From contig JAAYJU010000139.1 in the NCBI GenBank assembly GCA_012522735.1, positions 1-60,297 on the forward strand: 60,297 nt of DNA. Direction: 5' to 3'. The notes under the pieces are model-generated. The model made no database searches and was not told the DNA's origin. It worked only from the letters and a program-made list of their open reading frames with translations. Each line of letters begins with the position of its first letter. The stretch's first letter is position 1. Source of the DNA: Clostridiales bacterium (GTDB lineage: Bacteria > Bacillota > Clostridia > Lachnospirales > Lachnospiraceae). Below, piece by piece: positions 1-60,297 of the stretch. Made by a program: the position numbers and the translations under genes.

Positions 1-1375
1 CAGCCTCTGTGATTGCTTCTTCATAGGTAGGATGAGGACGTATAATCGATCCTAAATCCTTATAAGTGAGCTTTTTTGATATCGCTAGAGCAAGCTCACC
101 AATCATATCCGTAGCTCTATCACACAGAAGCTGTGCTCCTAGGAGTCTTCCTGTTTTGGCATCACATATGAGCTTTACAAAGCCCCGCTCTCCCATGGAT
201 AGTAGGGTTTTACTATTTCCGAGCATAGGATATTTACCGACCTTAACATCGTAGCCTAATGCTTTCGCCTCAGCTTCATCCATACCTACAGTAGCTACTT
301 CGGGTACTGTATATATACATGATGGTATTACATCCAAATCAATGGATGGCCTATGCCCAAACATTCTTTCCACAGCTACTATCCCCTGTGCTGATGCCAC
401 ATGAGCAAGCTGTTTTCCCCGAATCACATCCCCTATGGCATAGATACCAGTAAGGCTTGTTTCAAAATCTGCATTAACCCTAATGCAAGCCCCGTCCATC
501 TCAGGAGCTATATCTTCTTCAAATAATCCCTCAGTATTCGAGCGTCTTCCCACTGATAATAGAATTCCCTCGGCTTCTGTTGTCATGGTATTATCCTTCG
601 CTATATATTCACAAACCAGTCCATAGGGACCCCCTTCGGAGATATTAACTACCTTTGCCCCAGTATGAATTGTAATTCCTTTCTTTTTAAGTCCCATGGT
701 AATACTCTGGGAAATTTCTTTATCCATGCCCGATAGAATCCTGTCCATAGCTTCAATTATTTCTACTTCACAGCCAAGCTCCTTATAAATAGTAGCCATC
801 TCTATACCAATGACACCGCCACCGATAATGAGAAGCTTATTATAAAGCCTTCCTTCACCGTCTAGTAGGTCATCACTTGTCACCACATTCTTAAGGCTTG
901 AGCCTTCAATCCTAGGGATAACAGGTACAGAGCCTGTAGCAATCAGAATGTTTTTTGCCTCCAAATCTAATATGTCACTTTTAGGCATTGCCTCACTTTG
1001 TCTTGTAACCCTAACATTATTCTTAGAAGTAATCTTAGCTGCTCCTTTGTAGACTATAACACCATTCGCTTTAAAAAGCCCTTCAATTCCCGTACGGATC
1101 TTAGCAACAACCTCATCTTTTCTATCCATAAGCTTCCCATAATCAAGGCTTAGGTCAGTAAAGGAAATGCCTGCCTCCTGCATACGCTTAGCTTCCGATA
1201 TAAAATGGGTGCTATGCATCAAGGTTTTTGTAGGTACACAGCCTCGGTTAAGGCATGTTCCTCCAATATCTCCTTTTTCAATAATTGCAACCTTTTTCCC
1301 TAGCTTAGCTGCTTTTATAGCCGCCACATAACCTCCCGGACCAGAGCCTATTACTATCAAATCGTATTTATCCAT
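1..1375 (-). CDS. lpd: Dihydrolipoyl dehydrogenase (L-protein), 3' end outside the window
   Basis: FAD-dependent dehydrogenase that reoxidises the dihydrolipoyl arm of GcvH with NAD+. The protein starts MDKYDLIVIGSGPGG, an FAD-binding GxGxxG fold, followed by the redox disulfide motif CLNRGCVPTK. Near the truncated end the text RPHPTYEEAI keeps the catalytic His and the Glu five residues later. About 458 codons are present, so only the last few residues are missing at the left edge. The ATG at 1375 follows an AGGAGG at 1385-1390. It is the last gene of the gcv operon, so it probably serves glycine cleavage, although an L-protein can be shared with other 2-oxoacid complexes. Confidence 0.95.
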   Translation of the reverse strand, partial: MDKYDLIVIGSGPGGYVAAIKAAKLGKKVAIIEKGDIGGTCLNRGCVPTKTLMHSTHFISEAKRMQEAGISFTDLSLDYGKLMDRKDEVVAKIRTGIEGLFKANGVIVYKGAAKITSKNNVRVTRQSEAMPKSDILDLEAKNILIATGSVPVIPRIEGSSLKNVVTSDDLLDGEGRLYNKLLIIGGGVIGIEMATIYKELGCEVEIIEAMDRILSGMDKEISQSITMGLKKKGITIHTGAKVVNISEGGPYGLVCEYIAKDNTMTTEAEGILLSVGRRSNTEGLFEEDIAPEMDGACIRVNADFETSLTGIYAIGDVIRGKQLAHVASAQGIVAVERMFGHRPSIDLDVIPSCIYTVPEVATVGMDEAEAKALGYDVKVGKYPMLGNSKTLLSMGERGFVKLICDAKTGRLLGAQLLCDRATDMIGELALAISKKLTYKDLGSIIRPHPTYEEAITEA

Positions 1376-1391
1376 ATTTTGATTCCTCCTT

Positions 1392-1410
1392 ACTATATCT
1401 TTGATATAGT
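1392..1410 (-). promoter_or_regulatory. Small hairpin directly upstream of the lpd ribosome binding site
   Basis: A perfect 8-bp inverted repeat (ACTATATC / GATATAGT) with a 3-nt loop ends one base before the AGGAGG of lpd. It is seen directly; a role in translation or mRNA processing is only inferred, and chance is possible in AT-rich DNA. The rest of the gap between lplA and lpd (to 1495) shows no clear promoter or terminator. Confidence 0.3.
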
Positions 1411-1495
1411 AATATCATAATCTTTCCAATATCACTTAAATATATCATGCCCATGTAGATTATCTGATAGAGTTGTCATAGCTTGAGCAATAATA

Positions 1496-2494
1496 CTAAA
1501 TTTCCTCATTAATAAGTAACAGTATATCCTCTAACATTTGCTTCTTACTATCCTCTGCCTTAATCTTTATCAAGGCTTCCTTCAAGGCCTCTTCCATATC
1601 CTTAGCAGTAAATACACGTCCTATCAAGCTGTCTGGTATCTTCTCGATAAGCTCAGTATCAAGAGCATCAGAATATGAACGGCAATTCTTAATAATACCG
1701 CCTTCAACTACCAGCTGCAGTTCAATATCTCCCCAGCTAAATCTTCTCTCGAGGCTATCGCTAAACTCTATCTTTCTACCATATTTCCATTCCCAGGAAG
1801 AGAATTTCTTCTCTCCTTCTAGTAGCTTATCCCAAGCCAACTGTTTATCATCAATCTGAACCGGCCTGGATCCATAGACCCCACCAAAAGCATTTATTAG
1901 CTCATCCTTTAATCTATCTATGGTAAGGTCAGATACATATTCATTAAGATTAGCTACTCTGGATTTTACCGAGTCCACACCCTTTGACTTAAGCTTAGCC
2001 TTTGATACATTCAGATACTTTGATAGGCTGGGCATGTCCACATCAACAAGAATTGTTCCGTGATGATAGCATTTATCTCCTGAAGCATAAAATGCATTGC
2101 CTGAGAACTTTCTGCCCTCCACAGTGATATCATTTCGTCCTGATTTCAATGCTGGGATACCTATGTTATTTACAGCCTTTATGATTACCTCCAACTGCCT
2201 GTCTACATTGTAGTTATCCTTTGTAACAAGAAAGGTAAAGTTGAGATTACCCATATCATGGTATACTGCCCCTCCACCTGAAAGCCTCCTGACAAGCTTT
2301 CCACCGGAATCTTCCAATTCCTTAACCTTGCATTCCTTCCAAGGATTTTGATTCCTTCCAATAACTACAGTATTTTCATTCTGCCACAGATAAAGTATAC
2401 ATTCATCATTTACCACATTAAGTAGCAGATATTCCTCTAAGGCTAGGTTCTTATATGGGTCCGTTTCATTTGTAATATAATATTTTAAGTTGAT
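1496..2494 (-). CDS. lplA: Lipoate-protein ligase A
   Basis: ATP-dependent ligase that attaches lipoate to the GcvH lysine. It carries the family's NPWKEC near the N terminus, the RRLSGGGAVYHD core, and GNAFYASGDKCYHHGTILVDVD. The first clear conventional start is a GTG at 2416, but family similarity continues upstream in frame: KYYITNETDPYKNLALEEY is the normal LplA N terminus and is encoded at 2417-2485. No ATG, GTG or TTG lies in frame before it. The best placed start is an ATC at 2494, six bases after GAGGG (2501-2505), giving about 332 residues, the usual length. The start is therefore uncertain; the function is clear from both sequence and its place in the gcv operon. Confidence 0.85.
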   Translation of the reverse strand: MNLKYYITNETDPYKNLALEEYLLLNVVNDECILYLWQNENTVVIGRNQNPWKECKVKELEDSGGKLVRRLSGGGAVYHDMGNLNFTFLVTKDNYNVDRQLEVIIKAVNNIGIPALKSGRNDITVEGRKFSGNAFYASGDKCYHHGTILVDVDMPSLSKYLNVSKAKLKSKGVDSVKSRVANLNEYVSDLTIDRLKDELINAFGGVYGSRPVQIDDKQLAWDKLLEGEKKFSSWEWKYGRKIEFSDSLERRFSWGDIELQLVVEGGIIKNCRSYSDALDTELIEKIPDSLIGRVFTAKDMEEALKEALIKIKAEDSKKQMLEDILLLINEEI

Positions 2495-2528
2495 TGTGAT
2501 CCCTCTTTCATGTTTTTGTAACAGTTTT

Positions 2529-2613
2529 GTAACGGTGCCGTAATGGTGCCAGGCACCATTACGATTCTGTTAACTCCTGTAACAAGTTTGTAATGGTGCC
2601 TGGCACCAATTAT
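2529..2613. repeat. REP-like palindromes of the GTAATGGTGCC family (two copies plus a half)
   Basis: A perfect palindrome with one central base spans 2539-2563 (arms CGTAATGGTGCC / GGCACCATTACG). A second, TAATGGTGCC-T-GGCACCAATTA, spans about 2591-2613, and a half copy precedes them at 2529. They fill the gap between gcvPB and lplA. Related copies lie at 8929-8991, 34545-34579 and 43163-43250. Such hairpins can act as terminators or mRNA-stabilising structures; no associated transposase is in this window. Confidence 0.85.
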
Positions 2614-2618
2614 ACCAA

Positions 2619-4064
2619 TTAAAAGTTATATCGTAATATCGGATTTCTTGCAGCCCGAACCTCGTCAGGACGGCCTATAGGGGTTGTGGTTGGGCTGTTA
2701 TGCACCGCATCAGGGTCATTACAGGCTTTATTATATATTTCCTTGAATATTTCAATCGCTTCGTCTAATGTTTCTTTTGATTCAGTCTCAGTAGGCTCCA
2801 CCATCAATGCCTCATGTACAATCAACGGAAAATACATTGTAGGAGGATGCATACCATAATCTAATAATGCCTTGGCAAAATCCAATGCGGATACTGACTT
2901 CTCCTTTTTAAGTTCTTCAAGGGACATAACAAATTCATGCATACAGCGTCCATTCCCAAAGGGTATGTCGAATGTATCCTTTAACTTATGCAGCATATAG
3001 TTGGCATTTAAGACGGCATTCTCAGAGGCATCCTTAAGCCCTTCACTTCCCAAGGTCATCATATAGGTAAGTGCTCTTACTACCACCAGGAAGTTACCAT
3101 AAAAGTCCTTAACACGTCCTATGCTCTTCTCGTTCTTATCCTCAAATGCAAGCATTCCCTTATTATCAATTATTCTAGGTGTCGGAAGATACTTAACCAA
3201 AATATCCTTACATCCTACCGGACCGCTTCCGGGACCTCCTCCACCGTGAGGTGTGGAAAATGTCTTGTGAAGATTAAGATGTACCACATCAAATCCCATA
3301 TCGCCTGGCCTTGCCACACCCATAATGGCATTAAGATTCGCACCATCATAGTAATTCAAGCCACCGGCTTCGTGAATTATGCTTGTTATCTCAAGAATAT
3401 GCTCCTCAAATAAGCCAATGGTATTCGGATTGGTAAGCATAAAGCCTGCCGTGTCCTCTCCCACTGCATTCCTAAGAGCTTCTACATCTACAAATCCATC
3501 CTCAGTTGAGGGCACATTAACTACAGTAAAGCCTGCCATGGCAGCACTAGCCGGATTGGTTCCATGGGCGGAATCAGGAACTATAATCTTATCACGCTTG
3601 CTATCATTTCTATCCTGATGATAAGCCCGGATTAGCTTTAGTCCTGTAAACTCACCATGAGCACCTGCTGCAGGCTGAAAATCCATAGCATCCATTCCAG
3701 TTATCTTTCCAAGGTATTTATCTGCCAACTGATATACCTCCAGACAGCCCTGCACCGTATCAATAGGCTGTAGAGGATGAACATCTGAAAATCCGGGAAG
3801 TCCTGCCATCTCATTGTTTATCTTCGGATTGTATTTCATTGTACAAGATCCAAGAGGATAGAAACCATTATTAACACCAAATGTACGCTTAACAAGCTTG
3901 GTATAATGTCTGCTTATCTCTGTCTCTGAGACATGGGGAAGGTTAAGCTCCTTCTTCCTTTCATAACCCGCGCTTACATGTGTTACTGGAACATCACATT
4001 CGGGCATTAAATCCAGTCCTCTATTCGTGTTACCCTTCTCAAAGATTAGCTTCATATTATTCAT
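2619..4064 (-). CDS. gcvPB: Glycine dehydrogenase (decarboxylating) subunit 2
   Basis: C-terminal half of the split P-protein, the PLP-dependent glycine decarboxylase that passes the aminomethyl group to lipoyl-GcvH. The PLP lysine is in NLHKTFSTPHGGGGPGSG, the family's glycine-rich signature, and the FYPLGSCTMKYNP motif lies near residue 70. Its 481 residues match the two-subunit form. The ATG at 4064 overlaps the stop of gcvPA by 4 bp and follows GGGAGG, so the two halves are translationally coupled. It is followed by the REP-like palindromes. Confidence 0.97.
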   Translation of the reverse strand: MNNMKLIFEKGNTNRGLDLMPECDVPVTHVSAGYERKKELNLPHVSETEISRHYTKLVKRTFGVNNGFYPLGSCTMKYNPKINNEMAGLPGFSDVHPLQPIDTVQGCLEVYQLADKYLGKITGMDAMDFQPAAGAHGEFTGLKLIRAYHQDRNDSKRDKIIVPDSAHGTNPASAAMAGFTVVNVPSTEDGFVDVEALRNAVGEDTAGFMLTNPNTIGLFEEHILEITSIIHEAGGLNYYDGANLNAIMGVARPGDMGFDVVHLNLHKTFSTPHGGGGPGSGPVGCKDILVKYLPTPRIIDNKGMLAFEDKNEKSIGRVKDFYGNFLVVVRALTYMMTLGSEGLKDASENAVLNANYMLHKLKDTFDIPFGNGRCMHEFVMSLEELKKEKSVSALDFAKALLDYGMHPPTMYFPLIVHEALMVEPTETESKETLDEAIEIFKEIYNKACNDPDAVHNSPTTTPIGRPDEVRAARNPILRYNF

Positions 4065-5389
4065 TCCTGCACCTCCCTAAGAATACGGGTTAAGGCATCC
4101 ATCTCTTCCTTTGTATTAAGCTCAGTAGCACACCATAAAAGCTGCCCTTTATCATCACCTTCCAATGGATACCCACCAAGAATTCCATTATCAGAAAGAA
4201 CCTGTAACACCCTATCTACATCTGTGTTTACTGTGGTAACAAACTCATTGAAGAACTCTCCCTTATATACCATTTCATATCCGTCTATCTCACATAAGCG
4301 CTGAGCAAGATAATGAGCCTTTGACATAGAAAGGGTTGCTGCTTGCTTGAGTCCTTCTTTTCCCATAGAAGCAAGATATACCGCAGCTGTCATTGCACAA
4401 AGGGCTTGATTGGAGCAAATATTACTGGAAGCCTTCTCACGACGGATATGCTGTTCTCTGGCCTGTAAGGTCAGAACATAGGCTCGTCTTCCTTGCGAAT
4501 CTGTAGTCTCTCCAACTATTCTTCCAGGAAGCCTTCTCATTAGCTTATCGGTGGTCGCCATAAAGCCAAGATAAGGTCCTCCAAATGACAAGCCCAAACC
4601 AAGGGGCTGGCCTTCTCCTATGGCTATATCAACTCCGTATTCTGCCGGTGTCTTTAAAATTCCTAAGGAAATGGGATTGCAACTCATGATATATTTGATA
4701 TCAGAATCTGCAAGAATACTGCCGATAGCATCCCCATCCTCTAATAGACCATAATAATTAGGCTGCTGAATAAGAACACATGAAATATCATCATCCAGTT
4801 TATTCTTCAAGCTTTCTATATCAGTAAGCCCATCCTTTACAGGAATTATCTCCATCTCCATATCAGTTCCGCTAATATATGTGCCTATGGTTTCAATAAT
4901 CATAGGATTAACTGAAGCTGATAGAAGAGCTTTCTTTCTCTTTCTTTCCTTGCTCATAATCACTGCTTCTGCTGCCGCACTGGCACCATCATAAACCGAT
5001 GCATTTGATACCTGCATTCCGGTCAACTCGCAGATCATAGTCTGATATTCGAATATTGATTGTAGAATTCCCTGACTTATCTCAGCCTGGTACGGAGTAT
5101 AAGCTGTCATGAATTCCTCTTTAGACGTAACCTGCTTAACAATAGATGGGATATAATGGCGGTAAGCACCGCATCCCCTGAAAATAGAATCGTATACCTT
5201 ATTCTTTCCAGCAATCTTTCTCATTTTGCTCGACACTTCCATCTCAGACATTCCCCTTGGAATATCCAGAGGAGCACCAAGCTTCACTTCCTTTGGTATG
5301 GCATCAAATAGCTCATACATAGAGTTAAGACCAATTTCCTTTAGCATACTAAGCTGTTCTTCTTTTGTATTTGGAATATAAGTACCCAT
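4061..5389 (-). CDS. gcvPA: Glycine dehydrogenase (decarboxylating) subunit 1
   Basis: N-terminal half of the split P-protein, forming a heterotetramer with GcvPB. Family motifs include FRGCGAYRHYIPSIV and the TPYQAEISQGILQSIFEYQT segment near residue 100, and GEGQPLGLGLSFGGPYLG further on. The ATG at 5389 (MGTYIPNTKEEQ) is preceded by AGGAGG and gives 442 residues, the normal size. An in-frame upstream ATG would add 24 residues with no family similarity, so it is not used. It sits 78 bp downstream of gcvH. Confidence 0.96.
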   Translation of the reverse strand: MGTYIPNTKEEQLSMLKEIGLNSMYELFDAIPKEVKLGAPLDIPRGMSEMEVSSKMRKIAGKNKVYDSIFRGCGAYRHYIPSIVKQVTSKEEFMTAYTPYQAEISQGILQSIFEYQTMICELTGMQVSNASVYDGASAAAEAVIMSKERKRKKALLSASVNPMIIETIGTYISGTDMEMEIIPVKDGLTDIESLKNKLDDDISCVLIQQPNYYGLLEDGDAIGSILADSDIKYIMSCNPISLGILKTPAEYGVDIAIGEGQPLGLGLSFGGPYLGFMATTDKLMRRLPGRIVGETTDSQGRRAYVLTLQAREQHIRREKASSNICSNQALCAMTAAVYLASMGKEGLKQAATLSMSKAHYLAQRLCEIDGYEMVYKGEFFNEFVTTVNTDVDRVLQVLSDNGILGGYPLEGDDKGQLLWCATELNTKEEMDALTRILREVQE

Positions 5390-5467
5390 ATGCCGACCTC
5401 CTTTATCTAGGAAGACACTTAAGTAACAGCGTCCAATCCTGGGTAATAAACTAAAATCCATCTAAAC

Positions 5468-5833
5468 CTACTCAGCAATAAGCTTCTTATATTCCTCTTC
5501 AGTTAGAAGGTCTGCTTTATCACTAATATTTTCAACCTCAATAAACCAAGCATCCATAGCATCGGAATTAACAAGCTCAGGCTGGTCAAGAAGATCCTCA
5601 TTAATGGCTTTTACAGTTCCTGATACGGGACTGTATACGTTAGAAACTGCCTTTACAGACTCTACATCAGCAAAGGATTCGCCTACTGATACCTCATCTC
5701 CCTCTTCTGGTAGACTAATAAAGACTAAATCACCTAGCTCGTTCTGTGCATAATCAGAAATTCCTACTCTTGCTCTTGTATCATCTAAAAACTCTACCCA
5801 TTCATGGGATTTTGCATATAAAACCTTACTCAT
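5468..5833 (-). CDS. gcvH: Glycine cleavage system H protein
   Basis: Lipoyl carrier protein of the glycine cleavage system. At 121 residues it is a typical GcvH, with the lipoyl-attachment lysine in DVESVKAVSNVYSP (about residue 63) and the following VNSDAMDAWFIEVE segment. The ATG at 5833 has AGGAGG at 5840-5845. Its leader carries the duplicated SD/anti-SD hairpin described at 5840-5895, so its translation may be controlled separately from gcvT upstream. It would be lipoylated by the LplA encoded in the same operon. Confidence 0.97.
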   Translation of the reverse strand: MSKVLYAKSHEWVEFLDDTRARVGISDYAQNELGDLVFISLPEEGDEVSVGESFADVESVKAVSNVYSPVSGTVKAINEDLLDQPELVNSDAMDAWFIEVENISDKADLLTEEEYKKLIAE

Positions 5834-5839
5834 AACAAA

Positions 5840-5895
5840 CCTCCTAAAATATTTTTATTTATATTGTTATCTCTCAACGGAGGTTTTGACCTCCT
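5840..5895 (-). promoter_or_regulatory. Duplicated SD/anti-SD leader unit, single copy, of gcvH
   Basis: On the minus strand AGGAGG-TCAAAA-CCTCCGTTG (5878-5895) forms a hairpin. After an AT-rich spacer the true Shine-Dalgarno AGGAGG (5840-5845) follows, 50 bp from the first GGAGG. The CCTCC could pair with either GGAGG. The same arrangement precedes four other genes in this window (16558, 27629, 28362, 43324). The repeat is observed; the switching role is inferred. Confidence 0.75.
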
Positions 5896-5921
5896 AATTT
5901 AAAAAAATCGAACATATCATA

Positions 5922-6007
5922 AATAAGCAGATTAATACTCAAGGACTTTGTCCTTTCGCTCGCGTAAAGGTTTAGCTTGCTGAACCGATTCACTTAATTT
6001 GCTTATT
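5922..6007. repeat. AATAAGC-bounded nested palindromic element abutting the gcvT stop
   Basis: The outer arms are AATAAGCAGATTAA (5922-5935) and TTAATTTGCTTATT (5994-6007). Inside are GGACTTTGTCC and GGTTTAGCTTGCTGAACC palindromes and a TTTCGCTCGCG stretch. Its minus-strand order matches the right part of the element at 56995-57152. The right arm contains the TAA stop of gcvT (6003-6005). It separates gcvT from gcvH within one operon. Confidence 0.75.
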
Positions 6008-7088
6008 GGCGAATATAAAATGGTATTTCTACAATTTCAGCTGTAATTTTTCTCCCTCTTACATCCACCAAAAGCTCTGCTCCAAGAATGCTGTTGTCCA
6101 CATCGACTAAGGCCATGGCTATGGGATAACCAAGATAGGGCGAATGTGTGCCCGAGGTCGTTCTTCCAATCTCCTTGTCACCTATAAATACAGGACAATT
6201 CTCTCTTGCTATACCTCTTCCGGTTATCTTTAGTCCCACTCGGGTCCTAGTAGGTGTTCCTCTATCTATAATACCCTTCTTACCAATAAAATTCTCCTTA
6301 TTTAGCTTTACAGCAAATCCTAAACCCGCTTCTATCGGAGATATATCATCATCCATCTCATGACCATAAAGAGGCATTCCTGCTTCCAGACGAAGAGTAT
6401 CTCTGGCTCCAAGCCCACAGGGGATTAAACCTTCATCAGCACCTGCATCAAGCAGAAGCTCCCATAGCTTGACGGCATCCTCATTCTTACAGCAGAGCTC
6501 ATATCCGCCTTCTCCAGTATAACCGGTTTTCGACACCATACAGCTTATTCCAGAAACATTTACATTTTCCTTAAATGCATAGTATTTTATAGGGAGTTCG
6601 TTAACTTCGGAAATCTTTCCTAGAATATCAGTAGATAGTGGTCCTTGAAGAGCAATAAGTGCTAATTCCTCGGAAATATCCGAAAGCCTCACCTCACCAA
6701 AGAGATGAGCCTTCATCCATTCCACATCCTTATGACGATTGGATGCATTGACGACAACTAGATATTCCTCTTCACTAATCCTATATATAAGGACATCATC
6801 GACTACCCCACCCTCCTCGTTGCACATGGGACTGTACTTTACCTGCCCATCTTTCATACGACTGCAATCATTGGTTACCAGCATCTGTATATTATTAAGA
6901 GCATCCTTTCCCTTAATTATAACCTCTCCCATATGGGATACATCAAAAACTCCAGCTGCATTTCTGACAGCCATATGCTCAGCTATGATACCGGATTTAT
7001 ATTGTACCGGAAGCAGATACCCTGCAAATGGTACTATTTTTCCTTCTTCAGCTACATGGCAATCATAAAGAGGTGTCTTCATATCCAT
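6003..7088 (-). CDS. gcvT: Aminomethyltransferase (glycine cleavage T protein)
   Basis: Transfers the methylene unit from aminomethyl-lipoyl-GcvH to tetrahydrofolate, releasing ammonia. The 361 residues open with TPLYDCHVAEEGKIVPFAGY, the family N terminus, and include FDVSHMGE, KTGYTGEGGYE and the C-terminal barrel segment GRTTSGTHSPYLG. The ATG at 7088 follows an AGGAGGG. It is the first gene of the gcv operon. A TATAAT-like box lies about 80 bp upstream on the minus strand, with no convincing -35 element. No glycine riboswitch could be recognised in the short leader. Confidence 0.97.
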   Translation of the reverse strand: MDMKTPLYDCHVAEEGKIVPFAGYLLPVQYKSGIIAEHMAVRNAAGVFDVSHMGEVIIKGKDALNNIQMLVTNDCSRMKDGQVKYSPMCNEEGGVVDDVLIYRISEEEYLVVVNASNRHKDVEWMKAHLFGEVRLSDISEELALIALQGPLSTDILGKISEVNELPIKYYAFKENVNVSGISCMVSKTGYTGEGGYELCCKNEDAVKLWELLLDAGADEGLIPCGLGARDTLRLEAGMPLYGHEMDDDISPIEAGLGFAVKLNKENFIGKKGIIDRGTPTRTRVGLKITGRGIARENCPVFIGDKEIGRTTSGTHSPYLGYPIAMALVDVDNSILGAELLVDVRGRKITAEIVEIPFYIRQ

Positions 7089-7242
7089 AATATTTCCCTC
7101 CTGTCTATTAATATGCTTCTACTTCATATATCTGTCATTATCTAACTATCTAATATTACTACCTTTATTATACATACTATCTATTTTTGGATAAATTAAT
7201 TATATTATTTGGCTAATACAAAGTCAACAACTCAGTGCTTTT

Positions 7243-7261
7243 TGAGTGATAACATCACTCA
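7243..7261. promoter_or_regulatory. Palindrome upstream of the ABC importer genes
   Basis: TGAGTGAT-AAC-ATCACTCA is a perfect 8-bp inverted repeat with 3-nt spacing, 65 bp before the ABC ATPase start in the divergent gap shared with gcvT. It has the shape of a dimeric regulator site or a short hairpin. The regulator is unknown; assignment is by shape and position only. Confidence 0.35.
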
Positions 7262-7325
7262 TTGTCAAGTAACCTATCATTTGTGGTTTCATATAATACA
7301 ATATAAGCAAAAAGGGAGGCACTGT

Positions 7326-8102
7326 ATGAGCGAACTACTACGTATAGATCATATTAGTTATACCTACCATAACCTAGAAGGAGAAACACCGGCATTAATG
7401 GATGTTTCTTTTCATGTTAATGACGGTGAATTTTTGGGCATCGTTGGACCTAGTGGTTGCGGTAAATCCACTCTGCTTTCTTTAATCGCTGGCTTGCTTA
7501 ACCCAAGCAGCGGTTCCATATATATTAACGGTAAGGATTTAAAGTCCTCCGGTAAGAACATTGGATATATGCTTCAGAAGGACCATTTACTTGACTGGCG
7601 AAGCACACTAAAAAATGTAACTTTGGGAATGGAAATTCAGCATAAGCTTTCCGGTAACAGCTACGTTCAGATTAATGAACTCTTAAATACCTATGGGTTA
7701 ATTACATTTAAGCAATCATACCCTTCAGAGTTATCCGGTGGAATGCGCCAAAGGGCAGCCCTTATACGTACCCTTTTGTTAGAACCGGATATTCTGCTTT
7801 TAGATGAGCCGTTTTCCGCTTTGGATTACCAAACCAGACTAGAGGTAGCAGATGATATATGGGGAATTATTCGCAAAGAAAAAAAGACAGCCATTTTGAT
7901 TACACATGATATCTCGGAGGCAATCAGTATGTCAGATAGAGTCATAGTGTTGTCCCACCGGCCTGGAACTGTAAAGCGGGTATTCGACATAAGTCTTTCC
8001 GTAGCGGATCGGACTCCATTTTTAGCAAGAAGTGCTCCCGAGTTCAAAGATTACTTTAATTTAATTTGGAAGGAGCTAAATCATAATGAGCAGGAAAAAT
8101 AG
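7326..8102 (+). CDS. ABC importer ATP-binding protein (SsuB/TauB/ThiZ type)
   Basis: Nucleotide-binding subunit of a nitrate/sulfonate/taurine/pyrimidine-type importer. Walker A is GPSGCGKST, the signature is LSGGMRQRAAL and Walker B is ILLLDEPFSALD, followed by the H-loop in ILITHDISEAI; the SGGMRQR form is typical of this importer group. The ATG at 7326 is chosen because GGGAGG lies just upstream and the product begins like the family (MSELLRIDHISYTY, 258 residues); a longer reading frame upstream shows no similarity. It overlaps the permease gene by 17 bp. The substrate cannot be told, because no binding-protein gene is beside it. Confidence 0.92.
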   Translation: MSELLRIDHISYTYHNLEGETPALMDVSFHVNDGEFLGIVGPSGCGKSTLLSLIAGLLNPSSGSIYINGKDLKSSGKNIGYMLQKDHLLDWRSTLKNVTLGMEIQHKLSGNSYVQINELLNTYGLITFKQSYPSELSGGMRQRAALIRTLLLEPDILLLDEPFSALDYQTRLEVADDIWGIIRKEKKTAILITHDISEAISMSDRVIVLSHRPGTVKRVFDISLSVADRTPFLARSAPEFKDYFNLIWKELNHNEQEK

Positions 8103-8910
8103 AAAGGTTTCAAGCGAAAGCTTAAACATTTCAGCTGCTCAAAAAGCCTATGTTAGAAAGCATATTTTACGTACACGTAGAATCCGAATCTATCAATTTA
8201 TTATTTTAATAGGATTTATTGCTTTCTGGGAAATCAGTACTCTTATAGGTATTGTGGATTCCTTTATTTTTTCCAGTCCATCCAGGGTTGTGAAAACTAT
8301 TGCGGAAATGACAGTTAACGGTCAGCTGTTTTACCATATCGGTATTACATTATTAGAAACACTTATAAGCTTTGCTCTAGTTAATCTAGTCGGGCTATTA
8401 GTAGCAGTAATACTCTGGTGGAATGACAGCATAGCAAAGGTTTTGGAGCCATATCTGATTGTATTAAATAGTCTACCCAAATCAGCGCTTGCTCCGGTAT
8501 TCATAGTTTGGCTTGGTGCTAACATGAAGACTATCATCGTGGCCGCCATATCTGTTGCATTATTCGGATCCATAATAACTCTACACTCTGATTTTAAAGC
8601 AGTTGAAGAAGATAAAATCAAGCTTATATATACATTAGGGGGAAATAAAAAGGATGTGCTATTGAAGGTAGTCCTGCCTGCAAATATCCCCTCCTTGATT
8701 AGCCTTATGAAGGTAAATATTGGTCTATCTCTTGTAGGTGTTATAATCGGTGAGTTCTTGGCAGCAAAGGCAGGTCTAGGCTATCTTATCATCTACGGTA
8801 GCCAGGTATTTCGTTTGGATTGGGTTATAATGAGCATAGTAATCTTATCTATAGTAGCAACAGGTTTGTATAAAGTATTGTCATACTTCGAAAAAAGGTA
8901 TTCCAAATAA
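8086..8910 (+). CDS. ABC importer permease (SsuC/TauC/ThiX type)
   Basis: Integral membrane subunit paired with the upstream ATPase. The 274 residues contain about six membrane segments and the cytoplasmic coupling loop EEDKIKLIYTLGGNKKDVLLKVVLP, which matches the BPD_transp_1 EAA pattern of this group. The N-terminal 35 residues are basic and cytoplasmic. The start at 8086 lies inside the end of the ATPase gene, with AAGGAG upstream, which implies coupled translation. A REP-like hairpin follows the stop and probably ends the transcript. Confidence 0.92.
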   Translation: MSRKNRKVSSESLNISAAQKAYVRKHILRTRRIRIYQFIILIGFIAFWEISTLIGIVDSFIFSSPSRVVKTIAEMTVNGQLFYHIGITLLETLISFALVNLVGLLVAVILWWNDSIAKVLEPYLIVLNSLPKSALAPVFIVWLGANMKTIIVAAISVALFGSIITLHSDFKAVEEDKIKLIYTLGGNKKDVLLKVVLPANIPSLISLMKVNIGLSLVGVIIGEFLAAKAGLGYLIIYGSQVFRLDWVIMSIVILSIVATGLYKVLSYFEKRYSK

Positions 8911-8928
8911 AACCATCTATATCCTCCT

Positions 8929-8991
8929 ACGGTGCCAGGTACAGACTTTTTGATACCTAGCACCGTACCTGGTGTTACTCTACCTGGCACC
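8929..8991. repeat. REP-like hairpins after the importer, probable terminator
   Basis: ACGGTGCCAGGTA (8929-8941) pairs with TACCTAGCACCGT (8954-8966) with one G-T pair. A further degenerate pair, ACCTGGTG / ACCTGGCACC, runs to 8991. The core GGTGCC...GGCACC relates it to the 2529, 34545 and 43163 repeats. It lies just after the permease stop, so it may terminate the importer transcript, but no T-run follows. Confidence 0.6.
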
Positions 8992-9039
8992 GATTATTAA
9001 AAATTTCTAAACTCCTCCTAAATAAAATATAAAATCATA

Positions 9040-9068
9040 TTGCTTATCAGAGCAATCTCTAGTAAAAT
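9040..9068 (+). promoter_or_regulatory. Probable SigA promoter of degV
   Basis: TTGCTT (9040-9045) and TAAAAT (9063-9068) are separated by 17 bp, about 38 bp before the degV start. The -35 box and spacer also form an inverted repeat, TTGCT-TATCAG-AGCAA. Confidence 0.5.
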
Positions 9069-9105
9069 GAATATGTATACAAACTTTAGGAGGTAAGTGT
9101 GAAAG

Positions 9106-9975
9106 ATGAAGGATTTTGTTATTACTGCTGATTCAAACTGTGACCTACTTAATGATTACATAAAGGAAAAGAATATAGGTATCATTCCCCACTATTATGA
9201 TTTGGAAGGGATAACCTATGGGGATGAAATAAATCTTACACCAAAGGAATTTTATGACAAGATGAGAGCAGGTCAAATGCCAACCACCATGGCAAGTAAT
9301 CCTGAGGTCATCAGAGAGACCTTCCAAAATTATATTGATAAGGGTCTTGATATCTTACATATAAGCTTTTCATCAGCCCTTAGCGGTGGCTGTAGCAATA
9401 TAATGGCAGGTGCCAGAGAGCTTTGCGAAGAGAATCCTGACGCCAAGATAATCGTTGTAGATACTCTGAATGCTTCGCTTGGCGAAGGCTTATTTGTTAT
9501 GAAGGCTGTACAGATGAAGGAGGAAGGCAAGACTATAGATGAAATATCCTCATGGCTTGAGGAGCATAAGATGGAGTTCTGTGTTAGATTTACAGTGGAT
9601 GATCTAAACCACTTGCAAAGAGGTGGTAGAATCTCCAAAACCACTGCATTTATTGGAACAATGATGGGTGTAAAGCCAATCCTCTATCTCAACGAAGAGG
9701 GCCATCTAGTTCCACTTAATACGGCAAGAGGCAGAAAGAAGTCCCTATCTATTATCTGTAACGATATGATTGAAAGCATGGGTAAGTTTAAGGAAGAGCA
9801 TGATATTATATGCATAGCTCATGGAGACGCCCTTGAGGATGCCAATTATTTAGCTAATCTTATAAAAGAAGCTCTTCCTCATAAGCAGATTGTCATTAAC
9901 TTTGTAAGCCCAAGCATCGGTTCCCATTCGGGACCGGGGGCAATTGGCCTTTGCTTTGTTGGTGAAAAAAGATAA
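9106..9975 (+). CDS. DegV family fatty-acid-binding protein
   Basis: DegV/FakB fold protein of 289 residues. Members bind a single fatty acid and can present it to a fatty acid kinase (FakA). Visible family features are TADSNCDL at the N terminus, the SSALSGGCSN loop that contacts the carboxylate, VDTLNASLGEG, and LQRGGRISKTTAFIG. Good AGGAGG upstream and a probable promoter at 9040. A second DegV lies at 12520; they differ clearly in sequence, so they are separate paralogues rather than a recent duplication. No fakA is in the window, so a role in fatty-acid uptake is inferred from the family only. Confidence 0.92.
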   Translation: MKDFVITADSNCDLLNDYIKEKNIGIIPHYYDLEGITYGDEINLTPKEFYDKMRAGQMPTTMASNPEVIRETFQNYIDKGLDILHISFSSALSGGCSNIMAGARELCEENPDAKIIVVDTLNASLGEGLFVMKAVQMKEEGKTIDEISSWLEEHKMEFCVRFTVDDLNHLQRGGRISKTTAFIGTMMGVKPILYLNEEGHLVPLNTARGRKKSLSIICNDMIESMGKFKEEHDIICIAHGDALEDANYLANLIKEALPHKQIVINFVSPSIGSHSGPGAIGLCFVGEKR

Positions 9976-10006
9976 GACGTAAAATCTACTATAGCATGCA
10001 TATGAG

Positions 10007-10037
10007 GGCGTTCCTTACCAGGAGCGTCTTTCTTTTT
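10007..10037 (+). terminator. Rho-independent terminator of degV
   Basis: GGCGTTCC (10007-10014) pairs with GGAGCGTC (10021-10028), allowing two G-T pairs, with a 6-nt loop, followed by TTTCTTTTTG. Confidence 0.7.
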
Positions 10038-10116
10038 GTCCGTTTTTCAAATTAGTCCGTCTTTTGTCCGTCTTTTTCGTATTTAATAGCCTATTCTAAT
10101 ATTTTCTGAGAATAAT

Positions 10117-10150
10117 AAAAGCCCTACAACCACTGAATTGTAAGGCTTTT
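10117..10150 (-). terminator. Terminator of tRNA-Thr
   Basis: On the minus strand AAAAGCCTTACAA and TTGTAGGGCTTTT form a 13-bp stem with one G-T pair and an 8-nt loop, followed by an AT-rich tail. It lies just past the 3' end of tRNA-Thr. Confidence 0.7.
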
Positions 10151-10156
10151 GTGACA

Positions 10157-10229
<73 letters not shown>

Positions 10230-10310
10230 AAACAAATTTATTTTAATATAAACATTATTAAATATCAAGAGGATAAATAAATAATCATATATAATTTTGG
10301 ACATCTCCTT

Positions 10311-10338
10311 TTGTACTGAAATTTTGTCGAAATATGAT
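10311..10338 (+). promoter_or_regulatory. Possible promoter of the NYN-domain gene
   Basis: TTGTAC (10311-10316), 16-bp spacer, TATGAT (10333-10338). An overlapping TATAAT follows at once. The start codon is 34 bp downstream. Confidence 0.45.
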
Positions 10339-10371
10339 ATAATTATAGTATATTACATTAAAGGAGGGCTT

Positions 10372-11244
10372 ATGGATAATAAACTTTATAACGTGGCAAT
10401 TTATATTGACTATGAGAATGTGTACAAGACATTATTAAGTCAGAACAAGAACTTACTTCGCCTTGGGTTCTTTGAAAAGATTCAGAAATGGTGCAAAGGC
10501 AAGAACCTAAGGATTGTAAAGATAATTGCCTATTGCAATTTCGATAATAAGGATTTGATGGAATCTCGTCATCAAACCAGATTACAGGAATATGGTGTCA
10601 ATACAGTTCATACTTCCAACAGAGGTAAGAACTATGCAGATATACAAATCACAATAGATGCGCTAAACGACATGTATATCAATGAAAACATTGACGAGTT
10701 TATCATAATGTCAAATGATAAGGACATGTCCCCTCTCCTCAACACAATAAAACTGAATAAGAGAAAGGTCACACTACTTACTGTAGGTCAAAGCTATGAT
10801 TTTGCCATGTGCAATGTGCCTGATGAGCATATAACCTTAGATGATATCCTAAGCATAGAAATGGACGGTGACCTCTATATACAAAGAGTTGAAGATAATT
10901 TACTAGAAAATATCGAAAATTATGCAAAATCCAACCTAGATGCAACGATTAAGAAAAATACCGCTTTTAAGCATATTGAAATAAAATATTATGTAGAAAA
11001 CCAAGACACATACAGCTCAATCATGGAATATGAGCTATATAATATGCTTAAAAACCTATATGAAAAAAAGGCTATCTCTATCTACCGATATATTTATGGC
11101 AATTCAACATTCTTGGCTATTATGCCTACAGCATATGTGGATAAGGCGATTAATAATAACCTTATTTCAAGGAAAGATATAGTTGAGAATTATGACTTTG
11201 ACAGTTTGATAAAAAGAAGCTATGAATACTATGCAAACCTTTAA
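10372..11244 (+). CDS. NYN-domain (PIN-like) protein, putative ribonuclease
   Basis: LabA/DUF88-type NYN domain in residues about 5-150: VAIYIDYENVY carries the first acidic residues, YADIQITIDALNDMY the central ones, and IIMSNDKDMSPLL the last, as in Mg-dependent PIN-like nucleases. The C-terminal 120 residues are alpha-helical, with no family recognised. The ATG at 10372 (MDNKLYNV) sits behind AAGGAGGG; a longer frame upstream lacks a binding site. 290 residues. It is a lone gene between tRNA-Thr and a strong bidirectional terminator. RNA cleavage is inferred from the conserved acidic residues; the target is unknown. Confidence 0.85.
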   Translation: MDNKLYNVAIYIDYENVYKTLLSQNKNLLRLGFFEKIQKWCKGKNLRIVKIIAYCNFDNKDLMESRHQTRLQEYGVNTVHTSNRGKNYADIQITIDALNDMYINENIDEFIIMSNDKDMSPLLNTIKLNKRKVTLLTVGQSYDFAMCNVPDEHITLDDILSIEMDGDLYIQRVEDNLLENIENYAKSNLDATIKKNTAFKHIEIKYYVENQDTYSSIMEYELYNMLKNLYEKKAISIYRYIYGNSTFLAIMPTAYVDKAINNNLISRKDIVENYDFDSLIKRSYEYYANL

Positions 11245-11250
11245 ATTAAT

Positions 11251-11294
11251 GGTGCTGTTTCAAAATATCACTTAGGATATTTTGAAACAGCACC
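11251..11294. terminator. Strong 19-bp bidirectional terminator hairpin
   Basis: A perfect 19-bp inverted repeat (left arm begins GGTGCTGTTTC at 11251-11269, right arm ends GAAACAGCACC at 11276-11294) with a 6-nt loop, followed on the plus strand by a T-rich stretch. It lies between the converging NYN gene and the HNH fragment. Confidence 0.8.
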
Positions 11295-11320
11295 AACATT
11301 TTTATTCTTATTAGTTAATC

Positions 11321-11596
11321 TTATCCCAAAAACACATTCTCATTATGCCATTCTAGATACTGAAGATTCGGTAGCTTATCCAATCTTTCAGGTAAAATAG
11401 TCAAGGTTTTCCCATGATGTGAATACCACTCTCTACCATCCTCAAAATCCTCTTTAATATGTCTGCTTATTACAATGTTATATTTCCTATCAATCGTCAT
11501 ATACCCAAGCTTAAACAAGCTATGATAATCATTTCTAAGCAAAATGCCATTATTAACTTCACGAGGATCACCAAGACTATAGGGCTTAATATCAGT
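11321..11596 (-). pseudogene. 5'-truncated HNH endonuclease remnant
   Basis: The minus-strand frame reads TDIKPYSLGDPREVNNGILL and goes on through RNDYHSLFKLGYMTID to a normal stop. This is the C-terminal part of HNH endonucleases of the type that carry an HIKPYS...NGILL..D.H.LFD.G motif. A stop codon lies just upstream (about 11597), and the N-terminal domain and the first zinc-binding or His residues are missing. An internal ATG gives a 73-residue frame, but there is no ribosome binding site and half the HNH core is absent. It is most likely a decayed fragment. Confidence 0.7.
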
Positions 11597-11612
11597 CTAT
11601 TAGTATAACAAT

Positions 11613-12119
11613 TTATTCACTGAATTTCATAGCTAACTTATCTAGCTCATCATCAAATACTCTATATACTGTCCATTCATCCATTGGAACTGCACCCATT
11701 TTCTTATAGAATTCAATTGATGATTGATTCCAATCCAAGCACCACCATTCTAATCTTCCACACCCTCTGTCTATACACAATTTTGCAAGATAAGAAAGGA
11801 TTACTTTTCCTATACCCTTTCCTCTCATTTCTGGCTTAACATACAAATCTTCCAAGTAAATACCTGGTCTCCCCAAAAAGGTAGAATAATTGTGAAAGAA
11901 TAAAGCAAAAGCAACTGGTTTGTTATTATATTCAGCAATAATAACCTCAGCCATTTTTCTTTCAAATAAAGATTCCACTAGATTTCCTTCTGTCGCTACA
12001 ACATCATTTGACATCTTTTCATAATCAGCCAATTCCTTTATAAATTCTAATATTAACGGAGCATCTTGTATCTCTGCAAATCTTAACTTCAAATCATCTA
12101 TATTAGTTTCAATTAACAT
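11613..12119 (-). CDS. GNAT family N-acetyltransferase (diamine/thialysine type)
   Basis: 168-residue GNAT enzyme. The acetyl-CoA loop is VKPEMRGKGIGKVILSYLAKL, preceded by GIYLEDLYV, with CGRLEWWCLDWNQSSIEFYKKMGA after it. This pattern is close to the spermidine/spermine and thialysine acetyltransferase subgroup (SSAT-like). The ATG at 12119 (MLIETNIDDLK) follows GGAGG; the longer frame to 12152 lacks this. The exact amine acceptor cannot be read from sequence. It stands alone between the HNH remnant and tRNA-Pro. Confidence 0.88.
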   Translation of the reverse strand: MLIETNIDDLKLRFAEIQDAPLILEFIKELADYEKMSNDVVATEGNLVESLFERKMAEVIIAEYNNKPVAFALFFHNYSTFLGRPGIYLEDLYVKPEMRGKGIGKVILSYLAKLCIDRGCGRLEWWCLDWNQSSIEFYKKMGAVPMDEWTVYRVFDDELDKLAMKFSE

Positions 12120-12209
12120 TTGTAAACCTCCACATATCAATACATTAAACATATTGCATTATAATGCAAATCTATAATTATATTATACCAAATGCTTTGA
12201 CCGAATGGT

Positions 12210-12248
12210 AGAAAAATAAAAAGGAAACCCATAAAGCACAAGGTTTCC
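12210..12248 (-). terminator. Terminator of tRNA-Pro
   Basis: On the minus strand GGAAACC (12242-12248) pairs with GGTTTCC (12223-12229) across a 12-nt loop, followed by TTTTTATTTTT. Confidence 0.75.
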
Positions 12249-12263
12249 AATGTAAGTTATTAA

Positions 12264-12337
12264 TCGAGGCGACGGGACTCGAACCCACGGCCTCTGCGTC
12301 CCGAACGCAGCGCTCTACCAAACTGAGCCACGCCTCG
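12264..12337 (-). tRNA. tRNA-Pro (anticodon CGG)
   Basis: Cloverleaf on the minus strand: acceptor CGAGGCG / CGCCTCG, D arm GGCTCAGTTTGGTAGAGC, anticodon stem CTGCG/CGCAG around TTCGGGA (anticodon CGG, reading CCG), T arm with GGTTCGAGTCC, and discriminator A. CCA is not encoded. Confidence 0.96.
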
Positions 12338-12340
12338 AAA

Positions 12341-12367
12341 TGCGGTTCCATTATTATGTGAACCGCA
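12341..12367. other. Hairpin just upstream of tRNA-Pro
   Basis: TGCGGTTC (12341-12348) and GAACCGCA (12360-12367) form a perfect 8-bp stem with an 11-nt loop, ending 3 bp from the tRNA 5' end. It could be a leader hairpin of the tRNA precursor; no T-run follows on either side. Confidence 0.35.
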
Positions 12368-12437
12368 ATAATTATTATCGTACAAAAGCCTATAAAAGTC
12401 AACCGACTTTTTAATAATAAACTCAAGTAGAAATTAC

Positions 12438-12477
12438 AGAAAAGACGTTGGCAAATCTGATTTGATTTGGCAACGTC
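12438..12477 (-). terminator. Terminator of the second degV
   Basis: On the minus strand GACGTTGCCAAATC and GATTTGCCAACGTC form a 14-bp stem with one mismatch and a 6-nt loop, followed by TTTTCTG. Confidence 0.75.
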
Positions 12478-12519
12478 ATAATATATTTCATCTTTTTTAT
12501 CTCTGCATATATTTCCAAA

Positions 12520-13356
12520 CTAATATGCTACTATAATTCCGCCTTCGTTAGCATACATGGTGCTTACCCCGGCTGTATCTACGATAATGCTATCCTTAAA
12601 AGGAACTCTCCTCATAATCTCATCTTTTATAAAATGGGCTCTTTCAAGGCAATTACAATGTGCTATGGCCAAAATTCTTTCCTGTGGCTTAATTACATCA
12701 CGCTCAATAATCTTTGCCATGGATATAAGAGCCTTTTTGATTCCTCTGGCTTGCTCAAGCTTTTCTATTGTTCCCTCAGATGTGCCTCCCATAACAGGCT
12801 TAATATTTAAGACATTTGCTACTATTGCTTGGAGATGGCTAAGCCTACCATTTTTTCTTAAATTATCAAGGCTTTCAAGTACGAATTTCGTTTTCATCTC
12901 TGAACGGAAAGTATTAACTTTTTGAACGATATCATCGAATAAATGCCCTTCGCTAATTAGCTCCTTTATCTTCATAGTAATCAAAGTCTGTCCAACAGAT
13001 GCGCTTCGTGAGTCTATGACCTCAATTTTATTTTTGGGATTCTCCTCAAGATATAATCTCTTTGCTAGTTCAGCACTATTATAGGAACCGCTTAATTCGG
13101 AAGATAATGTTACAACAAAAGTACCTCCATCCTTGTTAAATGCCTGCATATAATCCTCAGGTGAGGGACAAGCTGATTTGGGACTATTGGGGCTTTCCTT
13201 CATAGTCTTTATAAACTCCTTTTGATTGAACTCTCCGTTATCCACGAATACCTTGTCATCAACCATTAATGATAAAGGAATAACCTTAAGATTAGAGTCT
13301 TCTTTAAGCTCTAAGGGAAGATCTGTGCAGCTATCAACTAATATTTTATATTCCAT
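12520..13356 (-). CDS. DegV family fatty-acid-binding protein (second copy)
   Basis: 278 residues with the DegV fold: ILVDSCTDLPLEL at the N terminus, TLSSELSGSYNSAELAKR (the fatty-acid carboxylate loop), VIDSRSASVGQ, and LDNLRKNGRLSHLQA. CGGAGGAG precedes the ATG at 13356. It is a single-gene unit ended by the hairpin at 12438. Roles in binding fatty acids come from the family; the ligand is unknown. It is clearly diverged from the copy at 9106. Confidence 0.92.
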   Translation of the reverse strand: MEYKILVDSCTDLPLELKEDSNLKVIPLSLMVDDKVFVDNGEFNQKEFIKTMKESPNSPKSACPSPEDYMQAFNKDGGTFVVTLSSELSGSYNSAELAKRLYLEENPKNKIEVIDSRSASVGQTLITMKIKELISEGHLFDDIVQKVNTFRSEMKTKFVLESLDNLRKNGRLSHLQAIVANVLNIKPVMGGTSEGTIEKLEQARGIKKALISMAKIIERDVIKPQERILAIAHCNCLERAHFIKDEIMRRVPFKDSIIVDTAGVSTMYANEGGIIVAY

Positions 13357-13588
13357 ATTACTCCTCCGCTATTTGCATATATTTATAACAATTAAATTAT
13401 TGGATATTATTTACACCTCTATGTCTTGTTATATTAGTATTTCACAATGTGGTTTTAATTACTATATATTAATACATTTGCAATATTTTTTCAAGTACCT
13501 CTAGAATAAAATTATATTGTTTATAATCTTTTAATAAATAGGCTTAACAAATATTCTTATATGAATACATTTGGCATAACTTAAATAA

Positions 13589-13619
13589 CCGGAATGTGAT
13601 TTATCTAATCACATTCCGG
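13589..13619. terminator. Inverted repeat after htpG
   Basis: CCGGAATGTGAT (13589-13600) and ATCACATTCCGG (13608-13619) form a perfect 12-bp stem with a 7-nt loop, 47 bp past the htpG stop. On the minus strand it is followed by TTATTTAAG, a weak tail. The rest of 13357-13588, upstream of degV, shows only AT-rich sequence with no clear promoter. Confidence 0.65.
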
Positions 13620-13665
13620 CTCTGATTTATTGTTCCTGCTTATCTATAACTACAACAGATATTTC

Positions 13666-15828
13666 TTATTTTGCTAAAAGCATCATTATATCGTTGCTTC
13701 TTTGTATGAATTTAGTCATTGCCTGAGGCTCTAATGGCTTATGGCTAAGTAATGCTAGGTCATATAATTGCTCACATATCATAGGAGTATGCTCGGATTT
13801 CTCATTGGTGATAATATACTGTACTAGGTCATGATTTGCATTCAATACCAATGTCTCGCCGCCACCGAATCCTCCTGTATCCATGCCTGACATATTATAC
13901 ATACGCATCATATCCTGCATTCTGCGGTTTTCCTCCGATAAGGTAATTACAGAAGATACCTTATCGTTCTTAAGTCGCTCTACCTTGACCTCAAGCTTAT
14001 CATTTCCTAACACCTTGCGGAATAGCTTAGTCATAGCGTCTGTATTATTCTTAAGAATCTTTTTATCCTTCTTCTTGGTTTCATCCTTAAAGCCTTCTGT
14101 TAAGTCCGCATCAATACGCTGGAACCTAACCTTCTGATTCTTATATTCTACATGAGTTATAAAGGGTTGATCTATATTATGGTTGAGGATAAATGCATCC
14201 ATACCTGCTTCCTTGAACATGTTAATGTATTGGCTCTGCTGCTTCTCATCAGTTACATAGTATACAACAGTCTTGTCCTCTTCCTTAACCTCTTCATCCT
14301 CATCGCCTTCATCAACACTATCAACAATTTCCTGCTCAGATTCTACCTCGGTCTTAGAATCATCATCGCTAGCGGCTTCACCGTCTGCTTTTTCCTTCAC
14401 TTCATCTTCAGCTTTCGATGCATCTTCGTCCTTCGCTTCATCTTTCGCTAGGTCTTCCTCTTTCTTATCGCCGGATGCCTTGGATTTAACAGCTTCCACA
14501 TATTCATCAAGAGAGATATATTTGCCTTCAAGGTTCTTATAGATGATAAAGTCCTTCATCTTGTCGCTGAATTTATCATCCTTAAGACAACCGAACTTAA
14601 TAAAGGGGCTGATGTCATCCCAGAATTTCTCATAGCTTTCTCTTTCAACCTTATACATACCTGTAAGCTTATCGGCTACCTTCTTAGCGATATACTCGGA
14701 TATCTTCTTCACAAAGCCGTCATTTTGCAGTGCACTTCTGGATACATTAAGCGGTAAATCCGGACAATCTATTACGCCCTTAAGAAGCATAAGAAACTCG
14801 GGTATAACCTCCTTAATATTATCAGCGATAAATACCTGATTACTGTATAGCTTAATAACTCCTTCGATAGAATCATATTCAGTATTAATCTTAGGAAAAT
14901 ATAATATACCCTTTAGATTGAAAGGATAGTCCATATTCAGATGAATCCAGAATAAGGGCTCCTTATAATCATGGAATACATCTCGGTAGAAATTCTTGTA
15001 TTCCTCTTCCGTACAATCATTGGGATGCTTTGTCCACAGAGGCTTTGTCTCATTTATAGGCTTTGGTTTCTTTTCCTCTTTCTTCTCATCAGCCTGATTA
15101 ACATCATCCTTAGCTGTATCAGCTTCCTCCACAGCCTTTCCATCCTCATCTACTGTTGTGGATATTACCTCATCCTCTTCTTCCTCAATAGGATCATTGG
15201 CATTTCTAAAATATATCTCCACAGGCATAAATGAACAGTATTTATTAAGAACCTCCTTAACACGATATTCGTTGGAGAATTCATAGCTTTCATCATTTAG
15301 ATAGAGAGTAATCTCAGTTCCTCTCTCGCTTCTGCTTCCCTCATCCATCTCGTATTCAGTACCGCCTTCGGACGCCCAGTATACTGGAGTAGCATCCTTT
15401 TGCCAAGACAGTGTATCGATTGTGACCTTATCTGCAACCATAAATGCAGAATAGAATCCCAATCCGAAATGTCCTATAATCTGGTCATCGTTAGTCTTAT
15501 CCTGATAGGTCTCTATGAATTTCTTTGCACCTGAAAATGCTATCTGGTTTATATATTCCTTAACCTCATCAGCAGTCATTCCAATACCGTTATCAGTAAA
15601 TGTTATGGTCTTTTCATCAGGATTTATCGTAACCACTATTTTATAATGGTTATCCTCAGCTATATCAGCCTCACCCATTATTTCGAGCTTCTTTAATTTG
15701 GTTATGGCATCGGCTCCATTGGATATCAGCTCACGAACAAAAATATCATGATCCGAATATAACCACTTCTTAATAATAGGAAAAATATTCTCCGAATTAA
15801 TCGATAAATTACCTCTTTCAGTACTCAT
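13666..15828 (-). CDS. htpG: Molecular chaperone HtpG (Hsp90) with two acidic linkers
   Basis: ATP-dependent chaperone of 720 residues, about 95 longer than the usual bacterial HtpG. The GHKL ATPase domain shows SNGADAITK, DNGIGM and GHFGLGFYSAFMVAD. The middle domain begins at KPLWTKHPNDCTEEEYKNFYR and has GVIDCPDLPLNVSRSALQND. Two acidic low-complexity inserts are visible: residues about 215-255 (DNA about 15065-15185), between N and middle domains where eukaryotic Hsp90 has its charged linker, and residues about 450-525 (14255-14490), near the middle/C-terminal junction. The ATG at 15828 follows AAGGAG. A SigA-like promoter and a perfect CIRCE operator precede it, so HrcA should repress it. 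Confidence 0.96.
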   Translation of the reverse strand: MSTERGNLSINSENIFPIIKKWLYSDHDIFVRELISNGADAITKLKKLEIMGEADIAEDNHYKIVVTINPDEKTITFTDNGIGMTADEVKEYINQIAFSGAKKFIETYQDKTNDDQIIGHFGLGFYSAFMVADKVTIDTLSWQKDATPVYWASEGGTEYEMDEGSRSERGTEITLYLNDESYEFSNEYRVKEVLNKYCSFMPVEIYFRNANDPIEEEEDEVISTTVDEDGKAVEEADTAKDDVNQADEKKEEKKPKPINETKPLWTKHPNDCTEEEYKNFYRDVFHDYKEPLFWIHLNMDYPFNLKGILYFPKINTEYDSIEGVIKLYSNQVFIADNIKEVIPEFLMLLKGVIDCPDLPLNVSRSALQNDGFVKKISEYIAKKVADKLTGMYKVERESYEKFWDDISPFIKFGCLKDDKFSDKMKDFIIYKNLEGKYISLDEYVEAVKSKASGDKKEEDLAKDEAKDEDASKAEDEVKEKADGEAASDDDSKTEVESEQEIVDSVDEGDEDEEVKEEDKTVVYYVTDEKQQSQYINMFKEAGMDAFILNHNIDQPFITHVEYKNQKVRFQRIDADLTEGFKDETKKKDKKILKNNTDAMTKLFRKVLGNDKLEVKVERLKNDKVSSVITLSEENRRMQDMMRMYNMSGMDTGGFGGGETLVLNANHDLVQYIITNEKSEHTPMICEQLYDLALLSHKPLEPQAMTKFIQRSNDIMMLLAK

Positions 15829-15865
15829 ATTTTTCTCCTTTCTTAGCTTTTTTCTTTTAACAAAT

Positions 15866-15894
15866 ATCATAATATGCTTGGAACAAAAAGTCAA
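15866..15894 (-). promoter_or_regulatory. SigA promoter of htpG
   Basis: On the minus strand TTGACT (15889-15894), 17-bp spacer, TATGAT (15866-15871), 38 bp upstream of the start codon. It lies downstream of the CIRCE element. Confidence 0.75.
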
Positions 15895-15901
15895 GATAAA
15901 T

Positions 15902-15928
15902 TTAGCACTCTCATGACAAGAGTGCTAA
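15902..15928. promoter_or_regulatory. CIRCE operator (HrcA binding site)
   Basis: A perfect TTAGCACTC-N9-GAGTGCTAA (N9 is TCATGACAA), the consensus HrcA operator. It lies 7 bp upstream of the htpG -35 box and 9 bp after the stop of the DUF5721 gene. HrcA itself is not in the window. Confidence 0.96.
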
Positions 15929-15937
15929 CAATTATTT

Positions 15938-16432
15938 TTATTCCTCTTCATATAGTATTCCCTTATTCTTAAGAAAGCTCTTTACCCATCCATCCCATTC
16001 TATATCAAGTGTTTTATCTAGGGTAAAGGTCTTAATAGCAGTACCGGTAATTATATGAAGCTCATTCTTTTCAAAACGTATATTAAGATATAATCCGCCC
16101 ACATCCTCTAATCTAAGCCTTCCACCAGCAAGGCTGTCTATAAGCCTACCGACCTGATTAATGGGTAACTGAAGAACTATCTTCATCATTAATGGGGATT
16201 TATTGCCTCTAATAATCGAAAATGCTATATCCCTTATCTCACCCCATAAGACATCTAACTCTCTTTGCTCTAACTCCTCTTTTGAAAAGAAATTGTCATG
16301 AAATTGTCCTGATACATGAAAGCTTGTAAATGTCTGAAGCTCCATTTCCTTTAACACGAACTCATCAAACAAGGAATTAGTAAGTAGCATTGCCATAAAG
16401 GCCTTTACTTCCTCAATCTTTAAAGAAATCAT
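15938..16432 (-). CDS. DUF5721 family protein
   Basis: 164-residue soluble protein that resembles the uncharacterised DUF5721 family of Clostridia. Features are an N-terminal MISLKIEEVKAFMAMLLTNSLFDEF, an SFHVSGQFHDNFFSKEELE segment, a LQLPINQVGRLIDSL segment and a C-terminal WDGWVKSFLKNKGI. It has no signal peptide or membrane segment. A weak AAGAAG precedes the start. It lies immediately upstream of the CIRCE site and htpG on the same strand; the promoter between them suggests separate transcription. Function unknown. Confidence 0.75.
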   Translation of the reverse strand: MISLKIEEVKAFMAMLLTNSLFDEFVLKEMELQTFTSFHVSGQFHDNFFSKEELEQRELDVLWGEIRDIAFSIIRGNKSPLMMKIVLQLPINQVGRLIDSLAGGRLRLEDVGGLYLNIRFEKNELHIITGTAIKTFTLDKTLDIEWDGWVKSFLKNKGILYEEE

Positions 16433-16557
16433 ATCTTCTTATGCCAACCTGCTCTCTCAATATTTTAAAATTATTATTTCATTTTCAAGTAATAATCTCT
16501 TTTTACTTTCTTCTTGTATATATTCTATCTTATTACAGACAATAAACATAAATAATT

Positions 16558-16669
16558 TACTAAGGAGGCTATTACCTCCGTTATTAGCTATTAAAACTAT
16601 AATTTTACTGAGGAGGCTATTACCTCCGTTATTAGCTATTAGAACTATAATTTTACTGAGGAGGTTATT
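16558..16669 (+). promoter_or_regulatory. Tandem 48-bp SD/anti-SD leader units before the 59-residue ORF
   Basis: Two direct repeats of exactly 48 bp, with one mismatch, begin at 16564 and 16612. Each carries GGAGG-CTATTA-CCTCCGTT followed by an AT-rich spacer. A third GGAGG at 16660 is the true Shine-Dalgarno, five bases before ATG 16670. Each unit can fold as a hairpin, and each CCTCC can pair with the GGAGG before or after it. It is the same family as 5840, 27629, 28362 and 43324. Confidence 0.85.
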
Positions 16670-16849
16670 ATGCATTTTGAGCCATCCAAAAAAACCTATT
16701 ATCGTTTCCCTTCCACAAAAAGCGTTGCCAAAATGGACAAGCAAATGTATTTTCCTGAAAAACCCGCCCATGCTACAGACGATTCTAATTATGATCATCC
16801 GACTAATTCTTATATGCCCGAAAGAGAACATAACTACGATTTTAAATAA
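16670..16849 (+). CDS. Small hydrophilic protein, 59 residues, unknown
   Basis: Translation gives MHFEPSKKTYYRFPSTKSV, continuing to YMPEREHNYDFK and a TAA stop. It is rich in Tyr, His, Lys and Pro and lacks a signal peptide or membrane helix. GAGGAGG lies five bases before the ATG, the ideal spacing, and the leader is the most regular example of the tandem SD/anti-SD repeat. The gene overlaps the end of traX (opposite strand) by 8 bp. I recognise no family. A 124-residue frame on the other strand runs through the repeats and has no binding site, so this strand is preferred. Confidence 0.65.
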   Translation: MHFEPSKKTYYRFPSTKSVAKMDKQMYFPEKPAHATDDSNYDHPTNSYMPEREHNYDFK

Positions 16850-17579
16850 TTAAAAGCAAAACATATAATAACAATAAATGTGCGGGGTAAAATGCATAGA
16901 AGAAATACTTCATGCTTTTACCCTTTTTCCCGTTATAAAATGCTATCAGTACTATAGACGCTGCGGAAACAGCCTGAACAATATTACCGCTTAATATTAT
17001 CATTGATATGACAAGTAATGGCTTACTTCCTCTGAAAAGATAAAATGCCACGATAAGAAGAATTCCCATGAACCCGTAATCTGTTCTTAGTAATGCCGCT
17101 ATAATGCTAAGCGCAACTGTAATCAATGCATTAATAATGTTAACATACCATAAGTTCTTACTATACTTCTTTTCAACCATGCTCATCAACCATATAGCTA
17201 AAAGCCCGATAAATAATGTAAAGAATATATTCTGATGCTTCATAAACCTTCCTATCATAGTATCAAATAAACCTGCATCTTTGAACATGTTCGGAAGATC
17301 TGCCTTAATGCTAACGCCATTAAAAAACGAATTATAAAATACTAAATCAAATGGTATCTCCGAGATCAAGGCAAAGATACCGAGTCTGGTTAAGTATTTC
17401 TTAACATTACTCGTGTTAAAAAATCCTTCTACTAAGAGGAATGCAAAGATAGGAAAGGCCAATCTTCCTATTAATCTACCTGTAAGATAAGCCCATGAAG
17501 TAGGAGGAATTAACACCGCCGTTACATGGTCAATTAACATGGTTATTATAGCTACCAGTTTTAATGCAAATGTACTCAT
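16842..17579 (-). CDS. TraX family membrane protein
   Basis: 245-residue polytopic protein with the TraX signature: LKLVAIITMLIDHVTAVLIP near the start, GRLIGRLAFPIFAFLLVEGF, and GIFALISEIPFDLVF. The family is named after the F-plasmid pilin acetylase, an integral-membrane acyltransferase related to the acyltransferase-3 group; chromosomal copies in Clostridia are uncharacterised. About eight membrane segments are visible. It follows the DUF6320 gene by 32 bp on the same strand and may be the last gene of the acyltransferase/hydrolase operon. Confidence 0.88.
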   Translation of the reverse strand: MSTFALKLVAIITMLIDHVTAVLIPPTSWAYLTGRLIGRLAFPIFAFLLVEGFFNTSNVKKYLTRLGIFALISEIPFDLVFYNSFFNGVSIKADLPNMFKDAGLFDTMIGRFMKHQNIFFTLFIGLLAIWLMSMVEKKYSKNLWYVNIINALITVALSIIAALLRTDYGFMGILLIVAFYLFRGSKPLLVISMIILSGNIVQAVSAASIVLIAFYNGKKGKSMKYFFYAFYPAHLLLLYVLLLII

Positions 17580-17611
17580 AAGACACCTTCCCTGTATAAA
17601 TTATTCTCGGA

Positions 17612-18277
17612 CTATATATGCATCCTCTTTCTCAGCTCAGTCTTCATATTATCTCCCTCGAATAATATCAGGGCAGATAATGATATTATGCTCGCTCCCA
17701 CACATATAACCGATGGAAATAGCACATTAACCCATCCGAATATAATAAAGAGAGCAGGAACAAATCCGAATATAGCATCTATAAGAAGATATATTATTAA
17801 ATCTCTAACACCTATCTTTAATATCTTAGCTCCTACGGCCATAACTATCATAGCTAGCACACAGGCTGTAGGTATGACATAATTAAGCGACCAACCGTAC
17901 CAGCCCATGGATCTATCCCACAAGAATGAAAGAATACTTATAATCCCTACCTGCCATAGTATAGTTTTTGCTATGTTGTTCTTGTTACGTATTATAAAGA
18001 AAAGACTAATCCACATGGATAGTACTCCAGCTGCGACCAGAATTGACCAAAAGGATTCCTTGGTAAAGATCATATTAACTGCAAAGCTTGCTACCACTCC
18101 AACTATAGATGCCAGTATCAATATCCGTATAAAGATATTAAATTCCTGATAAATTGTAGGAATATGAGGGAATACATCCTCCTTAGGATTACCCTCATCC
18201 TCAAGAATACTTGCACATAAGGGACAGACAGTATGCTCACCTTTGATTCTAACCTTACAATGAAGACAGTTTTGCAT
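17612..18277 (-). CDS. DUF6320 family zinc-ribbon membrane protein
   Basis: 221 residues. A CLHCKVRIKGEHTVCPLCAS zinc ribbon (two CxxC pairs) at the N terminus is followed by six hydrophobic segments from residue about 50 on. It resembles DUF6320, a family of unknown function. The ATG at 18277 is preceded by an in-frame TTG at 18280; the ATG is preferred. It lies 20 bp after the acyltransferase gene on the same strand, which in my recollection is a recurring arrangement in Clostridia together with an alpha/beta hydrolase. The cytoplasmic ribbon suggests protein-protein contact, but this is only inferred. Confidence 0.75.
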   Translation of the reverse strand: MQNCLHCKVRIKGEHTVCPLCASILEDEGNPKEDVFPHIPTIYQEFNIFIRILILASIVGVVASFAVNMIFTKESFWSILVAAGVLSMWISLFFIIRNKNNIAKTILWQVGIISILSFLWDRSMGWYGWSLNYVIPTACVLAMIVMAVGAKILKIGVRDLIIYLLIDAIFGFVPALFIIFGWVNVLFPSVICVGASIISLSALILFEGDNMKTELRKRMHI

Positions 18278-18297
18278 CAATAACCACGCCTTTCTAA

Positions 18298-19566
18298 CTA
18301 CACCTCCTTAGCATTTGAAGATATAGTAATAGGTATATTCTCATCTGCTAGGTAACGGAAAAAATTCTTTTGGATATCAGTACCGATAAAGGGAGAAGTA
18401 AAGCTTACCACCAGATTATTCTGATATGAGCAAATGGCAATCTGAGGCCTTCTTGCACTGACAAAGCAATTGAACATATTAATATATGGAGCCAGCTCTG
18501 GGCTAATAGATATCTTACCCACATTGGACAGTGTCGCAGTAATTCCTTTATCGCTTAGCCTGGTAGCTAATCGTAGTATCTTATCCTTTATTACTAAAGG
18601 AACAACCCGCATGAAGGCATTATGCTCTAAGGATAAGAGGCGATTCATATGTTTTTCAAGGTTTTCCTTAGTAAGCTCTCTTTCAAAGCTACTCTTAACC
18701 TCAGCTATAATATCCTCCAATTCATCACTTGAGCTAGAAAAATCATAGCTTATACTAATTGTTGCAAAGAAGTTCCTTGCAGTAACAGACGGAAAATATG
18801 TTCTTAGATTGACCGGTACCGACAGGATTACAGGATTCTTCTTGCTTCTGGCAGGCATTTCCTTATATATAGACTTAATAAATAATGCAACCAGATATAT
18901 AGTTAGTGTGGTGTTATGCCTTCGCGAAAGCTCAAGGACCTCCCTGACCGGCATTAGTCCCTCAATAATCTTAATACGATTATCTATCGATTTTCTACCT
19001 TGAATTCGATATGCTTTCGTAATCTTGACCGTCTTAGGTATACGTTTGACACTATAATGCTTTTGGAAGCTGTCATCCATCTTCTGTGAAAGTGATGCAT
19101 CATAATCAAGAACCGGAAGTGCTCCTTTAAAATCATCCTTATAGCATATAGTAATATAATAATAAAGAAGTGTTTTTAAGAATCCTAGGGCACCGGTTCC
19201 GTCTGTAAGAGCATGAAACACCTCTAAATTAATACGGTTCTTATAGTAGGTAACCTCGAATAAGAGGTTCCTACGATTACGCTTATAGAGCATACTACAG
19301 GGCAATTTACTTTCCTCTGTAACCTCAGGCTCAAGCTCGGTGCTCTCAAAATAATACCAGAAGGCTCCCCGTCTAAGAATTGCCCGATAAAAAGGAAAAA
19401 GAAGCAGAGTTTTATCCACAGCCTCCTGAAGAATATCCCTATCAATATCATCCTTCAGCTCACTGACAAAACGAAATACCTTAGTATCCCTCTCGTTACT
19501 GTTAGGGGGGAATATCTTAGCCGCATTATCCAGTTTAGTCCATTCTACTGGTTTTCTTCTGGTCAT
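18298..19566 (-). CDS. Condensation-fold acyltransferase (alcohol acetyltransferase-like)
   Basis: 422-residue protein of the CoA-dependent acyltransferase/condensation superfamily. The catalytic HxxxDG motif is HALTDGTGALGF, preceded by NLEVFHALT. The DFGWG-like second motif of true condensation domains is not obvious; the C-terminal half has LSNVGKISISPELAPYI, the pattern seen in alcohol acetyltransferase and WES-type acyltransferases. No signal peptide. A weak binding site precedes ATG 19566. It sits between the hydrolase and DUF6320 genes with short gaps, so a shared transcript is likely. Ester or lipid synthesis is the reasonable guess; the substrate is unknown. Confidence 0.8.
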   Translation of the reverse strand: MTRRKPVEWTKLDNAAKIFPPNSNERDTKVFRFVSELKDDIDRDILQEAVDKTLLLFPFYRAILRRGAFWYYFESTELEPEVTEESKLPCSMLYKRNRRNLLFEVTYYKNRINLEVFHALTDGTGALGFLKTLLYYYITICYKDDFKGALPVLDYDASLSQKMDDSFQKHYSVKRIPKTVKITKAYRIQGRKSIDNRIKIIEGLMPVREVLELSRRHNTTLTIYLVALFIKSIYKEMPARSKKNPVILSVPVNLRTYFPSVTARNFFATISISYDFSSSSDELEDIIAEVKSSFERELTKENLEKHMNRLLSLEHNAFMRVVPLVIKDKILRLATRLSDKGITATLSNVGKISISPELAPYINMFNCFVSARRPQIAICSYQNNLVVSFTSPFIGTDIQKNFFRYLADENIPITISSNAKEV

Positions 19567-19637
19567 TTATAATCTTCTCTTTCTTCACTAATGTATTTTC
19601 CAATATTCTTACCCAATTAAATTACCTTATATATTTT

Positions 19638-20564
19638 TTATTTTCTTAAAAATCTATTAATAAGCTCATAGCTTCGTTTAACATGAACAAAATGCTTGGG
19701 TAAGCCAAAGAATCCATGAAGGGCATCCCTCATCCTATATATATCAACATTATTCCCATACTCAGTCAGCTTCTTTCCGTAAGCTTCTCCCTCATCTCTT
19801 AATGGGTCATACTCCGCAGTTATTATCAGGGTATTAGGTTGATTAGACAAATCCTTAGCAATTAGCGGAGCAAGATAAGGATTATTAAGGTCCTCTTCAG
19901 TCTTTATATACAAATCCATATAATCTCTAATTCTTTTTGATTTCAACAAATATTCTTGTCCATATTCTCTAACAGAAGGGTAGCCTGTCTCATCACTATG
20001 GTCATTGTTAGTTGATGGATAAATAAGAATCTGCTTTGATATGTTAAATTCTCCCCTGTCCCTTGCCATTAAAGATACTGCTGCCGCAAGATTTCCTCCT
20101 GCACTGTCTCCTATAATTGCTATGTTGTTAACATCAACATCAAATAGGGTATTATCAAGAAAAATTTCCCTTGTAACCGTATAACAATCAAGAAGGGCAC
20201 AAGGGAAGCGGTGCTCAGGCGCAAGACGATAATCAACCGACACAACCAAGGCACCGGTTTGTCTGGCCATATTTGTACATACATTGCTATAGCTATCGAT
20301 ATTACCAATTACCCAACCGCCACCATGAAAGAATATAAGAACTCGGTGAGGCACATCCTCGGAGCTATCAGGTGGAAGAAAAATTCTAACCGGAATATCG
20401 TGATCTAGTCCCTGAATTTTATGGTCCCATATACTATAGCGTGGTTTCAAATAAGCATTCACGGCAGTATTTACCTGCCGATGAAGCTTATAGTTTTTCT
20501 TAACGTCCAAGTCCGGATATGACAATGCCTTTAATGCAACTCTCATTGCCTTGTTGATTGCCAT
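19638..20564 (-). CDS. Alpha/beta hydrolase, HSL family (esterase/lipase)
   Basis: 308-residue hormone-sensitive-lipase-type esterase. The oxyanion motif FFHGGGWVIGN lies near residue 80, the nucleophile Ser in GDSAGGNLAAAV near 155, the Asp in EYDPLRDEGEAY and the His in DALHGFFGLP near the C terminus, so the triad is complete. There is no signal peptide, so it acts in the cytoplasm. AGGAGG precedes the ATG. It is the first gene of the hydrolase-acyltransferase-DUF6320(-traX) group, with 71 bp to the next gene and no terminator between. Confidence 0.92.
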   Translation of the reverse strand: MAINKAMRVALKALSYPDLDVKKNYKLHRQVNTAVNAYLKPRYSIWDHKIQGLDHDIPVRIFLPPDSSEDVPHRVLIFFHGGGWVIGNIDSYSNVCTNMARQTGALVVSVDYRLAPEHRFPCALLDCYTVTREIFLDNTLFDVDVNNIAIIGDSAGGNLAAAVSLMARDRGEFNISKQILIYPSTNNDHSDETGYPSVREYGQEYLLKSKRIRDYMDLYIKTEEDLNNPYLAPLIAKDLSNQPNTLIITAEYDPLRDEGEAYGKKLTEYGNNVDIYRMRDALHGFFGLPKHFVHVKRSYELINRFLRK

Positions 20565-20670
20565 GGATTCCTCCTATGTTTTTATATTTACATTTTAAAT
20601 GAGTTATATATAAAAGTCAATTATCCCTTGTTTGCACCTTTCTATTGTGTGTTCTCCTCATTATGGAATC

Positions 20671-21882
20671 CTACGAATTAAAAATACCTGCTATAGATTG
20701 TCGTTTTATCTTCCTCTGTGTCAATATTCCTGCAATAGTCGGGCTAAAAGTACCAACAGCTATAGAAAAAACAATAGAAAGGAAGGATATTTTTATATTC
20801 CATTCTAAAAAGTAAGTAATTAAGAATACAATAGCTAATCCGATAACAACTCCTATCAAAGATCCGATGACTCCAGTAAGTAAACATTCTATTGAGTAGA
20901 ATGTTGAGATCTGTGAGTTACTTCCACCAATCATTTTCATTATGCCTATTTCTCTATTCCTACTAAGCACTGTAATTGTCATTAAATTAGAAAAATTCAA
21001 AATAACTATTAATGAAATGACAATAAAAAGTATGATAATGAAAATATTCACATAGTCAAACCAAACATTAATCATATCTAATATAGCTAGGTTATTTACA
21101 ACAATTGCATCCAAATCCACATCTTTTAGTTCTTGTGTCATATTATCTTTCTTATTGAATAAATTAGTTATTTCATCTGATGTATCAGACAGCATATTAA
21201 CATCTTTAACTTCTGCTAGAATAGAAATATAATTATTATTTTTAAGAATAGTATTATTTTCACTCAGCAAAATAATATTATTTATCATATCCGGTGTTGA
21301 AGAGTATCCCATATTCCCAAGTTCATTAATTATACCTGTAATTTTACATTTATAGATAGTACCAAGATGCTCTATATCTATGTAATCTCCTATTTTTACA
21401 CTATATGTACTCGATACCGCAGAACCTATTACAACTTCATTTTCACCATAACAGAATATGCCTTCCCTTAATGATGCTCTGTACAGTTCAAGGAAAACTT
21501 CATTAGATGAGTATACAAGAGACGAAACAATACGCTTACTATCCCCATCAATATTCTTATAATATATTGATGTGACATTTGTCCCCATTACTCCGACGTA
21601 TTTGTTGATATTGCTTATATCTTTTAACATTGTAATATTTTTATCGTTAAATACAGGAAGCAACATATACGATAAAGTATTATCCCGGTTTCCAGTAGCA
21701 ATTGTAACAACCTTATCATCTGATATTTTCATCTGAGAGTATAATTCAGTTTTGAACGAAGAAGAAAGAGAGTCTACTAATATCAGAAGCATAATACCTA
21801 TGGCAATTCCTATAACATTATGTACAAACTTTCTAGAATTCATCAATATGCTTTGATTAGCCATTTTTATGTAGAATTTCAT
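20671..21882 (-). CDS. ABC transporter permease, MacB/FtsX type
   Basis: 403 residues with the MacB architecture: an N-terminal membrane segment (residues about 20-40), an extracellular MacB_PCD domain of about 230 residues (TGNRDNTLSY ... FNKKDNMTQELKD), then three membrane segments with the FtsX fold, including NREIGIMKMIGGSNSQI, the conserved coupling motif. Its start overlaps the ATPase stop by 4 bp. Such pairs export peptides or act as mechanotransmitters; no peptide gene, membrane-fusion protein or sensor kinase is adjacent, so the substrate is unknown. Confidence 0.92.
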   Translation of the reverse strand: MKFYIKMANQSILMNSRKFVHNVIGIAIGIMLLILVDSLSSSFKTELYSQMKISDDKVVTIATGNRDNTLSYMLLPVFNDKNITMLKDISNINKYVGVMGTNVTSIYYKNIDGDSKRIVSSLVYSSNEVFLELYRASLREGIFCYGENEVVIGSAVSSTYSVKIGDYIDIEHLGTIYKCKITGIINELGNMGYSSTPDMINNIILLSENNTILKNNNYISILAEVKDVNMLSDTSDEITNLFNKKDNMTQELKDVDLDAIVVNNLAILDMINVWFDYVNIFIIILFIVISLIVILNFSNLMTITVLSRNREIGIMKMIGGSNSQISTFYSIECLLTGVIGSLIGVVIGLAIVFLITYFLEWNIKISFLSIVFSIAVGTFSPTIAGILTQRKIKRQSIAGIFNS

Positions 21883-22571
21883 ATCGTCCCACCTACTTCC
21901 ACTATTTTTCCGTCTTCCAAAGTTATCATAACATCTGCTTTGTTAGCTATAGATTTGTTGTGGGTAACCATGATAATGGTGCAATTTCTGCTTGCTTTTA
22001 TATCCATAAAAGCTTTAACAATGTTTTGCTCATTATCTTCATCTAGATTTCCTGTTGGCTCATCAGCAATGATAATAGATGGCGAATTTAATAAAGCTCT
22101 ACATATAGCAATCCTTTGCTTTTCTCCTCCGCTTAATTGTGAAACTTTTTTTTCAAGTTGATTTTCACTTATACCTACTGACTCAATACACTTTTTAATT
22201 ATACTTAGCCTATGACTCTCTTTTCGTATTCCTGAAAAGTATAGAGGTATTTCCAAATTATCAATAATACTATATCTATCTATCAAAGAGAAGTTTTGGA
22301 AAACAAAGCCTATATCTTTGCGCCTTATTTCAGTTAATTTATGCATACTCACATCTGACAGGTTATGATTACTTACTAAAATTGAGCCTTCATCAGCTTT
22401 TTCAACAGTTCCAATTAAACTGACTAAGGTTGTTTTACCCAATCCAGAGCGACCTACTATACTATAAAATTTTCCAAATTCAAAATTGTAAGATGCCTTA
22501 TCAAGAATAATCAAATCAGTAGACCCATTTATATATTTTTTGCTAACCAAATCTAATACAACAGAAAACAT
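21879..22571 (-). CDS. ABC transporter ATP-binding protein, LolD/MacB type
   Basis: 230 residues. Walker A is GRSGLGKTT (the glycine before Lys is preceded by Leu, within consensus), the Q-loop is in VFQNFSLID, the signature is QLSGGEKQRIAICRAL, Walker B is SIIIADEPTGNLD, and the H-loop is in IIMVTHNKSIAN. ADEPTGNLD is typical of the MacB/LolD group. AGGAAGG precedes ATG 22571. It is translationally coupled to the permease downstream. Confidence 0.93.
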   Translation of the reverse strand: MFSVVLDLVSKKYINGSTDLIILDKASYNFEFGKFYSIVGRSGLGKTTLVSLIGTVEKADEGSILVSNHNLSDVSMHKLTEIRRKDIGFVFQNFSLIDRYSIIDNLEIPLYFSGIRKESHRLSIIKKCIESVGISENQLEKKVSQLSGGEKQRIAICRALLNSPSIIIADEPTGNLDEDNEQNIVKAFMDIKASRNCTIIMVTHNKSIANKADVMITLEDGKIVEVGGTI

Positions 22572-22627
22572 AATAAATCTTCCTTCCTATGTAATTTTAT
22601 ATATAAACTAATCTATAACAAGTAAAT

Positions 22628-22714
22628 TACCATAATGAGTGGCTTTAATATCAATCGGTAAAATATATCCTAATTAGCATATATTTTCAATATTTATGCC
22701 ACCTCATTATGGTA
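22628..22714. repeat. Long nested hairpin upstream of the MacB-type ABC genes
   Basis: The outer arms are TACCATAATGAGTGGC (22628-22643) and GCCACCTCATTATGGTA (22698-22714), with one bulged base. A second stem, AAAATATAT/ATATATTTT (22660-22668 / 22679-22687), lies inside. The whole folds as one 87-nt structure. It may be a structured leader or a MITE-like remnant; no second copy was seen. The rest of the 22572-22974 gap holds only AT-rich DNA and the terminator at 22898. Confidence 0.55.
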
Positions 22715-22897
22715 GGGATATATTATGTTTGTATTTATTCAATTTTCTAAAGCTATCATCATTCATGCTTATCTTCCATTGCAAAATATATTCCATATTT
22801 TTCTTTCATTTACCTTATTTTACTGTATAAGCCTTATTACTGTCAAGTCAAGCTAAGCCAAGTACTATTTTCATGTTCTTATATGTATTCCTAACAG

Positions 22898-22945
22898 AAA
22901 GGATACCGATACAAGAATTTTTACCTTCTTGTATCGGTATCCTTT
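22898..22945. terminator. Strong hairpin after the GH3 gene
   Basis: A perfect 20-bp stem: left arm 22898-22917 begins AAAGGATACC, right arm 22926-22945 ends GGTATCCTTT, with an 8-nt loop, 30 bp beyond the GH3 stop. The T tail is short on both strands. It probably ends the glycan-utilisation transcript. Confidence 0.7.
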
Positions 22946-22974
22946 AAATAATCACTTTATATATTCACTTACTT

Positions 22975-25161
22975 TTAGTAGGTATATTCCTTATTCAGTC
23001 TAATGGTCTTACTTAGTCTTATATCCCTGGATGATGAACTCACCTGTATTTTAAAATCACCAGGTTCTACCACGAAGCTATGCTTATTTATATCATAGAA
23101 GCCAAAAGAACCCTTATGAAGCTTTATATCAACTACCTGCTCTTTCCCCGGCTCTATATAAACCTTAGTAAATCCTTTTAATTCATGCACCGGTCTTGAA
23201 ACTGAGGCTTCCTTATCAGTAACATATATCTGAACTACTTCGGCACCCGATACCGTTCCAGTGTTCCTTATTGTTATGCGAATCCCAACATTAACATCAT
23301 CTTCCATGCTCGTTTCATCAAGTTTAATTACCAGATCGCTGTATTCAAATGTAGTATATGAGAGACCGTGTCCAAATGGAAATTCCACATCAATATCATA
23401 GCTGTCATAATACCTATAACCCACATACACTCCCTCATTATAGGTAACCTTTCCGTAATTGCCGAATTCACCTAGTTTGTGAGCAGGAGAATCATCAAGT
23501 TTTTTTGGAAATGTCTCTGCAAGCTTCCCTGAAGGATTAACATCACCCAGTAGAACCTTAGCCAGTGCTCTTCCACCCTCCATACCGGCATAATAGCTCC
23601 ATGCAATAGCCTTTGCATTATCGACCCAGGAGTTCATCTCCACAGGAGAGCCCGCAACTACTACCACGATAGTATTGGGATTTACCGCTAGAACCTCATT
23701 AATTAATCTATCCTGATCATAGGGAAGCTTCATATCATTGCGGTCCCGACCCTCTATATCATGGTCATGATCCAAACCGACCATTAATATTACTTCCTTG
23801 GTTTCCCTCGCCAACTGTACAGCCTCACTAAGTAGTTCCTCCTGACGTATCTTTATCTCCTCCTTTAGCTTCTCGGCATAAAGGCGTGCTTCTTCCTTAG
23901 CAGCTTCTTGATTTTCCAGACTGTCCTGCTGCCAATTAAGCTTCCTTTCCTTCTTTGAAGGAACATAATAGCCCTTGGCATATTTGACGGGGATATCTCC
24001 GCCTAATTCCATCTTCATACCCAGAAGAGGTGATATCTCATAAAGAGCCTTAATCTCTGCGCTTCCACCGCCTCCGGCGTGAAGTCGCTCTCCGTTTTGA
24101 CCGATTATAGCTAGGGTATCCAGACTATCTTTCTTTAAAGGTAGTCGATTATTCTCATTCTTTAGTAGAATAATGGATTCCTCTGCACAGGCTAGAATCG
24201 CCTCACGATGAGCCGGTGAATTGTAAGTACCTACTTTGCGGTTCTTTCTATCCTCTCCCAGCATGTTCAATCTAAGCATGGTTCTAAGTATATTACGAAT
24301 CTTTTTATCTATACATTCCTCTTTGATTTCTCCATTCCTTACCGCTTTCAGTAAAGGATTTGCCATATAGTAATTATTAAAATCCCCGGTTACAGACATC
24401 TCAATGTCAAGGCCTGACTCAGCAGCTTCCTTTGTATCATGGACACCACCCCAGTCGGATACTACAGCCCCGTCATATCCCCATTCATCTCTTACTATCT
24501 TAGTAAGTAGATATCTACTCTGAGAACAATGCTCTCCATACAGGCGATTATAAGCCCCCATTATGGTGTGGCTTTCTCCCTTGTCTAAAGCTGCTATAAA
24601 CCCAGGGAAATATATTTCTCTCAATGTCCTCTCATCGACATAAGTATCTACAGCCAGTCTATCAGTTTCCTGATTATTAACAGCAAGATGCTTAACACAA
24701 GCGGCTAGGTCATTTTCCTGGATTCCCTTAATAAGAGGAGCCACCATTTCCTCTACTAATCTGGGATCCTCACTCATATACTCAAAATTTCTGCCACATA
24801 ATGGACTTCTCTTAATATTAATACCAGGGGCTAATATTACATCCTTGCCCCTTCCTCTGGCTTCAGCACCTAATATCTTTCCCGTTTGATATGCCATATC
24901 CCTGCTCCAGGTCGAAGCCAGAGCACTATTACTGGGAAGATAGGATACATAATCATCCGTTGTCCCAATATTGATCCAACTGTCACGGGCAAATTCCTTT
25001 CGAACACCCATAGGTCCATCAGACATCTTAAGAGGAGGTATGCCAAGCCTTGGTACCCCTCCTGTCTCGAATAAACCAGCACCATGTATCATATCGATTT
25101 TTTCCTCAAGTGTTAATTGAGACATCAATTCCTCTATTCTAGTTTCGTCAACCTTCTTCAT
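22975..25161 (-). CDS. Glycoside hydrolase family 3 beta-glucosidase
   Basis: 728-residue GH3 enzyme with the N-terminal TIM barrel (LTLEEKIDMIHG ... MSDGPMGVR ... KHLAVNNQE), the catalytic nucleophile D236 in VVSDWGG, the alpha/beta C domain (LDHDHDIEGRDRNDMKLP, AETFPKKL) and a fibronectin-III-like C-terminal domain. No signal peptide, so it is cytoplasmic. It is the last gene of the minus-strand glycan locus. In a xyloglucan setting it would take glucose from debranched cello-oligosaccharides; the family also contains beta-xylosidases, so specificity is inferred. Confidence 0.93.
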   Translation of the reverse strand: MKKVDETRIEELMSQLTLEEKIDMIHGAGLFETGGVPRLGIPPLKMSDGPMGVRKEFARDSWINIGTTDDYVSYLPSNSALASTWSRDMAYQTGKILGAEARGRGKDVILAPGINIKRSPLCGRNFEYMSEDPRLVEEMVAPLIKGIQENDLAACVKHLAVNNQETDRLAVDTYVDERTLREIYFPGFIAALDKGESHTIMGAYNRLYGEHCSQSRYLLTKIVRDEWGYDGAVVSDWGGVHDTKEAAESGLDIEMSVTGDFNNYYMANPLLKAVRNGEIKEECIDKKIRNILRTMLRLNMLGEDRKNRKVGTYNSPAHREAILACAEESIILLKNENNRLPLKKDSLDTLAIIGQNGERLHAGGGGSAEIKALYEISPLLGMKMELGGDIPVKYAKGYYVPSKKERKLNWQQDSLENQEAAKEEARLYAEKLKEEIKIRQEELLSEAVQLARETKEVILMVGLDHDHDIEGRDRNDMKLPYDQDRLINEVLAVNPNTIVVVVAGSPVEMNSWVDNAKAIAWSYYAGMEGGRALAKVLLGDVNPSGKLAETFPKKLDDSPAHKLGEFGNYGKVTYNEGVYVGYRYYDSYDIDVEFPFGHGLSYTTFEYSDLVIKLDETSMEDDVNVGIRITIRNTGTVSGAEVVQIYVTDKEASVSRPVHELKGFTKVYIEPGKEQVVDIKLHKGSFGFYDINKHSFVVEPGDFKIQVSSSSRDIRLSKTIRLNKEYTY

Positions 25162-25244
25162 ATTGTTGGATTCTCCTATAGTTTTAAATTAATATTTAAT
25201 AAGCTCATTAGATTGATTTTAGTGTCTTTATTGTCATATGGCTT

Positions 25245-27623
25245 CTATATAGTACATATTATTTGTCCTGCTCCAACAGGTCTTATTACTGTATTATTAT
25301 CTATTAGCTCGAAGCTTCCGTTTGTAATAGAGCTAACATCAGTTACATTGATAAGAATAACAGAGTATTTCTTATTCGTATCTACATCTATATATATTTG
25401 CTTATCCTTTCTTATAACATTTGCTATTATGCTAGCTTCTCCTGCTTCATTATAGACGATTGTAGAGCATGGCACTTGATCCGAAAGCTCATAGGCTTTT
25501 AATATAACGTTGTCAGCATAATCATAGACGGCATCATTATCCTCATTACCTAGAGCTATTAGACTTCCCTCTCTAACTAGTAAGGGAATGCTAAGATAAT
25601 CATGGTTTTCCTTAATCCATCTGCCACCGACCTTAACCTCACCAGTAAAGTAATCGGTCCACCGGCCCTCGGGAAGATAATACTGTGCATAACCCTGGTC
25701 ATTAAATATAGGTGCAACAAGCATATTATCACCTAACATATATTGCTTATCAAGATAAGCGCAAGATGGATCATCCATAAATTCCATGATCATGCTTCTC
25801 ATAACCGGAACACCGGTTTTTGATGTGTTTATTGCTTGACTGAATAGATAAGGCATAAGCCTAGCCTTAAGTCTGGTAAAGAAACGAACCACATCGACCG
25901 CTTCCTCATCATAAATCCAGGGTACTCTGTAGGACCAGCTTCCATGTAGGCGAGAGTGAGTCGATAATAGTCCAAAGGCCGCCCAGCGTTTGTATACATC
26001 AGGAGTTGAGGTGTTTTCAAAGCCTCCTATATCATGGCTCCAATATCCAAATCCAGACATGGTCAAGGATAATCCTCCCCTAAGGCTCTCTGCCATGGAT
26101 TCATAGTCTGACCAGCAGTCGCCGCCCCAATGTACAGGGTATTTTTGTCCACCTGCTGTGGCACTTCTGGCAAATAATACAGCCTCACCTTTACCAAGCT
26201 TTCTCTCCAATAGCTCGAACACAAGCTTATTATAGATATATGAATAGTAATTATGCATCTTATAAGGATCTGATCCGTCAAAGTAGACCACATCCGTAGG
26301 AATTCTCTCGCCAAAATCAGTCTTAAAGCAGTCTACTCCCATATCAATTAATGCTTCCAGCTTAGAGCTAAACCATTCGCAGGCTCTAGGATTTGTAAAA
26401 TCTACAATCGCCATACCAGGCTGCCACATATCCCATTGCCACACGTCCCCGTTAGGTCTTTTTATAAAGTATCCCTCATCTACCCCTTCTGCGAACATAG
26501 AGGATTCCTGGGCTATATAGCTATTAATCCAGACACATATCTTAAGTCCCTTTTCCTTAAGACGGCTTATCATTCCTGCAGGATCAGGGAATACATCGCT
26601 ATCCCATGTAAGATTTGACCAATGAAAATCCTTCATCCAGAAGCAATCAAAATGAAACACCTTCAGAGGAATTTTTCTTTCAAACATTCCGTCCACAAAG
26701 CTATTAACCGTATCCTCATCGTAATTGGTAGTAAAGGATGTGGACAGCCACAGTCCAAATGTCCAGGCAGGAGGAAGTGCCGGTTTTCCCGTAAGAGAAG
26801 TATATCTGGTAAGTACATCCTTCATTGAGGGACCATTTATCAGAAAGTAATCCAATCCCTCTCCTGGTACAGAAAATTGAACCTTCTTCACCATCTCTGA
26901 ACCGACCTCAAAGGACACCTTCTCTGGGTGATTTACAAATACACCATAACCCTTATTGGATAAATAAAAGGGCACATTCTTATAAGATTGCTCGGTCGAT
27001 GTGCCTCCATCCTCATTCCATATCTCCACAGTCTGACCATTCTTCACAAAGGGAGAAAACCTCTCACCGAGACCATAAATTAGTTCTCCCACTGATAGGG
27101 ACAGTCTCTCTCGCATATATGTGTTTTCTTTACCGCCATCATCATAGGCTAGTCCCTTCCAATCAGTCTTCACATAGGCAAGGTCGCGCCATCCGCTGTC
27201 GGTTATCTTTTCATTGTCTCTATAATACTCCATTTTCCAATTAATCTTATTGATTTCCAGCCGCAGCTTTCCGCTATGGATGATTATAAACTCATCACTA
27301 TTATCAACCTTAAGACTGTTTTCGAAATCCATAGTCAGTTCAAAGCCGGGGGTTCTTTCCTTTACTCCAAGATAATGATCAGTCCTTATACGAAGTACCT
27401 CAGCCATAGGAGTGGATATTCGAATAGTTAGATTTACACCTCCCAAGGTGTCGCCCCTGTGGTTTATTTTATGAGTCGGGACACATATTATTAATTCCTT
27501 GCAGGAGAATTGTCCCACTTCCTTAACAGGTATTTGTTCGTCCTTCTTTACAAAATAAACCTGTGCCGGTGAAAAGACCTCGGTGCCTTCTTTATGTAGC
27601 CAACAACCATTTGAAAATTTCAT
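25245..27623 (-). CDS. GH31 alpha-xylosidase (YicI type)
   Basis: 792 residues. The catalytic nucleophile is D436 in FKTDFGERIPTDV, the sequence characteristic of alpha-xylosidase YicI rather than alpha-glucosidase, and the acid/base Asp is in HWGGDCWSDYESM. FWMKDFHWSNLTWDSDVFPDP and GFGYWSHDIGGFE are further matches. No signal peptide, so it removes xylose from imported oligosaccharides. It follows DUF624 and precedes GH3. Two tandem SD/anti-SD leader units stand in front of its ribosome binding site. Confidence 0.94.
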   Translation of the reverse strand: MKFSNGCWLHKEGTEVFSPAQVYFVKKDEQIPVKEVGQFSCKELIICVPTHKINHRGDTLGGVNLTIRISTPMAEVLRIRTDHYLGVKERTPGFELTMDFENSLKVDNSDEFIIIHSGKLRLEINKINWKMEYYRDNEKITDSGWRDLAYVKTDWKGLAYDDGGKENTYMRERLSLSVGELIYGLGERFSPFVKNGQTVEIWNEDGGTSTEQSYKNVPFYLSNKGYGVFVNHPEKVSFEVGSEMVKKVQFSVPGEGLDYFLINGPSMKDVLTRYTSLTGKPALPPAWTFGLWLSTSFTTNYDEDTVNSFVDGMFERKIPLKVFHFDCFWMKDFHWSNLTWDSDVFPDPAGMISRLKEKGLKICVWINSYIAQESSMFAEGVDEGYFIKRPNGDVWQWDMWQPGMAIVDFTNPRACEWFSSKLEALIDMGVDCFKTDFGERIPTDVVYFDGSDPYKMHNYYSYIYNKLVFELLERKLGKGEAVLFARSATAGGQKYPVHWGGDCWSDYESMAESLRGGLSLTMSGFGYWSHDIGGFENTSTPDVYKRWAAFGLLSTHSRLHGSWSYRVPWIYDEEAVDVVRFFTRLKARLMPYLFSQAINTSKTGVPVMRSMIMEFMDDPSCAYLDKQYMLGDNMLVAPIFNDQGYAQYYLPEGRWTDYFTGEVKVGGRWIKENHDYLSIPLLVREGSLIALGNEDNDAVYDYADNVILKAYELSDQVPCSTIVYNEAGEASIIANVIRKDKQIYIDVDTNKKYSVILINVTDVSSITNGSFELIDNNTVIRPVGAGQIICTI

Positions 27624-27628
27624 ACAAA

Positions 27629-27727
27629 CCTCCTCAATTAATTATATAGTTTAGATACTTACAACGGAGGTTTTACCTCCTCAATTAAATATATAGTTTA
27701 GATGCTTACGACGGAGGTTTTACCTCC
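27629..27727 (-). promoter_or_regulatory. Tandem 47-bp SD/anti-SD leader units of the GH31 gene
   Basis: On the minus strand GGAGG occurs at 27727, 27680 and 27633 (5' ends), exactly 47 bp apart. The first two are each followed by TAAAA-CCTCCGTYGTAAG, forming hairpins, and the third is the true Shine-Dalgarno of the GH31 gene. The two full units differ at only a few bases. They fill the gap between DUF624 and GH31 inside the operon. Confidence 0.85.
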
Positions 27728-27744
27728 TAAATTCATTATATATC

Positions 27745-28356
27745 TCATTGATCCTTTTCAATCTTCCTAAATATAGTAAGAGAAAATGAGCTGATTGTAA
27801 ACATAATAAATGTAGGACCAATTAGTATTCCAAAGAAAATAGTTGTAGAATTATAGAGACAGACAATTACAATAAACACGATTATCAGAATAAGAAAAAG
27901 CGTCCTCCCAATATATTTTGTACTTATCAGGAAGGAGTTGCTTAAGGTGTTTTTTAGAGAGTTCTTGTATCTTGCGATCAAAGGATAGGCATATAGTAAT
28001 GATAATAAAAAATATACCCCCGCAAATATACCTATTATTAATAAGGGTAAAGGGTTTGATTCTATGGCAAAGAATAAGCTTAAGTTAAGATAAACCACAT
28101 ATATAGCTGCCAAGGTGATTAGTCCAAGAAAAATCCCTTGCTTAAGATTCTCCTTAAATGCCTTAACAAAATCTCTCCCCACATATCCTTCCTTATCCTC
28201 TGCCATCTTCAGTGTCACACTGTATACGGCTACTGAGGCTGCACCCATTGTCACAATCGGTAGACTAAAAATCAGCCATAAGAGATTTAGCTTAACTACA
28301 TCTATAAAACGACGTAGAAATTCATATATAGGACCATCCACCTTAAAGATACCCAT
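27745..28356 (-). CDS. DUF624 (YesL-like) membrane protein
   Basis: 203 residues with five hydrophobic segments. It has the YesL/DUF624 pattern: short N-terminal amphipathic stretch, LLWLIFSLPIVTMGAASVAVYSVTLKM, then DFVKAFKENLKQGIFLG. Family members sit beside oligosaccharide ABC importers of the Lpl/Ytc type in Firmicutes and are of unknown function. Here it lies between the binding protein and GH31. AGGAGG precedes ATG 28356, with a single SD/anti-SD unit upstream. A second DUF624 gene lies at 59293. Confidence 0.9.
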   Translation of the reverse strand: MGIFKVDGPIYEFLRRFIDVVKLNLLWLIFSLPIVTMGAASVAVYSVTLKMAEDKEGYVGRDFVKAFKENLKQGIFLGLITLAAIYVVYLNLSLFFAIESNPLPLLIIGIFAGVYFLLSLLYAYPLIARYKNSLKNTLSNSFLISTKYIGRTLFLILIIVFIVIVCLYNSTTIFFGILIGPTFIMFTISSFSLTIFRKIEKDQ

Positions 28357-28361
28357 TCAAA

Positions 28362-28415
28362 CCTCCTAAGTAAACATAATTCTTTATTACATATATGACG
28401 GAGGATTTATCCTCC
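28362..28415 (-). promoter_or_regulatory. SD/anti-SD leader unit, single copy, of the DUF624 gene
   Basis: On the minus strand GGAGG-ATAAAT-CCTCCGTC (28415-28398) forms a hairpin, and the true Shine-Dalgarno GGAGG lies 49 bp downstream (28366-28362), just before ATG 28356. It belongs to the family at 5840, 16558, 27629 and 43324. Confidence 0.75.
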
Positions 28416-28450
28416 ATCAAGTAACAAAAGCCCCACTAAATTATTAATGA

Positions 28451-28524
28451 GAATCTGGTCAAAACAGAGAAGCGAATGCGCCTATTGAAAATCGAAGCAT
28501 GAGCTCACTGTTTTGAGCAGATTC
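28451..28524. repeat. 17-bp stem hairpin after the binding-protein gene
   Basis: GAATCTGGTCAAAACAG (28451-28467) pairs with CTGTTTTGAGCAGATTC (28508-28524) with one mismatch, around a 40-nt loop. It lies between the binding-protein stop and DUF624. It may protect the 3' end of the abundant binding-protein mRNA while allowing partial read-through. The loop contains GCGAATGCGCC and ATCGAAGC, weakly like parts of the AATAAGC element. Confidence 0.6.
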
Positions 28525-28562
28525 CTATTCATAACATTAAAGGGTTTTTGAAACCTAGTCTA

Positions 28563-30299
28563 TTAGTTCTTCACAGCATCCTCTGCTGCTTTTCTTAGTA
28601 CCGCTTCATTCTCAGTAAATTCCACACACATTGCATATCCATATTCATCAGCCTTGGTTCTCATTTCTGCCACTATGGATTCAAATTCCTCATCATTGTT
28701 AGCATAGATAGCTTTCCAAGAGTAATCCTTGATAGCGGTTGTTACCTGTTCCCACACAATGTCAAGTTCATCACCCTTTGGTGACTCTGAATATGTTGTG
28801 CCGACTGCTACTATGAAGGGGCGATCACCTAAGTATTCATCCTGAGTAGTGTATCCAGTAAATGCTCTCCAATCATTCATGATATCCGAGGTCAAAGTTG
28901 CATTATAGCTCGCCCACATTGCGGAGTTGTAGGTCTCTCCATCAGAATCAGGATTAGATGCATCTATACTCCAGGTAATATTGTTCATCTGATTAGTACC
29001 GTCACCAAATGTTCCGCTATATCCATCGGACATTTCCGTCTTCTTATCTGCTCTACATGCAAGACCTAGTTCAGTAAAATAAGGCTTTCTATTCTCATCA
29101 TAATCCCAGGTTACGCCCTGTGGTCCATATTCGGAAACCATTCTTCCCTCAGGAGTAGAGAGCCAGTTGATAATCTCCATACATAATTCAGGATACTGTG
29201 TAGAGGCTCCTATGGTCCATACACGGTTTCCGCCGAATACATTCAAGCCGTATGTCAGTGTCTTTTGATCTCCCATAGCAAGGGCATACATTGCCTTACC
29301 CTCTTCTATATGCTCAGGAGTATTATATAAAAGGGATGCCATATAATTAAATATATTAAAGAATGCTACACCGTCTTGGTAATCTTCTGCGGCTCCTTCA
29401 TATTTCTGAGTCATTGAATCCGGGTCAAGAAGTCCTCTTTGATAAAGTTGGTTGTAGAAAGCAAGACTTCTTAGATACATTCCACCCTCTTCTAATGCCC
29501 CTTGCCATGTCTGATTTTCTACATCATATAGACCAACACCCATCTCATCATAGCCATAGAGTGCTCCGGTAGCCTTAACAAACATAACCATGGCCCCGTC
29601 CCAATCATCAAATAAGGACACTCCATAGGTTTCCTTGCCGGAATCGGAGGTAGGACTGAGTTCCTTCATGCCTGCAAGCACTTCTACGAGATCTTCTAAT
29701 GTTCCTACCTCAGGATATCCTAAATCTCTATACAAATCCCAACGGATATCCGGATGATAGAAGAAGGCTTCATGGTCATTTGCAGAGGTTGCAACTCCAT
29801 GTGCAAAACCATATACCTTGCCGTCAGGAGATATCCCTGCATTCTTTTCTAAGGCCTTTTGCATATTTTCCCTAATATAAGGTCCGAAATCTGCCAGGAG
29901 GTCATCCTCATTCCAATCAAAAAGCATACCATTATCGATTGCCTGCAAATATTCATCACTGTCTCCACCGAAGATTACGATGTCTCCCAAATTACCGGAT
30001 TCCATACGAGTAACAAAGACACCGTCCTCATCATTAACAATATTAATCTTCACGTTAAATTTATCAAGCATTATCTGTGCAAACCAACCAATTTGCTCCC
30101 CTGAATAGTTGGCTGTTTGAGAATATACGGTTAAAGTAATAGGTTCCTCACTTTTTATCGGAGCTTCTGTGATATTACCTACACCATCATTTGTCTGGGC
30201 TGGGATTTTATCCTTCTTCCCGCATCCGCTAAGAGACAGGATTGATAGAAGCAAGGCAAAACCCAGAACTAGACTAATAAATATCTTTGTTTTTTTCAT
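28563..30299 (-). CDS. Extracellular oligosaccharide-binding lipoprotein
   Basis: 578-residue solute-binding lipoprotein of the LplA/YtcQ type (family 1 SBP). The signal peptide MKKTKIFISLVLGFALLLS ends in the lipobox LSGC, with Cys at about 26. The size is typical of the large oligosaccharide binders paired with LplB/LplC permeases. ATG 30299 is used because AGGAGGG lies upstream and the signal peptide starts there; a frame 21 codons longer would spoil it. It follows both permease genes, with a long hairpin downstream. The ligand is inferred from the locus to be xyloglucan or related oligosaccharide. Confidence 0.93.
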   Translation of the reverse strand: MKKTKIFISLVLGFALLLSILSLSGCGKKDKIPAQTNDGVGNITEAPIKSEEPITLTVYSQTANYSGEQIGWFAQIMLDKFNVKINIVNDEDGVFVTRMESGNLGDIVIFGGDSDEYLQAIDNGMLFDWNEDDLLADFGPYIRENMQKALEKNAGISPDGKVYGFAHGVATSANDHEAFFYHPDIRWDLYRDLGYPEVGTLEDLVEVLAGMKELSPTSDSGKETYGVSLFDDWDGAMVMFVKATGALYGYDEMGVGLYDVENQTWQGALEEGGMYLRSLAFYNQLYQRGLLDPDSMTQKYEGAAEDYQDGVAFFNIFNYMASLLYNTPEHIEEGKAMYALAMGDQKTLTYGLNVFGGNRVWTIGASTQYPELCMEIINWLSTPEGRMVSEYGPQGVTWDYDENRKPYFTELGLACRADKKTEMSDGYSGTFGDGTNQMNNITWSIDASNPDSDGETYNSAMWASYNATLTSDIMNDWRAFTGYTTQDEYLGDRPFIVAVGTTYSESPKGDELDIVWEQVTTAIKDYSWKAIYANNDEEFESIVAEMRTKADEYGYAMCVEFTENEAVLRKAAEDAVKN

Positions 30300-30423
30300 T
30301 ATATATACCCTCCTCTTCAAACTGATACCGAATATTCGGCACTTATATTTTTTCTTGCACAATATTTAGTAATTCTCCATGTATATTTGCGCATTCAATA
30401 TGAAATCATATATGGTTGATGCT

Positions 30424-31374
30424 CTACCCCTTTACAGCTCCAAGCATAATCCCCTTTTCAAAATATCGTTGCATAAATGGATAAACAAACAAAACTGGAA
30501 GCACCGTAACCATTGATATTGTGTATTTTATGGTCTTAGAATTAAGTAAGGCTGCCTGGGTGCTAGCAGATATCTGTGTGTTACCTGATGTCATAACCTG
30601 ACCAATATTCGTGGTCTGATTCAGATACATGTATAGTCTGTGCTGCAAGGTATAGAGCTGTGCATTGTTCTGCATGATGATAAGGGAATCCTGAAATGAA
30701 TTCCAATGCCCCACAGCCCCAAATATGGCGATTGTCGCAAGAATCGGTTTACTTAAGGGCCAGATAATCTTTCTAAACACAGTCATATAAGAGGCTCCGT
30801 CAATATAGGCGCTCTCCTCAAGCTCTCCTGGTATCGATTCTATATATGTTTTTACAAGGATTATATTATAAGGAGCAACAATTCCCGGTATAATATAGCC
30901 TAGGAAATTATCGGTCAGTCCCATCATAGACATATTCAAATACCAAGGTATTAAGCCTGCGTTAAAATACATGGTTATGATCATAAAACGATACCAAAAG
31001 CTTCTTCCCCACATCTCCTTTTTGGTGACCAAGAAACCTACCAAGCCAGAGGCTAAGACCATTAGAACGGTACCGATTACAGTTCGCCCAACTGTTACAC
31101 GAAAAGCCTGCATAAGGTCATTAACACTTCTTAAGGATAAGTAGTTTTTAAAATGTATTCCCTTTGGAATAAGCCTGATGGCTCCTTTTCTAACTAGATC
31201 ATTATCGCTTATGGTGTTAATCAGTAAATAATAGAATGGAAATATACAAGCCAAGGTAAATATTATAAAGAATGAATAATTTAATATAACAAATACAACA
31301 TCTCCAAACCTTGTACGGTATTTGGGTGCCGAGGATGTATAATGGTTTTTTCTTTTTAAAGAATTCTTAATCAT
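30424..31374 (-). CDS. Sugar ABC permease, LplC/YtcP type
   Basis: 316 residues, six membrane segments and the EAA coupling loop IPGELEESAYIDGASYMTVFRKIIWPLSKPILAT. The N terminus (RFGDVVFVILNYSFF) and C terminus (YFEKGIMLGAVKG) are diagnostic of the LplC group. It lies 33 bp after the LplB-type partner and 124 bp before the binding-protein gene. No ATPase is in the locus; importers of this group usually share a general MsmK/MsmX-type ATPase encoded elsewhere. Confidence 0.94.
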   Translation of the reverse strand: MIKNSLKRKNHYTSSAPKYRTRFGDVVFVILNYSFFIIFTLACIFPFYYLLINTISDNDLVRKGAIRLIPKGIHFKNYLSLRSVNDLMQAFRVTVGRTVIGTVLMVLASGLVGFLVTKKEMWGRSFWYRFMIITMYFNAGLIPWYLNMSMMGLTDNFLGYIIPGIVAPYNIILVKTYIESIPGELEESAYIDGASYMTVFRKIIWPLSKPILATIAIFGAVGHWNSFQDSLIIMQNNAQLYTLQHRLYMYLNQTTNIGQVMTSGNTQISASTQAALLNSKTIKYTISMVTVLPVLFVYPFMQRYFEKGIMLGAVKG

Positions 31375-31407
31375 AATATCACTCCTCTTTCCTACTTAAG
31401 CTAATTT

Positions 31408-32862
31408 CTATACTATACTTTCGCCTCGTACCAATTTTGATAGCTTATTAGCACCAAATAGAAGGGTCACGCTGACTAGGGATTTCACCATACCGACTAC
31501 AGTGGTAAGAGGAATTTTACCGCTATTAATACCCAGCTTATATACATATAGGTCTAGTACCATGATTTCTCTTGTATTGTAGGGATTTTCAAATACAAGA
31601 TACTGCTCCATACCATTACTTAGGATGCCGGATATCTGAAGCAAAAGTAATACAAAAAAGGTTGGAAGAAGTCCGGGAACTGTGACGTTCCACATCTTCC
31701 TAAAGCGACCGGCTCCATCTACGGTCGCAGCTTCATATAATTGCTGGTCGATACCGCTGATACCAGCTATGTATATAATGGCACTCCAGCCTATTCCCTT
31801 CCACATGCCCCATGCCAGCATCTTAAGCCAGATATATTCACCATTCATCAAGAAGTTAACCGCGGTGCCGCCTCTGCTGACGATAATATTACTGATTATA
31901 CCCTCTGATGAGAATAACAAAGTTGCAAATGAGTAAACCAATACCCAACTAATAAAGTTAGGAACTGTTGTAAATGTCTGAATCAGTCGTCTTATACGTA
32001 GATTCTTTATTTCACATAGGAATATAGCAAAGGCCATAGAGCACCAGCTGGTTGCAAGGCCCAGACCACTCATAGCCAAGGTGTTTCTAAGAACTCTTAG
32101 AATATCATTTCTGGTTGCTTCATTCTCAAATAAAAACCGAAACCATTTAAATCCCACGAAGTTATCTCGAGTTAAGCTGCCTCCGGCCTTATAATCGAAA
32201 AATGCATATCTCCATCCCCATAAGGGCAGATAGCTGAATACAAAAATTAGTGCTACAAATGGTACCATTAAGAGAAAGAGCTTATACTTTTGTGGTAGCT
32301 CGTATTCATCCTCTGCATTTGGTCTTGGTTGAAGAATTAGAAGAATAAGGGACAAAATCAGAACAAGTATTACCATTCCACCTATAATAAAATAGCCGAT
32401 TGGAATAGCCGGCTCTACTCTTTCGTAATTAGAGGTCTCGGACAGCTGCATATAGGCCACTGCAATCCCCCCGAACCCCAAAAGACTTATAATATTACCA
32501 ACCATAGTAAAAACATTTCCTAGTCTTCTTAGCTTTAATGAACCAAGAGACATAGAACCCCCGGTAATAGCACCAATAACTCCAATACAGCTAACTATGC
32601 TTGCCATATATATTGTCCTAAAGGTCTCTTCAAGTACCCATCCTCTATTTACTGCTCTGAGTATGTTTTTTGTTAGGGATGAATATGAGACACCGGATGT
32701 GAATAATGACATATTACTATTGATAAGTGAACTTATCTTGGCAGGATTTAATCCCGGTATAAATAGACTGATAACCAAAAATATAATCATAAATCGATAT
32801 AAAACAAATATCAAATCAATACTACGATCCTTTGAGGTTTTCAGTGTTTTTGCCGTTTGCAT
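31408..32862 (-). CDS. Sugar ABC permease, LplB type, with N-terminal membrane extension
   Basis: 484 residues. The C-terminal part from about residue 190 (YKLFLLMVPFVALIFVFSYLPLWGWRYAFFDY) is a standard LplB-type permease with the EAA loop DQQLYEAATVDGAGRFRKMWNVTVPG. The first 185 residues add about four further membrane segments (FMIIFLVISLFIPGL, IYMASIVSCIGVIGAITGG, NIISLLGFGGIAVAYM, IGYFIIGGMVILVLILSLILL) that the usual permease of about 300 residues lacks. I recognise no domain in the extension. It is the first importer gene, preceded by a terminator. Confidence 0.92.
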   Translation of the reverse strand: MQTAKTLKTSKDRSIDLIFVLYRFMIIFLVISLFIPGLNPAKISSLINSNMSLFTSGVSYSSLTKNILRAVNRGWVLEETFRTIYMASIVSCIGVIGAITGGSMSLGSLKLRRLGNVFTMVGNIISLLGFGGIAVAYMQLSETSNYERVEPAIPIGYFIIGGMVILVLILSLILLILQPRPNAEDEYELPQKYKLFLLMVPFVALIFVFSYLPLWGWRYAFFDYKAGGSLTRDNFVGFKWFRFLFENEATRNDILRVLRNTLAMSGLGLATSWCSMAFAIFLCEIKNLRIRRLIQTFTTVPNFISWVLVYSFATLLFSSEGIISNIIVSRGGTAVNFLMNGEYIWLKMLAWGMWKGIGWSAIIYIAGISGIDQQLYEAATVDGAGRFRKMWNVTVPGLLPTFFVLLLLQISGILSNGMEQYLVFENPYNTREIMVLDLYVYKLGINSGKIPLTTVVGMVKSLVSVTLLFGANKLSKLVRGESIV

Positions 32863-32956
32863 AACTATCCCCCCGTCATTATATCTCTATATAGTAATAT
32901 TTTATCCTCCTATTGGGATTCCTGCAATCCATAATAGGAAAAGTATTTTCGATTGT

Positions 32957-32988
32957 AAAATAGGGCGAGGCCATGAAACCCCGCCCTA
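32957..32988 (-). terminator. Terminator of the surface-protein gene
   Basis: On the minus strand TAGGGCGGGG (32979-32988) pairs with CCTCGCCCTA (32961-32970) with one G-T pair and an 8-nt loop, followed by TTTTAC. It separates the surface-protein gene from the permease operon. Confidence 0.8.
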
Positions 32989-33023
32989 ATCTGTATACTA
33001 ATATCATTTATAAGAAACATGAT

Positions 33024-34415
33024 TTAGTTAGAAGATACATTCTTTTTCTTCTTAACAACTAATAATATAACTACTGCCACTATAACGACCGCTGCAACAA
33101 CTATTCCTATAATAAGTCCACTAGATAAACCTTCGCTTGTGTCCTCTGTGCTTGCGGTTGCTTCTGTAGCTGCTTCATCAGATTTTGCTTCTTCTGCCGC
33201 CTTTGCCGCTTCTTCTGCTGCCTTCCTAGCTTCTTCGGCTTTCTTTGCTTCCTCAGCCGCTGCCTCTGCAGCTGCTGCTTCTTCAGCTGCTTTTTCTTCA
33301 GCTAAAGCTGCTTCTGTATTAAATCCTGATCCCATTATTTTAAATGTAACAGATATTTCTTCTTCAGGAAGAATGTTTTCAGGGAAAAGTGGAGGATTAT
33401 CTACAATTGCAGAACCGTGTAATCCCCATATATTATATATCTCAAGTCTGAAGGTTCCTTTTTCTTCAATATCACCATAATTAATGAGCTCACTCTTTGT
33501 CCTAACCTTTTTGCCATCTACATAAACCTCTGCAGAAATCTCTAAATCGGTAGCCAATCCATGCTCTTTATCATCATTATAGTTGTTAATATTCTTGCCT
33601 AAGCTTTTCATGGCTTTAGCAAACTCAGGAATATCCACACAGAATACCTGTGCTGTACCCGCAGCCCCTGTTGCTCCGATATCTGCTCCCTTAAGGGTAA
33701 CTGTGTATGTGCCGTCACCTAAGAAAGTAGTCGTATTAACACCGTCTCTTGGCTCATAGATCTCCCATCCGCCTTCTGCTGCAGAATACATTAAAAATGC
33801 AGTAAACTCGGAAGGAGCAACATATTCCACGGTCTCACCTTCTGTAGGCTGTGCAACTTCTCCGCTACCCTCTGAAAGTGTAAAGGTTACAAATATAGTC
33901 TCAACCTCTGCAAATAACTCCTTATCAACAATCACTGCTGATGCATCTTCCAGATTACCGTCTGCTCTTCTGGCATCATCAGGTAGCTGGCTAACCCATT
34001 CATTGTAGATATTGCTACGAAGATTACCTTCTTCATCATTTGCATAACCCTTGGTAAAATCAATTGCATTTCCGTTTAGCTTAATTTCATCGATAGTCAT
34101 AACATGGCCGGGATAATTTGCACTTCCACCCTGAATAATAGGTGCAGTAAATGCCAGTCCTGCTGCCTTTCCATCGGCTGTACCTGTAAAATCCAGACCA
34201 ACTGTATATTGACCTACTCCTGTAACCTTAGCTTCGGTAACAACAATACCGGTATCTACCGGATCCCCCCAATACTGATATAGCCAACCTGCATCTGCAT
34301 AAGCTAGGAATGCTGTATTATCCTCTGGTGCCGCTTCTGCCTTACCCGGAACAAAGACAAAGGCCAGCATAGCTACAAATAATACTGATAGAATTGTCCT
34401 AAATCTCTTATTCAT
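33024..34415 (-). CDS. Membrane-anchored surface protein with two beta-rich modules
   Basis: 463 residues. A Sec signal (MNKRFRTILSVLFVAMLAFV) ends near AEA. Two similar modules of about 150 residues follow, at about 30-180 and 205-365, each with an aromatic first strand (TAFLAYADAGW / TAFLMYSAAEGGW), a GQYTV / GTYTV strand, and a late strand ending IYNEW / IYNIW and FVTFTL / VTFKI. An Ala/Glu/Lys-rich helical stalk (about 370-425) leads to a membrane helix (SGLIIGIVVAAVVIVAVV) and a KKKK cytoplasmic tail. The GH5 enzyme upstream appears to have a related C-terminal module. It probably displays sugar-binding modules at the cell surface; this is inferred, as no known family is recognised. Confidence 0.8.
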   Translation of the reverse strand: MNKRFRTILSVLFVAMLAFVFVPGKAEAAPEDNTAFLAYADAGWLYQYWGDPVDTGIVVTEAKVTGVGQYTVGLDFTGTADGKAAGLAFTAPIIQGGSANYPGHVMTIDEIKLNGNAIDFTKGYANDEEGNLRSNIYNEWVSQLPDDARRADGNLEDASAVIVDKELFAEVETIFVTFTLSEGSGEVAQPTEGETVEYVAPSEFTAFLMYSAAEGGWEIYEPRDGVNTTTFLGDGTYTVTLKGADIGATGAAGTAQVFCVDIPEFAKAMKSLGKNINNYNDDKEHGLATDLEISAEVYVDGKKVRTKSELINYGDIEEKGTFRLEIYNIWGLHGSAIVDNPPLFPENILPEEEISVTFKIMGSGFNTEAALAEEKAAEEAAAAEAAAEEAKKAEEARKAAEEAAKAAEEAKSDEAATEATASTEDTSEGLSSGLIIGIVVAAVVIVAVVILLVVKKKKNVSSN

Positions 34416-34544
34416 TTGACCTCTCCTCCATTTGAAATTAATCAAAGTATTCTTACAATAATAATTTACTATAAATATGACAATATTTAAACATAACCAA
34501 TTTTACTTTTTTCACACTAAAAATTAATGGTATTGTAATAGTTT

Positions 34545-34579
34545 CGTAATGGTGCCGTAATGGTGCCTGACACCATTAC
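34545..34579. repeat. REP-like palindrome of the GTAATGGTGCC family
   Basis: GTAATGGTG-CCTGA-CACCATTAC (34557-34579), a 9-bp palindrome with a 5-nt centre, preceded by a half copy CGTAATGGTGCC at 34545. It sits between the GH5 terminator and the surface-protein gene. Confidence 0.85.
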
Positions 34580-34601
34580 AGAATTGTTACATAATGATAA
34601 T

Positions 34602-34631
34602 AAGCAGGAACCTTAGCTCCGGTTCCTGCTT
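34602..34631 (-). terminator. Terminator of the GH5 gene
   Basis: AAGCAGGAACC (34602-34612) and GGTTCCTGCTT (34621-34631) form a perfect 11-bp stem with an 8-nt loop; on the minus strand TTATTATC follows the 3' arm. Confidence 0.75.
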
Positions 34632-34659
34632 TATCAAAAATATAGTATTAATTAACTCC

Positions 34660-36693
34660 TTAGGGCATAATTACATCTGTAATCGTAAATACTATTTCTA
34701 TTTTATTATTATCCTGATAATCAATTCCTACAAATTCATAGGATCCATTCGCTCCCTTGGTAACTTCATTTATCTTTTCACTATCCTCAACCCACTGGTT
34801 AAGTATACAATAATCAAATGCAAGTGAGTTCTCATTAATGGTTTCCTCGGGAGCAGTTACTACTGTAGTGCATTCTACTCCGTTGAACCTAAACGAATCA
34901 ACTGTAACCATAGCACTATTAAAGACCGATTCTTTGGATACAGCACTCTGAACCTGAATATCCTTGATGAAGAGTGATCCGATATTCTTTAGAACTTCTG
35001 TAGAGCCTGTCATCTCCAAGGTAAATGTTCCACCTTCAGATGTAATTACAGCTTCACCCTCACTACTTATGGTGCTCCATGCTGAGGTCTCAATTGCATA
35101 GAGCTTAACCTTTACATCCATGGAAGCCGCTACATTAACCTGACATTCTGCAGCTGCACCTCCTGGAAGCATGGCTGTTATTACCGATTTTCCTGGGGTT
35201 TGAGGACGCACTACCCCGCTATCAGATACGGTGGCTACTGTCTCATCACTGGATATCCACTTTATTCTATCCGTAGAATCTGCTGGCAAAATGCTTGCAT
35301 TTAATCTAACCCTATCTCCTCCTACTATCAATGTAAGCTCCGATTGGTCAAACGAAATCTCTGTTCCTGTTCCTACTTCATTGCTACCATAATATACTTC
35401 CATAATTGCATCTATAATGGCTTGCTGGCTTACAGCTGCCTTTTCTCTATCAAAGAGTCCAAAGCCATACTGACCGTTATAACCATTATCCCAATACATG
35501 GGTATACATCCATTCTTAAGAGAATTTTCACAGACCTTTCTTACATAATAGGCCCTATAAAATTCACTTTGAGGATCAAATTTACTCTTATCTATAGCAC
35601 CATATTCTCCGATTACCACAGGATATCCACGTCTGGTAAATCTCTCATGAAGCATTTTGAACATGGATGCCATATAGCTTTGTCCAGAATGAGTAGACAC
35701 CTTATTCCAGTCGGTAGCAGATTCACCCCATTGGGTAATCTCACCGCTCTCGCCACCACAAAAATCCCAAGGGCCATAGTAGTGAACAGAAATCATTAGT
35801 CTGTACTCAGCTTCATCTGAAAGCTCAGGAGCCAGATAGTCATCTTTAGGAATCTTAAAGCCATAATCACCGGCGGTAAATTCGATATCTGTGTTCCAGC
35901 CGGGTATTAGAAGCCATCTTGAGGCATTATTTCCACCGGTTTGCCTTACGGTATTAACAAATATCTGATTATATGTATTGAGATTATCATAATACTCCTC
36001 CTGAGGTCCGTTGTAATTACCATCAAACACCTCATTCATGGATTCAAATATCAAATGCTCATCATAATTAGCAAATCTTTTAGATACCTGCTTCCATAGA
36101 GCTCTATACTTTGCCAAAATAGGCTCTTGATTCTCACTATCTACGAATAACCATCCTCCCTCAATAGTATGGTAGCCATCTCCATGCATGTTGATGATGG
36201 TGTACATATCATTATTCACACAGTATCCGATTACTTCTTCAATACGGGAAAGCCAAGCCTCATCCACCTTATAGTCAGGTCCTTCTCCTATATATCCAAA
36301 ATATGATACTGGAACCCGTATTGATTTAAATCCTGCATCCTTAACAGCAAGGATCAGCTCCTCTGTGATTACAGGGTTACCCCAATTGGTCTCCTTAGGC
36401 ATACCATTTATGACAGCCTCCAGCTGATTACCAAGATTCCAGCCTGCTCCCATAGCAGCTACTATCTCATCTTGGTTCAAATCAGTAAATGGTTGTAAAA
36501 CATCCTTGGCTTTATCTATCACATCTTTGTCGTTATTGTCTTTTTTATCTTCACCTTCATTTTTCTTATCTGTAGTGGTACTTTTATCGGTATCAACTAC
36601 AGCTTCATTATCCTTATTACATGCAGAAAGTACCATAAGCTGCATAATAAACATAAGTAACAATACTAGAATTCTAATACTGCGCCTTCTCAT
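34660..36693 (-). CDS. GH5 endoglucanase lipoprotein with Ig-like and C-terminal module
   Basis: 677 residues. The lipoprotein signal MRRRSIRILVLLLMFIMQLM ends in LSAC. An acidic linker (about 30-65) precedes a GH5 barrel (about 75-430): GWNLGNQLEA, acid/base E221 in ESMNEVF, nucleophile E363 in VVIGEYGAID, and HYYGPWDF. These features suggest subfamily 4, which includes xyloglucanases. A Big2-type domain (about 445-520; RIKWISSDETVATVSDSGVV) follows. The C-terminal 150 residues resemble the modules of the surface protein at 33024. It is the only secreted hydrolase of the locus, so it makes the first cuts outside the cell. Confidence 0.93.
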   Translation of the reverse strand: MRRRSIRILVLLLMFIMQLMVLSACNKDNEAVVDTDKSTTTDKKNEGEDKKDNNDKDVIDKAKDVLQPFTDLNQDEIVAAMGAGWNLGNQLEAVINGMPKETNWGNPVITEELILAVKDAGFKSIRVPVSYFGYIGEGPDYKVDEAWLSRIEEVIGYCVNNDMYTIINMHGDGYHTIEGGWLFVDSENQEPILAKYRALWKQVSKRFANYDEHLIFESMNEVFDGNYNGPQEEYYDNLNTYNQIFVNTVRQTGGNNASRWLLIPGWNTDIEFTAGDYGFKIPKDDYLAPELSDEAEYRLMISVHYYGPWDFCGGESGEITQWGESATDWNKVSTHSGQSYMASMFKMLHERFTRRGYPVVIGEYGAIDKSKFDPQSEFYRAYYVRKVCENSLKNGCIPMYWDNGYNGQYGFGLFDREKAAVSQQAIIDAIMEVYYGSNEVGTGTEISFDQSELTLIVGGDRVRLNASILPADSTDRIKWISSDETVATVSDSGVVRPQTPGKSVITAMLPGGAAAECQVNVAASMDVKVKLYAIETSAWSTISSEGEAVITSEGGTFTLEMTGSTEVLKNIGSLFIKDIQVQSAVSKESVFNSAMVTVDSFRFNGVECTTVVTAPEETINENSLAFDYCILNQWVEDSEKINEVTKGANGSYEFVGIDYQDNNKIEIVFTITDVIMP

Positions 36694-36727
36694 CCTCTAC
36701 TCCTCTCATCTATATAAATTTTTATAT

Positions 36728-38263
36728 CTATTCGTCACCAGGTTTATTCTCTTCTATAAAATCCTTTGGGCTGATACCCACATATTTTCTAAACTTGGTA
36801 TAAAAATAATCCGTATTACTGTATCCTACCTGTTCAGATATCTGATATACCTTCAAATCCGTCTCTAATAATAATCTTTTGGCATTATCAATTCGGATAC
36901 GATTAAGTAAACTATTGAAGCTGTCACCGGTTATTTTTTTAAATACCTTCCCAAGATAGGCACTATTATAATTAAATATCTTAGCAATATCTTCAAGCTT
37001 TAGATCATCTACGTAATTTCGTTCCATATAGGCAAGAACCCGTTTGACAATATTATCTGTCGTGGTTATACCTATCTTATCCGCCGCTTCCACGGAGAAC
37101 ACACCAACAAGCCTCATCATCTCATCTAGGCTGTCTGATTTTTTTATAGAATTGGTAGCCATTTCAAAATCAGGAAAACCAGATACCTTATCAGGATATT
37201 TTTTCTCAAGCATAGAAAAAAGCATGACAATATTTTGAATAACCTGAACTTTTATCTCGGTTTCATTCATGACCTTTGATTTATAAAAGCTCTTAAGATT
37301 TCTTAGTGTCTCTTCAATAGATACCTTATCCCCAATCTCAATTAATTCACAAAGATGCTCTGCGAAATTACCCTTACCCCCCATATATACGGTTTTTAAA
37401 TCATCAATGCTGACAGCTTCCAAATCCCTATATAGGAACTTGTAATCTGTAAGTAGTTTTGCGCATTCATATGAGAAGTTAATATCCTCTAGGTTGGCTA
37501 CATCATGACCTACCCCAATGAAAAAGTTGTCATTATACTCTCTCTTCATTCTTTCATTGTTCTTTAGCAATTGTTCTCTTACTTTAGTATAGCTACAATC
37601 CTTACATATCAGCACCAGATTATCATCCACAATTATGGAGTCTACCTTAGCAAGGCCCTTTTGTATTAGTTCCCTCTTTTCGCCACTAATTAAATTTTCC
37701 TGTCCATGTTCATCTGTTATCTGACTTAGGATGGCTACACAGAAATTACTATATTTAAAATCCATTCCATATAGCTTTATTTCTTTGCGGATACTCTCCT
37801 TATCCTCAGAAGGCTGTAGTAAACGCCTTAGAACTACCTGCCTAGCTTTTAGTTCACTCAATGTATAGTAGTCATCCAGGTTCTTCTTGGCCTCTAGCTC
37901 AGCTAAGACCTCCTCAACATTTTCAAGAAGCTCCTCTTCATCGATAGGCTTAAGAAGATATGCCCGAACTCCTAATGACACTGCAGATTTAGCAAATTCA
38001 AAATCAGAATAGCCTGTAAGAATAATAAACTTACCCTCAAAATCCCTCTTTTTTGCTTCTCTTATTAGCTCTATTCCGTTCATACCGGGCATCTTTACAT
38101 CTACTAATACTAAATCGGGTGAGTATTCCAGGAGCTTTTTTAAGCCGTCCTTACCATCCACACCCTCGGCACACACTTCAAAATTATAGTTTGACCATGG
38201 TAATAGATTCTTAATTCCTGCCCGAACAATAGGCTCATCATCGATAATCATCAGTTGATACAT
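36728..38263 (-). CDS. Response regulator, YesN/AraC type
   Basis: 511 residues. The receiver domain (1-120) has DDEP, the phosphoacceptor Asp in LVLVDVKMPGMNG (about residue 54), a Thr in ILTGYSDF and the Lys in YLLKPIDEEE. A middle region of about 270 residues is typical of YesN proteins, and a C-terminal AraC double HTH (about 405-505) includes FNYNSAYLGKVFKKITGDSFN and VGYSNTDYFYTKFRKYVGISP. It is encoded directly after its kinase. The likely targets are the glycan genes around it. Confidence 0.94.
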   Translation of the reverse strand: MYQLMIIDDEPIVRAGIKNLLPWSNYNFEVCAEGVDGKDGLKKLLEYSPDLVLVDVKMPGMNGIELIREAKKRDFEGKFIILTGYSDFEFAKSAVSLGVRAYLLKPIDEEELLENVEEVLAELEAKKNLDDYYTLSELKARQVVLRRLLQPSEDKESIRKEIKLYGMDFKYSNFCVAILSQITDEHGQENLISGEKRELIQKGLAKVDSIIVDDNLVLICKDCSYTKVREQLLKNNERMKREYNDNFFIGVGHDVANLEDINFSYECAKLLTDYKFLYRDLEAVSIDDLKTVYMGGKGNFAEHLCELIEIGDKVSIEETLRNLKSFYKSKVMNETEIKVQVIQNIVMLFSMLEKKYPDKVSGFPDFEMATNSIKKSDSLDEMMRLVGVFSVEAADKIGITTTDNIVKRVLAYMERNYVDDLKLEDIAKIFNYNSAYLGKVFKKITGDSFNSLLNRIRIDNAKRLLLETDLKVYQISEQVGYSNTDYFYTKFRKYVGISPKDFIEENKPGDE

Positions 38264-38299
38264 GGCTTTCTCCCCTTTTAAGTGCGATATCTTATTTGA

Positions 38300-39403
38300 C
38301 TACTGAGTAATATCCTCCGGTAGTTCAATTCGAACCGAAGTTCCCTCACCGGCAACACTTTCAATATATAGGCCATATTCCTCTCCATATAAGAGCTTAA
38401 TCCTTTGATTTACATTATTTAAACCGATATGACTGCGATCAAGCTTGCTAAAATCATTAAGGCTTTCATTTATCTCTTTAAGCTTTGCTTCTGTCATTCC
38501 GTTCCCGTTATCATTTACATCTATAAGAAGCCGATCAGTAAGATTTACTACTATACGAATCTCCCCTTTTCCTTCCTTTGTCTCCAATCCATGTATAAAT
38601 GCATTCTCTACAATTGGTTGGATTATAAGAGGCATAATCTTAAGAAATTCAATATTGCATTTCACATCTATTGCATAGCTTATACGTTCACCAAAGCGAT
38701 ATTGCTGTATCCTTAGATAATAATCTACTAGCTCTAATTCTGATTTTAAGGTTACCAGCTTATCACCGACTTGAATATTTCGACGCATAATCTTCGCAAG
38801 CATCTTCACAAGCTCCTCAATTTCAATCTCATTGCTACACCTTGCTTTCATTCGAATAGTTTCTAGGGTGTTATATAAGAAATGAGGGTTAATCTGGCTG
38901 GCAAGCATCTTAAATTCTACGTCCTTTTGGCGGCTGTAGAGCTTTTCCTTTTGAACCTGTTCCTCATATACAGTAGATATCAGATGTTGAATGCTGTTAA
39001 TCATTGTATTTAAATCTCTATATAGCTCATTTATCTCGTCAAATCCTTCGATTGATTCCAAATTCTCAAAGTCTCCGGCAGCCGTTCTATGCATTAGCCT
39101 TTGAAATGCCATGAGTCTGCTGCTGTACTGCTTTGAAAACGCTATTATTATAATGAGTGATACTAAAAAGCTAACTGCCACTAATAATAGACCAAACCAA
39201 TTATGACTAAGAAAAGCGCTAATATTAATGTCTGTCAAATCATAGTCCATATTAAGCTTCTTAAAGCTAATAATAAAATAGACATGCGAAACAATAAGAG
39301 GAAGTAATACGCAAATTATATTAACCAAAATAATACGATGCTTAAGCCTTATTTTATGCAATGCTCTATTAAGCTTTATCATTTGCTCCCTTAATTTTCC
39401 CAT
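38300..39403 (-). CDS. Sensor histidine kinase, YesM type, without an extracellular sensor domain
   Basis: 367 residues. There are two membrane helices (about 24-46 and 69-88) with only about 20 residues between them outside the cell; most YesM kinases carry a Cache-type domain there. A HAMP-like segment, the His_kinase motif INPHFLYNTLETIRMKA with the phosphoacceptor His, PLIIQPIVENAFIHGLE and the NDNGNGM ATP site complete the protein. ATG 39403 is favoured over a GTG four codons upstream because GGGAG lies five bases before it. It is paired with the response regulator gene 37 bp downstream. How it senses its signal is an open question. Confidence 0.9.
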   Translation of the reverse strand: MGKLREQMIKLNRALHKIRLKHRIILVNIICVLLPLIVSHVYFIISFKKLNMDYDLTDINISAFLSHNWFGLLLVAVSFLVSLIIIIAFSKQYSSRLMAFQRLMHRTAAGDFENLESIEGFDEINELYRDLNTMINSIQHLISTVYEEQVQKEKLYSRQKDVEFKMLASQINPHFLYNTLETIRMKARCSNEIEIEELVKMLAKIMRRNIQVGDKLVTLKSELELVDYYLRIQQYRFGERISYAIDVKCNIEFLKIMPLIIQPIVENAFIHGLETKEGKGEIRIVVNLTDRLLIDVNDNGNGMTEAKLKEINESLNDFSKLDRSHIGLNNVNQRIKLLYGEEYGLYIESVAGEGTSVRIELPEDITQ

Positions 39404-39465
39404 TGATACTCCCACTTTCCCCCAGTATATGAAAATAGTATACCATAATTCTCCTCCTGCTGTAA

Positions 39466-41757
39466 CTATTCTGTCTCGATGGTTACAAAATACATGCGAT
39501 CCTTTATCATATGGAAAACAATCTTATTATTTTCTATCTGATAATCCACTTGATTACCCCAGCTGTCTCGGATACAATATTTATCCTTGCCATCCTTAAT
39601 AATACAGTTTCTATCCCTGACAGAAATGATTCTTGCTTTTGTAAGCTTTCCTTCTGCCCATTCCATATCCACGGTAAAACCGCCCCGCGCCCTCATCCCA
39701 ATGACCTTTCCGTTTTTCCATCCTGAAGGCAAGGCAGGAAGAAAATGAAGCTCCTCATAATAGGATTGCAAAAGCATCTCCAATATAGCTGCAGTGCCTC
39801 CAAAATTACCATCAATCTGAAAGATCCTAGGAGGGTGTAAGTCCAACAAGCTTTCTGTGGCATAATCGCCTATGAGTGCACGAATATGCTCCCAAGCCAA
39901 ATCCCCTTCTCCAAACCTAGCATATAGACATGCAACCCAAGCACGGCTCCAACCGGTATATCCTCCACCCGCAGCTACTCTCATATCCAAGGATACTCTA
40001 GCTGCATCAAATAGCTCAGGTGTCCTTTCAGGGTCAATCTGTTCACCGGGATACACTCCAAACAAATGGGATACATGACGGTGATATGGCTCAACCTCTT
40101 CAAATTCCTTGTTCCATTCTAATAGCTGCCCCTTGCTTCCTATCTGCATAGGAGGAAGATTATCAAGAATCTCCTGCCAATGCTCGACTTTGTCCTGATC
40201 TATCTTTAATTTATTAGCAGCCGTTATGGAATGGCTAAGCAAATCCATAATAAGCTGGATATCAATCGTTGATGATACACATATGGTAACAGGCAAATCC
40301 CCACCGCCTACAAAACGGTTTTCCGGTGATTGAGAGGGTAAGACCTGATAGGTACCATTTGCATCCTTAACAAGGAAGTCCTCATAAAAGGCGGCTACCT
40401 CTTTCATATAGGGATAAGCTCTTTCCTCCAAGAACTCCAAATCTTGACCATATTCATAATGCCACCACATATGCTGAGCCATCCAGGCTGCTACTCCAAC
40501 CCAAACAGACCAACCATAGGTTTCTGGTGTAGCACAACCCCAGGCATCCGATGATAGGGGAAGCCATATACCATTGCAACCAAACAGCTTCTTAGCAGCA
40601 TCTCTGCCGTATGGTACCATTTTCTCCAGATATACGAATAGAGATTCTGTATAATCCTGAAGATGACCATTTTCTGCAGGCCAATAATTCATCTGTAGGT
40701 TGACATCATAGTGATAATCACAATCCCAGGCAGGTACCAGCTCCTCATTCCATTTGCCCTGTAGGTTTGCCGGTAATTCCCCATTAGCCGAGGATGCACA
40801 CAAGAGATAGCGGCCGAAGTTAAAGTATAGTAAAGGTAAAGTTACATCGTTGCTTCCTTCACGATATGCTATAATTCGTTCATTTGTAGGAAGGTCGGGC
40901 TCTTCCTCGTAGACATTCATATGCAGTCTTCCGTAATTCTTCTCATGCTCTACAATATTCTCCCTATAGAGACGTTCCCAAGGCTTTACAGGCAAAGTAT
41001 ACCTTCTGCATTCCTCCAGAGGGAGCTCGCCCTTTACATCGGTGCCGATATTAATGAAGACCAAAATTTCGCGAGAGTCTTCAACCCGCAACATATTTTC
41101 TCCGACAGGAGTTATTTTCCCGCCCCTTATCTTCAAATCAGTTTTTACACAGAATTTCATACCCCTGTGAAATGCACCATGCATAATAATTGTTGCATTT
41201 CCAATATCGTAAGAAATATCACATCTAGGATCCTCCTCTCTGGTAAGCCAGAAGTTCCCACTTATCAATTCTTCTCTGGCATATATACGAACAATAATGC
41301 AATCCTCAATAAGATGACCGATTACTGTCCTTGATATAGGCTTTCCTTCGGATTCATAGGTCACCTTTACTCTGGCATGCTCTAGATTTAGCTCCCTTTT
41401 ATAATTGCTGACCTCTCCTTGGTCTAATGAAAACCTAAAATCACCGGCAGGTTGATAGGCATCCTCCTTAGTCGGACGGTCACTTACACCACCGTTGCCA
41501 CCCCAGGCCTCATTAGCTAGCAAAGTAGCCTCCTCATAACGCTCTTCCATGAGTAACTTTCTGACTTTAGTTAGATATTCGCTTCGATCTTCATTTCTTC
41601 TATCTCTATTTTGACCCACGTTCAGCCATTCATGATTAAGGGCTATTCTTTCCTCTTCTATCCCTCCAAGCACCATTCCCGCTAATCTTCCTGTGCCTAT
41701 AGGGAGACCGTTATTCCAATCCGTTGCTGGGGATGTATACCACATTTTATGATTCAA
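39466..41757 (-). CDS. GH95 alpha-L-fucosidase (or alpha-L-galactosidase)
   Basis: 763 residues covering all of the family: the N-terminal beta domain (MWYTSPATDWNNGLPIGTGRLAGMV), the catalytic (alpha/alpha)6 barrel and a C-terminal beta domain. Catalytic positions are kept: the Asn pair in DVNLQMNYWPAENG, the acid E479 in QSPENRF, and the Asp in QIDGNFGGTAAI. No signal peptide, so it acts in the cytoplasm on imported oligosaccharides. The start is TTG at 41757, six bases after GGAGG. It heads the minus-strand locus. GH95 members split alpha-1,2-fucose, a side group of xyloglucan; some act on alpha-L-galactose. Confidence 0.93.
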   Translation of the reverse strand: MNHKMWYTSPATDWNNGLPIGTGRLAGMVLGGIEEERIALNHEWLNVGQNRDRRNEDRSEYLTKVRKLLMEERYEEATLLANEAWGGNGGVSDRPTKEDAYQPAGDFRFSLDQGEVSNYKRELNLEHARVKVTYESEGKPISRTVIGHLIEDCIIVRIYAREELISGNFWLTREEDPRCDISYDIGNATIIMHGAFHRGMKFCVKTDLKIRGGKITPVGENMLRVEDSREILVFINIGTDVKGELPLEECRRYTLPVKPWERLYRENIVEHEKNYGRLHMNVYEEEPDLPTNERIIAYREGSNDVTLPLLYFNFGRYLLCASSANGELPANLQGKWNEELVPAWDCDYHYDVNLQMNYWPAENGHLQDYTESLFVYLEKMVPYGRDAAKKLFGCNGIWLPLSSDAWGCATPETYGWSVWVGVAAWMAQHMWWHYEYGQDLEFLEERAYPYMKEVAAFYEDFLVKDANGTYQVLPSQSPENRFVGGGDLPVTICVSSTIDIQLIMDLLSHSITAANKLKIDQDKVEHWQEILDNLPPMQIGSKGQLLEWNKEFEEVEPYHRHVSHLFGVYPGEQIDPERTPELFDAARVSLDMRVAAGGGYTGWSRAWVACLYARFGEGDLAWEHIRALIGDYATESLLDLHPPRIFQIDGNFGGTAAILEMLLQSYYEELHFLPALPSGWKNGKVIGMRARGGFTVDMEWAEGKLTKARIISVRDRNCIIKDGKDKYCIRDSWGNQVDYQIENNKIVFHMIKDRMYFVTIETE

Positions 41758-41937
41758 AGTCTTCCTCCAATCTGTAGATTCTGCAAGCTACATTTATAAA
41801 ATTCTATCTATCAAGAATCAAAATCCTTTATTTTTTTTTATTATAACCGATTATAATATCGAATTTAATCCTATTTTTTATATATAAATTACAGCAATAA
41901 TTATAGTCATCTAGGACTACTATGCGAATTTAAGACA

Positions 41938-41966
41938 TTGAGGAAAATAGTATCATATGTTATACT
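41938..41966 (+). promoter_or_regulatory. SigA promoter of the aldo/keto reductase gene
   Basis: TTGAGG (41938-41943), 17-bp spacer, TATACT (41961-41966). The leader of about 85 nt contains the palindromic element at 41982. No clear promoter for GH95 was found in the rest of this 301-bp divergent gap, which is AT-rich. Confidence 0.65.
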
Positions 41967-41981
41967 ATTATCCACGATAAA

Positions 41982-42025
41982 CAGATTAGTGAACGAGAAA
42001 GCTGAAGGTTTTCGAGTCAAATCTG
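41982..42025. repeat. Partial nested palindromic element (GAACGAGAAAG core)
   Basis: CAGATT (41982-41987) and AATCTG (42020-42025) flank GAACGAGAAAG-CTGAAGG-TTTTCGAGTC, which matches the third hairpin of the element at 56995-57152 (GAACGAGAAAG-TCGAAGA-CTTTCGAGTC). It lies in the leader of the aldo/keto reductase gene. Confidence 0.65.
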
Positions 42026-42058
42026 CAAATAAAATATAAATAAATGCGGAGGTAACAA

Positions 42059-43156
42059 ATGTATTACAAACAATATGGAAATACTGATATAAAGGCTAGC
42101 GCGGTAGGTATGGGAACCATGCGCTACAGTGATGATGATATAAATGCAGGAAATCTTGATAAATGCGCCGATGTAGTTTTATACGCCCATGAAAAGGGTA
42201 TCAACTTTTTTGATAGTGCGCCCTTTTATTGTCAAGATAAGAGTGAAATAATTACTGGAATGGCCTTGTCACAGCTAAAAAGAGATAGCTTCTACATATC
42301 TTCAAAGGTAAACCTAAATACTCTTGATAATAAGACCTCGGCTGATGATTTTCGAAGAAGACTTGAGACTTCTCTAAAGCGTCTTAAGGTTGATTATCTG
42401 GATTTCTATTACTTATGGTGTATGCTTGATCTCGAATCCTTTAAGAGGCAGTATGAATTATTATATAAGCATTTTGAACAAGCCAAATCAGATGGCTTAA
42501 TTAAGAATATAACAGTATCATCCCATATGCAGGGGTTCGACCTTGAAAAGGTGGTGGATACTGGCTTATTCGATGGAATGCTTATCGGTTATAATGCCCT
42601 TAATTATCGCTTCCGCCAGGCAGGAATAGCCGCGGCCGCAGATAAAGGAATGGGTATAGTAGTTATGAATCCTCTGGGTGGAGGACTGATTCCCTCTAAC
42701 CCCGATACATTTTCATATCTGACAGAAGGCACCGATCTTACTGTACCACAGGCAGCTCTTCGTTTTGTGGCATCTCATAAGGAGATAACAGTTACACTGG
42801 CTGGCTGTACAACAAAGGAGCATGTGGATGATGCAGTAAAAGCCGTGGAAAACCTTGTAGAGCGTCCTGCATCAGAAATCTATGAAGAATATGAGAATAA
42901 GGGAGTTGCCTTAAACAACCTATGTACAGGATGTGCTTACTGCGATTCTTGTCCAGTTGACATCGACATTCCCAAATATATGGATGCCTATAACGCAAAA
43001 ATACTTGGCCAAGACATGGCAGGCCGAATAAAAAACCACTGGGGTCTTCCCATCTCAAAGTCAGCAGAATGTATCCAGTGCGGACAATGCGAAGATCTCT
43101 GTACCCAGCACCTTCCTATCATAGAAAGACTGGCAGAAATCTCACAGCTTTCGTAA
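42059..43156 (+). CDS. Aldo/keto reductase with C-terminal [4Fe-4S] domain
   Basis: 365 residues. The barrel domain has KASAVGMGTMRYSDDD, NFFDSAPFYCQDKSE (catalytic Asp and Tyr), YISSKVN (Lys) and VDYLDFYYLW. After residue 290, CTGCAYCDSCPVDIDIPKY and CIQCGQCEDLCTQHLP form a two-cluster ferredoxin-like domain, the usual form of this clostridial subfamily. GGAGG precedes the ATG, and a promoter lies at 41938. The natural substrate is unknown. REP-like hairpins follow the stop. Confidence 0.93.
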   Translation: MYYKQYGNTDIKASAVGMGTMRYSDDDINAGNLDKCADVVLYAHEKGINFFDSAPFYCQDKSEIITGMALSQLKRDSFYISSKVNLNTLDNKTSADDFRRRLETSLKRLKVDYLDFYYLWCMLDLESFKRQYELLYKHFEQAKSDGLIKNITVSSHMQGFDLEKVVDTGLFDGMLIGYNALNYRFRQAGIAAAADKGMGIVVMNPLGGGLIPSNPDTFSYLTEGTDLTVPQAALRFVASHKEITVTLAGCTTKEHVDDAVKAVENLVERPASEIYEEYENKGVALNNLCTGCAYCDSCPVDIDIPKYMDAYNAKILGQDMAGRIKNHWGLPISKSAECIQCGQCEDLCTQHLPIIERLAEISQLS

Positions 43157-43162
43157 TACTTC

Positions 43163-43250
43163 CGTAATGGTGTCAGGCACCATTACGAATTTATTACATG
43201 CTGTTCACACTTTTGTAATGGTGCCTGACACCATTACGATGCACCATTAC
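43163..43250. repeat. REP-like palindromes (two copies plus a half)
   Basis: CGTAATGGTG-TCAGG-CACCATTACG (43163-43187), GTAATGGTG-CCTGA-CACCATTAC (43215-43237), and a half copy GCACCATTAC ending at 43250. They lie between the aldo/keto reductase stop and the ABC-F promoter, and may act as the terminator of the former. Confidence 0.85.
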
Positions 43251-43259
43251 AAAAAATAC

Positions 43260-43287
43260 TTGCAAATTTACTGTATTTGTATACAAT
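43260..43287 (+). promoter_or_regulatory. SigA promoter of the ABC-F gene
   Basis: TTGCAA (43260-43265), 16-bp spacer, TACAAT (43282-43287). Transcription from here would include both SD/anti-SD units in a leader of about 137 nt. Confidence 0.65.
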
Positions 43288-43323
43288 AGTTATGATTAAT
43301 ATATTAGGGTTACCATATATATA

Positions 43324-43425
43324 GGAGGACAATTCCTCCGTTATAAGTATTAAAAAGTTATAGTTTATATAGGAGGACAATTCCTCCGTTGCATGTATTA
43401 AAAAGGTTACAATTTATATAGGAGG
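43324..43425 (+). promoter_or_regulatory. Tandem 48/49-bp SD/anti-SD leader units of the ABC-F gene
   Basis: GGAGG occurs at 43324, 43372 and 43421. The first two are each followed by ACAATT-CCTCCGTT and a spacer with TATTAAAAAG, so each folds as a GGAGG/CCTCC hairpin; the third is the true Shine-Dalgarno before ATG 43431. The promoter at 43260 shows that the units are in the 5' UTR. Confidence 0.85.
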
Positions 43426-43430
43426 AATTT

Positions 43431-45080
43431 ATGATACAAGCCAGTAACATAACATTAAGATTAGGAAAGCGTGCATTGTTTGAGGATGTGAATATCAAAT
43501 TCACAGAGGGCAACTGCTATGGAATTATCGGAGCTAATGGTTCCGGCAAATCAACTTTTCTTAGAATATTAAACGGACAACTAGAGCCCACAAAGGGTGA
43601 TGTTATAATCACTCCTGGTCAAAGATTGTCCTTCCTACAGCAGGACCATTTTAAATATGATTCCTTTTCAGTCTTGGATACTGTCATCATGGGTAACCAA
43701 AGGCTTTATGATATAATGAAGGAAAAGGACGCCATCTATGCCAAGGAAGATTTTACTGATGCAGATGGAATTCGCGCCAGCGAGCTGGAGGGTGAATTCG
43801 CATCCATGGACGGCTGGGAAGCAGAGGCCAATGCAGCATCACTTCTAAACGGCCTAGGAGTTGAGACAGATCTACATTATAAAATGATGCATGAGCTAAA
43901 TGGCAGCGAAAAGGTAAAGGTTCTTCTGGCCCAGGCTCTTTTTGGCAATCCAGATATTCTGCTTCTTGATGAACCTACCAACCATCTGGACCTTGAGGCT
44001 ATAAGATGGTTTGAGGAATTTTTAATAAATTTTGAGAATACGGTAATTGTAGTCTCCCATGACCGTTATTTCTTGAATAAGGTATGTACCCATATTGCTG
44101 ACATAGACTATGCCAAGATTCAGCTTTATGCCGGAAACTACGATTTCTGGTATGAGTCCAGTCAGCTTATGGTAAGACAGATGAAGGAATCCAACAAAAA
44201 GAAGGAAGAAAAGATTAAGGAGCTGCAGGAGTTTATTCAGCGTTTCTCTGCAAATGCTTCAAAATCCAAGCAGGCCACCTCAAGAAAGAGAGCCTTGGAG
44301 AAAATCGAGCTGGAGGATATCAGACCATCAAGCAGAAAATATCCTTATATTGATTTTAGACCCAGTAGGGAAATCGGTAATGAGGTCCTTACTGTTACAA
44401 ATATTTCAAAAACCATTGACGGCGTAAAGGTCCTTGATGATATAAGCTTTATTGTGGGTCACGATGATAAGATTGCATTTGTAGGACCTGATACTCTGGC
44501 TACTACTACTCTATTTAGAATCTTAGCAGGAGAAATAGAGCCTGACGAGGGCACCTATAAATGGGGAATAACCACTAATGTGTCTTATTTTCCAAAGGAT
44601 AACACTAAGCTTTTTGACAGCGACGAGACTATAGTAGATTTTCTTATGCCCTTTTCGCCAGAGAAGGATGTTACCTATGTCCGTGGCTTTATGGGCAGGA
44701 TGCTATTTGCTGGCGAGGAAGGTACAAAGAAGCTTCGCGTGCTTTCCGGTGGTGAAAGAGTTCGTGTTATGCTATCTCGCATGATGATTGCAGGTGCCAA
44801 TATACTTGTACTTGATGAACCTACTAACCATCTTGACATGGAATCAATTACCTCCCTTAATAATGGACTTATCAAGTTTCCCGGCGTTCTACTTTTCACT
44901 TCACAGGATCATCAATTTGTCCAAACAACTGCAAACCGTATTATGGAGCTAACACCTCACGGACTTATTGATAAGATAACAACCTATGACGAATACCTTG
45001 ATAGCGATGTAATGGCTAGAAAGAGACAGGTTATGCGCTTTAATAGAGAAGAAGAAATCGAAGATGATAGCACTGAATAA
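43431..45080 (+). CDS. ABC-F family ATPase (YkpA/YbiT-like)
   Basis: 549 residues with two ABC domains joined by a charged helical linker (about 245-295; KEEKIKELQEFIQRFSANAS), the ABC-F layout of ribosome-associated translation factors. Domain 1 has a canonical GANGSGKST Walker A and LLDEPTNHLDLEAIRW. Domain 2 has LSGGERVRVMLSRMM and VLDEPTNHLDMES, but its Walker A reads GPDTLATTT (G352-T360), with Thr where the lysine should be. No membrane segments. The unusual leader has two SD/anti-SD units. A housekeeping ribosome role is more likely than antibiotic resistance, but this is not certain. Confidence 0.93.
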   Translation: MIQASNITLRLGKRALFEDVNIKFTEGNCYGIIGANGSGKSTFLRILNGQLEPTKGDVIITPGQRLSFLQQDHFKYDSFSVLDTVIMGNQRLYDIMKEKDAIYAKEDFTDADGIRASELEGEFASMDGWEAEANAASLLNGLGVETDLHYKMMHELNGSEKVKVLLAQALFGNPDILLLDEPTNHLDLEAIRWFEEFLINFENTVIVVSHDRYFLNKVCTHIADIDYAKIQLYAGNYDFWYESSQLMVRQMKESNKKKEEKIKELQEFIQRFSANASKSKQATSRKRALEKIELEDIRPSSRKYPYIDFRPSREIGNEVLTVTNISKTIDGVKVLDDISFIVGHDDKIAFVGPDTLATTTLFRILAGEIEPDEGTYKWGITTNVSYFPKDNTKLFDSDETIVDFLMPFSPEKDVTYVRGFMGRMLFAGEEGTKKLRVLSGGERVRVMLSRMMIAGANILVLDEPTNHLDMESITSLNNGLIKFPGVLLFTSQDHQFVQTTANRIMELTPHGLIDKITTYDEYLDSDVMARKRQVMRFNREEEIEDDSTE

Positions 45081-45124
45081 ATGAGCTAATCTATGAAGAT
45101 AGTTGCATATGATGCTTAGCTCAT
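45081..45124 (+). terminator. Possible terminator after the ABC-F gene
   Basis: ATGAGCTAA (45081-45089) and TTAGCTCAT (45116-45124) form a 9-bp stem with a 26-nt loop. There is no T-run, so it may be only an intercistronic hairpin. Confidence 0.3.
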
Positions 45125-45144
45125 CATGATGTTAGGGGGTCTAT

Positions 45145-45891
45145 ATGGATAAGAAGGTAGGACTTGTACGAAGAAATTTATCATTATTTACATTTATAGC
45201 TGTATATCTGGTGATTGCTATAGTTCTTATGTTCCTAGAGTCATTTCAATTGGAAACTCAGTGGAATGTAATTACAACACTAATTCCATTCTTCCTTTTG
45301 GGTGTGATTCTGGATTTTATTGTTAGTAGGAATCATGATTTACAAAAGGGATATCTTATATTTGCACAGCTACTGCCTACAGGAATTTTTCTGCTTTTTG
45401 GAATTACGACCATTCTTATGATAATCGAGAGGCCACCAATAGAAGCCTTTAACTACATAATATGGTTATTTATAGCTGCCCCCTTCTTTATCACCAGCAA
45501 TTTCAGGGAAAATTATCGGAGACGAATGATCTCTTCACTGATTGGAGTAGGTCTTGTGGGAGCTATCTATATCCAACTAACCACTATGACAGATGAACTG
45601 GAAGAAGGAAATGGCTTGATTGTATATCTAGTCTGCATCTTCTTAATGTTTTATGCTGCTTCAGGGCTTAAAAGGCTCTTCTATATCAATCTAATACTAG
45701 GATTTATTGACGCAGCTATACTGGTATTCTTATGGAAGAATCCTCTTACAGAAGCATCCAGGCTACGTGGCTGGGATTATGATATAGCACTACAATTTGA
45801 ACTATTATTACTAGCCAATCTTATAATATGTATCATAATCTGCCTGATAGATGTACTGATAAGGGAAAAGGAAAGAAAATCAACTTTATAA
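45145..45891 (+). CDS. Polytopic membrane protein, unknown
   Basis: 248 residues with about eight hydrophobic segments, from LFTFIAVYLVIAIVLMFLES to LLLANLIICIIICLIDVLI, ending in a basic tail (REKERKSTL). I recognise no family or catalytic motif. It lies 64 bp after the ABC-F gene on the same strand with a good AGGGGG ribosome binding site, and is followed by a clear terminator, so the two may be cotranscribed. Confidence 0.8.
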   Translation: MDKKVGLVRRNLSLFTFIAVYLVIAIVLMFLESFQLETQWNVITTLIPFFLLGVILDFIVSRNHDLQKGYLIFAQLLPTGIFLLFGITTILMIIERPPIEAFNYIIWLFIAAPFFITSNFRENYRRRMISSLIGVGLVGAIYIQLTTMTDELEEGNGLIVYLVCIFLMFYAASGLKRLFYINLILGFIDAAILVFLWKNPLTEASRLRGWDYDIALQFELLLLANLIICIIICLIDVLIREKERKSTL

Positions 45892-45924
45892 AACACTACA
45901 TATAGCTTATAAATAATATAGAAT

Positions 45925-45975
45925 AACCACCTTGAATTAAGATAATTATATTTTCTAAGAAGGTGGTTTTTTATT
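45925..45975 (+). terminator. Rho-independent terminator
   Basis: AACCACCTT (45925-45933) and AAGGTGGTT (45960-45968) with a 26-nt AT-rich loop, followed by TTTTATTTG. Confidence 0.75.
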
Positions 45976-45989
45976 TGTATATTTTTATT

Positions 45990-46024
45990 GGTACCTGGTA
46001 CCGATTTGGGTGGTACCTGGTACC
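45990..46024. repeat. Two directly repeated GGTACCTGGTACC palindromes
   Basis: GGTACCTGGTACC at 45990-46002 and again at 46012-46024, each followed by GA(T/A). They are related in design to the GGTGCC...GGCACC repeats. A reading frame passes through them, but the downstream gene starts after them. Confidence 0.7.
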
Positions 46025-46077
46025 GAAATCTTGAGATGGAATATTATGTTAGTGTATCACTATGTCGGGAGGCTTTC

Positions 46078-46890
46078 ATGCTATATCAAGAAAAATCAAG
46101 AATTGAATTATCCGATTCAGGTTATGTTCCCGTTCTAAGAGATTCTACTGTTTTTTATGGTGGTAGCCAGATGTGGTTTCCTGATGATAATAAAAGCAGC
46201 AAGGACTATCTAATACGTTCCTATGGATGTGGTACAATTGCTACTGCGGATTTGTTCCTATACCTTGCCATAAAAAGTGACTCATATCGAACCGGAGTAA
46301 CCGAATCTGTCCTTCAAGGAACGGATTCGGCTTTCTATAAGGATTATATGTCCTATGTACGAAAGGTTAATGCATATTATATCAAGACTAAGCGATATAT
46401 TGCGGTTCTCGGTCCAAGAATTGCTTATGCATTTAACTCTTATGCAAGGACCTATCAATTTAATCTTCGTGCCAGATGGAAGCTTAGACTATCCTATTAT
46501 GATATGCTTGAGTATATCTGGGAAATGCTATCTAAGGACATACCTGTAATCCTCTCCATCGGGCCAAACACACCCTACCTATGGAAAAATGAAGGTGTTG
46601 ATTTCTACAATAGAGATATATTGAATGATGTAAATGATCCAATCCTATATCGCTACAAGAAAGTAAAAGATAATGTTAACAGCCATTACGTCACCGTTAC
46701 GGGTATTTATTATATAGAAGGCTATGAAAAGAAAAATCAAGAGAAATTATCAAATGGCAAAAGAAAAATCATGCTAAGTATCTCCTCCTGGGGTAAACCC
46801 TATTACATTGATTACAATGAATATAGGGATTATATCGATAATATTGGAGGAACTTTTACCTCTAGTATAATTTATATAAAGCAGAAGTGA
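46078..46890 (+). CDS. C39-like papain-fold protein, unknown
   Basis: 270 residues. SYGCGTIATADLFLYLA (Cys51) resembles the active-site start of C39-type peptidases (YGCGPxAxAN), SHYVTVTGIYYIE gives His203, and MLSISSWGKPYYID (about 230) matches the third active-site strand. VPVILSIGPNTPYLW fits the strand before the His. There is no signal peptide, so secretion is not evident. The ATG at 46078 is chosen because GGGAGG lies five bases before it; a longer frame would read through the GGTACC palindromes. The stop TGA lies within the GTGACAAGGGG repeat. Peptidase activity is not established. Confidence 0.7.
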   Translation: MLYQEKSRIELSDSGYVPVLRDSTVFYGGSQMWFPDDNKSSKDYLIRSYGCGTIATADLFLYLAIKSDSYRTGVTESVLQGTDSAFYKDYMSYVRKVNAYYIKTKRYIAVLGPRIAYAFNSYARTYQFNLRARWKLRLSYYDMLEYIWEMLSKDIPVILSIGPNTPYLWKNEGVDFYNRDILNDVNDPILYRYKKVKDNVNSHYVTVTGIYYIEGYEKKNQEKLSNGKRKIMLSISSWGKPYYIDYNEYRDYIDNIGGTFTSSIIYIKQK

Positions 46891-46928
46891 CAAGGGGCCT
46901 GGTGACAGCACCCCCGTCCCCTTGTCAC
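46887..46928. repeat. GTGACAAGGGG palindrome between converging genes, likely terminator
   Basis: GTGACAAGGGG (46887-46897) and CCCCTTGTCAC (46918-46928) form a perfect 11-bp stem, with GGTGACAGCACCCCC inside. Its TGA is the stop of the C39-like gene, and on the other strand it follows directly on the TAG of accA. Confidence 0.85.
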
Positions 46929-47713
46929 TAGATATTCCTAAACTTCTGATATCGTCTCTCCAGCATCTCATCAAGCGAAAAGCTCATCAGTTCTTTTAAA
47001 TCTGCACTTATAGCTTCCTTAACCTTGCCTGTCACATATTCGAAGTCATTATGAGCACCACCAACAGGCTCGGGTATAATATTGTCAATTACACCAAACC
47101 TATAAAGATCCTGAGCGGTAAGCTTCATGTCATTTGCCGCAGCTTCTGCCTTTGTAGAATCCTTATAAAGAATAGAGGCAAAGCCCTCAGGCGAAAGTAT
47201 GGAATATATTGCATGCTCTAGCATATAGACCTTATCGGCCACGCCAAGAGCCAAGGCTCCTCCGCTACCTCCCTCTGAGATTACCACAGAGATTATAGGA
47301 GTCCTTAGCATCATCATTTCTGCTAAATTTGTAGCAATAGCCTCTCCCTGACCTCTCTCCTCCGCCCCGATACCGCAGAAGGCACCAGGTGTATCGATAA
47401 AACATATTACAGGCCTATGAAACTTTTCAGCCTGCTTCATTAATCTAAGCGCTTTACGATAACCCTCAGGATGAGGCATAGAAAAATTTCTTGAGATATT
47501 CTCCTTGGTATTGCGTCCTTTTTGCTGTGCTATTATTGTAACGGGAATATCATCAAAAAAAGCAATTCCTCCCACAATAGCCCTATCCTCGCTATATAGC
47601 CTATCTCCATGAAGCTCCACAAAGCCTCTAAATATCAATTCAATATAGTCAAGCCCTGTAGGCCTTATTGGCATTCTCGCTAACTTTACCTTTTCCCACG
47701 GTGTTAAATCCAT
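46928..47713 (-). CDS. accA: Acetyl-CoA carboxylase carboxyltransferase subunit alpha
   Basis: 261 residues. Half of the carboxyltransferase that makes malonyl-CoA. The family core is clear: GDRLYSEDRAIVGGIAFFDD, RNFSMPHPEGYRKALRLMKQAEKF, FIDTPGAFCGIGAEERGQGEAIA and SEGGSGGALALGVADKVYMLE. The ATG at 47713 (MDLTPWEKVKLAR) follows GGGAGG; an upstream in-frame start would add residues encoded by the GTGACAAGGGG repeat and is rejected. It is the last gene of the fab-acc operon. Confidence 0.96.
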   Translation of the reverse strand: MDLTPWEKVKLARMPIRPTGLDYIELIFRGFVELHGDRLYSEDRAIVGGIAFFDDIPVTIIAQQKGRNTKENISRNFSMPHPEGYRKALRLMKQAEKFHRPVICFIDTPGAFCGIGAEERGQGEAIATNLAEMMMLRTPIISVVISEGGSGGALALGVADKVYMLEHAIYSILSPEGFASILYKDSTKAEAAANDMKLTAQDLYRFGVIDNIIPEPVGGAHNDFEYVTGKVKEAISADLKELMSFSLDEMLERRYQKFRNI

Positions 47714-47739
47714 AACGTCCCTCCCGCGAAATATTCTTG

Positions 47740-47776
47740 GTGACAAGGGGTGACAGAACCCCCGTCCCCTTGTCAC
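47740..47776. repeat. GTGACAAGGGG palindrome between accD and accA
   Basis: GTGACAAGGGG (47740-47750) and CCCCTTGTCAC (47766-47776) form an 11-bp stem. On the minus strand the right end gives the TGA stop of accD (ACG TGA). It is a second copy of the repeat at 46887, here inside the operon. Confidence 0.85.
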
Positions 47777-48645
47777 GTCTGATGGAGCCTTAGTAATACC
47801 GCTAAGGTATCCTTCATATTGTCCCTTGTAACAATCTTATCTACAAATCCATGATCCAATAGAAATTCTGCTCTCTGGAAGCCCTCTGGAAGCTTTTGTC
47901 CAATGGTCTGCTCGATAACTCTGGGCCCTGCAAAACCAATCAATGCACCCGGTTCGGCCAGAATAATATCTCCGAGCATGGCAAAGCTTGCAGTAACACC
48001 GCCTGTAGTTGGGTCCGTAAGAACTGTTATATATAGCTGTCCTGCGGCGCTATGTTTTGCCACAGCAGCGCTCACCTTGGCCATCTGCATAAGAGAAAAA
48101 ATCCCCTCCTGCATTCTGGCACCGCCAGAGGCAGTAAATACTATCACCGGTAAGAGCTCCTCAGCCGCCTTTTCAAACATCCTTGCCAGCTTCTCACCGA
48201 TAGCAGTACCCATACTTCCCATAAAAAAGGATGCATCCATAACCCCTATATAGATTAAAGTGCCAGAGATTAATCCCTTTCCTGTTACAAGGCCATCCAC
48301 AAGTCCGGTCATATTCTGAGTCTTTACAAGCTTATCACCGTATCCCGGAAAATCAAGAGGGTCCCTAGTGGTTAAGTGCTGATCAATCTCCTCAAATGTA
48401 TCTTCATCCAAAATCATTACCAAACGCTCATTGGCTGACACCCTAAAATAATATCCACATTCGCACATCTTATAATTCTTCATAAGAAGCTTAGTATAGA
48501 TAATATTACCGCAGTCTGGACATTTGGTCATTATTCCCTGAGGTACATTTGGCTTTTCCTCTTCTGGCCCTTTTAATTCCGAAGGTCTGGATCGATAAAC
48601 CTTTGAAGTGGCATATTGCTTTGCTTTAAACAGATTTCTACTCAT
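47773..48645 (-). CDS. accD: Acetyl-CoA carboxylase carboxyltransferase subunit beta
   Basis: 290 residues. The N-terminal zinc ribbon ([13 protein letters not shown] ... [15 protein letters not shown]) and the carboxyltransferase core ([62 protein letters not shown]) are complete. It overlaps the end of accC by 8 bp. Its stop codon is supplied by the palindromic repeat at 47740. Confidence 0.97.
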
Positions 48646-49984
48646 AATTCATCATTCCCTCAATTATACCTGTATGATACTGTCCTGACAGAATTTCAGC
48701 TCTTTCTAAAAGCTCATACTGAAAATCTATGTTAGTCTCTAAGCCATCAATGACAAACTCTGCCAGAGCCCGCTTCATTCGACTTATTGCTTCCTCTCTG
48801 CTTTTTCCATGAACTATAAGCTTAGCAAGCATAGAATCATAGCAGGGTGGTACCATATATCCGGGATATAAAGCGCTATCAACTCGTATACCAAGCCCTC
48901 CCGGAAACAAGACATTCTCCACCAACCCCGGGCAGGGAATGAAGCCTCTCTTAGGATCCTCTGCGTTGATTCTACATTCAATGGCATGCCCACGAAATTC
49001 AATATCCCTTTGTCGATAGGCTAGCTTCTCACCACAGGCTATTTTAATCTGTTCCTTTATAATATCAATTCCGGTAACCATCTCAGTTACGGGATGCTCC
49101 ACCTGAATTCTTGTATTCATTTCCATAAAATAAAAATTATTTTGACTGTCTAGCAAGAATTCAATAGTTCCTGCATTCACATATCCTGTAGCCTTTGCTG
49201 CTTTTACCGCAGCAGTTCCCATCCTAATGCGTAGCTCTTTACTCATAACCGCACAGGGGGATTCCTCCATAAGCTTTTGGTTTCTTCTTTGGACTGAGCA
49301 ATCTCTTTCACCAAGATGTATTACGTTTCCATGCTTATCGGCAAGAATTTGAAACTCCACATGCTTAGGATTGATGATTAGCTTCTCCATATATAATTTA
49401 TCATCGCCAAACGCAGCCTTGGCTTCATTCTTTGCAGATGTAATGGCTTTCTCCAAATTACAAGCAGAGTAAACCGCCCGCATTCCCTTCCCGCCTCCGC
49501 CAGCACAGGCTTTAATCATAAGAGGATATCCAATCTGCTCAGCAAGCTTTGCTGCATCCTTTATATTATCGATTTCTCCTTCGGAACCAGGTACCACCGG
49601 TATGCCCGCCTTCTGCATGGTCTCTCTAGCTTTAGATTTACTTCCTAAAAGCTCTATGGTATCTGCATTAGGCCCGATAAATGTAATATTACAGTCCTCA
49701 CACATTCTAGCAAAGGAGCTGTTCTCTGAGAGAAATCCAAAGCCCGGATGAATTGCTGTGGCACCGGTAAGAACAGTTGCGCTTATGATATTTTGCATAT
49801 TCAGATAGCTATCCCTTGATTTATAAGGACCTATACATACCGCTTCATCTGCCATCAAAACATGTAAAGCCTCTCTATCCGCTTCAGAATATACGGCTAC
49901 TGTCCGGGTACCCATCTCCTTGCAGGCACGGATAATACGTACCGCTATTTCTCCGCGATTTGCAATCAATATTTTATGAAACAT
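48638..49984 (-). CDS. accC: Biotin carboxylase
   Basis: 448 residues of the ATP-grasp biotin carboxylase that carboxylates biotin on AccB. It starts [24 protein letters not shown]; the glycine-rich ATP lid [45 protein letters not shown] and [17 protein letters not shown] are all present. AAGGAG precedes ATG 49984. A 112-bp gap rich in palindromes separates it from fabZ upstream. Confidence 0.97.
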
Positions 49985-50016
49985 CTATTTCTCCTTCAAA
50001 ATTTATTATACCCATA

Positions 50017-50098
50017 AAGTTTGTACCGGAGGACAAAGGTTCGCATAGCGAACCTATTCGCAGGTACAAACTTCCAAAGGTTCAGCGAAGCTGAACCT
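50017..50098. repeat. Nested GGTTCAGC/GGTTCGC palindromes, overlapping the fabZ stop
   Basis: AAGTTTGTACC (50017-50027) pairs with GGTACAAACTT (50063-50073), enclosing AGGTTCGC-ATA-GCGAACCT (50037-50055). Next to it AGGTTCAGC-GAA-GCTGAACCT (50078-50098) contains most of the TAG stop of fabZ. The GGTTCAGC/GCTGAACC core is shared with the elements at 5922 and 56995. Confidence 0.75.
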
Positions 50099-50519
50099 AT
50101 TGTAAGGCAAATGTAAATATTGCCTCCACAGCCACCTCATCCTCGACATAGGCAACCGCAGATCCAACACCAAAATTACCCCTATTCTTTATTATTTCTA
50201 CATCAAGAATTATAAGGTCACCCGGTACAACCTGGCGTCTGAACTTAACCTTATCCATTCCTCCGAAATATACAATCTTTCCTGCGTTTTTCTCTTGAGA
50301 AAGCATAACCACTGCTCCAGTCTGAGCAAGTGCCTCCAATATAATTACACCAGGCATTACTGCCTTACCGGGAAAATGCCCAACAAAATAAGGCTCATCC
50401 ATGGTTACGCATTTTCTTCCTTTTCCATGTACACCGGGCTCCAGCTCATCTATACGGTCAACTAAAAGAAACGGAGGTCGGTGGGGTATTATTTTCTGTA
50501 TTTCATCCACATTTAACAT
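50097..50519 (-). CDS. fabZ: 3-hydroxyacyl-ACP dehydratase FabZ
   Basis: 140-residue hot-dog-fold dehydratase that makes trans-2-enoyl-ACP. It starts LNVDEIQKIIPHRPPFLLVDRI and contains the active-site His in HFPGKAVMPGVIILEALAQTGA with the Glu eleven residues later. It lies between accB and accC in the fab-acc operon. The stop codon overlaps the palindrome at 50078. Confidence 0.97.
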   Translation of the reverse strand: MLNVDEIQKIIPHRPPFLLVDRIDELEPGVHGKGRKCVTMDEPYFVGHFPGKAVMPGVIILEALAQTGAVVMLSQEKNAGKIVYFGGMDKVKFRRQVVPGDLIILDVEIIKNRGNFGVGSAVAYVEDEVAVEAIFTFALQ

Positions 50520-50606
50520 GATAATCCCTTTCTTATATTATAGCAAGACTTTTCCATATTTTAGTACTTCTACATCTATTCTTATATTTGAATAGTAAAA
50601 TTAAGC

Positions 50607-51095
50607 TTATTTGACTATGAATAAAGGCTGGCCAAATTCCACCATCTCTTCATTCTCTACCAAGCACTCTATAATCTCGCCTTCTACTTCGCTTTCAATC
50701 TCATTCATCAACTTCATGGCCTCAATTATGCAGACGGACTGTCCTTTTTTTACTGTATCTCCCACGCTTACAAAGGCAGGCTTATCCGGTCCAGGCTGAG
50801 AATAAAATGTTCCTACCATGGGTGATAGTATTCTCTTCGTTCCCAGTATATCCTTATCAGAAGCTGCATTCGCCTTGGCCCCGCTTGCCATTGATTCGCT
50901 AACCATAGCTTCATTTATCACGGTTTCATTTCTTTTCGTATTTTCTACTCCCTGCCTAATGGTCAGTGCCTCAGCAGGAACTATATTAATATTCTTTTCC
51001 AGTTCAAGCTTAAAATTCTCTCTCTCAAGCTTAATCCTTGTAAGACCCATCTTAGTCATTTCCTGCATTAGACTGACAATTTCATTATATTCCAT
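50607..51095 (-). CDS. accB: Biotin carboxyl carrier protein
   Basis: 162 residues. The C-terminal biotinyl domain has the biotin lysine in IIEAMKLMNEIESE, the PMVGTFY segment and a final FGQPLFIVK. The middle (about 50-80) is a flexible Ala/Ser/Glu linker. GGAGG precedes ATG 51095. It directly follows fabF. Confidence 0.97.
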   Translation of the reverse strand: MEYNEIVSLMQEMTKMGLTRIKLERENFKLELEKNINIVPAEALTIRQGVENTKRNETVINEAMVSESMASGAKANAASDKDILGTKRILSPMVGTFYSQPGPDKPAFVSVGDTVKKGQSVCIIEAMKLMNEIESEVEGEIIECLVENEEMVEFGQPLFIVK

Positions 51096-51097
51096 GG

Positions 51098-52336
51098 CTA
51101 TACCTCCATCTTTTTAAAGATAATACTTGCATTGTGACCACCAAAGCCTAGGCTGTTACTCATTGCATATGATATATTGCTTTCTCTGCCCTTACCTGGA
51201 ACATAATCCAAATCACATTCCTCATCAGATTCGCGAAGACCTATGGTTGCGGGTATATAGCCTTCATCTAAGGCTTTGATACAGACTATCGCTTCAACAG
51301 CTCCCGCTGCTCCAAGTAGATGTCCTATCATGGATTTCGTAGAGCTTACAGGTATATTGTAGGCTTCATCCCCAAATGCTACCTTCATAGCCATGGTCTC
51401 TAGCCTGTCATTTATAGGTGTGCTTGTTCCATGAGCATTTACATAGGAGATATCCTTGGGTTCTATAGCGGCTTCCTTCATGGCATTTATCATGGACATT
51501 GCCCCGCCGTGTCCGTCAGGTGACGGTGAAGTAATATGATATGCATCACCTGTAGCTCCATAGCCAACGATTTCAGCATAGATTTTTGCTCCGCGCTTCT
51601 TGGCATGCTCGTATTCCTCCATCAAGAGGATACCGGCACCTTCACCCATAACAAATCCGTCTCTATTCTTATCAAAGGGAATAGACGCTCGTGATGGATC
51701 CTGACTAACAGATAATGCCGTAAGAGCGCTAAAGCCTGCCACTCCAAGTGGGGTAACAGATGCTTCAGTACCACCTGCTAATATCACATCGGCGTAGCCG
51801 TGCTTAATATTTCTAAATGCTTCTCCTATACAATTGGTTCCGGTAGCACAAGCAGTAACTACATTTGTACATATACCCTGAGCACCAAACTTAATGGCAA
51901 TATTACCTGCTGCCATATTGGTAATTGTCATTGGAATGAATAGGGGGTTTACTCTTCTGGGTCCCTTTTCAGTTAGGATTCCGGCTTCTTTTTCAATATT
52001 CTCAAGACCGCCTATACCGGATCCTACAATTACTCCAAATCTATCCCTATCTATACTTTCCAAATCAATCTTAGAATCCTCGATTGCTTGGGTGGAAGCG
52101 GCTAAAGCAAACTGTGAAAAGCGGTCCATCCTCCTTGTTTCCTTAAAATCCATATATAGCTTGGGATCAAAATTCTTAACCTCAGCAGCCAGCTTTACAG
52201 CATAGGCCTCCGTATCAAAGCCTGTGATAAAATCAATACCACATGCACCTGCCTTAACATTTTCAAAAAAATCATCCACTGTATTACCTATAGGTGTTAC
52301 GGCTCCTAAGCCTGTAATAACAACTCTATGCTTCAT
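51098..52336 (-). CDS. fabF: 3-oxoacyl-ACP synthase II
   Basis: 412-residue elongating ketosynthase. The Cys-His-His triad is visible in VVTACATGTNCIGEAF, NAHGTSTPINDRLE and STKSMIGHLLGAAGAVE. The ATG at 52336 (MKHRVVITGLGAVTPIG) follows GGAGGG; a 17-codon upstream extension has no similarity and overlaps fabG. It sits between fabG and accB. Confidence 0.97.
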   Translation of the reverse strand: MKHRVVITGLGAVTPIGNTVDDFFENVKAGACGIDFITGFDTEAYAVKLAAEVKNFDPKLYMDFKETRRMDRFSQFALAASTQAIEDSKIDLESIDRDRFGVIVGSGIGGLENIEKEAGILTEKGPRRVNPLFIPMTITNMAAGNIAIKFGAQGICTNVVTACATGTNCIGEAFRNIKHGYADVILAGGTEASVTPLGVAGFSALTALSVSQDPSRASIPFDKNRDGFVMGEGAGILLMEEYEHAKKRGAKIYAEIVGYGATGDAYHITSPSPDGHGGAMSMINAMKEAAIEPKDISYVNAHGTSTPINDRLETMAMKVAFGDEAYNIPVSSTKSMIGHLLGAAGAVEAIVCIKALDEGYIPATIGLRESDEECDLDYVPGKGRESNISYAMSNSLGFGGHNASIIFKKMEV

Positions 52337-52364
52337 ACTATTTCCCTCCATACTGCTATATGTT

Positions 52365-53105
52365 CTACATAACCATACCGCCATCAACCTGTAGAACCTG
52401 ACCCGTTATATAGTTGGCTGATTCGGATGCTAAGAAGCTTACAGCCCCCGCAACCTCTTCCGCACTTCCAAACCTTCCAAGAGGAATGGTAGCTATAGAA
52501 GCTTCCTTAATCCTATCAGGTAATGCATCGGTCATGTCGGTCTCTATAAAGCCTGGTGCTACAGCATTTACTGTAATTCCTCTACTGGAAAGCTCTCTGG
52601 CGGCTGACTTAGTCATACCGATAACCCCTGCTTTTGATGCGGCATAATTCGCCTGGCCCATATTTCCTGCAATACCTACTATTGAGGATATATTTATTAT
52701 CTTTCCAAATCTTTGCTTTAACATAACCTGGGCAGCATGCTTCATGCAAAAAAATGTTCCCTTTAAATTTATATCAATAACGCTATTAAATTCCTCTTCA
52801 GACATTCTTATTAGAAGATTATCTCTATTTATTCCAGCATTATTTACAAGAATATCAAGTGTCTTAAATTCCTTAACAGCTTCAACAATCAGATTCTTGG
52901 CTTCATCTTCTTTACTTATATCAGCCTTTATGGCTATTGCCTCTCCACCGGCATTCTTAATAGTCTGCAGAAGCTCCTCCACCTGACTAAGACTGTTACG
53001 GTAATTTAATACGACCTTTGCACCGTAGGTGGCAAATTGTAGAGCTATTGCTCTTCCGATGCCTCTTCCGGCACCTGTAATAATCGCGGTTTTTCCTCTA
53101 AGCAT
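52365..53105 (-). CDS. fabG: 3-oxoacyl-ACP reductase
   Basis: 246-residue short-chain dehydrogenase reducing 3-oxoacyl-ACP with NADPH. The nucleotide site is TGAGRGIGRAIA, the NNAGI motif is present, and the catalytic Ser-Tyr-Lys is in ISSIVG and YAASKAG. ATG 53105 (MLRGKTAIITGAG) has GGAG upstream; the two earlier in-frame ATGs lie inside the end of fabD. It overlaps fabD by 8 bp. Confidence 0.96.
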   Translation of the reverse strand: MLRGKTAIITGAGRGIGRAIALQFATYGAKVVLNYRNSLSQVEELLQTIKNAGGEAIAIKADISKEDEAKNLIVEAVKEFKTLDILVNNAGINRDNLLIRMSEEEFNSVIDINLKGTFFCMKHAAQVMLKQRFGKIINISSIVGIAGNMGQANYAASKAGVIGMTKSAARELSSRGITVNAVAPGFIETDMTDALPDRIKEASIATIPLGRFGSAEEVAGAVSFLASESANYITGQVLQVDGGMVM

Positions 53106-54063
53106 ATTCCTCTCCATTTCCATTCAGCTTTTTATCAAGAGCTGAAACAGTCTCCTCAAGGGAAGCTACATTCTCCACCTGATAGATATTAAGTCCACGG
53201 TCAATCTTCTTAACAAAGCCGGACAAAGTCCTTCCGGGACCTATTTCTACGAAGTGCCTAATGCCATCCTCTGCCATCCTCCTTATAGTCTGTTCCCAAA
53301 GTACACTACTCATTACCTGCTTATAGAGTAGATCCTTAACCTCATCAACTCCATTAATATAATCTGCTCTTACATTAGAGATTACAGGAAGTCTCATTTC
53401 TCCAAGTAAGACCTTATCCAATTCCGCCTTTAATTTATCAGCTGCAGCTGCAAGCATCTTGGTATGAAAGGGCGCACTTACATCAAGATAGATACATCTT
53501 AAAGCTCCCAGCTCCTTAGCAATATTAGCCGCTTCTTCCACAGCCCTTGTATCTCCACCTACTACAATCTGACCGGGACAATTAAAATTAGCAGGCTCAA
53601 CTATTCCGTATTCCCTAGCTTTATCACAAGCCTCTCTTATCTTATCTTCGGAAAGTCCTAGGATTGCACACATTTTTCCTATCCCTTCCGGAACAGCATC
53701 TTGCATAAAGCGGCCACGCTTTTGAACCAAGGGAACAACCTGTGACAAACTAAATACTCCGCTAATTGTTAGTGAGGAGTACTCCCCTAGGCTTAAACCG
53801 GCTGTAACATGGGGCTTTATATCGTATCGTGATATGGCCTTGTAAGCTGCTAAGGACATGGTTACGATTGCCGGCTGTGTATATTCGGTGCGATCAAGCT
53901 CTTCTTTACTTCCCTCGAATATTTTATCTGAAAGCTTTAAATGCAAACTCTCATCAGCCTCTTCGAACACTCTTTTACATTCAGAAAAGCTATTATAAAG
54001 CTCTTTTCCCATACCGATATATTGAGATCCTTGACCGGGGAATAGATAGGCAATTTTTGTCAT
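53098..54063 (-). CDS. fabD: Malonyl-CoA:ACP transacylase
   Basis: 321 residues. The N-terminal FPGQGSQYIGMGKELY, the nucleophile Ser in TAGLSLGEYSSL, and the His in DVSAPFHTKMLAAAADKL identify FabD. ATG 54063 (MTKIAYLF) follows GGAGG with six bases between. It lies between fabK and fabG. Confidence 0.97.
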   Translation of the reverse strand: MTKIAYLFPGQGSQYIGMGKELYNSFSECKRVFEEADESLHLKLSDKIFEGSKEELDRTEYTQPAIVTMSLAAYKAISRYDIKPHVTAGLSLGEYSSLTISGVFSLSQVVPLVQKRGRFMQDAVPEGIGKMCAILGLSEDKIREACDKAREYGIVEPANFNCPGQIVVGGDTRAVEEAANIAKELGALRCIYLDVSAPFHTKMLAAAADKLKAELDKVLLGEMRLPVISNVRADYINGVDEVKDLLYKQVMSSVLWEQTIRRMAEDGIRHFVEIGPGRTLSGFVKKIDRGLNIYQVENVASLEETVSALDKKLNGNGEEYA

Positions 54064-54110
54064 AACAACCTCCAATTCTTATATAGCTTTGATTTTGCGT
54101 ATCACTCCAC

Positions 54111-55043
54111 CTAATTGCTACTCTTATTAAGCAGTGTATTAGCTTCTGTCATTAATTCAATTATTATATCCTTACAGCTTTGTTCCTTATCTACCATGGC
54201 TGCAATCTGGCCTGCCATAATACTGCCTCTATCCATATCGCCTTCCAAGACAGCCCTAGCTAACGCCCCTGCCCCAAGCTTCTCATATTCATCAAGAGGG
54301 GCTAAGGCTTGATCGAGCTCAGCAAATCTACGGCTTAGCTTGTTCTTTATAATTCTGACCGGATGTCCTGTACGTCTTCCTGTAACAACGGTATCTATAT
54401 CCTTAGCATTAAGTACCTTCTTCTTGTAGTTTTTATGAATAGTACATTCGTATGCGGTTAAAAAACGGGTACCTATCTGAACGGCATCTGCCCCAAGCAT
54501 AAATGCAGCTGCCATTCCTCTTCCATCTCCTATCCCTCCAGCGGCTATGACTGGAACATCGACCGCGTCAACAATCTGGGGGACAAGTACCATAGTTGTT
54601 AATTCACCCACATGACCACCCGCCTCGGTTCCTTCTGCTACCACAGCATCCGCACCGCTTCTGACCATACGCTTTGCTATAGCAACTGATGGGACTACGG
54701 GTATTACCTTAATATCGTGAGCCTTCCACATATCCATATATTTTCCTGGGGTACCGGCTCCTGTAGTGACTACCTTTATTCCTTCCTCACATACCATCTT
54801 AGCCATTTCATCCGCATAAGGGCTTAAAAGCATGATATTAACACCTATTGGCTTTGAGGTGATTTCCTTAGCCTTACGTACCTCATCTCGAATCAGTTCC
54901 ACAGGAGCGGTTCCCCCCGCTATAATACCAAGACCACCTGCTTGGGAGACCGCAGCTGCCAATGAGGCGTTAGCAATCCATGCCATAGCCCCTTGAAATA
55001 TAGGATATTCAATTCCTAACATCTCACATATAATTGTTTTCAT
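54111..55043 (-). CDS. fabK: Enoyl-ACP reductase II (FMN-dependent)
   Basis: 310 residues of the FMN-binding TIM barrel shared with nitronate monooxygenase: YPIFQGAMAWIANASLAAAVSQAGGLGIIAGG, AEGTEAGGHVG, VIAAGGIGDGRGMAAAFMLGADAVQIGTRFL. Its place between acpP and fabD, and the absence of fabI, support FabK. ATG 55043 (MKTIICE) has AGGAG upstream; the six-codon longer frame is not needed. FabK enzymes are insensitive to triclosan. Confidence 0.94.
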   Translation of the reverse strand: MKTIICEMLGIEYPIFQGAMAWIANASLAAAVSQAGGLGIIAGGTAPVELIRDEVRKAKEITSKPIGVNIMLLSPYADEMAKMVCEEGIKVVTTGAGTPGKYMDMWKAHDIKVIPVVPSVAIAKRMVRSGADAVVAEGTEAGGHVGELTTMVLVPQIVDAVDVPVIAAGGIGDGRGMAAAFMLGADAVQIGTRFLTAYECTIHKNYKKKVLNAKDIDTVVTGRRTGHPVRIIKNKLSRRFAELDQALAPLDEYEKLGAGALARAVLEGDMDRGSIMAGQIAAMVDKEQSCKDIIIELMTEANTLLNKSSN

Positions 55044-55079
55044 TGCTATGCTCCTGTCCATAGAGAATTAAGGCTATAC

Positions 55080-55313
55080 TTATTCCGCTTTTCTTTTCTC
55101 AAGATAGGCTTCAATATCACCTATTGTATTAATATTTTCAGTGTCCTCAGTAGGAATCTCAATACCAAATTCCTCCTCTAAGCTCATAATTATCTGGAAG
55201 AGATCCAAGGAATCAGCATTTAAGTCGTCCTTTAACGATGTTTCAGGCTTTAAATCAGAAAGCTCTACTCCTAATTGTTCTGCTACAAACTCTTTTACTT
55301 TGTTTAAATCCAT
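55080..55313 (-). CDS. acpP: Acyl carrier protein
   Basis: 77 residues. The phosphopantetheine Ser is in DDLNADSLDLFQIIMSLEEEFG, where DSL is the standard attachment motif. The protein is acidic, as expected. AGGAGG precedes ATG 55313. It lies between fabH and fabK in the cluster. Confidence 0.97.
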   Translation of the reverse strand: MDLNKVKEFVAEQLGVELSDLKPETSLKDDLNADSLDLFQIIMSLEEEFGIEIPTEDTENINTIGDIEAYLEKRKAE

Positions 55314-55369
55314 GATATAAATCCTCCTTAATATGATTTTGCTTGTATTTTTATACTATATTTTATAAA

Positions 55370-55385
55370 CCGAGCTCATACTCGG
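55370..55385. other. Short hairpin between fabH and acpP
   Basis: CCGAG-CTCATA-CTCGG (55370-55385). On the minus strand it is followed by TTTATAAAA, so it might cause partial termination after fabH. The stem is only 5 bp. Confidence 0.3.
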
Positions 55386-55394
55386 AATAAAAAA

Positions 55395-56399
55395 TTAACT
55401 CCATTCAAGTAGTATTGATCCGCTCGTCATTCCTCCACCAAAGCCAACCAAAATAATTCTATCTTTCCTCTTAAGCTGGCCACTTGATAACAGTTCATCC
55501 AAGGCTATTCCAACGCTTGCCGCTGAGGTATTACCATAACGGTCTAGATTCATAAAGAACTTATCTATAGGAATTTTGCAGGACTTTGATGCCTGTTCAA
55601 TAATCCTCTGATTTGCTTGATGCGGTATTATATATGTGATATCCTCTTTTGTCAGCTTTGCCTTGTTTAGTATATAGTTTATATTGTCGGTTATGGTCCG
55701 GACAGCGTATTTGAATACCTCCTGCCCAAACATCTTTATTTTGGGCTGCCTAAGCATCTCAATCTTGGCTTCCTTTGAATTATCTATATTCACATAGGGA
55801 TTTTGCAAGGGTATGGCCGAGCAGGTTAAAAGATTATACTTACTACCGTCAGATTCTAATTTAGATGTTAGAATTTTTCCTCCATCCCGAGACTTTGACA
55901 TCACTACTGCCCCTGCTCCGTCTCCGAACAAGACACAGGAGGATCTATCCTCCCAATCAAGCACCTTTGATAAGGTCTCTGAACCTATAACAAGGACATT
56001 TTCATACATACCACTCTTTATAAATTGCTCAGCAGTTACCATACCATATATCATTCCAGTACATGCAGCCACCAAATCAAATGCCGCTGCATTTATGGCA
56101 CCTAATCTATCTTGAACTATACAAGCGCAGGATGGCATAAAATAATCGGGAGTAATCGTTGCACATATAATTAAATCTATATCCTCCGATTTAAGACCTG
56201 AGTTTTCTAGGGCTCTCACCCCCGCCTCATAGGCTAAATCCGAAGTAGTCATATCGGTTGAAATCCGACGTTCTCGAATTCCTGTCCTAGTTCTTATCCA
56301 TTCATCACTTGTATCAAGGAAATTGCTTAAATCATCATTTGTCATAATATGTTCCGGTAAATAACTTCCGGTACCTATGATACCCACATGGCTCATCAT
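55395..56399 (-). CDS. fabH: 3-oxoacyl-ACP synthase III
   Basis: 334-residue initiating ketosynthase condensing an acyl-CoA with malonyl-ACP. Active-site Cys in DLVAACTGMIYGMV, His in IIPHQANQRIIE and Asn in RYGNTSAASVGIALDEL. GTGSYLPE is the family N terminus. AGGAGG precedes the ATG pair at 56399/56396; the first is used. It is the first biosynthetic gene after fabT. Confidence 0.97.
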   Translation of the reverse strand: MMSHVGIIGTGSYLPEHIMTNDDLSNFLDTSDEWIRTRTGIRERRISTDMTTSDLAYEAGVRALENSGLKSEDIDLIICATITPDYFMPSCACIVQDRLGAINAAAFDLVAACTGMIYGMVTAEQFIKSGMYENVLVIGSETLSKVLDWEDRSSCVLFGDGAGAVVMSKSRDGGKILTSKLESDGSKYNLLTCSAIPLQNPYVNIDNSKEAKIEMLRQPKIKMFGQEVFKYAVRTITDNINYILNKAKLTKEDITYIIPHQANQRIIEQASKSCKIPIDKFFMNLDRYGNTSAASVGIALDELLSSGQLKRKDRIILVGFGGGMTSGSILLEWS

Positions 56400-56421
56400 G
56401 TTGTCCTCCTATCAGCTGTTA

Positions 56422-56880
56422 CTACTTAGTAACTGAAGGCATGTAGATATCCTTCAGATGCCTATTCAATTTATGGAGTGCTGTAAGTAAAATTTCTTCC
56501 TCTTCAGGGTTAAAGTCATTCATAATCTCCTTTACCATATCCATATGGAATTTTTCATGAATACGATAAGCAAGCTTTCCTCTATTCGTAAGACTGACAT
56601 TTACAATTCGGCGATCAACCTCGCTTCTAGATCGTTCTACATAACCCTTCTTAATAAGCTTATCTATGGCTGTTGTCAGTGTACCCATGGTAATATCCAG
56701 CTTGGAGGCTATCTCGGACATAGTCCTTGAACCATATAGCCCAACCGCCTCTATTGTATGGATTTCCGTTATAGAAAGGTCACTAAATGCCCCACTCTTA
56801 ATCGAATACTCCTCTATATTGATTACATCATCATAGATTTCCACCAGAATTCTGTTGATCTCTAAAAATTTATCCTTCAC
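56422..56880 (-). CDS. fabT: MarR-family regulator of fatty-acid synthesis (FabT type)
   Basis: 152-residue winged-helix repressor. The HTH spans about residues 35-95: SITEIHTIEAVGLYGSRTMSEIASKLDITMGTLTTAIDKLIKKGYVERSRSEVDRRIVNVSLT, with the MarR wing (DRR). Being the first gene of the fab cluster identifies it as FabT, which in streptococci uses acyl-ACP as corepressor. The start is GTG at 56880, eight bases after AGGAG. A FabT-like box overlaps its own promoter. Confidence 0.92.
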   Translation of the reverse strand: MKDKFLEINRILVEIYDDVINIEEYSIKSGAFSDLSITEIHTIEAVGLYGSRTMSEIASKLDITMGTLTTAIDKLIKKGYVERSRSEVDRRIVNVSLTNRGKLAYRIHEKFHMDMVKEIMNDFNPEEEEILLTALHKLNRHLKDIYMPSVTK

Positions 56881-56937
56881 CTAATCCACTCCTAAAATTG
56901 TTTTAATAAAATAGTTAAATTAATTTGAATTGCAAAT

Positions 56938-56954
56938 AGTTTGACACTCAAAAT
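56938..56954. promoter_or_regulatory. FabT-like operator
   Basis: AGTTTGA-CAC-TCAAAAT, a near-perfect palindrome matching the published FabT box (TTTGA-N3-TCAAA core). It overlaps the -10 box of the fab promoter, as expected for repression. A second imperfect palindrome, ATTTGAATTGCAAAT, lies just downstream (about 56922-56936). Confidence 0.8.
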
Positions 56955-56980
56955 ATATAATATAATATGCATTGTGTCAA
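56952..56980 (-). promoter_or_regulatory. SigA promoter of the fab-acc operon
   Basis: On the minus strand TTGACA (56975-56980), 17-bp spacer, TATATT (56952-56957): a perfect -35 and a good -10, 72 bp before the fabT start. Confidence 0.85.
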
Positions 56981-56994
56981 GAAGATTTTACGCG

Positions 56995-57152
56995 AATAAG
57001 CGGATAAGTCCATGAGAAAACCGCATTATATGTGACATGCCTTATATGTCATAATATAATGCGGTTTTTTCATGGATATGCGCATTGGTTCAGCATGCTG
57101 AACCGTTGCGCGAACGAGAAAGTCGAAGACTTTCGAGTCTTATCCGCTTATT
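56995..57152. repeat. AATAAGC-bounded nested palindromic element, full copy
   Basis: Outer arms AATAAGCGGATAAG (56995-57008) and CTTATCCGCTTATT (57139-57152) are perfect. Inside are three hairpins: the terminator at 57010-57075, GGTTCAGC-AT-GCTGAACC (about 57088-57105), and GAAAGTC-GAA-GACTTTC within 57118-57134. Related copies are at 5922-6007 and 41982-42025, with a cut copy at 60280. It lies between glnN and the fab promoter. Confidence 0.8.
57010..57075. terminator. Terminator of glnN
   Basis: CCATGAGAAAACCGCATTAT at 57010 onward pairs with the segment ending at 57075 over 22 bp with one or two mismatches; on the minus strand ATGCGG-TTTTCTC ends the structure. It lies 90 bp past the glnN stop, within the palindromic element. 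Confidence 0.75.
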
Positions 57153-57167
57153 TATATTATCTATATT

Positions 57168-59276
57168 TTATAATTCATACAAGAGCTCACCATATGATGG
57201 AACAGGCCAAAGCTCCTTATCTACTATACATTCAAGAGCATCTATAGGAGTACGGAGTGCCGTCATGGCTGGTTTTACATTATGATAGAAGAATTCAGCT
57301 CTATCCTTTAAGGTTTTCCTAGTATCCGCCTCCACCACCAGGTCTTGCAGCGTCTGCAATGCCGTCTTAGCTTCTACCAGAAGCCTTGAGGATTCCAGTA
57401 GCAGATCCTTTTGTACATAGAGATTTGCATCAGGCATAGCATCCTTTACGGCATTTATTGACTCTGCAAGAAGCTTGGTATACTTAATAACAGCCGGGAT
57501 ATACTGTACGCTAGTCATCATAATCATGGTCTTTGCTTCTATATTGATTGCTTTGGAATAGGAATCATAGAGCACATCCTTGCGGGAATAGAGTTCTGAT
57601 CTTGATAAGACCTTATGCCGCTCAAATAAATCTATAGCTTTATCTGTAATTATGGAAGGAATTGAATCCACCATGGACCTAAGATTGGGAAGTCCTCTTC
57701 TCTCAGCCTCATCAATCCATTCCTTGGTATATCCGTTACCATTGAAGATTATCCGATTATGTTCGCTAAAGGTCTTTCTAATCAACTTATGTACAGCTTT
57801 ATCAAAGTCCTTGGCCTTTTCCAGCTCGTCTGCCATATCACATAGCACATCAGCCACTATGGTATTTATTACAGTATTGGCTGTTCCTACGGACATGGAT
57901 GAGCCAACCATTCTAAATTCAAATTTATCACCTGTAAAAGCAAAGGGTGATGTACGGTTCCTATCGGCACCATCCTTATAAAGCTCAGGAATTGAGTGAA
58001 CACCTACGTTAATTCTTATACGCTCATCACTTCCATTAGCCTCTCCGTTTTCCTTCAGCTGATTTAAAATATCCTCAAGCTGTGAGCCCAAAAATACTGA
58101 TATAATCGCTGGAGGTGCTTCATCCTCTCCAAGTCTATGATCATTACCTGGGTTTACAGCAGAAACCCTAAGAATATCTCCATAAAGATCCACAGCCTTA
58201 ATAACAGCCACTAAGAACAAGAGAAACTGAGTATTCTTATAAGGTGCTTTACCCTGCTTTAACAGATTCACACCGGTATCGGTAATCATGGACCAGTTAT
58301 TATGCTTACCTGACCCATTTACCCCTGCAAATGGCTTCTCATTAAGAAGGCATACCAGATTATGGCGGTTTGCGACACGTTTCATGCACTCCATAACCAG
58401 CTGATTATGATCAGTGGCAATATTTGCGGTAGAATAAATCGGTGCCAGCTCATGCTGTGCAGGAGCTGTTTCATTATGCTGTGTCTTTGCGGTTACACCC
58501 ATTTTCCACAGCTCAACATTTAATTCCTTCATGAAGGACGCTACCCGTTCCTTAATACATCCAAAATAATGATCCTCCATCTCCTGACCCTTAGGAGGCA
58601 TAGCTCCAAAAAGAGTTCTTCCTGAGTATATTAGATCATCTCGTTTAAGATATTTAGTCTTATCAACTAGGAAATATTCCTGCTCCGGACCAACCGATGG
58701 GCTTACATGAGTCACATCAGTATTGCCAAATAGCCTAAGAATACGAAGAGCCTGAGTATTTAAGGCTTCCATAGATCTAAGTAGAGGTGTCTTCATATCT
58801 AGGGCTTCACCTGTATAGGAGCAAAATGCGGTGGGAATACATAATGTTACTCCTAAAGCATCCTCACGCAAAAACGCCGGTGATGTACAATCCCAAGCGG
58901 TATATCCTCTTGCCTCAAATGTGGCACGAAGACCACCTGATGGAAATGATGAAGCATCCGGTTCTCCCTTAATAAGCTCCTTACCCGAAAATTCCATTAT
59001 AATTCTTCCGTCAGATGTAGGACTTAGAAAGGAATCATGTTTCTCGGCTGTAATTCCTGTCATGGGCTGAAACCAATGGGTATAATGAGTCGCACCATGC
59101 TCTATAGCCCAGTCCTTCATGGCGTTAGCGACCACCTCTGCCACACTAGGATCAAGGTCCTCACCGCTTTCAATTGTCTTCTTTAGAGCCAAATAGGTTT
59201 TTTTCGGTAGTTTTTCTATCATTACAGCATCACTAAACACGTCGATTCCGAAAATATCCGTTAATCTCTCTGACAT
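57168..59276 (-). CDS. glnN: Glutamine synthetase type III
   Basis: 702 residues, the size of GSIII rather than the 450-residue GSI. Family features: [74 protein letters not shown] and [19 protein letters not shown]. It makes glutamine from glutamate and ammonia. ATG 59276 ([10 protein letters not shown]) follows GGAGG; the ORF could start five codons earlier without a binding site. It lies 16 bp after the DUF624 gene, so both probably share one transcript. No PII or regulator gene is adjacent. Confidence 0.97.
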
Positions 59277-59292
59277 ATGCTTTCCTCCCAAT

Positions 59293-59952
59293 CTATTCTA
59301 AATACCATTCATCCTTTCCTGTCTCCTCACCCGCTCCTTCAGATTCAGGCATATATTTCTTAAATACCATTTCAATCATAAAAGAATTAACCAGTACTAC
59401 AGTAGCCGGAGCTATAAATATAAAGGCAAAAAAGAAATATGTGATAACCACAGCCAGTGCATTTACAATGATCATTAATATAGTGAAATGGATATGTCGC
59501 ATTGACATAAATATAGCTGCTTTAATTAACTGCTTTATAGTCATATCAAATCTTGACAGAATAGGAAATACATATTGTGAAAAGGCAACTACTAAAAATG
59601 TTATTCCAATAAAGACTCCCATTAGTAGTGAACCTTTAGTACTGTCCGGTGCTGTTAAGCCATAGGCATATACCAAATCAAATCCCAAAATAACAAAAAC
59701 AATTACCAATAATACTCCTAATATAGAAGCCCGTTTGAAATTAAGTCTAAATGATTTAAAAAATTCTCTGAATACATAGCCTCTTTCTTTACGGATAACC
59801 TTTACTACAGTATAATATAATGCTGTACTTGCCGGTCCGATTGTAATAATAGGTAAACATAAGAATATATATGCAATGCTTATAAATAGCATATCACATA
59901 TCTTGCTTAGTATTGAAAATAGCGGATTATCCATGTTAAAAAAATTACTCAT
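59293..59952 (-). CDS. DUF624 (YesL-like) membrane protein, second copy
   Basis: 219 residues with about five hydrophobic segments and the YesL pattern: [46 protein letters not shown] and [19 protein letters not shown]. The C-terminal tail is acidic ([17 protein letters not shown]). GGGAG precedes ATG 59952. Unlike the copy at 27745, it is not beside a sugar importer but directly upstream of glnN, an unusual neighbour for the family. Confidence 0.88.
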
Positions 59953-60004
59953 TATTCGTCTCCCTTTTCGTGTTTCATTGTTTCTGTATATTTACTTATC
60001 ATGT

Positions 60005-60032
60005 ATTGTATCATAACTTATATTTTTATTAA
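60005..60032 (-). promoter_or_regulatory. Possible promoter of the DUF624-glnN unit
   Basis: On the minus strand TTAATA (60027-60032), 16-bp spacer, TACAAT (60005-60010), 52 bp before the DUF624 start. The -35 is weak. The rest of 60033-60279 shows AT-rich DNA with no gene or clear signal. Confidence 0.4.
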
Positions 60033-60279
60033 AGAGAAAGTTTGCTTATGGCTATGATACCATTAGTCATAATTATCAAAATTCTATATTATTTTCGTTA
60101 TTATGACAGAAGGAAATAACTGGTTTTGTTTGTATTTCTCTGATATAACATCAGTAAACAGGCATTATATCCTTGAGTTTCCGTAAATTGCACTTTGAAA
60201 ACGAATAAACCTAACTAAAATACCTGTGTGCTGCTTTTTGTAAGATTTATATGAGCAGTTTTTGAAGTAGAGGCACTTT

Positions 60280-60297
60280 AATAAGCCCCGCTGAACC
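60280..60297. repeat. Start of another AATAAGC palindromic element, cut by the window end
   Basis: AATAAGC-CCC-GCTGAACC carries both the outer arm start and the inner palindrome half of the element seen at 56995. Only 18 bp are visible. Confidence 0.4.

Follow-up and report, generated by a model that had tools for sequence, protein, structure and literature searches.

Short repeats carrying a second copy of the Shine-Dalgarno (SD) core stand directly before the true SDs of dozens of unrelated genes in the genome of a Lachnospiraceae bacterium, and the anti-SD arm of the repeat nearest the gene is in most cases fitted to that gene's own SD. This SD-matched arm is the main feature of the family and is absent from the earlier note on this DNA. 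By computation, the repeats are positioned before SDs, their arms covary with the true SD, and two alternative pairings are balanced in energy. Covariation with the true SD, fixed place, leader context, and near-equal predicted energies together speak for an RNA device limiting or switching translation initiation, and we consider it fairly probable that the repeats represent a genome-wide family of bistable, gene-fitted, ligand-free translation brakes located in 5' UTRs.

Layout of the repeats and their position in leaders

In the window, by which we mean the whole stretch of 60,297 nucleotides that was analysed, the pattern GGAGG-N3..9-CCTCCG occurs eight times, compared with a mean of 0.05 in 100 shuffled sequences, none of which reached eight. 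These units precede five unrelated genes (Table 1), singly in the case of gcvH and DUF624 and in pairs before the 59-residue ORF, GH31, and ABC-F; Pfam supports the four gene names. Each unit is composed of GGAGG (S), mostly 2-3 nt, and the arm NNNCCTCC (A), and is followed by a linker and then by the true SD, GGAGGNNN. The extra GGAGG that had been reported 47-50 nt upstream of the true SD is present at that distance in all five leaders, measured from the last unit, and the tandem pairs described before three of the genes are likewise found, those of the 59-residue ORF (units at 16564 and 16612) having a spacing of 48 bp with one mismatch. The CCTCC can pair with the GGAGG on either side of it, as had been proposed. 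The further claim that conservation continues beyond the stem held for CCTCCGTY, which is present in all eight units, and less fully for the longer TAAGTATYAAA, which the units share only in part.

Table 1. Repeat units, SDs, and promoter-like blocks of the window
Feature	Position	Strand	Details
Promoter-like block TTGTAT-N18-GACAAT	16514..16543	+	similar blocks upstream of orthologs; putative promoter
Unit 1 hairpin (GGAGG S, loop, anti-SD arm), 59-residue ORF leader	16564..16579	+	
Unit 2, SD-proximal hairpin, 59-residue ORF leader	16612..16627	+	arm TTACCTCC, 7/8 complementary to SD octamer GGAGGTTA, mismatch at +2
True SD GGAGG, 59-residue ORF	16660..16664	+	start 16670
59-residue ORF	16670..16849	+	no Pfam family; match nonetheless in 31 of 34 genus genomes
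Single unit before gcvH	5879..5894	-	arm AAACCTCC, 8/8 complementary to SD octamer GGAGGTTT
True SD of gcvH	5840..5844	-	start 5833
Unit 1 before GH31	27713..27727	-	
Unit 2 (SD-proximal) before GH31	27666..27680	-	arm AAACCTCC, 8/8 to SD GGAGGTTT
True SD of GH31	27629..27633	-	start 27623
Single unit before DUF624	28400..28415	-	arm AATCCTCC, 7/8 to SD GGAGGTTT, mismatch at +1
True SD of DUF624 gene	28362..28366	-	start 28356
Promoter-like block TTGCAA-N16-TACAAT before ABC-F	43260..43287	+	putative promoter; array between block and SD
Unit 1 before ABC-F	43324..43339	+	
Unit 2 (SD-proximal) before ABC-F	43372..43387	+	arm AATTCCTCC, 9/9 to SD GGAGGAATT
True SD of ABC-F	43421..43425	+	start 43431

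Throughout the genome of the window (G000) the same pattern has 122 matches, a few of them overlapping, against 8 for the reversed pattern. From the 100 of these 122 matches that were listed, 62 arrays with a CCTCCG unit were built, of which 52 lie directly before an SD, a start codon, and an ORF; three more reach the end of the contig first, and seven are exceptions. Among the latter, three (L006, L019, L055) have a further, altered unit before the SD, two (L025, L040) have a shortened linker, one L053 array has no SD or start in the approximately 150 nt remaining on its contig, and L007 has the appearance of a chance palindrome. These counts bear out the proposal that the leader repeats are a family located before start codons, which was tested by pattern searches with reversed controls, permutation tests, and pair counting rather than with a covariance model. 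Contigs of G000 often end in or beside arrays (e.g. C24, C60, C73, C122, C164, C189, C192, C195), and array lengths and counts may therefore be underestimated.

Twenty of the 46 array genes listed, besides those of the window, were scanned for protein families. They include purM, murD, carB, serC, rubrerythrin, lgt, araA, nusB, aroQ, pheS, pyrF, murI, glgA, ispF, ileS, gpsA, and fliE, as well as a gene for a beta-CASP nuclease-like protein (scoring below the curated cut-offs); no family was found for two of the 20. The 22 named array genes serve general metabolism, cell wall, translation, and motility, and because they have no common pathway, control by a specific metabolite is unlikely.

Several features suggest that the units lie inside 5' UTRs, since promoter-like blocks and, in one case, a T-box stand upstream of them. 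The first GGAGG of the 59-residue ORF is 20 nt downstream of its promoter-like block (which a consensus promoter scan left unflagged), and 16 of 22 ABC-F orthologs with a plain SD share the block TTGCAA ... TACAAT. Upstream of ileS in G213, a T-box (L246, 1177-1419) is matched with 64 bits (E 1.2e-13), and the match ends 24 nt before an altered unit (CCTCT); the scan at gathering thresholds missed it because the Rfam cut-off is 93 bits. A promoter inside the unit itself, in the form of a TATAAT-like stretch before the SD, was rejected, as the linkers of 158 units contain no conserved hexamer.

Arms matched to the SD of their own gene

The NNN of the arm NNNCCTCC is complementary to the three bases that follow the true SD of the same gene (GGAGGNNN). 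This was examined in 45 of the 53 G000 arrays with an ORF, the other eight being omitted because the chosen SD was not exactly GGAGG. The complementary run was 2.73, compared with 1.17 when genes were permuted (5000 permutations, largest value 1.84). Complementarity at positions +1, +2, and +3 was 0.89, 0.96, and 0.93 (permuted 0.49, 0.61, and 0.75) and at +4 fell to the chance level (0.24 in both). Observed runs also exceeded the largest permutation in 33 arrays of G207 (2.97 vs 1.84), 21 of G213 (3.14 vs 1.35), and 29 from named contigs (2.62 vs 1.61), a set that includes G207 and G213 records from which identical sequences were taken out. Outside G000 it is positions +1 and +2 that show the excess; at +3, where there is little variation in these sets, it is small (observed/permuted 0.76/0.68 in G207 and 0.93/0.87 in named contigs) or, in the 21 G213 arrays, absent (0.90/0.91). 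The true SD is a better match for the arm than the neighbouring GGAGG is, and extension of the local hairpin past its core covaries weakly in G000 (0.98 vs 0.64 permuted, largest permutation 1.02).

Pair counting over the 8-bp arm:SD helix, in the last units of the same 45 G000 leaders, gave a similar picture. Three of five measures were higher than in all 500 shuffles: pairing (96.1% vs 84.9%), covariation (0.253 vs 0.070), and the number of two-sided cells (34 vs 12.4). No excess was seen in pairs with two-sided change (3 vs 2.6; 316 of 500 shuffles) or in further pair types (7 vs 5.6; 73 of 500). These two measures and the weak +3 excess outside G000 make the reading as translation brakes slightly less probable and its main rival, a templated origin of the match, slightly more so. 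Two rows shifted by one column (L005, L013) and two near copies (L015 and the second leader of L034) were kept in these counts. Sliding the partner by 1-3 columns lowered pairing to 42-64%. The idea that the arm can pair with the true SD is thus borne out by covariation reaching 3 nt beyond the GGAGG core.

The fit is frequent rather than universal. In four core sets, 113 of 144 last units match at least three bases in a row, 11 match two, 10 one, and 10 none, so that 31 fall below three. Rows from other genomes of the genus have the full 3-nt match in 19 of 27 cases, and some of the eight non-matching rows resemble chance or reverse-strand readings. Of the window genes, gcvH, GH31, and ABC-F have the full match, and the other two have one mismatch each.

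Comparison of orthologs also supports the SD-sequestering helix, which is a criterion for translational riboswitches. Arrays are present in at least two genomes in 37 ortholog groups, and in 19 of these the three bases after the SD differ; there, of three positions, an arm matches 2.67 in its own SD and 1.63 in that of the ortholog (92 ordered pairs, which are not independent, ileS alone having eight members). Every member keeps a 3/3 match in nine of the 19 groups, and in the other ten at least one member falls below it, such as carB of G207 with 1/3. The linkers of orthologs mostly diverge while the hairpin stays, although the hairpin, being the search criterion, is pre-selected. In one homologous pair, L032 of G000 and L212 of G207, the linkers are identical at 29 of 32 positions and both sides have changed together, from AAT/ATT to AAA/TTT, a double change that a new insertion would hardly account for.

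This constraint is confined to the last unit. The match of 80 upstream units to the true SD tracks the likeness of their linkers to that of the last unit, being 2.78 of 3 in near copies (n=36), then 2.91 (n=11) and 2.27 (n=22) as likeness decreases, and 1.91 (n=11, one not comparable) in units whose linkers are no more alike than random, for which the random expectation is 1.84. Nor are the 80 upstream arms fitted to the S that follows them (1.0 to 1.3). In multi-unit arrays, predicted SD accessibility hardly changes when the upstream units are removed (geometric mean 0.010 for the full array, 0.012 when the last unit stands alone; n=42). Across different genes with one, two, and at least three units, median accessibility shows a small rise at 37 C (0.015, 0.019, and 0.031) and no steady trend at 55 C (0.060, 0.112, and 0.081). 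The earlier suggestion that repeat number sets the level is therefore unsupported, and the upstream units probably arose as by-products when units were duplicated in tandem.

Distribution and origin of the arrays

The first search pattern, CCTCCGTT, found the family in few species, and a wider one revealed variants in more of the genus. With GGAGG-N3..7-CCTCC-N25..45-GGAGG and a reversed control, 34 genomes of the genus were surveyed. Matches (control in parentheses) numbered 156 (1) in G000, 107 (0) in G207, 91 (0) in G226, 83 (1) in G213, and 34 (0) in G218; these figures do not equal numbers of units, since tandem arrays of the palindromic unit are counted on both strands. Most other genomes of the genus had more matches than the control, and six (G200, G201, G212, G219, G220, G221) had none. 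Among 397 genomes of the bacterial family, G000 and G215 were the clear cases. Many GC-rich genomes were near the control level, and a few exceeded it, G370 by the most (17 vs 4); eight of these yielded 0-3 matches with a narrower pattern and by eye appeared GC-rich and coding-like. Two plausible single units were found in other genera of the family, L312 (1501-1570) with a matching arm and L326 (1501-1555) with a partial match. The narrower pattern, applied to 391 genomes of the class, gave 87 matches in G000 and 0-2 in every other genome, in a sample that held no other member of the genus. A viral collection searched for phage copies with one strict pattern yielded no match. In the genomes sampled, most of the family lies within one genus-level lineage, and its presence there is patchy between species.

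Arrays of other species in the genus often have shorter linkers (5-13 nt) and lack the tail GTTRTANGY, which is conserved in the clade of G000, and their arms usually fit the SD, as in carB (arm/SD ATT/AAT in G000 and G202, CTT/AAG in G203) and hisS (GTT/AAC in G214). Short-period arrays of three to six units with linkers of 8-13 nt precede carB and other genes (L335, L339, L344, L349, L354, L359). Among the matches listed, units occur in records of Herbinix sp. STF1_226, a member of the Lachnospiraceae, and of several Clostridiales MAGs. SHOH01 records (L067, L106, L126, and others), labelled Anaerolineaceae MAG4, have units at the same coordinates as G207, and this label is probably wrong.

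Arrays are missing or degenerate in many orthologs and are thus dispensable, a point against the reading as translation brakes. Fifteen orthologs of the 59-residue ORF were fetched; two units precede it in G000 and three identical units in G213, the G207 leader is masked, and the 12 others, including that of G226 (protein 90% identical), show a plain SD. Of 30 ABC-F loci fetched, those of G000 and G207 have arrays, that of G213 is cut off by the contig, five lack a located start, and 22 have a plain SD. On the ileS tree the presence of intact arrays is patchy, requiring six changes (three of them forced by well-supported branches) compared with a mean of 6.5 for shuffled labels, and is no more clustered than those labels; gain and loss are indistinguishable there. 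Altered or decayed units stand before ileS in L246 and L248 (CCTCT or incomplete arms), which suggests loss in some species.

The main rival explanation takes the arrays to be a self-forming or mobile repeat that has no regulatory role and could mimic the covariation. An inverted SD octamer, together with a copy of the preceding linker, would be inserted during replication or repair at the SD; the arm would match the SD by origin and later decay, and the gene would survive because an SD is regenerated by the start. We regard this as possible but on the unlikely side. It is fitted well by the decay of old upstream units, which match the SD at chance once they have diverged, and by the 8-nt edge, where complementarity, about 0.9 at +3, is down to the chance level at +4. 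Moreover, the first GGAGG of the ABC-F and 59-residue-ORF arrays lies at about the position of the SD in empty sites, the flank before the first GGAGG resembles the linker before the SD in some arrays, and the patchy presence on the ileS tree points the same way. On the other hand, 18 array genes are common to G000 (52) and G207 (47) among the loci fetched, indicating that many arrays were inherited. In addition, 152 of 158 units have G directly behind the arm, whereas A precedes the next GGAGG in 126 of 158, so that the arm is not a plain inverted copy. The shared genes, the non-complementary G, and the two-sided change in L032/L212 speak against a templated origin as the whole story. Nor do the counts of Y1 transposases, which accompany REP elements moved by a RAYT, track the arrays: G218 has 34 array matches and no Y1, and G200 and G205 have Y1 and no enrichment. 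Transposon target-site duplication was rejected on the same count, flank and linker being alike in some arrays and only weakly so overall. The two processes may also act together, a mutational process making the units and selection keeping the last one. A rather doubtful extension of this idea is a self-customising element, new copies of which would carry an 8-nt anti-SD matching the SD of the gene; ligand-free switches would in this way have been multiplied and lost within the genus, possibly as sensors of free 30S subunits, whose binding to S would release A onto the true SD.

Predicted energetics, proposed mechanism, and known systems

Returning to the reading of the arrays as translation brakes, we propose that each would function as a cis-acting translational control element within the 5' UTR. 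The SD-proximal unit provides S, the GGAGG copy of the SD core, and A, the 8-nt anti-SD arm, ahead of the linker and the true SD. In a first state A would pair locally with S, leaving the true SD free; in a second, A would pair with the true SD, which would be hidden while S is freed. Energies were predicted for 142 arrays, namely 145 of 171 with a match of at least two bases, minus three with masked bases. At 37 C the local hairpin has -9.38 and the A:SD helix -10.50 kcal/mol, and at 55 C the two are equal (-6.10 vs -6.09 kcal/mol). Because the two states are nearly equal in the standard energy model, S can be regarded as an anti-anti-SD and A as a sequestor. In silico SD accessibility in 88 full-match arrays was 0.010 when intact, 0.044 without A, approximately zero without S, and 0.026 with permuted NNN. 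Of the proposal that alternative pairing hides or frees the true SD, the arm:SD half is supported by the covariation; the local hairpin is present and nearly isoenergetic, and its extension covaries weakly. The units would be transcribed and would lower or switch translation in the cell. Any signal is likely to be global, because no aptamer is evident and the named genes share no pathway; it could be temperature, or 30S subunits occupying S or the SD, and otherwise the element would simply fix a low rate of initiation.

An RNA thermometer, in which the arm:SD helix prevails when cool and the local hairpin takes over on warming, agrees with the predicted difference between A:SD and local pairing, which is -1.86 kcal/mol at 25 C, vanishes at 55 C (0.00), and reaches +0.63 kcal/mol at 65 C. 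Accessibility, however, also rises with temperature in leaders without the array, and with similar steepness (medians at 37 and 55 C of 0.075 and 0.285 without the array and 0.019 and 0.080 with it), and none of the 22 named genes is a heat-shock gene. A thermometer is consequently possible but not indicated, and we consider it improbable. Still less credible is a role in mRNA stabilisation, whereby 5' hairpins and additional SD-like sites would shield the mRNA or retain 30S subunits upstream; S matches the SD core perfectly and in the 59-residue ORF leader lies close to the promoter-like block, yet this would leave unexplained why the arm covaries with the bases following the true SD. Tandem operators for a DNA-binding protein, to which the core and GTTRTANGY tail conserved in the clade might point, are highly improbable given the fixed place before the SD, the covariation with it, and linker lengths that differ between species, from 5-13 to 31-35 nt.

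The terms Shine-Dalgarno, ribosome binding, start codon, and Lachnospir are absent from the main text of a survey of bacterial stem-loop families (PMC2267715). No description of the array family appeared in the titles and abstract openings of the literature searched, in which few subscription journals are covered. At Rfam gathering thresholds the window contains two tRNAs and no riboswitch or thermometer family, and 15 related loci gave no gathering-threshold match and no thermometer family; around the array (16450-16750, E up to 5) only traJ_5 appeared, scoring 17.6 and 16.1 bits where the cut-off is 50. These scans of window and array found no conserved ligand-binding aptamer, and the linkers are poorly conserved.

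Of the known systems that the arrays resemble, REP and BIME elements are short palindromic repeats, many per genome and some in tandem. The arrays are likewise numerous short hairpin repeats, partly tandem, but lie directly before SDs, have a gene-matched arm, and show no link to a Y1 transposase. The STAB-SD of cry mRNAs is an extra upstream SD-like leader site, as is S; in the arrays, however, S lies within a hairpin whose anti-SD arm covaries with the true SD. A T-box leader accompanies one unit, that of ileS in G213, yet the units are separate from it: at this locus, the one tested closely, the T-box covariance model does not extend over the unit downstream, and units occur before many other genes. 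In fourU and ROSE RNA thermometers the SD is held in a helix, as is proposed here, whereas the arrays would have two helices in competition, gave no Rfam match in the window, and precede named genes that are not heat-shock genes. The expression platforms of translational riboswitches use anti-anti-SD, anti-SD, and SD pairing, and in them, as is proposed for the arrays, local pairing and SD sequestration are mutually exclusive. The arrays differ from them in having no aptamer or Rfam match, in preceding many unrelated genes, in a sequestor fitted to each SD, and in their tandem copies. Their patchy presence in close relatives makes the evolution of such a regulatory layer directly testable, and, if they are functional, many genes would come under a common type of translation control that needs no regulator protein. 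Single riboswitches and thermometers are the familiar examples of SD sequestration; the arrays would present it in a high-copy, lineage-specific form, before dozens of unrelated genes and with a fit to the SD of each.
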